Shown: positions 1 through 39,685 of the stretch, in pieces
Layout of the letters: the number at the start of each line of letters is the position of its first letter
How positions within the stretch are numbered: position 1 is the stretch's first letter
NCBI GenBank assembly: GCA_947630575.1
Contig: CANRIB010000009.1
Coordinates: 1-39,685 of the forward strand
Direction of reading: 5' to 3'
From: an uncultured Bacilli bacterium
GTDB taxonomy: Bacteria > Bacillota_I > Bacilli_A > RF39 > UBA660
Length of the DNA: 39,685 bases
Program-made: the position numbers and the translations under genes
The notes under the pieces: generated by a model
What the model was told of the DNA's origin: nothing
Seen by the model: the letters and a program-made list of their open reading frames with translations, nothing else
Databases searched by the model: none

Positions 1-72
1 AAAAAGAAAGATATTTTCATGTTCGTTTGTGGCTTAAGCAAACAAAGTGAAGCGAAAGGAATGATTAGAATT

Positions 73-561
73 ATGAAAAAAATAATAATAATTAATGGAA
101 CAGGGGGAAGTGGCAAAGATACATTTGTTGAGTTAGTTAGCAAATATGCTTTGGTTTATAATTTTTCTTCGATAGATAAAGTTAAAGAATTGGCAAAAAT
201 AGTTGGTTGGACGGGAACTAAAACGGATAAAGATCGAAAGTTTTTAAGTGATTTAAAACATTTGACGACAGAATATAATGATATGGCTTTTAATAGTATT
301 AAAGAAGCAGTAGAAAATTTTAAAACAACAGATAAAGAAATAATGTTTATTCATATAAGAGAACCAGAAGAAATAAAAAGAGCAGTTAAAGAATTTGGGG
401 CTTTAACTTTGCTTATTAAAAGAGAGGGATTAGATAATATTAGCTCTAATTATTCAGATGCTAATGTAGATAATTATAATTATGATTATGAAATATTAAA
501 TACAACTTTAGAAGAATTAGATAAGAAAGCAAATTCTTTTGTCCAAGATTTAAAAGAATAG
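73..561 (+). CDS. P-loop nucleoside/nucleotide kinase-like protein
   Basis: ORF with N-terminal Walker A-like motif IIIINGTGGSGKDTF; start trimmed to the internal MKK (track ORF starts at 19). Confidence 0.6.
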   Translation: MKKIIIINGTGGSGKDTFVELVSKYALVYNFSSIDKVKELAKIVGWTGTKTDKDRKFLSDLKHLTTEYNDMAFNSIKEAVENFKTTDKEIMFIHIREPEEIKRAVKEFGALTLLIKREGLDNISSNYSDANVDNYNYDYEILNTTLEELDKKANSFVQDLKE

Positions 562-566
562 AGTAA

Positions 567-785
567 TTATTTTTTAGGTGGTACTAAGTCAATGCCACTT
601 TTTTTATTGAAAGGATTACATTTTAATAGTCTTTTAATAGTAAGATATGTGCCTTTAAAAAAGCCGTGAGTTTCTAAAGCTTCAATTGCGTAGTTGCTAC
701 AAGTGGGGTAAAAACGACAATGATTGTGGAAGTCGCCAGGAATAGTTTGATAGAGTTTAATTAATTTAATTAGTAATTTTTTCAT
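567..785 (-). CDS. yidD: Membrane protein insertion efficiency factor YidD
   Basis: 72 aa; [37 protein letters not shown] is the YidD signature. Confidence 0.95.
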
Positions 786-858
786 GGTTATAATTTTAAC
801 ACTAAAAAATAATAATTACTAGGTTTTTTCATATAGTTTAGTAAAAGAAGGGAATTAG

Positions 859-2037
859 ATGAAAAATTTTACTAATTATACGGTTTATGATAAAAAAGAA
901 AAATATCATGATGATACTAAAGTAGTCAGAGGGGCTTTGGGGCATGATCCAGTTACAGGGGCCATAAGTTTTCCTATTTTTCAAGCAACAACATATAGAC
1001 ATATTGGAATAAAAGAAAATACTAATTTTAATTATAGTCGAATTATTAATCCAACAAGAGAAGAGTTTGAAAGAACAATGGCAATACTTGATGGAGGTTA
1101 TAAGGCTTTTGCTGTAACGAGTGGGATGGCGGCAGTATCCCTTGTTTTAACAATGCTTAAAAGTAAGGAACATATATTAATTTCGGATGATGTTTATGGA
1201 GGAACTGTTAGAGCGTGCGAAAATACATTAAAAACGATGGGAATAGAATATAATCAGGTAGATTTTACGGATATAGAAGAAGTAAAGAAAAATATTAAAT
1301 CTAATACAAGAATGATGCTTATTGAAACACCTACTAATCCGATGATGAAAGTTGCAGATATAGAGGAAATTGCTAATTTAGCGCATAAACATGGCATTAC
1401 AGTCGTGGTAGATAATACTTTTTTGACAGGTTATTATCAAAAACCTTTACTTTTTGGGGCCGATATAGTTATTTATAGTGCGACAAAATATATTGCAGGA
1501 CATAATGATGTACTTGCTGGGGTAGTAGTGGTTAAAACAGAAGAACAGGCTGAATATTTAAAGAATCAAAATGCAGTTTTGGGTGCTTCTTTGTCCCCGA
1601 TGGATTCATGGCTCGCGTTAAGAGGTCTTAAGACACTGGCGATTAGGATGGAAAAACATAGTAGCAATGCTTTTAAAGTAGCAGAGTTTTTAAGACATCA
1701 TCCAAAAGTAAAAAAAGTTTATTATGTTGGGTTTGAAGATCATCCTAATTATTTAGTAACTAAAAAACAAACAACGGGGTTTGGAGGGATGATTTCTTTT
1801 GAACTTGATACAATGGAAACAGTTAATAAGTTTTTAGAGAAAATTAATTTGATATTATTTGCAGAGAGTTTAGGAGGAGTAGAATCTTTGGTGACCCATC
1901 CGGCGAGTAGAACACATACTGAAGTAACTAAAGAAATTAGAGAAAAACTGGGTATAAGTGATACTTTACTTAGACTTTCGGTAGGAATAGAAAATAGTGA
2001 AGATTTAATTAATGATTTGAAACAAGCTTTAGATTGA
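859..2037 (+). CDS. PLP-dependent trans-sulfuration enzyme (cystathionine gamma-synthase/beta-lyase family)
   Basis: Cys/Met metabolism PLP enzyme motifs: VTSGMAAVSLVL, ETPTNPMMKVADI, VDNTFLTGYYQKPL, YSATKYIAGHNDV. Confidence 0.9.
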   Translation: MKNFTNYTVYDKKEKYHDDTKVVRGALGHDPVTGAISFPIFQATTYRHIGIKENTNFNYSRIINPTREEFERTMAILDGGYKAFAVTSGMAAVSLVLTMLKSKEHILISDDVYGGTVRACENTLKTMGIEYNQVDFTDIEEVKKNIKSNTRMMLIETPTNPMMKVADIEEIANLAHKHGITVVVDNTFLTGYYQKPLLFGADIVIYSATKYIAGHNDVLAGVVVVKTEEQAEYLKNQNAVLGASLSPMDSWLALRGLKTLAIRMEKHSSNAFKVAEFLRHHPKVKKVYYVGFEDHPNYLVTKKQTTGFGGMISFELDTMETVNKFLEKINLILFAESLGGVESLVTHPASRTHTEVTKEIREKLGISDTLLRLSVGIENSEDLINDLKQALD

Positions 2038-2047
2038 GGGGGATAAA

Positions 2048-2908
2048 ATGATTAATTTTACAAAAATGCAAGCTTATGGAAATGATTATATTTATATAAA
2101 TATGATTGATAGAGAAATACTTAATTTAAGTTCTCTTGCCCAAAAAATTACCAATAGACATTTGGGAGTTGGGGGAGATGGATTAGTTTTAATTGATAAA
2201 AGTCTAAATGCTGACTTTAAAATGCGCATATTTAATCCAGATGGAACAGAAGCAGAAATGTGTGGCAATGCGATTAGAAGTGTTGCAAAATATGTTTATG
2301 AAAAAGGTTTAACTACTAAAAGGGTTTTAAAAATTGAAACTTTGGGGGGAATTAAAGAATTAAAATTAATAATAAAAAATGATAAAGTGGATGTGATTGA
2401 AACTAATCTGGGATTACCAGAGTTTAGAACTAATTTGATACCAGTTAAAATAGATAAAGAAAATTTTATTAATGAAAAAGTTAAAGTGCTTGATAAAGAT
2501 TTTTGGTTAAGTAGTTTATCATGGGGAAATCCTCATACAGTTACTATTGTAGAAGATTTAAATAATTTAGATATCGAAAAGTATGGACCTTTGATAGAAA
2601 ATAATCAAATATTTCCTAAAAGAACTAATGTAACATTTTTAGAAATAAAGAAGAGAAACTATCTAAAGATTAGAGAATGGGAAAGAGGCACAGGAGAAAC
2701 TATTGGGTGTGCAACAGGGTGTGCAGCAGCCTTTGTAATAGCGCATTTATTAGGTTTAGTTGATTATGAGGTGGTGGTAGAACAAATCGGGGGAACATTG
2801 GAAGTTAAATTAGATAAGGAAACTGGGGAAGTCAAAGTAATTGGAACTACTAATTTTGTATTTGATGGTAGTCTTTCAAATTCATTTATAGAGGAGGTTA
2901 ATAAATGA
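2048..2908 (+). CDS. dapF: Diaminopimelate epimerase
   Basis: FTKMQAYGNDYIYI, FNPDGTEAEMCGNAIR, ERGTGETIGCATGCAA: both catalytic Cys motifs. Confidence 0.95.
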   Translation: MINFTKMQAYGNDYIYINMIDREILNLSSLAQKITNRHLGVGGDGLVLIDKSLNADFKMRIFNPDGTEAEMCGNAIRSVAKYVYEKGLTTKRVLKIETLGGIKELKLIIKNDKVDVIETNLGLPEFRTNLIPVKIDKENFINEKVKVLDKDFWLSSLSWGNPHTVTIVEDLNNLDIEKYGPLIENNQIFPKRTNVTFLEIKKRNYLKIREWERGTGETIGCATGCAAAFVIAHLLGLVDYEVVVEQIGGTLEVKLDKETGEVKVIGTTNFVFDGSLSNSFIEEVNK

Positions 2909-4368
2909 AAGCGTTAGAAATATTAAAAGATATTAAATATACAATTCTTGAGGGTGATTTAGATGTTGATATTAAAGATATTAAGTATGATAGTAGGAAA
3001 GTAGAAGAAGGTGATATGTATGTTGCAATTCAGGGATTTAATACAGATGGACATGATTATATACCGGAAGCTATAAGTAGAGGAGCGAGAGTAATTGTAG
3101 TAGCAAAGGTAATGAAAATCCATGGAGATGTAACAGTAATTAAAGTTAATGATACAAGAGAATTTTTAGCTTTAGCTAGTCTTAACTATTTTGGACATCC
3201 CGAAAAAGATTTGTTTTTAATTGGAGTTACAGGAACGGCTGGTAAAACAACTACTACGCATTTAATTAAAAATATTTTAGATAATTCTTTAATAAATTCT
3301 GGATTAATTGGTAGTATTGGGATTAAGTATTTAGATAAAATTGTACCAATAAAAAATACAACTCCAGAATCTTATTTGGTTGTTAAATATTTAAAAGAAA
3401 TGAAAGGTTTGGGGATTAGGCATGTAATTATTGAAGCATCTAGTCAAGCTTTTAAGCTCAAAAGACTTTTTGGTCTTACTTTTGATATAGGAGTGTTAAC
3501 TAATGTTACTAGTGATCATATTGGGGTTAATGAACATGAAAATCACCAAGAATATGTTAAGTGTAAGAATAAGTTATTTTTAAATAGTAAAGAAGTAATA
3601 GTTAATAATGATTCTAAGTATTTAAAAGAAGTATTAGATGGAGTAAGTTCTAATATTAATAGTTATGCGATTAATAGTAAGGCAGATTTGCAGGTTAAAG
3701 AATATGCGTTAGTTAATGATAAAGAAATATTTGGTTCAGTATTTAAAACAAAGGGTTTATTAGAAGAAGAGTTTAAAATTAATTTACCGGGGAAGTTTAA
3801 TATTTATAATGCTCTCGCGGCTATTATGGTCGCTCTTAAACTTGGAATAAATATAGATAAAATTAAAACATCTTTATTAAGTTTAAAAATAAGGGGTAGA
3901 ATGGAACTGGTGATGGTTAATCAAACTTATAAAGTTTTAATAGATTATGCTCATACGGAAGATGGTCTTAAAAATTTAGTAGCAACTTTAAGTGAGTATA
4001 AACCAAAAAGATTAATTGCCGTATTTGGAGGAGGAGGAAATAGGCCAAAAATGCGAAGAATAAGTTTAGGAGAAGTAATTGGGGCCTATAGTGATTTATG
4101 TATTATTACGATGGATAATCCGAGATTTGAAGAAATAAGTGCAATTAATGAAGATATAAAGTTAGGGCTTAATAAAGTTAATGCTAAGTATATTGAAATA
4201 GATGATAGGGAACAAGCGATTAGATATGCTTGTAATTATGCTAAAGAGGGAGATTTAATTGTGTTAATTGGTAAGGGGCATGAAGAGTATCAAGATATTA
4301 AAGGGGTTAAATATCCTTTTAGTGAATTAGAGATATTAGATAAAATAAAAAAGGAAATTAACAATTAG
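2905..4368 (+). CDS. murE: UDP-N-acetylmuramyl-tripeptide synthetase MurE, DAP-type motif
   Basis: GVTGTAGKTTTTH P-loop, Mur ligase fold, DNPR motif (ITMDNPRFEEISAI) typical of meso-DAP-adding MurE; overlaps dapF by 4 nt. Confidence 0.92.
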   Translation: MKALEILKDIKYTILEGDLDVDIKDIKYDSRKVEEGDMYVAIQGFNTDGHDYIPEAISRGARVIVVAKVMKIHGDVTVIKVNDTREFLALASLNYFGHPEKDLFLIGVTGTAGKTTTTHLIKNILDNSLINSGLIGSIGIKYLDKIVPIKNTTPESYLVVKYLKEMKGLGIRHVIIEASSQAFKLKRLFGLTFDIGVLTNVTSDHIGVNEHENHQEYVKCKNKLFLNSKEVIVNNDSKYLKEVLDGVSSNINSYAINSKADLQVKEYALVNDKEIFGSVFKTKGLLEEEFKINLPGKFNIYNALAAIMVALKLGINIDKIKTSLLSLKIRGRMELVMVNQTYKVLIDYAHTEDGLKNLVATLSEYKPKRLIAVFGGGGNRPKMRRISLGEVIGAYSDLCIITMDNPRFEEISAINEDIKLGLNKVNAKYIEIDDREQAIRYACNYAKEGDLIVLIGKGHEEYQDIKGVKYPFSELEILDKIKKEINN

Positions 4369-4412
4369 TTGTCAAATTCCAGATATTTCTAGGTTTAGAT
4401 AGTAATTAATTT

Positions 4413-4441
4413 TTGACTTATCTTTATTACTTTAGTATAAT
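4413..4441 (+). promoter_or_regulatory. Sigma-A-type promoter upstream of the ATP-grasp gene
   Basis: TTGACT - 17 nt - TATAAT. Confidence 0.75.
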
Positions 4442-4465
4442 ATAAGTGTTTTAGGAAGTGATAAT

Positions 4466-5680
4466 ATGAAAATAATAGATAAAGAATTTGGGGCAGTACT
4501 TTTGGGAAGTGATATAAATACTTATAGTATGGCAAGAGCTTTTCATGAAGAGTATAAAATTAAAACAAAAGTAATAGGAAAGTTTTATACAGGTCCTAGT
4601 TTTCAAAGTAAAATAGTAGATTTTGAAGCTCATTCTGATATAGATAATAAAGAAGTATTTATTAAAGTATTAAATGATTATGCGGATTTAAATAAAAATA
4701 AAAAATTAATATTATTGGGATGTGGAGATAATTATGTTAGAAATATAATTGAGAATAGAGAAAGTTTAAGAGATAATTTTATTATTCCTTATATAAATAA
4801 AAATTTAATGGAAGATTTAATTAAAAAAGAATGTTTTTATGAGATGTGTGAAAAATATGGATTAGATTATCCTAAAACTTTTATCTATAATAAAAAAATG
4901 GGACATGATTTTAAATTAGATTTTGCATATCCAGTTATTCTTAAGCCTTCTAATAGTGTCGATTATTTTCTTCATGAGTTTCCAGGACAGTTTAAAGTTT
5001 ATAAAATAGAGTCAGAAGAAGAGTTATTAAAAGTAATAGATGACATATATAAGGCGGGTTATAGTGATACTTTAATATTACAGGATTTTATTCCGGGGGA
5101 TGATACTTATATGCGAGTTATGACTTGTTATTCTGATAAATCCGGAAAAGTTAAATTAATGAGTCTAGGGCATACTATGCTTGAGGAACATACCCCACAT
5201 GGGATTGGGAATCATGCCGTAGTTATTAATGAATATAATGAAGAATTAGCAGAGAAAATAAAAGGATTTTTAGAGGCTATTCATTATGTAGGTTTTAGTA
5301 ATTTTGATATTAAATATGATACAAGAGATAATACTTACCGAGTATTTGAAATTAATTTAAGACAGGGAAGAAGTAATTATTATGTAACGGGGGCTGGTTA
5401 TAATTTAGCTAAATATATTACTGAAGATTATATATATAATAAAGATACTGGTTTTACAATTGCTGATAATAAACATCTTTGGACGATGATTCCTATTAAA
5501 ATTGCTTATACTTATGTTAAAGATAAGAAATATGTGGATGAAATGAAAAAATTAGTTAAAGAAAAGAAAATAACTAATCCTTTGTATTATAAAGGAGATA
5601 ATAATTTAAAGAGATATATGAGGCTTAAAAGAGCAGATAAAAAACAGTTTGAGAAATTTAAGAAGTATTTGGGAGAGTAA
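4466..5680 (+). CDS. ATP-grasp carboxylate-amine ligase, D-aspartate ligase (Aslfm)-like
   Basis: LLGSDINTYSMARAF, ILKPSNSVDYF, ILQDFIPGDDTYMRV, NFDIKYDTRDNTYRVFEINLRQGRS resemble Enterococcus faecium D-Asp ligase as recalled. Confidence 0.8.
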   Translation: MKIIDKEFGAVLLGSDINTYSMARAFHEEYKIKTKVIGKFYTGPSFQSKIVDFEAHSDIDNKEVFIKVLNDYADLNKNKKLILLGCGDNYVRNIIENRESLRDNFIIPYINKNLMEDLIKKECFYEMCEKYGLDYPKTFIYNKKMGHDFKLDFAYPVILKPSNSVDYFLHEFPGQFKVYKIESEEELLKVIDDIYKAGYSDTLILQDFIPGDDTYMRVMTCYSDKSGKVKLMSLGHTMLEEHTPHGIGNHAVVINEYNEELAEKIKGFLEAIHYVGFSNFDIKYDTRDNTYRVFEINLRQGRSNYYVTGAGYNLAKYITEDYIYNKDTGFTIADNKHLWTMIPIKIAYTYVKDKKYVDEMKKLVKEKKITNPLYYKGDNNLKRYMRLKRADKKQFEKFKKYLGE

Positions 5681-5694
5681 TTTAGGAGGTTTGG

Positions 5695-7218
5695 ATGAAA
5701 ACTTTTAGGGTAAAAGATTATATTGAGGTTTTAGAAAAAGATAATTTAATAGAGTCTTTAAATATTAGTGATGATTTATTAAATAAAGAAGTAAAAAATA
5801 TTACGCATAATTCTAGAGAAGTTAAAGATAATACTTTATATATATGTAAAGGGATTAAATATAAGTCTATTTATTTAGAAGAAGCTATAGAAAAAGGGGC
5901 TATGTTATATGTATGTGAAGCTTCTAATTTAACAGAGCCAGATTATCCTTATATAGTTGTAAAAGATATTAGAGCGGCTTTAGCACTTATATCTATTCTT
6001 TATTATAATAATCCTGCAGAAAAATTAAGAGTGGTGGGTATTACAGGAACTAAGGGAAAATCCACGACGGCTTATTATGTGAAAAGTATCTTAGATAATT
6101 ATTTAAAAGATAAGAATAAAGATACGGCGATTGTTTCATCAATTGATGTTTATGATGGAAAGACAACTAAAGAAGCTTTAATTACGAGTCCTGAGTCAAT
6201 TGATTTGCAAAGAATTATGGCAAATGCAGTAGAGGCAGGATTAAATGATTTAGTGATGGAAGTTAGTAGTCAAGCTTTAAAACTTAAGAGAGTATATGGG
6301 GTAACTTATGATGTAGGAGTGTTTTTAAATATTTCTCCAGATCATATAAGTTCAATAGAACATTTAGATTATGATGATTATTTTTATTCAAAATTAAAAC
6401 TTTTTAAACAAGTTAAGAATTTAGTTTTAAATTTAGATACAGATAGATTAGATGAAGTATTAGAAAAAGCTAAAGAAGTAGATAATATAATTACTTTTAG
6501 TACTAAAAATAAAGCAGCAGATATATATGCTTATGATATTAAAAAAATAGATTATATAACAACTAGTTTTAAAGTAAGAACAGGAAAATTTGATAAAGAA
6601 TTTGTTTTAACAATGCCGGGATTATTTAATGTCGAAAATGCTCTAGCCGCGATAGGGGTTGCCTATATTTTAGATATTCCTTATGAAAATATGTATGAAG
6701 GATTGAAGATTGCTAGAACAAGTGGCAGGATGGAAGTGCATATAACAAGGGATAAAAAGATTATAGGAATAGTTGATTATGCGCATAATAAGCTTAGTTT
6801 TGAAAAATTGTATGAATCAGTTAAAAATGAATATCCTGATAAAAAGATTATTACTGTTTTTGGGTGTCCGGGGGGTAAAGCTGAGATTAGACGACATGAT
6901 TTAGGACTTTTATCAGGGCTTAATTCAGAGATAACATATTTAACGGCAGAAGATCCAGGACCAGAGGATGTTACTAAAATATGTGAAGAAATAGCAGGAT
7001 ATGTCAAGGAAAGTGGAGGAGCTTACAAAATAATAGAAGATAGAGAAACTGCGATAAAAAGAGCTATTTTAGATAATATTGATGCCGTTATATTAATAAC
7101 TGGTAAGGGAAATGAAACAAGACAAAAATATGGGACAGAATATTTGCCTTGTAAAACGGATACAGAATGTTTGTTAGAAGCTTTTCAAGAATATGAAAAA
7201 GAAGCTGTTTCAAATTAG
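5695..7218 (+). CDS. MurE-like Mur ligase, second paralog
   Basis: GITGTKGKSTTAYY P-loop, VMEVSSQALKLKRV, GRMEVHI, TAEDPGPEDV in place of the DNPR motif. Confidence 0.88.
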   Translation: MKTFRVKDYIEVLEKDNLIESLNISDDLLNKEVKNITHNSREVKDNTLYICKGIKYKSIYLEEAIEKGAMLYVCEASNLTEPDYPYIVVKDIRAALALISILYYNNPAEKLRVVGITGTKGKSTTAYYVKSILDNYLKDKNKDTAIVSSIDVYDGKTTKEALITSPESIDLQRIMANAVEAGLNDLVMEVSSQALKLKRVYGVTYDVGVFLNISPDHISSIEHLDYDDYFYSKLKLFKQVKNLVLNLDTDRLDEVLEKAKEVDNIITFSTKNKAADIYAYDIKKIDYITTSFKVRTGKFDKEFVLTMPGLFNVENALAAIGVAYILDIPYENMYEGLKIARTSGRMEVHITRDKKIIGIVDYAHNKLSFEKLYESVKNEYPDKKIITVFGCPGGKAEIRRHDLGLLSGLNSEITYLTAEDPGPEDVTKICEEIAGYVKESGGAYKIIEDRETAIKRAILDNIDAVILITGKGNETRQKYGTEYLPCKTDTECLLEAFQEYEKEAVSN

Positions 7219-7221
7219 TAC

Positions 7222-8082
7222 TTAATTTAGTGTTCTTAAAATAGTATTTAGTATTTCAATAGCAATATTATATGTTTTATTGTTAAGATCTTTTAAAGGG
7301 TTATATTCAACTAAATCAAAGGAACAGATGTGAGAAATATTTGCTAAAAAGAGATTAAGAGCTATTAAGCTTTCTTCTTTTGATAAGCCATTTATTTCAG
7401 GAACAGATACACCGGGAGCTATATTAGGGTCAATAACATCTAAATCAAAACTTATATGGATTTTAGATGTGTTTTTAGTAGCTATTTTTATAGCTTCTTT
7501 TATAACATGATTGATTCCTAATTTTTTTATGTCTTTAGTAGTAAAAATTTTAATACCATTGATAATTAGATTTTCTTTTTCGAGAGTATCAATACTTCTA
7601 GCACCAACAATGACAGTATTTTCAGGTTTAATATAGTTATTAGTAAATTTGGTTAAATCTTCATTGTGGAAGTTGTTAATAGCCGCGAGAGGTAATCCGT
7701 GGATGTTGCCTGTAATGGTTGTTTCAAAGGTATTATAATCAGGGTGAGCATCAAACCATATTAGACCAATATTTTCATTTATGGTTGCACTTGCTAGGGC
7801 GCTTCCGATGGCAAGAGAATGGTCACCTCCAATGATAATGGGGAATTTTTCTTTGTTGTTTAGGATAGTATTATATAGTTTTTGATTGAAAATATTGACA
7901 GCTTGAAGATTTTTTTTAAGATTAGTAGTTTCTTTTTCTTTAATAAAATTGGGATTGTTTTTAATATAAATTACTTCTTTATTTTGAGTTTCTAAATATT
8001 TTCCTAAATTATAAGCACCAAGACTTGCTCCATCTATATGAACACCGGCATCAGTACAAGCACTAATTATAATAGGTTCCAT
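7222..8082 (-). CDS. Arginase/agmatinase (ureohydrolase) family protein
   Basis: GGDHSLAIGS, IWFDAHPDYN, HISFDLDVIDP metal-binding motifs; start trimmed to MEPIIISACTDAGV with RBS AAGGTGAT. Confidence 0.9.
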   Translation of the reverse strand: MEPIIISACTDAGVHIDGASLGAYNLGKYLETQNKEVIYIKNNPNFIKEKETTNLKKNLQAVNIFNQKLYNTILNNKEKFPIIIGGDHSLAIGSALASATINENIGLIWFDAHPDYNTFETTITGNIHGLPLAAINNFHNEDLTKFTNNYIKPENTVIVGARSIDTLEKENLIINGIKIFTTKDIKKLGINHVIKEAIKIATKNTSKIHISFDLDVIDPNIAPGVSVPEINGLSKEESLIALNLFLANISHICSFDLVEYNPLKDLNNKTYNIAIEILNTILRTLN

Positions 8083-8196
8083 TTTTATCACCTTGTTTAT
8101 TTTAACATAAAAGTATATATTAATAAATAAGTTTGTTTTTACTTCTTCTTTTTTGAGAAAAAAAATGGTACAATTAAAGAGGAAAAGAGTGATAAT

Positions 8197-8781
8197 ATGT
8201 TGGTTAAAAAAACAAAGGAAAAAGTTTATGTAACGGTGGCGGTTAGTAATAGACACGTGCATTTAACAAAAGAAATATATGATAAGTTATTTGATGAGGC
8301 ATTATCAATGAAAAGACCTTTAAATCAAATTGGGGAGTTTGCATCATTTCAGACTCTAACTTTAAAGGGACCTAAGGGAGAAATACCAAATGTAAGATTA
8401 ATTGGACCACTTCGTAAATATAATCAGGTCGAAATATCTAGAAGTGATGCGATAGTTTTAGGGGTTAATCCTCCAGTTAGACAAAGTGGAGATTTAGAGG
8501 ATAGTGAGACAATTACATTGATAGGCCCTAAAGGAGAAGTTACTTTAGATAATGCTTGTATTCAGGCAGAAAGACATATTCATATGAATTCTAGTAAAGC
8601 TAAAGATTTAAAATTAAAACATGAAGATTTAGTTAAAGTAAAAGTTGAAAATGATAAAGGGGGAATTATGGAAGCTTTTGTTAAAGTAACGGATAATGGT
8701 TTTTATGAATTACATATAGATAAAGATGATGCCAATGCTTTTATGCTTAATACGGGGGATGAAGTAGAAATAGAGTGGTAG
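8197..8781 (+). CDS. pduL: Phosphate propanoyltransferase / phosphotransacetylase PduL
   Basis: VAVSNRHVHLTKE, ASFQTLTLKGPKG, CIQAERHIHMNS: PduL His motifs. Confidence 0.93.
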   Translation: MLVKKTKEKVYVTVAVSNRHVHLTKEIYDKLFDEALSMKRPLNQIGEFASFQTLTLKGPKGEIPNVRLIGPLRKYNQVEISRSDAIVLGVNPPVRQSGDLEDSETITLIGPKGEVTLDNACIQAERHIHMNSSKAKDLKLKHEDLVKVKVENDKGGIMEAFVKVTDNGFYELHIDKDDANAFMLNTGDEVEIEW

Positions 8782-8792
8782 ATTGTTTAATT

Positions 8793-8822
8793 AGCTATAT
8801 TTAATATATGGCTTCTTTTTTA
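8793..8822 (+). terminator. Intrinsic terminator after pduL
   Basis: AGCTATAT / ATATGGCT stem followed by TCTTTTTTT. Confidence 0.65.
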
Positions 8823-8838
8823 GTTAGGTGGTGGTTAT

Positions 8839-9816
8839 ATGTGGAAAATTGGAAATGTGGAAATTAAAAATCAATTGGTGTTAGCGCCAATGGCTGGCAT
8901 ATCTAATACTAGTTATCGAAAAATAGTTAAAGAAATGGGAGCCGGTTTAATTTTTGCCGAGATGGTTAGTTCTAATGCTCTTACGTATAATAATGATAAA
9001 ACTATTAATTTACTTAAAATGAGTGAAAAAGAAAGACCTATAGCGCAGCAAATATTTGGTAGTGATGTAAAAACTTTTGTGGAAGCGGCAAAGATAGTTG
9101 AAAAGTTGATGCATCCCGATATAATTGATATAAATATGGGGTGCCCTGTACCTAAAGTAGCACTTAGAGCTCAAGCAGGTAGTGCATTACTTAAGAATCC
9201 TCAAAAAATTGGGAAAATAGTAAAAGAAGTAGTCGCGGCTGTAAATGTGCCTGTAACTGTAAAGATAAGAAGTGGTTGGGATAGTAATAGTATAAATGCA
9301 GTAGAAGTAGCTAAAATATGTGAGGCAAATGGGGCAAAGGCGATTACAGTTCATCCACGGACTAGAGCTCAAGGTTATACAGGGAAAGCAGATTGGAACG
9401 TGATAAAGCAAGTTAAAGAAAATGTGAATATTCCTGTGATTGGAAATGGAGATGTAACTAGTCCAATAGAAGCTAAAAAAATGCTTGATGAAACTAATTG
9501 TGATGCCGTAATGATTGGAAGAGGGGCTTTGGGGAATCCATGGATATTTAAAGAATGTTTGGCTTATTTAAATGATGGTGTTTTAATAGATAAACCTACT
9601 AATAAAGAAAAAATAGAAATGATAAAAAAACATTATGGGTTGCTCGAACAAGATAAAAATGAGAAAGTGGCATTATTAGAGATTAGAACTCACGCGCTAT
9701 ATTATATTAAAGGAATGCCAGAAGCCAAAATATATAAAGAAAAAATTTGTAAAACTAAAACTAAAGAAGAATTTTTAAATATATTAGAGGAATATGAAAA
9801 AGTAATTTGTAATTGA
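8839..9816 (+). CDS. dusB: tRNA-dihydrouridine synthase
   Basis: LAPMAGISNTSYRKI, DINMGCPVPKV, TVHPRTRAQGYTGKADW, NGDVTSPIEA. Confidence 0.93.
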   Translation: MWKIGNVEIKNQLVLAPMAGISNTSYRKIVKEMGAGLIFAEMVSSNALTYNNDKTINLLKMSEKERPIAQQIFGSDVKTFVEAAKIVEKLMHPDIIDINMGCPVPKVALRAQAGSALLKNPQKIGKIVKEVVAAVNVPVTVKIRSGWDSNSINAVEVAKICEANGAKAITVHPRTRAQGYTGKADWNVIKQVKENVNIPVIGNGDVTSPIEAKKMLDETNCDAVMIGRGALGNPWIFKECLAYLNDGVLIDKPTNKEKIEMIKKHYGLLEQDKNEKVALLEIRTHALYYIKGMPEAKIYKEKICKTKTKEEFLNILEEYEKVICN

Positions 9817-9829
9817 TTTTTAAAATGAA

Positions 9830-9856
9830 AAAAATGATATTTTGGGTATCATTTTT
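9830..9856. terminator. Bidirectional terminator between dusB and the hydrolase-fusion gene
   Basis: AAAAATGATA / TATCATTTTT perfect 10-bp stem with flanking A/T tracts. Confidence 0.75.
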
Positions 9857-9859
9857 ATA

Positions 9860-11149
9860 TTATTTTTTAGTTTGTCCTAAAGCCCATGTGAATACATTGT
9901 CGTTTGGAAATGAGCTTTGGGCGCCAGCATGATTGGTACCTGCATAAGAATATTTAGCATTTCCACCACTTTGATTGATACTATTTACAAAATTACTCAT
10001 ACAAGATATATACGTACTTTCTTGGTTTCCTGACATTGCCCAAATAGGGGTATTTGTATATTTACTGATATCTGAATATATTGGGCAACCACTTACAGGA
10101 ACTGCGGCTGAAAAAAAGTTGGGATTTTGGTAGACATAATTCCAAACGTCAACACCACCGAGAGAAAAACCCATAATAATTATTTTGTTTTTATTTATTT
10201 TGTATGTTGAAACAGTAGTATTAATAATGTTCATAATTTTAGATTGGATATCTTTCCAGTAAGTATAATTACTAGGAAGAACTGGGGCAATAAAAATGAA
10301 TTTACCATTTTTAAAAGCTTGATTTGATGTTACAAAAGTAACGGGTTTTAAATTCATAACTTGAGCTAATTTTCCTTTTTCACTAGTTCCATGTAAAAAT
10401 ATAATTAATGGTAAATTACTACTAGCATTTTCGGGAACAGTTTCGATGTAGCTTATTCCTCCTAAAGTTTTGGTGTTGGTTCCAGAACTTACATTGAGAT
10501 TAGTTGAAGGATTCTGGCTTTCAGAAGTATTGGAATCTGTATTTGGCTGTGAATTAGAACTTTCAGTAGGCTTTTGTGTTTGAGCAGGCTTTTTATATTC
10601 AAACTTTTTTACAACGCATTCATTGGGATGTAATATACAATCAGTACATACTTTAAATTGAGAACCTTTATAAGTATCGTTATAATCTATAACATTTACT
10701 ATAAAATCAACAATGGCAGGAACAAAGAATATAGCTATTCCGGCGATAGAACGTATTGCTAATGATTTTGCTGCTTTTTTTATTTCGTCATCTTTACTGG
10801 CAATCATTGCTTTACCAAAATCGATACAACCAAAAACAACAATAACTATGGGTATTACAACTTTTAAAATAAATAATATCCATCCCATAGCTCTAAAAAT
10901 TCGACTTACTTCTGCTCGATTGCAAAATGTTTTAGTATCAAAACCTTCAGTTTCAGTTGTGCTATCAGTTGTTTCATCACTATTACTAAAACCTCCACCT
11001 CTATCAGTGCTATCTCCAAAGCCATTAGCTAATAATATCGTTTTATCATTATCCTGATATAAATGGTTGTCTATTTTGTAAGCAGTAACTGTATTTGGAA
11101 ATAATAAACAAGTAAGAAAAATAAATAATATATATTTTAAGCCTTTCAT
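9860..11149 (-). CDS. Secreted/membrane fusion: signal peptide + VirB2/TrbC-like two-TM hairpin + C-terminal alpha/beta-hydrolase (esterase-like)
   Basis: Signal peptide MKGLKYILFIFLTCLLFPNTVTA; hairpin WILFILKVVIPIVIVVFGCIDFGKAMIASKDDEIKKAAKSLAIRSIAGIAIFFVPAIVDFIV; linker rich in Ser/Thr/Asn; esterase domain with IIFLHGTSEKG, GFSLGGVDVW (GxSxG) and NHAGAQS. Confidence 0.8.
   Translation of the reverse strand: MKGLKYILFIFLTCLLFPNTVTAYKIDNHLYQDNDKTILLANGFGDSTDRGGGFSNSDETTDSTTETEGFDTKTFCNRAEVSRIFRAMGWILFILKVVIPIVIVVFGCIDFGKAMIASKDDEIKKAAKSLAIRSIAGIAIFFVPAIVDFIVNVIDYNDTYKGSQFKVCTDCILHPNECVVKKFEYKKPAQTQKPTESSNSQPNTDSNTSESQNPSTNLNVSSGTNTKTLGGISYIETVPENASSNLPLIIFLHGTSEKGKLAQVMNLKPVTFVTSNQAFKNGKFIFIAPVLPSNYTYWKDIQSKIMNIINTTVSTYKINKNKIIIMGFSLGGVDVWNYVYQNPNFFSAAVPVSGCPIYSDISKYTNTPIWAMSGNQESTYISCMSNFVNSINQSGGNAKYSYAGTNHAGAQSSFPNDNVFTWALGQTKK
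10617..11053 (-). repeat. Left arm of a 437-bp inverted repeat flanking murC
   Basis: Reverse complement aligns by eye to 12859-13295 without gaps and with about 5 mismatches. Confidence 0.92.
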
Positions 11150-11229
11150 AATTCCTCCAAAATGTATTTAAAATTTTAAATAACTATAGTTATTATAACA
11201 AAGTTCGGAATAAAATAAAAGGCAAAGTT

Positions 11230-12609
11230 TTAGGCTTTTTCTTTTAAAAGAATTTGAGCAACTTTATTAATTGGACCAGCACCAATGGTTAAGATTAAAT
11301 CATTTTCTTTGATGTGTTCTTTTAAATAATTAGCTATTTCTTGATAGGTAGGAATATGAATAACATTAGGATTTTCTTTTTTTATCAAGTCTACTAAATC
11401 ATCTTCTTTGACGTTCCAAATATTAGTTTCTCTAGCAGGGTAAATATCACAAATAATTACATGGTCAAATTTGGCTAAAATATTAGCAAAATCTTCTAAA
11501 TGTTCTTTGGTACGACTGTAAGTGTGAGATTGGAAAATGGCCCAAGTTTCATTATGATTTATACTTTTAGAAGAATTATAAGTTGTAGTAATTTCAGTTG
11601 GATGGTGAGCAAAATCATCAAATAAATGGGCTTTTTTATATTCACCTAAATATTCAAAACGACGACCTACACCTGTAAAATCTTTTAAAGCTTTTTTAAT
11701 AGGTTCTTTTTCAATGTTGTAGTTTAGGGCAATACTGATAGCTGCTAGAGCATCTAAAATGTTGTGTTTGCCACGGACACTTAAAGTAATAGTATCATAG
11801 TAGACATTGTCAATATACACATCAAAAGTTGGAAAACCTAGGTCAGAATAGGAAATGTTACAAGCTTTTACTTTAGCTTTTTCATTATCAATACCAAATG
11901 TTGTAAGGTTTACAGAGGTATTTAATAATTCTTGAGTGTTATTATCATCGATATTAACTATTAAATAGCCATTTGAAGGTAATAGTTCGGTGTATTTTTT
12001 AAATGATTTTTTGGTATTTTCGATGTTTTTGAAATAATCTAAATGGTCATTATCAATATTTAAGATTATTTCGCTTGTAGGGTGAAAATGGAGAAAAGAA
12101 TCAACATATTCACAAGCTTCTAAAATAAAATATTTTTTATCGCCGATGTAGTAATTGCCATTTATTTTTTTTAGAGAAGCACCAATTTGAATAGTAGGAT
12201 TTAAGTTTGCTTCTAAAAATACGGACGCTACCATACTAGTAGTGGTGCTTTTACCATGAGTTCCACTTATACATATTAGATTTTCATAATCTTTGGTATA
12301 TTCTCCTAAAAATGGAGCTCTTTCAATCGCTTCAATATTATGTTCTTTGGCATAAATTAATTCGGGGTCGTCATTTTTAACGGCGGCAGTATAAATGATT
12401 AAATCAACATTTTTTAATAAATTTAAATCATGACCAATGGCGATTTTAATACCTAAACTTTTTAAATATTCGGTGTTTAGAGATTCATTTAAATCGCTTC
12501 CTGTAATATTTTTGCCATCATTTTTAAGCATGGCGGCGATGCAGTACATGCTTGCTCCACCAATACCAATTAAATGAATGTTTTGATAATCCTTTAAATT
12601 TCTTTTCAT
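11230..12609 (-). CDS. murC: UDP-N-acetylmuramate--L-alanine ligase
   Basis: HLIGIGGASMYCIAAML, ICISGTHGKSTTTSM, DDFAHHPTEI, FQSHTYSRTKE. Confidence 0.96.
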   Translation of the reverse strand: MKRNLKDYQNIHLIGIGGASMYCIAAMLKNDGKNITGSDLNESLNTEYLKSLGIKIAIGHDLNLLKNVDLIIYTAAVKNDDPELIYAKEHNIEAIERAPFLGEYTKDYENLICISGTHGKSTTTSMVASVFLEANLNPTIQIGASLKKINGNYYIGDKKYFILEACEYVDSFLHFHPTSEIILNIDNDHLDYFKNIENTKKSFKKYTELLPSNGYLIVNIDDNNTQELLNTSVNLTTFGIDNEKAKVKACNISYSDLGFPTFDVYIDNVYYDTITLSVRGKHNILDALAAISIALNYNIEKEPIKKALKDFTGVGRRFEYLGEYKKAHLFDDFAHHPTEITTTYNSSKSINHNETWAIFQSHTYSRTKEHLEDFANILAKFDHVIICDIYPARETNIWNVKEDDLVDLIKKENPNVIHIPTYQEIANYLKEHIKENDLILTIGAGPINKVAQILLKEKA

Positions 12610-12756
12610 AAATGCACCTCTTAATTTATTATATTATATAACTAAAAAGTTAGAATAATCAATAAAAAATGGTTTTTATCTAGTATTTTATATTAAAGTT
12701 TGCTATAATGATTATGGTTGATTTTAAAAATTTTTGGAGATATTTGGGAGGAGTTT

Positions 12757-13311
12757 ATGAAGAGTTTAAAATATTTATTAGTAATAATTTTAACTTGGTT
12801 CTTATTTGTGAATACAACAAAAGCGGAAATTAATTATGATAATATTTTAAATTTCAATGATAATGATAAAACGATATTATTAGCTAATGGCTTTGGAGAT
12901 GGTACTGATAGAGGTGGAGGTTTTAGTAATAGTGATGAAACAACTGACAGCACAACTGAAACTGAAGGTTTTGATACTAAAACATTTTGCAATCGAGCAG
13001 AAGTAAGTCGAATTTTTAGAGCTATGGGATGGATATTATTTATTTTAAAAGTTGTAATACCCATAGTTATTGTTGTTTTTGGTTGTATCGATTTTGGTAA
13101 AGCAATGATTGCCAGTAAAGATGACGAAATAAAAAAAGCAGCAAAATCATTAGCAATACGTTCTATCGCCGGAATAGCTATATTCTTTGTTCCTGCCATT
13201 GTTGATTTTATAGTAAATGTTATAGATTATAATGATACTTATAAAGGTTCCCAATTTAAAGTATGTACTGATTGTATATTACATCCCAATGAATGTATAG
13301 TAAAGGATTGA
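12757..13311 (+). CDS. VirB2/TrbC-like small membrane protein (signal peptide + two-TM hairpin)
   Basis: Start trimmed to MKSLKYLLVIILTWFLFVNTTKA; hairpin identical to that of the 9860-11149 product. Confidence 0.7.
   Translation: MKSLKYLLVIILTWFLFVNTTKAEINYDNILNFNDNDKTILLANGFGDGTDRGGGFSNSDETTDSTTETEGFDTKTFCNRAEVSRIFRAMGWILFILKVVIPIVIVVFGCIDFGKAMIASKDDEIKKAAKSLAIRSIAGIAIFFVPAIVDFIVNVIDYNDTYKGSQFKVCTDCILHPNECIVKD
12859..13295 (+). repeat. Right arm of the 437-bp inverted repeat flanking murC
   Basis: See 10617-11053. Confidence 0.92.
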
Positions 13312-13316
13312 TAAAT

Positions 13317-14519
13317 ATGAAAAATAAATTATTATTGCTTTTGTTAGTGATATCAAGTTTTTGTTTTTTTCCTAAAGATATATTTGCAGTTGATTATAGT
13401 AAATTAAAAAAAGATGAAAGCGGTAATTATAGTGTTAATAACGCTGTATGTTATTATAATGTTAAAAATACTGAAGAATATCCCGACATAGGAATTTTAG
13501 TTCCGTCTGTTACTATTAAGTTTAAAAATGAGAAGTTAAGTAGTTTTGAGGGGAATACAGGAGCTTATAAAATTTATGCTGGTAGTGTTAGTTATACCCA
13601 TTTTTTTAGTAATAAAGAATTTAAATGTAAAGATGTTCTTGGCTTAAGGTTTGCAAGAATGCCTGATTTGAGTAGAGATAAGCATGGGCAAAATTATTAT
13701 GTTGATTTAGCTACTTGTGATAGTGCTGATTGTTATAAATTAGTATTAGATAAGTCAAAGTCGAAAGTTGTCTACAATGAATTAAAAGAAGGAGAAACTA
13801 ATTCAAGTGTTACGGGAAAATCTGTTTGTTCTTTTACTAAAACTTCAAGTAATTCTAGTGGCTCTAATGATCAAAAAAATTCTCCTTCGAAATTGAATTA
13901 TACAGAATATAGTGATGGAACGTCTGCTTTTGTTACTGAGGATAATGTTAAAGTTCCCATAAGTTCTGGCAGTATTAGTGATTGTTCTACTACTGAAACA
14001 TTATATTTAAAAATGCATATTGTGGGAGATAAGTTAAATAGTTATAGTATAGTTAATAGTTGTAATGAAAATTTTAGTACTGATTGTGTTGTTTATCTTC
14101 GTAGTAATATAACTTATAGTAGTGTCGATTCAGGAATTAAAGAAGATGGAAGTAGTTCAAATGAAAGTACTTCTAGTACACCTAGCGAGGTAGGCTCTAT
14201 ACTGGATTTTAGTATGGAAAATGAAGAAGAATGTAGTAGTTATTTAGGAAGTATAGCTAAATCAACAGATCCCGCTTATTATTTGCATTTTGCATTTAAT
14301 TTAATGAAGTATGCTGCTATATTAATTCTTTTTGCTTTAACTGTTGTTGACTTTTTTCAATCGGCTACTAGCGATAAAGAAGATTCAATAAAAAAGGCTT
14401 TTTATAAAGCAATAAAGAGATTGATTATAGTTGTAATTATTTTCTTTATTCCGATTATAGTGGAATTTATATTTGAGTTATTTGGAATTATAACTGATCC
14501 TAGTTGCTTGACAAAATAA
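13317..14519 (+). CDS. Secreted Cys-containing protein with C-terminal two-TM VirB2-like hairpin, T4SS-like cluster
   Basis: Signal peptide MKNKLLLLLLVISSFCFFPKDIFA; C-terminal hairpin MKYAAILILFALTVVDFFQSATSDKEDSIKKAFYKAIKRLIIVVIIFFIPIIVEFIF. Confidence 0.65.
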   Translation: MKNKLLLLLLVISSFCFFPKDIFAVDYSKLKKDESGNYSVNNAVCYYNVKNTEEYPDIGILVPSVTIKFKNEKLSSFEGNTGAYKIYAGSVSYTHFFSNKEFKCKDVLGLRFARMPDLSRDKHGQNYYVDLATCDSADCYKLVLDKSKSKVVYNELKEGETNSSVTGKSVCSFTKTSSNSSGSNDQKNSPSKLNYTEYSDGTSAFVTEDNVKVPISSGSISDCSTTETLYLKMHIVGDKLNSYSIVNSCNENFSTDCVVYLRSNITYSSVDSGIKEDGSSSNESTSSTPSEVGSILDFSMENEEECSSYLGSIAKSTDPAYYLHFAFNLMKYAAILILFALTVVDFFQSATSDKEDSIKKAFYKAIKRLIIVVIIFFIPIIVEFIFELFGIITDPSCLTK

Positions 14520-14529
14520 ATAGGAGGTA

Positions 14530-16854
14530 ATGTGTATGCTAATGGCTTTTGATTTTTTTAATATAGGAGAATCAATTAAAGAATTTTTTATAGGAGTATT
14601 GTTAAATTTGGATGCTATAATATATTCTTTAATTAGTTGGGTTTATAAAGTTATACTAGCTTTATGTGGTAGTAGTTCTAATATTTTTAATGATACTGAG
14701 GCAATAAATACTTTTATTAGTAGAGTATATGTCATTATTGGAATTGTAATGATGTTTATGTTAGCATACTCTTTATTGAGATCTTTAGTTAATCCTGATG
14801 AGATTACTAAAGGAAAGCAATCTCCAGTGGCGATAATTAAAAATGTTGTAATTTCAATTGCTCTAATTGCGTTTGTTCCAACAATATTTGAATTTGCTTA
14901 TGGTTTTCAAAATGCTATACTTTCTCAAAATACAATTGGTAAAATTGTTTTAGGCTCTAATTCTAATGGGAGTGGAGAAGATAGTGGAACAATTATTGAT
15001 GAAGGTGGAAGTCGTATAGGAGCTACCTTGTTAGGAGGTTTTTTGCATCCTAATCTTAGTGAAGATGGTTGTAGTTATGAAGGTGGAGAATATAATTGTC
15101 CAAATATAAAAGTAGAAGGTTATGAAAGTTTTAATGATTTTTGGGATGATGTAGAAACAACTGGAGATTATTTTGCTTTGGCACAATTAAAAAGTGCAGT
15201 TGTAGATGGTAGTGTAAGTTATTTATGGTTATTTAGTAGTTTAGCGGGTATATTTTCTTTATTTGTATTAATTGGCTATTGTTTTGATATTGCTTTGCGA
15301 GTAATAAAATTGGCTGTGTGTGAGCTTATTGCTCCAATTCCTATTTTATGTAGGGTTGCTCCAGGAGATCAGGGTGGAAAAGTTTTTTCTAATTGGCTTA
15401 AAGCAACTGTTTCAATATATATAGAAGTTTTTATGAGGCTTGCGGTGTTATTTTTTGCAATTTGGATTATGGATATAGTTGTTAAAAATTTTGGTAGTAT
15501 TATATCTATTGATGGAACAATGGATGTTTCAGTATTTTTAGTAGCGCAGGTTTTAATATTTTTGGGTATTATTATGTTTATACAGCAAGCACCAAATATA
15601 ATTAAAGAAATTACTGGTCTTGATAGTGGGAAATTTAATCCTTTGAAGACTTTTAAACAAGGGTTAGGTTTTGTTGCAGGTGGACTTGCAGGAAGAAGTT
15701 TAATGGCAGGCATGAGAGCTTATAATGAATTAGGTGAGGCAAAAAACTTATTGGATTTTAATGCAATTGGTAATCAGTATAAAAGGAGACAAGCTGCAAT
15801 TGCTGCAAAAGAATTACAAGAAAATGCTGGATTAAATAGAAGTCAAAGGTTTAGTATGAATGCTCAGAATGGAGTGCGTAAGGCTTTTGGCTTTGGAACA
15901 TTAAAAGAACAGGCAGATAGAAATATTGAACATGGAATAGGAATTGATGGTTCTGCAATGACTGTCCAAAATGATACAGGAGAAAATATTGTTTTAAGAG
16001 ATGCTGATGGTAATGTTGTAAGAACTTTAGTTGCTGGTGCACAATATGATGTAGATGATGCTTTGATAGGTCAATTGCAACATCAAAAAGATTTGAATAA
16101 AATTAATGTTTCTAGAGCAGATGAAACTATTCGTCAAATAAAAGAAAATCAGGATTTAAATAAGAGATTTATTGATTTAAGGAGTCAAATTAAAAGTGAA
16201 GCTTTAGATAAAATTGCTGAAGGAGATTCGGCGATTGTTGATACTATAACAGATCATACGGGAAAAGCTATAGCTGGAAATTATAAGACTTTAATGGATT
16301 ATGTTCAAAGTAGAAGAGATAATGGGGCTAGTACTGCGGAGATGGCTCGATTGAATGCTGAGTTAAAGGCCGCTCAAGATAGAATGTGGGTTAAATATGC
16401 TGATGGCGAGATAGCTAGGGGTGACTCTACAAAAATCGGTTCTTTATTCCGTCAGGCTAGGGATTTTCATGATCGTGTTGGTGGAGTTTATGATGCTGCG
16501 ACTGGTACAGTTGAAAGAGTGGATTCACATACTTATACTTTTAGTGATGGTAAAGGTGGTACAATAACAAGAACTTTAGATATGGATTCTATGGAATTTT
16601 TTGAGGGAGCTAGAGATATTAGTGGAACAAGAATTAATGGAGCAGATGGCTCTGCTAAATCTTCAAATTCTTTGTTAGATATTCAAGCTGCACAAGAAGA
16701 GTCAGTTAAATCAACTATTGCTACGGAAACAACTCGAATTGATCGTGTATTGAATCAATTTGAAGAGGGAAAAGCTACAGAAAAAACTTCTGCAAGATAT
16801 CAAGCATATAAAGCGGCAGATGATGCTAGTAAATTAACGGGAGATAAAAAATAG
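14530..16854 (+). CDS. VirB6/TrbL-like polytopic membrane protein with long hydrophilic C-terminal tail
   Basis: Multiple TM segments in residues ~1-380 including IALRVIKLAVCELIAPIPILCRV and ATVSIYIEVFMRLAVLFFAIWIMD; soluble, helix-prone tail after ~400. Confidence 0.65.
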   Translation: MCMLMAFDFFNIGESIKEFFIGVLLNLDAIIYSLISWVYKVILALCGSSSNIFNDTEAINTFISRVYVIIGIVMMFMLAYSLLRSLVNPDEITKGKQSPVAIIKNVVISIALIAFVPTIFEFAYGFQNAILSQNTIGKIVLGSNSNGSGEDSGTIIDEGGSRIGATLLGGFLHPNLSEDGCSYEGGEYNCPNIKVEGYESFNDFWDDVETTGDYFALAQLKSAVVDGSVSYLWLFSSLAGIFSLFVLIGYCFDIALRVIKLAVCELIAPIPILCRVAPGDQGGKVFSNWLKATVSIYIEVFMRLAVLFFAIWIMDIVVKNFGSIISIDGTMDVSVFLVAQVLIFLGIIMFIQQAPNIIKEITGLDSGKFNPLKTFKQGLGFVAGGLAGRSLMAGMRAYNELGEAKNLLDFNAIGNQYKRRQAAIAAKELQENAGLNRSQRFSMNAQNGVRKAFGFGTLKEQADRNIEHGIGIDGSAMTVQNDTGENIVLRDADGNVVRTLVAGAQYDVDDALIGQLQHQKDLNKINVSRADETIRQIKENQDLNKRFIDLRSQIKSEALDKIAEGDSAIVDTITDHTGKAIAGNYKTLMDYVQSRRDNGASTAEMARLNAELKAAQDRMWVKYADGEIARGDSTKIGSLFRQARDFHDRVGGVYDAATGTVERVDSHTYTFSDGKGGTITRTLDMDSMEFFEGARDISGTRINGADGSAKSSNSLLDIQAAQEESVKSTIATETTRIDRVLNQFEEGKATEKTSARYQAYKAADDASKLTGDKK

Positions 16855-16868
16855 AAAGTGAAGTAATT

Positions 16869-17693
16869 ATGAGTTTATTGGGAGATTTATTTAGAAAACA
16901 ATTTGGATTTCCTTTGAAACAGGAAAGTTATGATCATAAAATCAATAATTATCGTGTTAGTGATAAAATTAATGTAGAGCATTCTATTGCTGATAGAAAT
17001 GTGGCAATTTCTTTTGTAAGCGAACAAATTAGACAAATTAAAGTTATAATAGATGATAATCAATTTTTTGTAGATTCATACAATTTGATAAAAAATGCAG
17101 CTATAGACAAAGTTCGAGAGGGGGATTGCCCTTTACAAGAAACTATATATAAAATTGATGGATTGCCTTTTATTACTGCTAATTTAAAGACTATAAACGA
17201 TTATTTTTGCGTTGTTAAAAGCAATTGTAAGGATTATATGGAATTACAGAATTATAATTTGCAAATGTCTAAAGCTTTAGAAACTATTTGGCAAAGATAT
17301 GCTAATAATGTTATAAATAATAAAGGTGAGTTTAGATTTGGCACTTTTTTTGATACAGAATATAGTATTTATACTGCTTATATGCAAATTAAGAATTCTT
17401 TAAGTTTTGGTAAATTAAAAGATTGTAATAGAAAAACTATTTCTCTATCATCAAATAATTTGGAATTAGTAATACAGGCTTCAAAATTAGCTGAAGAGTG
17501 TAATAATATATTGTATGTATTATTACAGGATTTGAATAGTGAATTAAGTATATTAAATGATAATCAAGCTTCTGATGAATATGTTTTACAAGTTATAGAC
17601 AACACTAAAAAAATGATGAGTTCTACTATGGAATATTTAAAAGCGAAAAAAAACAAAGAATTTATTGAAACGCATTTTAAGAAAAAAATATAA
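16869..17693 (+). CDS. Hypothetical soluble protein, apparent paralog of the VirB6-like protein's C-terminal tail
   Basis: ORF follows 14 nt after the VirB6-like gene; shares IRQI(K), EGD, a T(I/M)(N)DY segment and (R/W)YA(D/N) pattern with that tail. Confidence 0.6.
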   Translation: MSLLGDLFRKQFGFPLKQESYDHKINNYRVSDKINVEHSIADRNVAISFVSEQIRQIKVIIDDNQFFVDSYNLIKNAAIDKVREGDCPLQETIYKIDGLPFITANLKTINDYFCVVKSNCKDYMELQNYNLQMSKALETIWQRYANNVINNKGEFRFGTFFDTEYSIYTAYMQIKNSLSFGKLKDCNRKTISLSSNNLELVIQASKLAEECNNILYVLLQDLNSELSILNDNQASDEYVLQVIDNTKKMMSSTMEYLKAKKNKEFIETHFKKKI

Positions 17694-17884
17694 AAATTTT
17701 GTTTTTAGTATACTAAAATAATGAGTAATGAAGAAACTAAGTATTATTATGCTTTGCTTTATATAAAGAGTTAAATAATATTTTTTATAAAAGAAATTGA
17801 AGATTTAGAAAGATACATGATGGCTATTAATTTAGTTTATTCTTTTTTTAGCAAATGAATATACAAGATTAAATCAAGTTAGAT

Positions 17885-17922
17885 AAAGATGTTTAGATAA
17901 ATTGGATATAACATCTTTTTTA
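17885..17922 (+). terminator. Probable intrinsic terminator downstream of the T4SS-like cluster
   Basis: AAAGATGTT / AACATCTTT 9-bp stem followed by T-run. Confidence 0.6.
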
Positions 17923-18175
17923 TTTTCATTATAAGTAAATTTGTTTTATTCAGTTCTTATTTTTTAAAAATTTTGTGTTTTAATTTTATAAATCTAAAAA
18001 GTATGATATAATTATAAATAAGAACATAATTAAAGGAAAGTTTTCAATAAACAATTAAGATTGTACATAAATGATTATGGAATTAGTAGATAGGGAGCGT
18101 GTAATTATTAAATTAAAAAAAATTTACTAACCTTTTAATTATTTTTGACACTATATTTATGAAAGGTGATTATTT

Positions 18176-18646
18176 ATGGATGTAGTTTATGATAAGTATT
18201 TTGATAAAATTTATTCTTGGGCAATAAAAAAGACCAATAATAAAGAAGATGCAGAAGATTTAACAAATAATGTTTTCTTGGCTATATTTGAATATTTTAA
18301 TAAAAATATTCAGATTGAGAAATTGGATAATTTAATATGGAAAATAGCTCATAATATTTGGTATTTAAAAGTTAAGAATTATATCAGGGAGAAAGATAAT
18401 GTTTCTTTAGATAAAGCTAATACTAGTTATAGTGAAAATTATTTAGATAAAATAATTTATAAAGAGATAATTGATAATCTTGATGATATTGGTTTAACTA
18501 CTAAAGAATATTTATCATTTAAATTATATTATTGTAATGACCTTTCAATAAAAGAAATAAGTTATAAGTTAAATTCTAGTGAAAGTAATATTAAATATTA
18601 TTTATATAGCGCTAGATGTAAAGTAAAGGAGAGATATAATGAATAA
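18176..18646 (+). CDS. ECF-like RNA polymerase sigma-70 family factor
   Basis: Region 2-like YFDKIYSWAIKKTNNKEDAEDLTNNVFLAIF; region 4-like LSIKEISYKLNSSESNIKYYLYSARCKVKERY. Confidence 0.85.
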   Translation: MDVVYDKYFDKIYSWAIKKTNNKEDAEDLTNNVFLAIFEYFNKNIQIEKLDNLIWKIAHNIWYLKVKNYIREKDNVSLDKANTSYSENYLDKIIYKEIIDNLDDIGLTTKEYLSFKLYYCNDLSIKEISYKLNSSESNIKYYLYSARCKVKERYNE

Positions 18647-19328
18647 CTTAAAATTAGATAACTATTTAGAAATAGTAAATCAAGAAAAACTAAAGAAAGG
18701 ATTAGAAGATTATACACCACTTTATCCGATGTTAAGAGTGAAAGACAATAATCTTTATATTGGAGTGTTACTTACTAAAAATAATGCTAATGTTTGGGAT
18801 AAAGATAGTAATATTAAACCAGAATATTGGGTGTTAATTGATCCAAGTAATAACCAAATAATAGAATTTAATGAAACTGCTAAAAATGATTTTGTAATTG
18901 GGAAATTAATTTCTAAAGATGTAGAAAATAAACAAAAAGAAATATCTAAATATGCAGTAGAAAAGACTATGCAATATAAAGAATATCTAATGAATGATAT
19001 TAAAAATGATGAGCTTCCAATTCAAAAGAAATTAGCAAGTATTTTAAATAATGAAATAATAATTGATGGTGAAAAAGTAAATATTAATGATTATTTAATG
19101 GCTAATATAGAAAAAGATATAGTAGATAAAGTAAAAGAATTAGTTGATTTATTAGTAGCTTCTAAATATAATTCTATAACTTTCTATTATGATGCTTTAT
19201 TTAATGATATAGTAAATAATTATAAAAATAACAATGGAATAGATAAAGAAAAAATGGCTTTATGTGTAGAGATAATGAATAATTATTATGATGGGGTAAT
19301 AGGTATAGATAATTTCTTTAATACTTAA
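18639..19328 (+). CDS. Hypothetical protein, translationally coupled to the sigma factor
   Basis: 229-aa ORF overlapping the sigma-factor stop by 8 nt; no obvious TM segment. Confidence 0.6.
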   Translation: MNNLKLDNYLEIVNQEKLKKGLEDYTPLYPMLRVKDNNLYIGVLLTKNNANVWDKDSNIKPEYWVLIDPSNNQIIEFNETAKNDFVIGKLISKDVENKQKEISKYAVEKTMQYKEYLMNDIKNDELPIQKKLASILNNEIIIDGEKVNINDYLMANIEKDIVDKVKELVDLLVASKYNSITFYYDALFNDIVNNYKNNNGIDKEKMALCVEIMNNYYDGVIGIDNFFNT

Positions 19329-19413
19329 TAAAATATATAAGCTTAAAAATATTTGATTTGTATGTAAAATATTTATATGTTTATAGAATTATGTTATATA
19401 AGAGGTGAATAGA

Positions 19414-19899
19414 ATGGAATATGATTTTGATACTGTAAAAAGATTATATGATAGATATGGTATTAGAATTGATTCGAAAAATAATACTTATTATATTATA
19501 GATAGAAAAGATGGTAACAAATATTCTTTTGAGGGATTGGGAGCTGAAAAAATAAAATTTGCTCATTATTGGTTATATGCTACTAAATATGGTCAGTCAA
19601 CTTCTTATGATAGTGGTTTTACTGAAAAGGAATACGAAAGAGCATTTAGTGATGCTTTAAGAGAAGTATACAATATTATAATTGGAACGGAAATTCAACA
19701 TTTACAAATGACTGGTAGAATGTGTAAAGTAGAAGCATTAAAGAGTGAGCTTTCACAAGCCCTTTATTCTCATGCCGGAATTGTTGCTGAGGGGCTTTAT
19801 TCTAGACCAAATGGATATGCAACATTTGAGACTTGGTGTAGAGAAGTTGCTAAAGTATATACTCCTGAAGAATGGATTTATAAGAATAGGGCTAGATAA
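19414..19899 (+). CDS. Hypothetical protein
   Basis: ORF with RBS AGAGGTGA before MEYDFDTVKRLYDRYG; coding-like composition, no recognised family. Confidence 0.5.
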   Translation: MEYDFDTVKRLYDRYGIRIDSKNNTYYIIDRKDGNKYSFEGLGAEKIKFAHYWLYATKYGQSTSYDSGFTEKEYERAFSDALREVYNIIIGTEIQHLQMTGRMCKVEALKSELSQALYSHAGIVAEGLYSRPNGYATFETWCREVAKVYTPEEWIYKNRAR

Positions 19900-19926
19900 T
19901 TTTTTTGATATTAACTAGTGGCTATT

Positions 19927-20325
19927 ATGGAAAAAGAAGTAATATATAAAGATAATAATATAACTTTAAATATAAATAACAGCAATAATAAAACTATTGC
20001 TGTTATTTGTCATGCTAGATAGTAATAAAAATTCTAAACCTACTGTAAAATTAGCATAAAAATTAAACAAAAATAAAATTGATAACTTTCGATTTGATTT
20101 TGTCGCCTGTGGTGAGTCAAGTGGTGATTACAAAGATTATACTATAACTAATATGTTATCAAATCTTCATACTACATTAAGTTTGTTAAAAGAAAAATAT
20201 AATTTTAAAAATTTTATATTGATTGGTTGTAGTTTAGGAGCTAGAATTGTATCTTTAGTTGATTATAAGAGATTTAATATAGTAAAATTAGTTTTATGGT
20301 ATGGAGCATTAAATTACAAAATAAT
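19927..20325 (+). pseudogene. Degraded alpha/beta-hydrolase gene
   Basis: MEKEVIYKDNNITLNINNSNNKTIAVICHA then stop/frameshift, then IDNFRFDFVACGESSGDY...NFILIGCSLGARIVSLV (GxSxG-type) in another frame; C-terminus missing. Confidence 0.7.
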
Positions 20326-20326
20326 A

Positions 20327-20361
20327 AAAAACTCACTATTTAGATAGAAAAGTGAGTTTTT
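20327..20361. terminator. Bidirectional terminator
   Basis: AAAAACTCACT / AGTGAGTTTTT perfect 11-bp stem. Confidence 0.75.
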
Positions 20362-20367
20362 GCTACT

Positions 20368-20994
20368 TTATAAAGATTTTATATTTTCAACTTCATTAGA
20401 TAAATCTTTAAATATTTCATCTTCATATAAATGACGATCATATAAAATAAATCCGTCACTAGCATTTTGCATTTTAGGAATAATTTCGTTTGCTAATTCT
20501 TCTCCAAAATATTTGGCATCTTCTTTAGCAACATCTAAAGACATGTATCCATTTAAATCATAAATTTTAGCTTGTAAATCAGCTTCTAATTTACTAACTT
20601 GGTAAACAAATTTTGCTTCTTTTGATTGTCTTAATTCATATTCTTGCATTAGACTTTTAATTTCTTCAGCTTTAATTAATCCTTCTGTTATTTTAGTAAT
20701 TGCTTCAATTAAACTTTCTTCTTGATAATTTTCATTTAGATAATCTCTAGTTGTTGTTTCTTTTAAATTAACTTTTTTTAATTCTTTTAAAGTTAACATT
20801 TTAAATACTTTAAGCATATCTAAATCAAATTTATATTCACTTTCTAATCCAATAGCTAAAATTAAACAACCATAAATGTGTTCGGCAACTGATTCAAGTC
20901 TGTCGCTTGATACTTTAAGTTCTAACCAGCCAGTTCTAATAATATTTTTAAGTTTGTTGGCTGTTAAATAAAATTTAATAAGATTTGTATTCAT
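20368..20994 (-). CDS. HD-domain family protein (YfbR-like), probably catalytically degenerate
   Basis: LKNIIRTGWLELKVSSDRLESVAEHIYGCLILAIGLESEY and SKEAKFVYQVSKLEADLQAKIYD match the family layout; HD/HE dyad position reads KE. Confidence 0.7.
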   Translation of the reverse strand: MNTNLIKFYLTANKLKNIIRTGWLELKVSSDRLESVAEHIYGCLILAIGLESEYKFDLDMLKVFKMLTLKELKKVNLKETTTRDYLNENYQEESLIEAITKITEGLIKAEEIKSLMQEYELRQSKEAKFVYQVSKLEADLQAKIYDLNGYMSLDVAKEDAKYFGEELANEIIPKMQNASDGFILYDRHLYEDEIFKDLSNEVENIKSL

Positions 20995-21153
20995 TTAAAA
21001 TCATCCTTTCTGTTTTTTAGTATAACATATTATGTTTTAAAAATCACTAAAAATAGGAAGTTTTTTTGATATTTTTGTTATATAAGATTTAGTTTTATGG
21101 ATAATTGATACAACATCTTTTTATTTTGTGTTATAATTTTAGAGGTGATGCAT

Positions 21154-22362
21154 ATGCACGAAAATGTTTTGATAGAGTCTTTAGATTATTATGGGAGAGG
21201 TATTACTCATTTAGATGGTAAAATTGTTTTTGTTAAAGATGCTTTACCGGAAGAAATTGTTGATATTCAAATTATTTTAGATAAGAAAAAATATAGTGAA
21301 GCTAAAGTTATAAAGTATAAAAAGAAAAGTTCTAAGAGAGTTGATAGTTTATGCCCTTATTTTAAAAAATGTGGAGGGTGTCAATTATTTTATTATAAAT
21401 ACAAAGATTCTTTAGATTTTAAATATAATAAAGTTAGAAGTTTTCTTGATAATAATAAGATTAGTTATGATGGTAAGATTGATGTTGTAGAAAATTCAAA
21501 ACCACTTGAATATCGGAATAAACTTAGTTTAAAAATAGTTAATAATAAAATTGGTTTTTATAAAGAAAGTACTCATGAGTTGGTAGAGATTGATAAGTGT
21601 TTAATTGCGAGTCCAATAATAAATGAAGTTATTAAGAATTATAAATTATTAAATATTGAAGATGGAGAGTTAACTATTAGAGTTAATAGTAATAATGAAG
21701 TGCTTTTAATTATTAAAACGTTAAAAAATAATTATAATATTGATATAGCTAAATTAAAAGAAAAAGTTAAATTAGTGGGTATTGTTTATAATAATAAATG
21801 TATTTATGGGGATGATTTTTATTATGAGAGATTAGATAATAAATTATTTAAAGTGAGTTTTGATTCTTTTTTTCAGGTTAATCCATATATAACTAAAGAA
21901 TTATTTAAGTTAGTAAGTAAAAATATAGATAGTAATAGTGTAGTTTTAGATTTATATAGTGGAGTTGGAACTTTGAGTATTGTGGCCTCTTTAAAAGCTA
22001 AAGAAGTTTATAGTGTAGAGATAGTTAAAAATGCAGTTTTAAATGGGAATTTTAATGCTAAAATAAATAAGATTAATAATATTAAATTCTTTTTGGGAGA
22101 TGCTAGTAAAATAGTTAATAATTTAAATGTTAATTTTGATACTTTGATAGTAGATCCACCAAGAAGTGGTTTAAGTAGTATGACAAGAGAGTTTATTAAA
22201 GAGAAGATGCCTAATAAAATTATATATGTTTCTTGTGATTTATATACTTTAATTAGAGATTTAAAAATACTTGATGGGTATGAAATTAAAGATTATAAAA
22301 TATTAGATATGTTTAGTTATACATATCATTTAGAGAGCTTTGTTGTTTTAACGAGAAAATAA
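21154..22362 (+). CDS. 23S rRNA (uracil-C5)-methyltransferase, RlmD/TrmA family
   Basis: CPYFKKCGGCQL Fe-S Cys cluster; DLYSGVGTLSI; DPPRSGL; YVSCDLYTLIRDL. Confidence 0.9.
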   Translation: MHENVLIESLDYYGRGITHLDGKIVFVKDALPEEIVDIQIILDKKKYSEAKVIKYKKKSSKRVDSLCPYFKKCGGCQLFYYKYKDSLDFKYNKVRSFLDNNKISYDGKIDVVENSKPLEYRNKLSLKIVNNKIGFYKESTHELVEIDKCLIASPIINEVIKNYKLLNIEDGELTIRVNSNNEVLLIIKTLKNNYNIDIAKLKEKVKLVGIVYNNKCIYGDDFYYERLDNKLFKVSFDSFFQVNPYITKELFKLVSKNIDSNSVVLDLYSGVGTLSIVASLKAKEVYSVEIVKNAVLNGNFNAKINKINNIKFFLGDASKIVNNLNVNFDTLIVDPPRSGLSSMTREFIKEKMPNKIIYVSCDLYTLIRDLKILDGYEIKDYKILDMFSYTYHLESFVVLTRK

Positions 22363-22375
22363 TATGTTTTTGAAT

Positions 22376-22404
22376 TTGACAGACGTATATTTGTATAGTA
22401 TAAT
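22376..22404 (+). promoter_or_regulatory. Sigma-A-type promoter
   Basis: TTGACA - 17 nt - TATAAT. Confidence 0.85.
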
Positions 22405-22436
22405 TTATTTAGAATATTTTATGGAAGTGAGTAATC

Positions 22437-23189
22437 ATGGATAAAATTTATGGAATATTTTTAACTTTAATCGCGGGATTATTCTTTTTGATTGGAGGGG
22501 TAATAGCCTCTAAAGTCCAAAATAAAGATAAATTTAATCATTTTAGTGTTGCTATGGCTTTTATAATTATGTTTGGGCTTATTGTTTTTGATTTAGTGCC
22601 CGAAATAATAGAGTTGTTTCAAGATTATTCACTTAGTCAAAGTTTTATTATATTTTTGATTTTTGCTTTAGTGGGATTTTTAATATTAAAAGGGTTAGAT
22701 TTAATGATTCCCCATCATCATCACAATCATAAAGATAATGAGAAAAATAAGAAAGAACATATAGAACATGAACATCATGTAGGAACAATTACTATTTTAA
22801 GTTTAATATTACATAATATTTTAGAAGGTTTTGCAATATTTGGGATGACAATAAGTGATTTAAGAGTAGGTATTCTTATTGCGGTTTCCGTAGGATTACA
22901 TAATGTGCCTCTTGGAATGCATATTTTTAGTACTTTGAATATTAAAGAAAATAAATTAGCAACTTTGGGGCTTGTTCTTTCAAGTTTAATAGGAGGAATT
23001 ATGTTTTTAGTTGTGGGAAGCATTAGTGATTTAATTATTGGTATTATTACTTCTATTACACTGGGTATGCTTATATATATTGCTTTATGGGAATTATTAC
23101 CGGAGATTAAATGTGCAATTAGAAAACATGAAACTATGGCTGGTTTAGGGGTTGGAGCACTTATTCTTATAGTTTCATTATTTATATAG
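22437..23189 (+). CDS. ZIP family metal transporter
   Basis: Polytopic; His-rich loop HHHHNHKDNEK; HNILEGFAIFGM and HNVPLGMHIF motifs. Confidence 0.9.
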   Translation: MDKIYGIFLTLIAGLFFLIGGVIASKVQNKDKFNHFSVAMAFIIMFGLIVFDLVPEIIELFQDYSLSQSFIIFLIFALVGFLILKGLDLMIPHHHHNHKDNEKNKKEHIEHEHHVGTITILSLILHNILEGFAIFGMTISDLRVGILIAVSVGLHNVPLGMHIFSTLNIKENKLATLGLVLSSLIGGIMFLVVGSISDLIIGIITSITLGMLIYIALWELLPEIKCAIRKHETMAGLGVGALILIVSLFI

Positions 23190-23198
23190 GAGGTATAT

Positions 23199-24134
23199 AT
23201 GAAAAAAGTATTAGTTACAGGGGCAGCAGGAGTTATTGGACAAAAAGTTATTAAATATTTGTTAAGTGAAGGAAAATATGAAATTACCGCCCTTGATTTA
23301 AGAACTAAAGAGGCAATGAAAAAGTTAAAAAGATATCGCCGAAGAATTAATTTAATATATGGTGATATTAATGATACAGTACTTATGGAGGCGTTAGTAA
23401 AAGACCAAGATTATATTATTCATTTAGCAGGAGTTATGCCACCACTTGCCGACATTAAAAAAGATCTGTGTGAATTAATTGAATATAATGGAACTGAAAA
23501 TATTGTAAAGGCAATAAATTTTTATAATCCAGATTGTATGCTTTTTTATGCATCTTCAACGACTATATATGGTGATGTTGCAACAGCAGATGTTAAGTCA
23601 GAATTAAATGTACTTCCAATTGATTATTATAGTAAGAATAAAATTAAGATTGAAAAACTAATTCAAAATAAATTAAAAAATTATAGTATAATTAGACTTC
23701 CTTTAGTTCTTTGTAATCCAAAAAGTAAAGCTTTTATGTACAATGTTAAGAGAAATAGTTATGTAGAAGCTATAACGGATAATGATGCAGCATATATGTT
23801 TGTTAGTGCACTTAATAATAGTGATAAAATAAATAAAAAAATATATAATGCGGGGGGAGGAGATTCACTAAAAGGAAAATATGGAGAAATTCTTTCTCAT
23901 GTTTTAGATATTTATGGACTTAGTTTTGCTTATTTATTTAATTTAATATTTATTGATAAAAATTTTTATTCGCATGTATATACTGATAGTGATAAATTAG
24001 ATGAAATATTAGAATTTAGAAGTGATTCTTTATCGTCATTTTATATGCAACTTAAAAGAAATGTTAAAGGGCGAAAAATAGCTAAAATACTTGCTAAACC
24101 TTTTGTGTGGGTTTTGAGGAAGAGATATAGATGA
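23199..24134 (+). CDS. NAD(P)-dependent epimerase/dehydratase (SDR family)
   Basis: VLVTGAAGVIGQKVIKYL; DYIIHLAGVMPP; DYYSKNKIKIE (YxxxK). Confidence 0.88.
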   Translation: MKKVLVTGAAGVIGQKVIKYLLSEGKYEITALDLRTKEAMKKLKRYRRRINLIYGDINDTVLMEALVKDQDYIIHLAGVMPPLADIKKDLCELIEYNGTENIVKAINFYNPDCMLFYASSTTIYGDVATADVKSELNVLPIDYYSKNKIKIEKLIQNKLKNYSIIRLPLVLCNPKSKAFMYNVKRNSYVEAITDNDAAYMFVSALNNSDKINKKIYNAGGGDSLKGKYGEILSHVLDIYGLSFAYLFNLIFIDKNFYSHVYTDSDKLDEILEFRSDSLSSFYMQLKRNVKGRKIAKILAKPFVWVLRKRYR

Positions 24135-25186
24135 TTGGACTTGCTTTAGAAGGTGGGGGAGTTAGAGGTTCATATCAAGCAGGGGTATATATGGCAATGT
24201 ATGAGTGTGGGCTTAAAATAGATGGAGTATGTGGTACTAGTATTGGAGCTATAAATGGGGCAGTTATTGCAAGTGGGCATGGAGAAGATTTGCCTAAGAT
24301 ATGGCGAGGTCTTTCAATGGCTCATGTTTTTGGATTTTCAGATGATTTTGTAAATTTATTATTAGGCAAAAAAGTTAATACTAATTTTATGAAATTAACT
24401 TTAGCTAATATTATTAAGATTTTAAGTAATAAAGGAATAGAATTAAAAGGACTTAGAGAAGTAATTGATAATAATATAGATGTTGATGAATTAATTAATA
24501 GTAATATGGAATTTGGACTTTGTACAGTTAGATTTAAAGATTTAAAGCCTCTTTATTTGTTTAAAGAAGATATGAAGCCAGATAAAATAAAAGATTATAT
24601 TTTGGCTAGTTCTTTTTTGCCATTTTTTAAGAAAGAAAAATTGATTGATGATAATTATTATTTAGATGGAGGATTTTATGATTTAGGTCCGGTTAATATG
24701 CTTTTAAATAAAGGGTATGAAAAAGTTTATTTAGTGAAAGTTCATGGAATAGGAATAACGAGAAATTATCCTGATAATGCAAATGTAGTAGTTATTGAAT
24801 CTAAAAGAAATTTGGGAGGAGTTATTGATTTAAATCCAGGAAGAATTGAAGAAAATATTAAGATGGGGTATTATGATACTATAAGAATATTGAAGAATTA
24901 TGATGGAGAAAAGTTTGTTTTTAAAAGAAGAAGAGAAGAGTATTATCAATTTTTAAATAGAAAAGTAAGTGATAAATTATATAAGAGGGTGGCAAGATTT
25001 TTTAAAGCTCATAGTTATAAAGAAACAACTATTAGAGTTTTAGAATATATTATGGAAGAGAATAAGATTAATTATTATAAAATATATAAAGTTGAAAAGA
25101 TAATAAATAAAATAAAGAAAGGTTATAATAAAAGAAATTTTATATATGATTATGCAAAAAAATTAAGTTTTTGTTTATTAGACTAG
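24131..25186 (+). CDS. Patatin-like phospholipase
   Basis: LALEGGGVRGSYQAGV, GTSIGAING (GxSxG), LDGGFYDLGPVN. Confidence 0.93.
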   Translation: MIGLALEGGGVRGSYQAGVYMAMYECGLKIDGVCGTSIGAINGAVIASGHGEDLPKIWRGLSMAHVFGFSDDFVNLLLGKKVNTNFMKLTLANIIKILSNKGIELKGLREVIDNNIDVDELINSNMEFGLCTVRFKDLKPLYLFKEDMKPDKIKDYILASSFLPFFKKEKLIDDNYYLDGGFYDLGPVNMLLNKGYEKVYLVKVHGIGITRNYPDNANVVVIESKRNLGGVIDLNPGRIEENIKMGYYDTIRILKNYDGEKFVFKRRREEYYQFLNRKVSDKLYKRVARFFKAHSYKETTIRVLEYIMEENKINYYKIYKVEKIINKIKKGYNKRNFIYDYAKKLSFCLLD

Positions 25187-25212
25187 ACATAATTCAGGGA
25201 TAATGTTATAAT
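25184..25212 (+). promoter_or_regulatory. Sigma-A-type promoter for yebC
   Basis: TAGACA - 17 nt - TATAAT. Confidence 0.65.
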
Positions 25213-25238
25213 GAAAAACGAATTTTAGGAGGAATATT

Positions 25239-25958
25239 ATGGGACGTGCTTATGAAGTAAGAAAAGCAAGTATTCAAAAGACAGGAGCAATGAAAGCTAA
25301 GTTATATTCAACTTATGCTAAAGAAATATATTTAGCAGCAAAAAAAGGAACACCAGAAATAGAATCTAATGTATTTTTAAAAAGAATTGTTGAAAAAGCA
25401 AAGAAAGAACAAGTTCCTAGTGATATAATTAATAGAGCAATAGATAAGGCTAAAGGAATGGGTGGAGAAGACTATCATGAAGTTATTTATGAGGGTTTTG
25501 GTCCAGGAGCTTCAACTTTGATTATTAAAACTTTAACAGATAACGTTAATAGAACTGTTGGTATGGTTAGGGCGGCTTTTAATAAAGTTAATAAAAGTTT
25601 GGGAGTCACTAACAGTGTTTCTTATAATTATGATTATTTAGCCATATTATCTTTTAAAACAGATAGAGAAGAAGAAATATTTGAGGCTTTATTAGAGGCA
25701 GGAATAGAACCTGTGGAATTTGAAGTAGAAGAGGGAGAATTAACGATAAGTGTTAATCCTAATGATATTAATAATACTAAAGATGTTTTAGAAAAATTAA
25801 TGGGTAATATAGAATATAGTATTGATGAAGTAGGAATGTATCCTAAAAATAAAATAGAACTTCAAGGAGAAGATTTGGAAACTTTTGATAAACTTTATAA
25901 AATGTTAGATGAAATAGATGATGTTACAGAAATATATCATAATGTAAGTAATAGATAA
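25239..25958 (+). CDS. yebC: YebC/PmpR family transcriptional regulator
   Basis: [53 protein letters not shown]. Confidence 0.93.
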
Positions 25959-25961
25959 GAT

Positions 25962-25986
25962 AACTAGACAAGTTCTAGTTTTTTTC
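25962..25986 (+). terminator. Intrinsic terminator after yebC
   Basis: AACTAGA / TTCTAGTT stem with following T-tract. Confidence 0.7.
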
Positions 25987-26007
25987 ATATCTTATATTGT
26001 GAGATAT

Positions 26008-26502
26008 ATGATAAAATTTTTTAAAAATTTAATAAATATTATTAAAGAGAAAGATCCGGCAATACATAGTAATTGGGAAGTAATAGTTTATCCTTTTTTT
26101 AAGGTTTATATTTATTATAAAATAGCTCATTTTCTTTATTTACATAAGTTTTATTTTTTAGCACGTTTTTTAAGTGAAAGAGCAAAGATTAGAACAGGAA
26201 TAGAGATACATCCAGGAGCAGTGATAGGAAAAAATTTTTTTATAGATCATGGGGTAGGAGTCGTGATTGGAGAAACTGCAGTTATTCAGGATAATGTAAT
26301 GCTTTATCATGGAGTTACTTTAGGTGGAACAGGAAAAGATAAAGATAAAAGACATCCAACCATAAAAAATAATGTAATTATTGGGGCAGGGAGTATCATT
26401 TTAGGAAATATTACAATTGGAGAAAATGCTGTTATTGGAGCAGGTTCTATAGTTTTAAGAAATGTGCCTGATAATATGGTGGTTGTGGGGGTTTATAAAT
26501 AA
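26008..26502 (+). CDS. cysE: Serine O-acetyltransferase
   Basis: [29 protein letters not shown]; left-handed beta-helix hexapeptides [30 protein letters not shown]. Confidence 0.93.
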
Positions 26503-26574
26503 AAGCTTTAAATAATTTGATAAAATAGTTTTTAAAAAAGTCTAAGACATGTTATAATAAAGATGGTGATTATA

Positions 26575-29500
26575 ATGAAAATCTGTGATGGAAATAAAGC
26601 TTGTAGTGATATTGCTTATTATTTTAGTGAGATATGTTCAATTTATCCAATTACACCTTCTAGTCCAATGGCTTCAAATATTGATAGTTTAAAAGAAAAT
26701 AAATTGAATTTATTTGATAGTCCGGTTAAATTAATAGAAATGCAAAGTGAAGCTGGGGCAGCAGGGGCATTACATGGAGCTTTAATAAGTGGTTCTTTAG
26801 CATCTACTTTTACGGCTAGTCAAGGATTACTTTTAATGATGCCTAATTTATATAAGATAGCAGGAGAGATGCTTCCGGGTGTTATTCATGTAGCTTCAAG
26901 AACGGTTGCTACGAATGCTTTATCAATTTTTGGTGATCATAGTGATGTTTATGCGATGAGGCCAACAGGAGTAGCAATGCTCGCTTCTTCAAATGTATTT
27001 GATGCTCAAAATTTGGCAGCAGTTGCCCATCTTGCGGCGATTAAAGGAAGTATTCCTTTTTTGCATTTTTTTGATGGTTTTAGAACTAGTCATGAAATTA
27101 GTTCTATTGCCGAGTTAGATGTGAATAAATTAAAGAATATTATTCCTTGGGAAGAAATTAATGATTTTAAGAATCGAGCTTTAAATATTGGAACAGATGT
27201 GGAAAGAGGACTAGCTTTTAATGAAGATATTTATTTTCAAACGCAGGAAGCTCGAAATAAATATTATGATAAATTACCAGATATTGTAAATAATTATATG
27301 TTAGAAATTAATAAAATTATGGGAACTCATTATAAACCATTTAATTATTATGGAGATATAGAGGCAACAAAAGTAATTGTGGCCATGGGAAGTGTTACAG
27401 ATACAATAAAGTTAGTGGTGGATAAAGAAATTAAAACAGGAGAGAAAGTTGGTTTAATAACCGTTCATTTATATAGACCTTTTAGTAAAGATTATCTTTT
27501 AAAAGTACTTCCTAAAACAGTAAAGAAAGTTGCAGTTTTAGATAGGACTAAAGAAGCGGGAGCTAATGGAGAGCCTTTATATTTAGATATTGTTAATGCT
27601 CTTAAAGATATCGATATTAAAGTAGTTGGGGGAAGATATGGTTTATCAAGTAAAAATACAACTCCAGCAGATATTAAAAGTGTTTATACAATGTTAGATA
27701 AAGAATTAAAAAATAATTTTACAATTGGAATTATTGATGATATAACTAATACTAGTTTACCTAAAGAAGATTATAATATAGAACTTGATGTTGAAGAATT
27801 TTTGATATATGGTTATGGTTCTGATGGGATGGTTAGTGCATCAAAAGATATTTTGAAAATACTTGGGGAAAAAGATTATTTTGTTAATGGTTATTTTTCT
27901 TATGATTCTAAAAAATCAGGGGGAGTTACAGTTAGTAATTTAAGAGTAGGAAAGAAGAAAATTAATGCTCCTTATTATGTTACTAATCCTAAATTAGTAG
28001 TGGTTACAAAATTGGAATATTTTAAAAAGTTTGAGATGATTAATAATATAGTTAAAGATGGAATAATAATTATTAATACAAATAAAAATAAAGATGAAAT
28101 ATTAGAGGCAATTTCTAATAAAGATAAGAAAATAATTCAAGATAGAAATGTTAAATTGTTGGTGGTTGATGCCGATAAAATAGCTTTAGAGTGTGGAATT
28201 AAAGGAAAAATAAGTAGGATAATGGAAATGCTTATTTTAGATGGTTTGGGAATAAATGAAGCATTGGCAATATTAGAGGAAAGAATTAAGAAACAATTTA
28301 AAACTAAGGGAGATAATATTGTTAAGAGTAATATTTTAGCAATTAAAGAAGCTAAAAAAGAATTAAAAAGAATTGAAATTAAAGTTTCTAATGAAACAAT
28401 AAAACAAGAAAGTTTAGATATATTTAGTAAAATTAATAAAAGAATGGGAGATTCTTTAACAGTTGGGGAATTAGCTTGTTTTAAAGATGGAGCATTTCCA
28501 AATGGTTTAAGTAGATTTGAGAAAAGAGCAGTTAATAAGATGGCTCCTAAATGGATTAAAGAAAATTGTATTCAGTGTGGTAAATGTAGTTTTGTGTGTC
28601 CTCATGCGGTTATTAGAGCTTTTATTAAAAAAGATAAAGATAGTGATTCTATTCCATATTTAATTAATAAAGAATATAATTATCAAATATTAGTAAGTGA
28701 AGTAGATTGTACAGAATGTGGATTATGTATAACAGAATGTCCAGGAAAAAATGGAAAAAAAGCTTTGGAATTTGGACCAATAGAATTAGATAAGCAAAAG
28801 AACGCTAATAATTATTTTAATAATTATGAAAATCCAGAAATATTTAATAAATTTAATGTAGCAGGGGCAAGTTTATGTAAACCTAAGTTAGAGTTTAGTG
28901 GAGCTTGTGCCGGTTGTGGAGAGACTCCATATATTAATTTAATAACAAGATTATATGGTAATGAATTAGTTATTGCTAATGCGACTGGATGTTCAAGCAT
29001 TTATGGGGGTTCAGCACCATCTACACCTTATACTATTCCATGGGCTAATTCATTGTTTGAAGATAATGCTGAGTTTGCTTTAGGCATGCATTTATCTTAT
29101 GAAAATAAAAGAAATTTAATAGTTAAAATAATGCAAGAAGAAATGGATAAAGTAAAACCTAAAGTAAAAGAACAATTTGAGAAATTTTTAAATAATAAAG
29201 ATGATTTCAAGAAAACTATGGAAGTTAAACAAGAACTTATTAATTTACCTATACCTGATAAATTAAAAGATTTAATTAATTATATTCCAGCGAGAACAGT
29301 TTTAGCGCTTGGAGGCGATGGTTGGGCTTATGATATAGGTTTTGGAGGGCTTGACCATGTATTATCGACAAATGAAAACATTAAAGTTTTAGTTTTAGAT
29401 ACAGAAGTATATTCTAATACAGGAGGACAGGCTAGTAAAGCAAGTAGAATAGGGCAAGTAGCAGAATTTGCAGATTTAGGAAAGAAAACAACTAAAAAAG

Positions 29501-29928
29501 ATTTATTTAGAATTGCAATGGCTATACCTAATTGTTATGTTGCAAGTATTTCTTTGGGAGCAAATATGATGCAGGCGATAAAAGCAGTAAAAGAAGCAAT
29601 GGAACATAAAGGACCTGCTTTATTAATCGCGTATTCTCCTTGTATAGAACAAGGAATAAAAACAGGGATGGCTCATTCAATTGAAGAAGAGAAAATAGCT
29701 AGTGAAGTTGGTTATACTTTGTTAATGCGTTATAATCCAGTTGAAGAAAAACTTTATATGGATAATAAAGAACCAATTTTTGATAATTATGAAAATTTCT
29801 TAGATAATGAAGTTAGATATAATGCTTTAAAAATTAAAGACGATGTTTTAGCTAAAGAACTTTTAAATGAACAAAAAGAATATGCTAAAAAAAGATATAA
29901 TTATTATAAAGAATTAAGTGAAAGATAA
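26575..29928 (+). CDS. nifJ: Pyruvate:ferredoxin (flavodoxin) oxidoreductase
   Basis: YPITPSSPMA; two 4Fe-4S motifs CIQCGKCSFVCP and CTECGLCITECP; GDGWAYDIGFGGLDH; SNTGGQASKA. Confidence 0.96.
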   Translation: MKICDGNKACSDIAYYFSEICSIYPITPSSPMASNIDSLKENKLNLFDSPVKLIEMQSEAGAAGALHGALISGSLASTFTASQGLLLMMPNLYKIAGEMLPGVIHVASRTVATNALSIFGDHSDVYAMRPTGVAMLASSNVFDAQNLAAVAHLAAIKGSIPFLHFFDGFRTSHEISSIAELDVNKLKNIIPWEEINDFKNRALNIGTDVERGLAFNEDIYFQTQEARNKYYDKLPDIVNNYMLEINKIMGTHYKPFNYYGDIEATKVIVAMGSVTDTIKLVVDKEIKTGEKVGLITVHLYRPFSKDYLLKVLPKTVKKVAVLDRTKEAGANGEPLYLDIVNALKDIDIKVVGGRYGLSSKNTTPADIKSVYTMLDKELKNNFTIGIIDDITNTSLPKEDYNIELDVEEFLIYGYGSDGMVSASKDILKILGEKDYFVNGYFSYDSKKSGGVTVSNLRVGKKKINAPYYVTNPKLVVVTKLEYFKKFEMINNIVKDGIIIINTNKNKDEILEAISNKDKKIIQDRNVKLLVVDADKIALECGIKGKISRIMEMLILDGLGINEALAILEERIKKQFKTKGDNIVKSNILAIKEAKKELKRIEIKVSNETIKQESLDIFSKINKRMGDSLTVGELACFKDGAFPNGLSRFEKRAVNKMAPKWIKENCIQCGKCSFVCPHAVIRAFIKKDKDSDSIPYLINKEYNYQILVSEVDCTECGLCITECPGKNGKKALEFGPIELDKQKNANNYFNNYENPEIFNKFNVAGASLCKPKLEFSGACAGCGETPYINLITRLYGNELVIANATGCSSIYGGSAPSTPYTIPWANSLFEDNAEFALGMHLSYENKRNLIVKIMQEEMDKVKPKVKEQFEKFLNNKDDFKKTMEVKQELINLPIPDKLKDLINYIPARTVLALGGDGWAYDIGFGGLDHVLSTNENIKVLVLDTEVYSNTGGQASKASRIGQVAEFADLGKKTTKKDLFRIAMAIPNCYVASISLGANMMQAIKAVKEAMEHKGPALLIAYSPCIEQGIKTGMAHSIEEEKIASEVGYTLLMRYNPVEEKLYMDNKEPIFDNYENFLDNEVRYNALKIKDDVLAKELLNEQKEYAKKRYNYYKELSER

Positions 29929-29951
29929 GTAAAAAACTATATAGATAGAAG

Positions 29952-31160
29952 GTGATAAAGATAATAATACGAGAAGAATATCTGGAAGAATTAAAAAGAT
30001 GGAAAGATAAAGATTTAATTAAAATTGTTACAGGAGTAAGAGGAAGTGGGAAATCTACTTTGTTTCAATTATTTATTGAGTATTTAAAAGATATTGGTAT
30101 AAGTGATGAACAAATAATACAAATAAATTTAGAAGATGCTAATTATGATTTTAAAGATTATAAAGAATTATATAGTTATATAGATAAGAAAATTGACAAG
30201 CATAAAAATTGTTATGTATTTTTGGATGAAATACAAAATGTTTTAGAATTTCAAAAGGCAGTAGATAGTTTATATATAAAAAAGAATGTTGATGTTTATA
30301 TTACAGGTTCAAATGCTTATTTATTATCTGGAGAACTTGCTACTCTTTTATCTGGTAGATATGTAGAAATAAAAATGTTGCCTCTTTCTTTTAAGGAATA
30401 TGTATCAGCATTTAATGATAATAATTATTATCAATTGTTTTTAGATTATATGAAGAATGGGGGAATGCCTGGGAATATTGATATACTTAAAAATAATCCT
30501 AATGATATAGATAAATATTTAGATGGAATATTTTCAACAATTGTTTATAAAGATATAATGGCAAGAAATAATATTTCTGATAAAATGTTGCTAGAAAGTA
30601 TTATAAAGTTTTTGTTTGATAGTATAGGTAGTCCTGTGTCAACTAAAAAAATAAGTGATACTTTAACTAGTAGAGGTATTAATACAAGCAATCATACTGT
30701 AGAGAATTATATAACAGCATTTTTAGAAAGTTTTTTAATATATAAAGCAGAAAGATTTGATGTTAAAGGAAAGAACTTGCTTGCAAGAGATTATAAATAT
30801 TATGCAGTGGATGTAGGGCTTAGAAGTTATTTATTGGGTAAAAAAGCTGATAGTGATATGGGACATATACTAGAGAATATTGTATATTTAGAATTGCTTA
30901 GAAGAGGTTATAGGGTATATGTTGGTAAAGTGGATGATTTAGAAGTTGACTTTGTAGCTGAAAATAGAGATGGTTTAAAATATTATCAAGTAGCATTGTC
31001 TGTTAGAGATGAGAAAGTTTTAGAAAGAGAACTTAAGTCATTACAAAAAACAGGAGATTATTATCCTAAAATATTATTGACTTTGGATATGGATTTAGAA
31101 GCTGATTATAATGGCATAAGAAAGATTAATGTTGTTGATTGGTTATTAAAAGGAGAATAA
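29952..31160 (+). CDS. AAA+ ATPase, DUF4143-type ATP-binding protein
   Basis: KIVTGVRGSGKSTLF Walker A, YVFLDEIQNV Walker B, VYITGSNAYLLSGELATLLSGRYVEIKMLPLSFKEY. Confidence 0.9.
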   Translation: MIKIIIREEYLEELKRWKDKDLIKIVTGVRGSGKSTLFQLFIEYLKDIGISDEQIIQINLEDANYDFKDYKELYSYIDKKIDKHKNCYVFLDEIQNVLEFQKAVDSLYIKKNVDVYITGSNAYLLSGELATLLSGRYVEIKMLPLSFKEYVSAFNDNNYYQLFLDYMKNGGMPGNIDILKNNPNDIDKYLDGIFSTIVYKDIMARNNISDKMLLESIIKFLFDSIGSPVSTKKISDTLTSRGINTSNHTVENYITAFLESFLIYKAERFDVKGKNLLARDYKYYAVDVGLRSYLLGKKADSDMGHILENIVYLELLRRGYRVYVGKVDDLEVDFVAENRDGLKYYQVALSVRDEKVLERELKSLQKTGDYYPKILLTLDMDLEADYNGIRKINVVDWLLKGE

Positions 31161-31192
31161 AAAACTATTAAAGCATAAATTTTAATAGTTTT
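31161..31192. terminator. Bidirectional terminator
   Basis: AAAACTATTAAA / TTTAATAGTTTT perfect 12-bp stem between convergent genes. Confidence 0.8.
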
Positions 31193-31627
31193 TTATATTC
31201 TTCCTAATAAATAATCAGCAGAAACATTATATTTTTTACATATTTCATATAGAAAAGGAGTAGCAATTAAATATCTTCCGCGTTCGTAATCGGCAATAGT
31301 TGATTGAGTTGTATTTAAAATATTGGCAAGTTTTGCTTGAGTGATTTTTCTTTCTTTTCTAAAATTTTTGATTCTTAATCCACTTATTTTTTTATCTAAT
31401 TCTTTATTTATAATTTTATATTTTTTAGTATTATTTAAACCTAAAATATAATCTATAGAAACAGTGTAATAATTTGCTATGTCGTTTAATCTTTCTAAAG
31501 GAAGCACTCTTTCTTGGGTTTCGTAATGATTATATGTTATTCTTGCAATACCAAAAATATTCGCTATTTGTTCTTGTGTTAAGTTTTTTTCCATTCTTAA
31601 TTCTTTAAGTTTATTTCCAAAATTCAT
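31193..31627 (-). CDS. XRE-family transcriptional regulator with tandem HTH_3 domains
   Basis: LKELRMEKNLTQEQIANIFGIARITYNHYETQ and IKNFRKERKITQAKLANILNTTQSTIADYERGR. Confidence 0.92.
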   Translation of the reverse strand: MNFGNKLKELRMEKNLTQEQIANIFGIARITYNHYETQERVLPLERLNDIANYYTVSIDYILGLNNTKKYKIINKELDKKISGLRIKNFRKERKITQAKLANILNTTQSTIADYERGRYLIATPFLYEICKKYNVSADYLLGRI

Positions 31628-31700
31628 TTATATCACCGATTATATTTTCTCATTAATTATCAAAACTCTAAATTGTATGGTTCAAAATGCGATATTTTTC

Positions 31701-31729
31701 TTGACTTTTAATATTTGAGATATTATAAT
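31701..31729 (+). promoter_or_regulatory. Sigma-A-type promoter of the surface protein gene
   Basis: TTGACT - 17 nt - TATAAT. Confidence 0.8.
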
Positions 31730-31795
31730 TTTATTATAAAGAGTGGTTCTCTAATATATTAGAAATTGTAATGAAAAGGTAAGTGAAAAAAAGTT

Positions 31796-33646
31796 ATGGA
31801 AAAGAATAAAAGAGTATTGATAGTATTGGGAATATTAATCGTAGGGATAGGAATATCTTTAGCCTATTTTGTAGGAAAAATGTTAACAGGAGGAGAAGGA
31901 GCAACAACAAAAGTATTAACAGCCAATATTAAGAATTCCGAAGTAACTATAGAGGGAATATTAAATATAGAAGATTATGATATGTTACCAGGACATCAAA
32001 GTGCTTCAGGAATAAAAGTAAATGCAAAAGGAAATAATGAATTAATCCCATTTAATATAATATGGGAAGGAACAAATACTTTAGGTAGTAAATTAAAGTT
32101 TAAAGTATATAAATCAAGTAAACAATTAAATGTAGATATAAAATGTAATGAAGTAAGAAAACCAACAGGAGGAGGAACAATGCTATATGAAGAGTGTAGC
32201 ATAAATAGTGAAGAAGAATTAGGAGAAGTAATACAAGAAGGAGAAATACCAATAAGTGAAGTATCAGAAAAAGTAAATATAGCATTAGACCAATTTATAA
32301 CATCAACAGAAGAACCTGGAACGGATATATATTACTATGTGATAATTGAATATCCAAATGAAGATAAGATTCAAAATGACGATATGTTAGATAAATCATT
32401 TAAAGGAGAGTTAAAAATAGAAGCATCAGAAACAGAGGCAGATGTAAATATATTTGCAGCATATATAGAACAAGAAGATGGGAGTTATGAGAAAGTAGAA
32501 GATATACCTCAAGAAGGATATACAATAAACAAAGATAAGAGTAAATGTAGTAATGGAGCAATACCAAATTGGGATATATCAAATAAAAGATTATATATAG
32601 ATAATTTTAAGAAAATAGGAACAGAATGTTATTTGTATTTTGAAAAAGAACCTGCTAAGGATATTATCTTAATGGAGAGAAGTATAAATGAAATTCAAAT
32701 TCCATTTACGGGTCCAGATAAAATAGAACATAAGACAACTAACAATAAATCTGATTTATATATAAGTGAAGATGATTTAGGAAATACTTATTACTTTAGA
32801 GGAATAGTAAATGATAATTGGATTAAATTTGGGCAAACAATAGAAGGAAAAGATTTATACTGGAGAATTATCAGAATAAATGGAAATGGCTCAATTAGGA
32901 TTATTTATAACGGAACAAGTACTGAGGCAACAGGTTCAAATACGCAGTTATCATCTACGAGTGCATTTAATTCAGATAGTGGAGATAATATGTATGTAGG
33001 ATATATGTACGGAAGTAGTTCTGATGATTACACAACAACTCATGCTAATGATAATAAAAGTACAATTTTAAAAGAGCTAGAAAGATGGTTTGTTGAAGAT
33101 ACGAATTTAGATGACTTAGTGGGATTATTAGATAAAGAAGCAGGATTTTGTAATGATAGAGAAGTAAAAAAAGTAGGAAGTTATTATACAGGAAATGGAA
33201 CCGGTACATTAAATACATCTTATGCGCCATATGTAAGATTAACTAATGGAAGTAATTGGGATAATCAAACACCAACTTTTAAATGTAGTCAAAATAATGA
33301 TAATTTCACAGTAGTAGGAAGTTCGAATGGTAATCAAAAATTAACTTATCCAGTAGGACTTATAACTAGTGATGAAGTAGTATATGCTGGAGGCACTGGA
33401 GGAAGTACAGTAGGTATATCTAATACTAGTTATTATTTATATACAGGGGAATATTATTGGACAATGTCTCCATGTCATTTTGATACTGTTTCTTCAGATA
33501 TGTTCTTTGTTGATATAAATGGAAATGTAAATGGTCATCGTGTACTTTACTCTCGTGGCGTTAGACCTGTAATAAATCTCTCTGCTAATATAAAATTATC
33601 AGGTGATGGAACATATACTAATCCATATGTAGTAGAAAATACTTGA
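31796..33646 (+). CDS. Large membrane-anchored surface protein with C-terminal lectin-like/DUF6273-like domain
   Basis: N-terminal TM anchor RVLIVLGILIVGIGISLAYFVGKML; C-terminus YYWTMSPCHFDTVSSDMFFVDINGNV...SRGVRPVINLSANI. Confidence 0.6.
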   Translation: MEKNKRVLIVLGILIVGIGISLAYFVGKMLTGGEGATTKVLTANIKNSEVTIEGILNIEDYDMLPGHQSASGIKVNAKGNNELIPFNIIWEGTNTLGSKLKFKVYKSSKQLNVDIKCNEVRKPTGGGTMLYEECSINSEEELGEVIQEGEIPISEVSEKVNIALDQFITSTEEPGTDIYYYVIIEYPNEDKIQNDDMLDKSFKGELKIEASETEADVNIFAAYIEQEDGSYEKVEDIPQEGYTINKDKSKCSNGAIPNWDISNKRLYIDNFKKIGTECYLYFEKEPAKDIILMERSINEIQIPFTGPDKIEHKTTNNKSDLYISEDDLGNTYYFRGIVNDNWIKFGQTIEGKDLYWRIIRINGNGSIRIIYNGTSTEATGSNTQLSSTSAFNSDSGDNMYVGYMYGSSSDDYTTTHANDNKSTILKELERWFVEDTNLDDLVGLLDKEAGFCNDREVKKVGSYYTGNGTGTLNTSYAPYVRLTNGSNWDNQTPTFKCSQNNDNFTVVGSSNGNQKLTYPVGLITSDEVVYAGGTGGSTVGISNTSYYLYTGEYYWTMSPCHFDTVSSDMFFVDINGNVNGHRVLYSRGVRPVINLSANIKLSGDGTYTNPYVVENT

Positions 33647-33744
33647 TAAATAAATAAAATAATAAAAAATAATTAATGTCTTGCTCATATTGCTTAACTA
33701 TCATATATGGGCAAGTAGATCTTCTTAGGTCTATCTTAATACTG

Positions 33745-33776
33745 GAATAGAGTTTAGGCTCTATTCTTTGTTTTTT
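33745..33776 (+). terminator. Intrinsic terminator downstream of the surface protein gene
   Basis: GAATAGAG-TTTAGG-CTCTATTC perfect 8-bp stem followed by TTTGTTTTTT. Confidence 0.8.
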
Positions 33777-33780
33777 AGGC

Positions 33781-33884
33781 AAAAAAAAAGAAGCTGCCCC
33801 CTGAAGACAGCTTCAAAAAGAATAAAAAGGGGTTGACTAGTGTGATACTAGCACCAATTCGCCTTGTTAAGTGAATTGGTGATT
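33781..33884 (-). ncRNA. Candidate small structured RNA with its own promoter and terminator
   Basis: Minus strand: TTGACA-17-TAATAT promoter, hairpin CACCAATTC/GAATTGGTG, hairpin CTAGT/ACTAG, terminator GAAGCTG/CAGCTTC + nine T. Confidence 0.75.
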
Positions 33885-33887
33885 GTT

Positions 33888-33916
33888 ATATTAAAGGATA
33901 AACTGTTTTTTGTCAA
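33888..33916 (-). promoter_or_regulatory. Near-consensus sigma-A promoter for the small RNA
   Basis: Minus strand TTGACA (33916-33911), 17-nt spacer, TAATAT (33893-33888). Confidence 0.85.
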
Positions 33917-33984
33917 CACTTTTCGTAATATTTTTTTAAAATAATTTACAAAGGTCAATTAGTTTGCTAAAATTAAGATGGTAG

Positions 33985-35616
33985 GTGTTAGAAATGATAT
34001 TAAAAAAGCCTTATGCATTTATTATTAAACATTTTAGGATGATTCATTTAATTTTATTAATTCCAATGCTTTATTTAGCATTTGCTACTAGAGGAATAGT
34101 TACTTTCTTTAGGGATTATGTTAGTAATGGATATATGGTAGGGGCTAATATTGTTTTATCTAATTTAACTAGTACTTATATAAATATATATATATATTTG
34201 GCTATTATTTTAATATTGGCTATTTTGATAACTTTATCGCTGGTGTTACAAAATAAAAGTAAGCCAACTAGATTATATAATATGGGAATATTATATTATT
34301 TAGGGTTATTTGCTCTTATTACAGGTTGTTTTGTTGTCTTTGGAATGATTGAAAATGATACACTTGATAATACCTTTGCAAGAATCTTAAGAGATTTAAG
34401 CATGCTTATTTATTATGGGCAGTATATATTTATTGTTTATGTGTTAATTCGTGGGGTTGGGTTTAATATAAGGCAGTTTAATTTTAAGGATGACTTGGAA
34501 GATTTAAAGATTAGTGCTGAAGATAGTGAAGAGTTTGAGTTTTTAGTTGGAAGAGATACATATAAGACAAAAAGAAATATTAGAAGATTTTTAAGAGAAT
34601 TAAAATATTATTATAAAGAGAATAAGTTTATTTTTACAATTATCTTTATTGTTATTGGGGGGGTAATTGTAACAAGTATGTTTATGAAAAAAGAAGTATA
34701 TGATAGGGTATATAAAGAGGGTGAGGCAACTTCTTTTGGGTATCTTAATATATCAATGGAAGGGGCTTATATTTCTAATTTAGATTTAAGAGGACAAGTT
34801 ATAAAAGAGGATAAAACATATGTGATTGTTAAAATTAATGTTAGTAATAGATTTAGAGATGATAAAACATTTAATTATGCGAATGTTCAATTAGTTGTTA
34901 ATACACTTAGAATTTCACCATCAATTACAATGGGAAATTATTTTGCTGATTTAGGTAATCCTTATGGGGGATCTTTAATTAAGGGTAATAGTGAAAACAC
35001 TTATATTTTAGTTTATGAGATAGATAAAAATTTAGTTCATGGGGGTAAATATGAATTAGAAGCATATTCTGGAACGGATGTTTCACAGGGAGGAATTGGA
35101 GTAGCATTTAAAAAATTTAGAGTATCACCAGAAGTTATTGATGGAGAAGTAGAAACTTTAGATATAAATATGGGAAATGTTATAAATTTAGATAATACTG
35201 AAATGAAACAATCGAAAGTAGCAATTATTAATTATAGTTTAATGGGAAGATTTTCTTATAATTATCAGTATTGTGTTAATGCTGATAATTGTTATACATC
35301 TAGTAATGATTTATATATAAATCAAAATGAAATAGGAAAGCTAACATTAATGGTTATGGATTATAGTTTGCTTTTAGATGATGAAGCTACTTATATGGCA
35401 TATTCTAATAAAGATTTTAAGAACTTTTTTGCTGATTTTATGAGAATTAAATATACATTTAATGGGAAAGATTATTATAGTAATGTGTCTTTAATTAATC
35501 CTAATGGTTATACGGATAAATTAGTATTTAAAATAAATAGTAATATTAGTAGTGCAGATAGTATTAGTGCTATTATTACAATTAGAAATAAATCATTTGA
35601 TATTAAATTAAAATAA
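33985..35616 (+). CDS. Hypothetical polytopic membrane protein with large C-terminal, probably extracytoplasmic, domain
   Basis: ORF with several N-terminal TM segments, another TM at IFTIIFIVIGGVIVTSMFM, then beta-rich C-terminal region. Confidence 0.7.
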   Translation: MLEMILKKPYAFIIKHFRMIHLILLIPMLYLAFATRGIVTFFRDYVSNGYMVGANIVLSNLTSTYINIYIYLAIILILAILITLSLVLQNKSKPTRLYNMGILYYLGLFALITGCFVVFGMIENDTLDNTFARILRDLSMLIYYGQYIFIVYVLIRGVGFNIRQFNFKDDLEDLKISAEDSEEFEFLVGRDTYKTKRNIRRFLRELKYYYKENKFIFTIIFIVIGGVIVTSMFMKKEVYDRVYKEGEATSFGYLNISMEGAYISNLDLRGQVIKEDKTYVIVKINVSNRFRDDKTFNYANVQLVVNTLRISPSITMGNYFADLGNPYGGSLIKGNSENTYILVYEIDKNLVHGGKYELEAYSGTDVSQGGIGVAFKKFRVSPEVIDGEVETLDINMGNVINLDNTEMKQSKVAIINYSLMGRFSYNYQYCVNADNCYTSSNDLYINQNEIGKLTLMVMDYSLLLDDEATYMAYSNKDFKNFFADFMRIKYTFNGKDYYSNVSLINPNGYTDKLVFKINSNISSADSISAIITIRNKSFDIKLK

Positions 35617-35638
35617 AAGAACTATTTGGGTTCTTTTT
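35615..35638 (+). terminator. Intrinsic terminator
   Basis: AAAAGAAC / GTTCTTTT perfect stem with T-tract. Confidence 0.7.
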
Positions 35639-35639
35639 C

Positions 35640-35668
35640 TTGCTTTTTAAAGTTTAATTTGTTATGAT
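35640..35668 (+). promoter_or_regulatory. Sigma-A-type promoter of the RelA/SpoT gene
   Basis: TTGCTT - 17 nt - TATGAT. Confidence 0.65.
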
Positions 35669-35694
35669 AGCAGTATCTTAGGGAGGCTTGGGAT

Positions 35695-37161
35695 ATGTTT
35701 CAATTGTTATTATTAGAGTTACCAAAATATTTTACAGCAGAAGAAATAGCTTTAGTTATTAAGGCTCATGATTATGCAGCTTTAAAACATCAGGGAGTTT
35801 TTAGAGATAGTGGAGAACCATATATTACTCATCCGGAAAATGTGGCATATATTTTGTTTGATGAGATGGGATTACATGATGTAAATAGTGTATGTGCGGC
35901 CCTGCTTCATGATGTAATTGAAGATACTTTTACAAATAAAGAAGAAATAATTCAGGAATTTAATAAAGAAATAGCTTTTTTAGTGGAAGCTGTAACTAAA
36001 ATTAAAAATATTAATTTTGTTTCGAAAACTAAAAGAGAGCAAGATAATACATGTTTATTGTTACGAAGATTAATTATGGATTATCGGGTTATATTAATTA
36101 AATTAGCAGATAGACTTCATAATATGCGAACTATAGAGTTTAAGAAAATTAAAAAGAAAGCACATGCGAAAAGTTTAGAAACATTACAATTATTTGTGCC
36201 GATTGCCGATAGGATTGGAGCGTATAATATTAAATGTGAGTTAGAAGATTTGTGCTTTAAAGATTTGTATGCGAGTAAGTATAAAGAAATTAAAGGTATT
36301 ACTACTGATTATTTAACTAGACATCAAAGTGAAATAGAGGATATATTAAGAGAGATAAGATATGTATTACAATTAGAGGGTATAGATAATGAACTTAGGG
36401 TGAGATTTAAAAATGCTTATGCTTTATATAAGGAACTTAGAGTAAAACAAAAAATGTCAACTCTTCCAGATTTAATATCTTATCAAATAGAAGTAGAAAG
36501 TTTAAAAGAGTGTTATATAACATTAATGCTTATGCATGAAAAATATAAAGTGGCTAATAAAGGTTATTTTAGAGATTTTATTTCCAGTGCTAAACCTAAT
36601 GGATATAGAGCAATACATACAACTGTTACAGGTTTTAAAAATCATTATGTGCAGATGCAAATATTTACTAAGAATATGGGACTTATAAATAAATATGGGT
36701 TTGCAGTTTTAAGAGATTTATATCCGGATAAAAGTTTTAGAGAAATTCAAGAATATTTAATGACTAAAGATAGCTTTATGGCCTCAATTAAGGAAATAGA
36801 AGATTTATATATTATAGATAATGATAGTTTTTTAAAACAAGTTTATGGAGAATTATTAAAAGAACAAGTTCAGGTGTATGCAAAAGATGGGACTATGTAT
36901 AGTTTTCCTAAAGGGGCATGTGTTTTAGATTTTGCTTATAAGATTCATAGTGAGATTGGAGATAAAGCAGATAGGGCTTTGGTAAATGGTAAAATGGTAG
37001 GACTTAATTATGTTTTAAAAAATGAAGATGTAATTGAGGTTATAATTGATGAAAATAAATTAAAGCAAGATAGTTCATGTTTAGATTTTGTTGTGACGGC
37101 GATGGCTAAAAGAAAAATTAGAGAGGGAGTAAAAGAACTATCACGAACAAGAACAAAGTAA
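35695..37161 (+). CDS. RelA/SpoT family (p)ppGpp hydrolase/synthetase homolog (HD + synthetase-like + TGS, no ACT)
   Basis: HD hydrolase motifs THPENVAYIL, ALLHDVIEDT, KLADRLHNMRTI; GYRAIHTTVTG; TGS-like VYAKDGTMYSFPKGACVLDFAYKIHSEIGDKADRALVNG. Confidence 0.88.
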   Translation: MFQLLLLELPKYFTAEEIALVIKAHDYAALKHQGVFRDSGEPYITHPENVAYILFDEMGLHDVNSVCAALLHDVIEDTFTNKEEIIQEFNKEIAFLVEAVTKIKNINFVSKTKREQDNTCLLLRRLIMDYRVILIKLADRLHNMRTIEFKKIKKKAHAKSLETLQLFVPIADRIGAYNIKCELEDLCFKDLYASKYKEIKGITTDYLTRHQSEIEDILREIRYVLQLEGIDNELRVRFKNAYALYKELRVKQKMSTLPDLISYQIEVESLKECYITLMLMHEKYKVANKGYFRDFISSAKPNGYRAIHTTVTGFKNHYVQMQIFTKNMGLINKYGFAVLRDLYPDKSFREIQEYLMTKDSFMASIKEIEDLYIIDNDSFLKQVYGELLKEQVQVYAKDGTMYSFPKGACVLDFAYKIHSEIGDKADRALVNGKMVGLNYVLKNEDVIEVIIDENKLKQDSSCLDFVVTAMAKRKIREGVKELSRTRTK

Positions 37162-37191
37162 ATAGATTAGAAAACTTTAGCTCTTTATAAC

Positions 37192-37220
37192 TTGAAAATA
37201 GATAGAAATTAAAGTATAAT
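37192..37220 (+). promoter_or_regulatory. Sigma-A-type promoter of ftsA
   Basis: TTGAAA - 17 nt - TATAAT. Confidence 0.75.
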
Positions 37221-37242
37221 TAGAACAGAATAGGTGGATGCT

Positions 37243-38487
37243 ATGAGGAAGATTATAGCTAGTTTAGACATTGGAGATAGTTCAATTAAACTAATTGTGG
37301 GTGAATTCGTTAAAAATTCATTAAATATTCTTTGTGTTTCTGAAATTCCAAGTAAAGGAATTAAAAAGGGTTTAATTAATAATAGAGAAGAGTTAATACC
37401 AGTTTTAAAAGAGGTATTTCATAAAGCAGAGGAAATGATGGGGCTTGCCATAAAAGAAGTAGTACTTGCAGTGCCAGCATATTATACGGAAGTTTTGATT
37501 AGTGAGGGAAGTACTACGATAACTAATGAAGATAAAGTAATTGAGCATCAAGATTTAATTAGAGCAATGCAAGCCGCAAGTTATAATAAAATAAATGAAG
37601 ATCAAGAGCTTGTGAGTATTATTCCGACAAGATATAAAATAAATAATGAAGAAATAGTTAAAAATCCAATAAATATGTTAGGAAATAAATTAACAGTTAA
37701 AGCAGTATTAATTACAGTACCAAAAGCAACAGTAAATCCTTTTATAAATGTTTTACAAAAAATAGGAGTAAAAGTGTTAGATGTAGTTACAACACCTCTG
37801 GGAGATTATGAAGCTAATAAAACTAAAGAGATGGCAGGTCTTTTGGGAGCAGTAATAAATATTGGAGCAGAAACTACGACAGTATCTATTTTTAATAAAG
37901 GCATTTTAATGAAATCAGAAGTTATTGAGCTCGGTGGTTCTTCAATAGATAGTGATATTGCTTATATTTATAAGATAACTAAGAAAGATGCGAAAGATTT
38001 AAAAATAAATTTAGGTTTGGCAGTTCCTGATATGGCTAATGGACAAGAAAAGGTTAGTTTGACAGATAGATTGGGAGAAAAAATTGTTATTAATCAAAAA
38101 GATTTAAGTGAAATAATTGAAAGTAGATTAGAAGAAATATTAGAATTAGCTAAAAAACAAATGAATTTGCTAACAAAGAAAAATATTGAATATATAATTG
38201 TAACAGGAGGAACAACAGAAATAGGAGATTTTAATATTTTGCTTGATAAAGTCTTTACTAAATCGCATATTCTTGGTAAAATAGATATTGTAGGTGTTAG
38301 AAATAATAAGTTTAGCACAAGTATTGGAACCATTAAATACTATAATGGAAGATTAAAATTGAAAAATAAGGAATATTCGGTTTTTAATTTTGATGAGTTA
38401 GAAGCATTAAGTGGTGCTCATAAAAAAGTTAATATAAATGAGAATTCAATATTAGGAAAATTATTTGGATATTTTTTTGATAGTTAA
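37243..38487 (+). CDS. ftsA: Cell division protein FtsA
   Basis: [53 protein letters not shown]; directly upstream of ftsZ. Confidence 0.93.
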
Positions 38488-38498
38488 GGAGAGTGCGT

Positions 38499-39581
38499 AT
38501 GAACGGTTTACAGATGGATCAAATAGCAAAGATAAAAGTTGTAGGCGTTGGCGGCGGCGGTATGAACGCGGTTAATCGAATGATTGAAGAAGGAGTAAAA
38601 GGCGTTGAATTTATTGTTGTAAATACTGATTTACAAGTACTTAATGCTTCAACATGTGAGAATAAAGTACAAATTGGGGCAACAATAACGGAAGGTTTAG
38701 GAGCAGGAGCTAATCCAGAGATTGGACGGGCAGCAGCGATTGAGTCTAAAGCTGATTTAGAAGAAGTTATTAAAGGCGCTGATATGGTTTTCATCGCATG
38801 TGGTATGGGTGGTGGAACCGGAACAGGAGCAGCACCAGTTATCGCAGAAATTGCTCAAGAGTCTGGCGCTTTAACGGTTGGAATTGTAACTAAACCATTT
38901 AGATTTGAAGGCAAAAGAAGGATGGAAAATGCTTTATTGGGCCTTGAAGAATTAAAAAAACACGTTGATACGCTTATTGTTATTCCAAATGATAAATTAA
39001 GAGATATAATAGATCGCAATACATCATTTAAAGATGCTTTTAAAGAAGTAGATAATGTTTTACATAGAGGGGTACAATCAATTTCAGATTTAATTGCCGT
39101 TACTGGTATAATTAACCTTGATTTCGCGGATGTTAAAACAGTTATGCAAAAAAGTGGAACGGCAATTATTGGTATTGGATGTAATGCCGGAGAAAATAGA
39201 GCTATTGAAGCAGCACGTCAGGCTGTTGCAAATTCTTTACTTGAAGCAACAATTGAGGGAGCAACAAATGCAATTGTTAATGTTACAGGTGGTTCTAATT
39301 TAACTTTATTTGAAATTGAAGATGCAGTAGAAACAGTTAGAGCAGCAGCCAATAATGATGTTAATATTATATTTGGAGCTATTCAAAATGATAATTTAAC
39401 AGATGAAGTTATAGTTACTGTTATAGCAACTGGATTTGATGATGATGGGGAAACAGAAGAAATGCTTTTCTCAGATAAAGCAACTATGCCTAGAAGAAGA
39501 GCTCCAGAACCTGTGGAAACACTTGATAATGAATATGATATTCCGCCATTTTTAAGAAATAATAAAGACAGATTTGACTAA
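38499..39581 (+). CDS. ftsZ: Cell division protein FtsZ
   Basis: [34 protein letters not shown] tubulin signature; C-terminal DIPPFLRN tail. Confidence 0.98.
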
Positions 39582-39606
39582 GCTTAACCATAAAGTTAAG
39601 CTTTTT
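39580..39606 (+). terminator. Intrinsic terminator of ftsZ
   Basis: AAGCTTAAC-CATAAA-GTTAAGCTT stem + TTTTT, overlapping the stop codon. Confidence 0.85.
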
Positions 39607-39608
39607 AC

Positions 39609-39685
39609 GTGTGCCGTGCATGGCATATATCTAGTTGGTGAAAGTCCAATACACACGTAGGTATCGACGAAGTGTTAGGGAAGCA
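39609..39685 (+). mobile_element. 5' end of a group II intron (truncated by window edge)
   Basis: GTGTGCC start followed by GGTGAAAGTCC-type domain I sequence, immediately after the terminator T-tract. Confidence 0.7.

Follow-up and report, generated by a model that had tools for sequence, protein, structure and literature searches.

A murC-linked gene cluster in an uncultured Bacilli genome encodes pilins and the channel protein of a chromosomal type IV secretion system

Introduction

Four consecutive genes in the genome of an uncultured Bacilli bacterium raise the question of what a set of membrane proteins resembling those of type IV secretion systems (T4SS) is doing next to murC, a housekeeping gene. 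Neither these genes nor those directly flanking them encode an ATPase, relaxase or integrase. They lie in a stretch of 39,685 nucleotides (the window) of a reduced genome of 1.3 Mb. A first-pass annotation of the window left the choice between a domesticated complex for export or envelope functions and a channel with its motor encoded elsewhere. The genus includes Candidatus Caccenecus avistercoris (contig DVJF01000035.1), a genus that we take to be placed in RF39/UBA660. On the basis of structural identification, we firmly assign to the cluster the pilins and channel of a T4SS whose motors are encoded elsewhere in the chromosome, and the whole is probably a machine for cell-to-cell contact rather than a mobile element.

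The pilin and channel module

All four open reading frames of the first-pass annotation are present on the forward strand (Table 1). The best starts are ATG 12757 for pilin 1, ATG 13317 for pilin 2 and ATG 14536 for VirB6 (GGAGG upstream).

Table 1. Features of the murC locus in the window and motor genes on other contigs (C1, C24) of the same genome.
Feature	Position	Strand	Description
Hairpin pilin-esterase	9860..11149	-	429 aa; esterase / PHB-depolymerase-like domain at the C-terminal side
Inverted repeat, left arm	10608..11053	-	hairpin-coding part of the pilin-esterase gene; nucleotide alignment
murC	11230..12609	-	housekeeping; flanked by the two pilin copies; keeps its place beside the cluster in most genus relatives
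Putative exchanged cassette	12734..18113		diverged from sister species G019; flanks 80-92% identical
Pilin 1	12757..13311	+	184 aa; signal peptide, then VirB2-type two-helix hairpin with charged cytoplasmic loop
Inverted repeat, right arm	12859..13304	+	within pilin 1
Pilin 2	13317..14519	+	400 aa; signal peptide, hypervariable ectodomain of ~300 aa, C-terminal VirB2-type hairpin
VirB6 channel protein	14536..16854	+	772 aa; polytopic core (1-360), long soluble hypervariable tail
Gene 5	16869..17693	+	274 aa; free-standing paralogue of the VirB6 tail
VirB4 ATPase	C24:13955-15736		594 aa; NF045975 1.4e-104
VirB4 N-terminal half	C24, upstream of the 594-aa ATPase		202 aa; NF045975 2.3e-12
VirB3 (PrgI-like)	C24, with the split VirB4		PF12666 E=1.7e-4, 22.5 bits, under the cut-off of 27
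VirD4 coupling protein	C1:39817-42180		adjoins uppS; NF045973 2.4e-86, 290 bits against a cut-off of 250

Common to pilins 1 and 2 is a hairpin made of two long helices with a short charged loop between them. In the AF2 model of pilin 1 these helices span residues 82-119 and 123-158, and the hairpin profile finds pilin 2 at E=1.4e-27. When searched alone, the pilins of the window match PF18895 (T4SS_pilin) only below threshold (E 0.04-0.5), while 51 of the 110 hairpin pilins of the family match it at E<=0.01 (best 2.3e-7) and four match T4SS_CagC. A fold search with the pilin model gave no informative match, a two-helix hairpin being too simple, and weak rhodopsin/7TM matches of the pilins were set aside as membrane-helix noise.

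The first-pass annotation had overlooked a second pilin copy across murC, which is fused to an esterase. Its hairpin is found by the profile at E=5e-42, the enzyme part matches NF050058 (E=2.7e-11), TIGR01840 (E=2e-7) and, over the cut-off, Esterase PF00756, and the translation carries a GFSLGG nucleophile motif. The genome encodes five hairpin proteins: three at the murC locus, one on contig C3 and one on C38. The C3 protein (about 118 aa) is located directly 3′ of a TadC-like gene, and the C38 protein (L157, G000:C38:5416-6465) has an N-terminal hairpin ahead of a cysteine peptidase domain of the C39 type (C39_2). Enzyme-type and other domains recur among the 101 pilins scanned, namely Amidase_3 (4), Peptidase_M15_4 (2), a VgrG3-like C-terminal domain (2), C39_2 (2) and esterase (2), and one pilin (L116) has M15_4 and Amidase_3 (sub-threshold) ahead of its hairpin. 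The L157 gene sits between parB-like and other housekeeping genes. We also observed that antisense frames over the pilin hairpin, at 12834-13199 (-) and 10713-11057 (+) of the window, are artefacts of the hairpin sequence, and that such frames in the ORF lists had masked the true pilin at the Tad locus on C3.

The product of 14536-16854 matches NF045890, a model of a pLS20 conjugation membrane protein, at E=7e-8, which is under the curated cut-off of that model. Its AF2 model (pLDDT 84) was compared with known structures using Foldseek, and the nine best PDB matches were all R388 TrwI/VirB6 chains, with probabilities of 0.97-1.00 (top matches at E 1.7e-3, probability 1.00). The predicted structure thus firmly supports its identity as VirB6. 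TrbL PF04610 was tried as a marker of the VirB6 family and had no match in this genome; NF045890 and structure were used instead. The VirB2/TrbC-like and VirB6/TrbL-like assignments of the first-pass annotation therefore hold, the former through the PF18895 matches of the family hairpins and the latter through both profile and structure. The fourth gene, in contrast, had been described as encoding a separate soluble protein. Gene 5 joins the VirB6 tails in an iterated profile search (E=2e-69) and the alignment concurs, so that its sequence identifies it as a copy of the VirB6 tail in stand-alone form.

Of the genus genomes, 34/36 have VirB6, as do 45/54 of those sampled across the family, a retention which shows that the cluster is not a product of chance. 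Outside the family, a class-wide survey found it weakly in 5 of 341 genomes. This contrast does not fit the sporadic distribution of a mobile element. No match to VirB6 was found among 72,556 plasmids.

Motor genes and the operon in relatives

A genome-wide search for VirB4 and VirD4 homologues located both motors outside the window, along with VirB3 (Table 1). VirB4 is split over two genes, and its best NCBIfam model is that of a mycoplasma ICE VirB4. VirB3 stands before VirB4 in nearly all loci. In most of the genus relatives examined, VirB3 and VirB4 are found directly 3′ of VirB6 and its neighbour beside murC; in the window's genome this pair has been relocated away from the murC cluster and the T4SS parts are spread over several loci. 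The suggestion of a channel with its motor elsewhere was thus borne out, whereas a domesticated ATPase-free or envelope-only complex is not supported, since VirB3, VirB4 and VirD4 are all present in the genome and VirB3-VirB4 directly follow in most of those relatives. The neighbourhood survey also bore out conservation beside murC, which adjoins pilin 1 in relatives.

VirB4 occurs in 34/36 genus genomes at about 91-96% identity (in two of these in split pieces) and VirD4 in 35/36 at 79-90%, while plasmid VirB4 is only about 28% identical. VirB4 is better conserved across the genus than MurC: mean pairwise identities are 93% for VirB4C, 86% for VirB4N, 75% for VirB3 and 73% for MurC. They are 55-58% for the hairpins, 52% for the VirB6 core, 30% for gene 5, 27% for the VirB6 tail and 26-30% for the pilin ectodomains (26% for that of pilin 2). 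The sister species G019 yielded no VirB4, and G011 only a distantly related one; some species may thus be able to do without the machine, or its genes may be missing from these assemblies. The sampled neighbours of VirB4 and VirD4 in the window's genome are not conjugation genes. The contig of VirB4 also encodes a collagen-like surface protein, with collagen repeats and a BclA_C domain (L036:10798-12198, G000:C24). Paralogous proteins of 480-670 aa with a DUF6273-type match are encoded at 31796-33646 of the window and at L037:11061-14517, one pair being just downstream of VirD4.

Other genera in this family unite the parts in a single operon, with Tad genes first, then X348, from one to six hairpin pilins, VirB6, VirB3, the two VirB4 genes (VirB4N, then VirB4C), a peptidoglycan hydrolase, X289 and finally VirD4. 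We surveyed 59 loci outside the genus, with counts made on 43 or 44 of them. VirB6 and the hairpin pilins were each upstream of VirB4 in 42/44, a hydrolase-type gene and VirD4 were downstream in 38/43 and 36/43, respectively, and Tad/X348 genes were present in 25/44. The Tad genes were identified by matches to T2SSE (3.9e-28) and RcpC/CpaB (2e-6) and by the position and topology of two platform-like proteins. The hydrolases of these operons are of SpoIID, M23 plus phage lysozyme, and C39 types. A T4SS-linked peptidoglycan hydrolase was sought in the window's own genome and none was identified; X901, beside VirD4, proved to be unrelated to the SpoIID protein. As candidates for VirB8, X206/X289 have a VirB8-like topology but do not match a VirB8 profile.

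A genome-wide search with PF03432, which covered relaxases of the MOBP/MOBQ type, found none of them in the window's genome. PF03432 was found in 9/36 genus genomes, where further copies of VirB4/VirD4, with identities of about 30-40% or lower, point to separate elements. As the first-pass annotation had stated, no ICE of the ordinary kind surrounds the cluster. Judging from its sequence conservation, the machine is probably not an ICE and has been inherited vertically throughout the family.

Inverted repeat and cassette exchange at murC

The hairpin-coding regions of the pilin-esterase and pilin 1 genes form an inverted repeat of 446 nt with 98% identity, including more than 300 identical nt, which flanks murC. 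Outside it, the signal-peptide regions and promoters of the two pilin copies are those of clearly diverged paralogues. In G019 the pilin-esterase is conserved at the same place and a separate pilin 1 is absent. We read the repeat as a duplication whose similarity has been maintained by gene conversion. Through such conversion, the pilin with the enzyme would continue to fit the resident pilin and VirB6, a hint of co-assembly. We also considered an invertible murC switch that would swap promoters between the two pilins. However, the orientation of murC relative to the T4SS genes is the same in all relatives seen and gene conversion explains the homogeneity of the repeat, so that inversion is unsupported.

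When we compared the DNA of the window with that of G019, we found 80-84% identity up to position 12733 and 86-92% from 18114 onward, while between these positions only scattered pieces of 68-74% identity could be aligned. For this pair, MurC identity ranks at the 99th percentile among genus pairs and that of the VirB6 core at the 55th. The comparison indicates that the block beside murC was replaced as a cassette between conserved flanks, the less likely alternative being very fast divergence. Across the genus, VirB6 divergence tracks that of VirB4N (r=0.63) better than that of MurC (r=0.21). Directly 3′ of the cassette, an ECF sigma factor and a partner ORF (18176-19328 of the window) have 83-86% identity in G019, and the sigma factor is a possible candidate for a cassette regulator.

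Proposed function and rival explanations

The explanation that we favour, with moderate confidence, is a vertically inherited, relaxase-free T4SS of a monoderm with a role that depends on contact with neighbouring bacteria. A contact-dependent use appears the most likely because no PF03432 relaxase was found, VirD4 has been kept, the operon of relatives includes hydrolases and Tad genes, and the surface parts are variable. VirB4 and VirB3, with VirB6, would pull hairpin pilins from the membrane and build a fibre or a short surface structure, the peptidoglycan hydrolase would breach the wall and the Tad pilus would aid attachment. Pilins with large ectodomains or with enzymes (esterase, C39 peptidase, amidase or carboxypeptidase, differing by species) would be displayed outside, where they could bind or cut, while VirD4 would pass a substrate, protein or DNA, into VirB6. 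By analogy with the T4SS pilin array of epibiotic Patescibacteria, contact could allow the cells to attach, to penetrate a wall, to transfer macromolecules or to capture nutrients. On this view, the range of partners, escape from phages or the existence of compatibility groups would lie behind the cassette exchange and the hypervariability of surface and tail parts. A more tentative idea is that of a hybrid Tad-pilus/T4SS with interchangeable enzyme-bearing pilins, by which RF39 cells would attach to, breach and draw material from their neighbours; if true, the contact-dependent lifestyle known from Patescibacteria would also have originated in Bacillota. Many biosynthetic pathways are missing in RF39 (PMC6784871); the Tad genes, wall hydrolases and pilins with enzymes that the operon encodes would give it a concrete and testable supply route through cell-to-cell contact.

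The machine could instead exchange chromosomal DNA between related cells without a relaxase, importing or exporting it in the manner of Ced in archaea or ComB in Helicobacter while the Tad pilus makes contact. A conserved VirD4 of the DNA-pump type where no relaxase was found, the match of the CedD profile to VirB4 (1.9e-11), the frequent exchange of the murC cassette as a sign of active recombination, and ComEC as a sign of competence-type DNA handling all speak for it. We nevertheless consider it unlikely: DNA uptake has an ordinary route in ComEC and a further full T2SSE ATPase and does not call for the T4SS, and neither the enzyme-bearing pilins nor the hypervariable VirB6 tails would be explained. 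Moreover, ComB lacks VirD4 (PMC12857230). That the genes produce only antigenically variable surface fibres, a pilus or adhesin that translocates nothing, would account for the hypervariable ectodomains and multiple pilin paralogues, and Bartonella Trw, which likewise has several variable VirB2 paralogues and pili proposed to be antigenically variable, offers a precedent. Yet Trw belongs to a diderm and, according to the same review, is without VirD4, which here is retained in all but one of the genus genomes beside pilins with enzyme domains, and we regard a purely adhesive role as improbable.

Similarly improbable is a domesticated or parasitised conjugation apparatus that would transfer the IMEs or ICEs of some strains, with relaxases acting in trans. 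The PF03432 matches in a quarter of the genus genomes and the proximity of VirB4 to the mycoplasma ICE model would agree with it, but most genomes bearing the machine have no PF03432 relaxase, those with one own separate VirB4/VirD4 genes, and the vertical conservation exceeds the level of MurC. An ordinary ICE remnant decaying in the chromosome might be suspected from the scattered genes and the reduced genome. We give this almost no credence, given the intact ORFs, the retention of each part after dispersal, the conservation of the parts across genus and family, and the lack of a nearby integrase or relaxase.

Comparison with known systems

The closest parallel to the contact machine proposed here is found in Patescibacteria (Saccharimonadia), for which chromosomal T4SSs with VirB2 arrays are described in PMC12102498 and reviewed in PMC12857230. 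According to that 2025 review, survival as an epibiont requires the pilin array, Gram-positive T4SSs are without VirB2 pilins, Patescibacteria excepted, and nearly all their known functions are one-way DNA transfer. Within what these sources describe, both systems are chromosomal in a genome-reduced monoderm, mostly without relaxase, and combine VirB3, VirB4, VirB6 and VirD4 with arrays of divergent PF18895/VirB2-like pilins. Against the same descriptions, ours differs by its Bacillota host, split VirB4, VirB6-tail paralogue and loci scattered in the genus, as well as by the operon joined to Tad genes and by pilins with large ectodomains or fused enzymes. A pilin-bearing T4SS in which a relaxase was not found, near-universal in a large uncultured family of gut Bacilli, would be the second monoderm case; as far as its sequences tell, this is a second monoderm lineage with VirB2 pilins, and one with new features.

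The T4SSs of the MPF-FATA type (pLS20, the CD1110/CD1115 ICEs, mycoplasma ICE) share homologues of VirB4, VirD4, VirB3 (PrgI) and VirB6 (NF045890), and they have a peptidoglycan-hydrolase component, as do the operons of related genera here. Unlike the present system, these ICEs and plasmids are mobile, carry relaxases and have no VirB2 pilins (PMC12102498, PMC12857230); the distance of plasmid VirB4 and the lack of a plasmid match for VirB6 also set them apart. Our literature search, with a coverage that misses most subscription journals, did not find this system described in RF39/UBA660.

The genes adjoining the T4SS resemble Tad/Flp loci in having a TadA-type ATPase, two TadB/TadC-like platform proteins, RcpC/CpaB and prepilin-like small proteins. 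We know of no Tad locus that is operonic with a T4SS, and a literature search on such a pairing brought up no relevant paper. A second, canonical-looking Flp/Tad locus (L150, G000:C4:20001-34000) encodes a Flp pilin and TadE-like, ParA/TadZ-like, TadA, TadB and TadC proteins, and X348 is found a few genes upstream of it.
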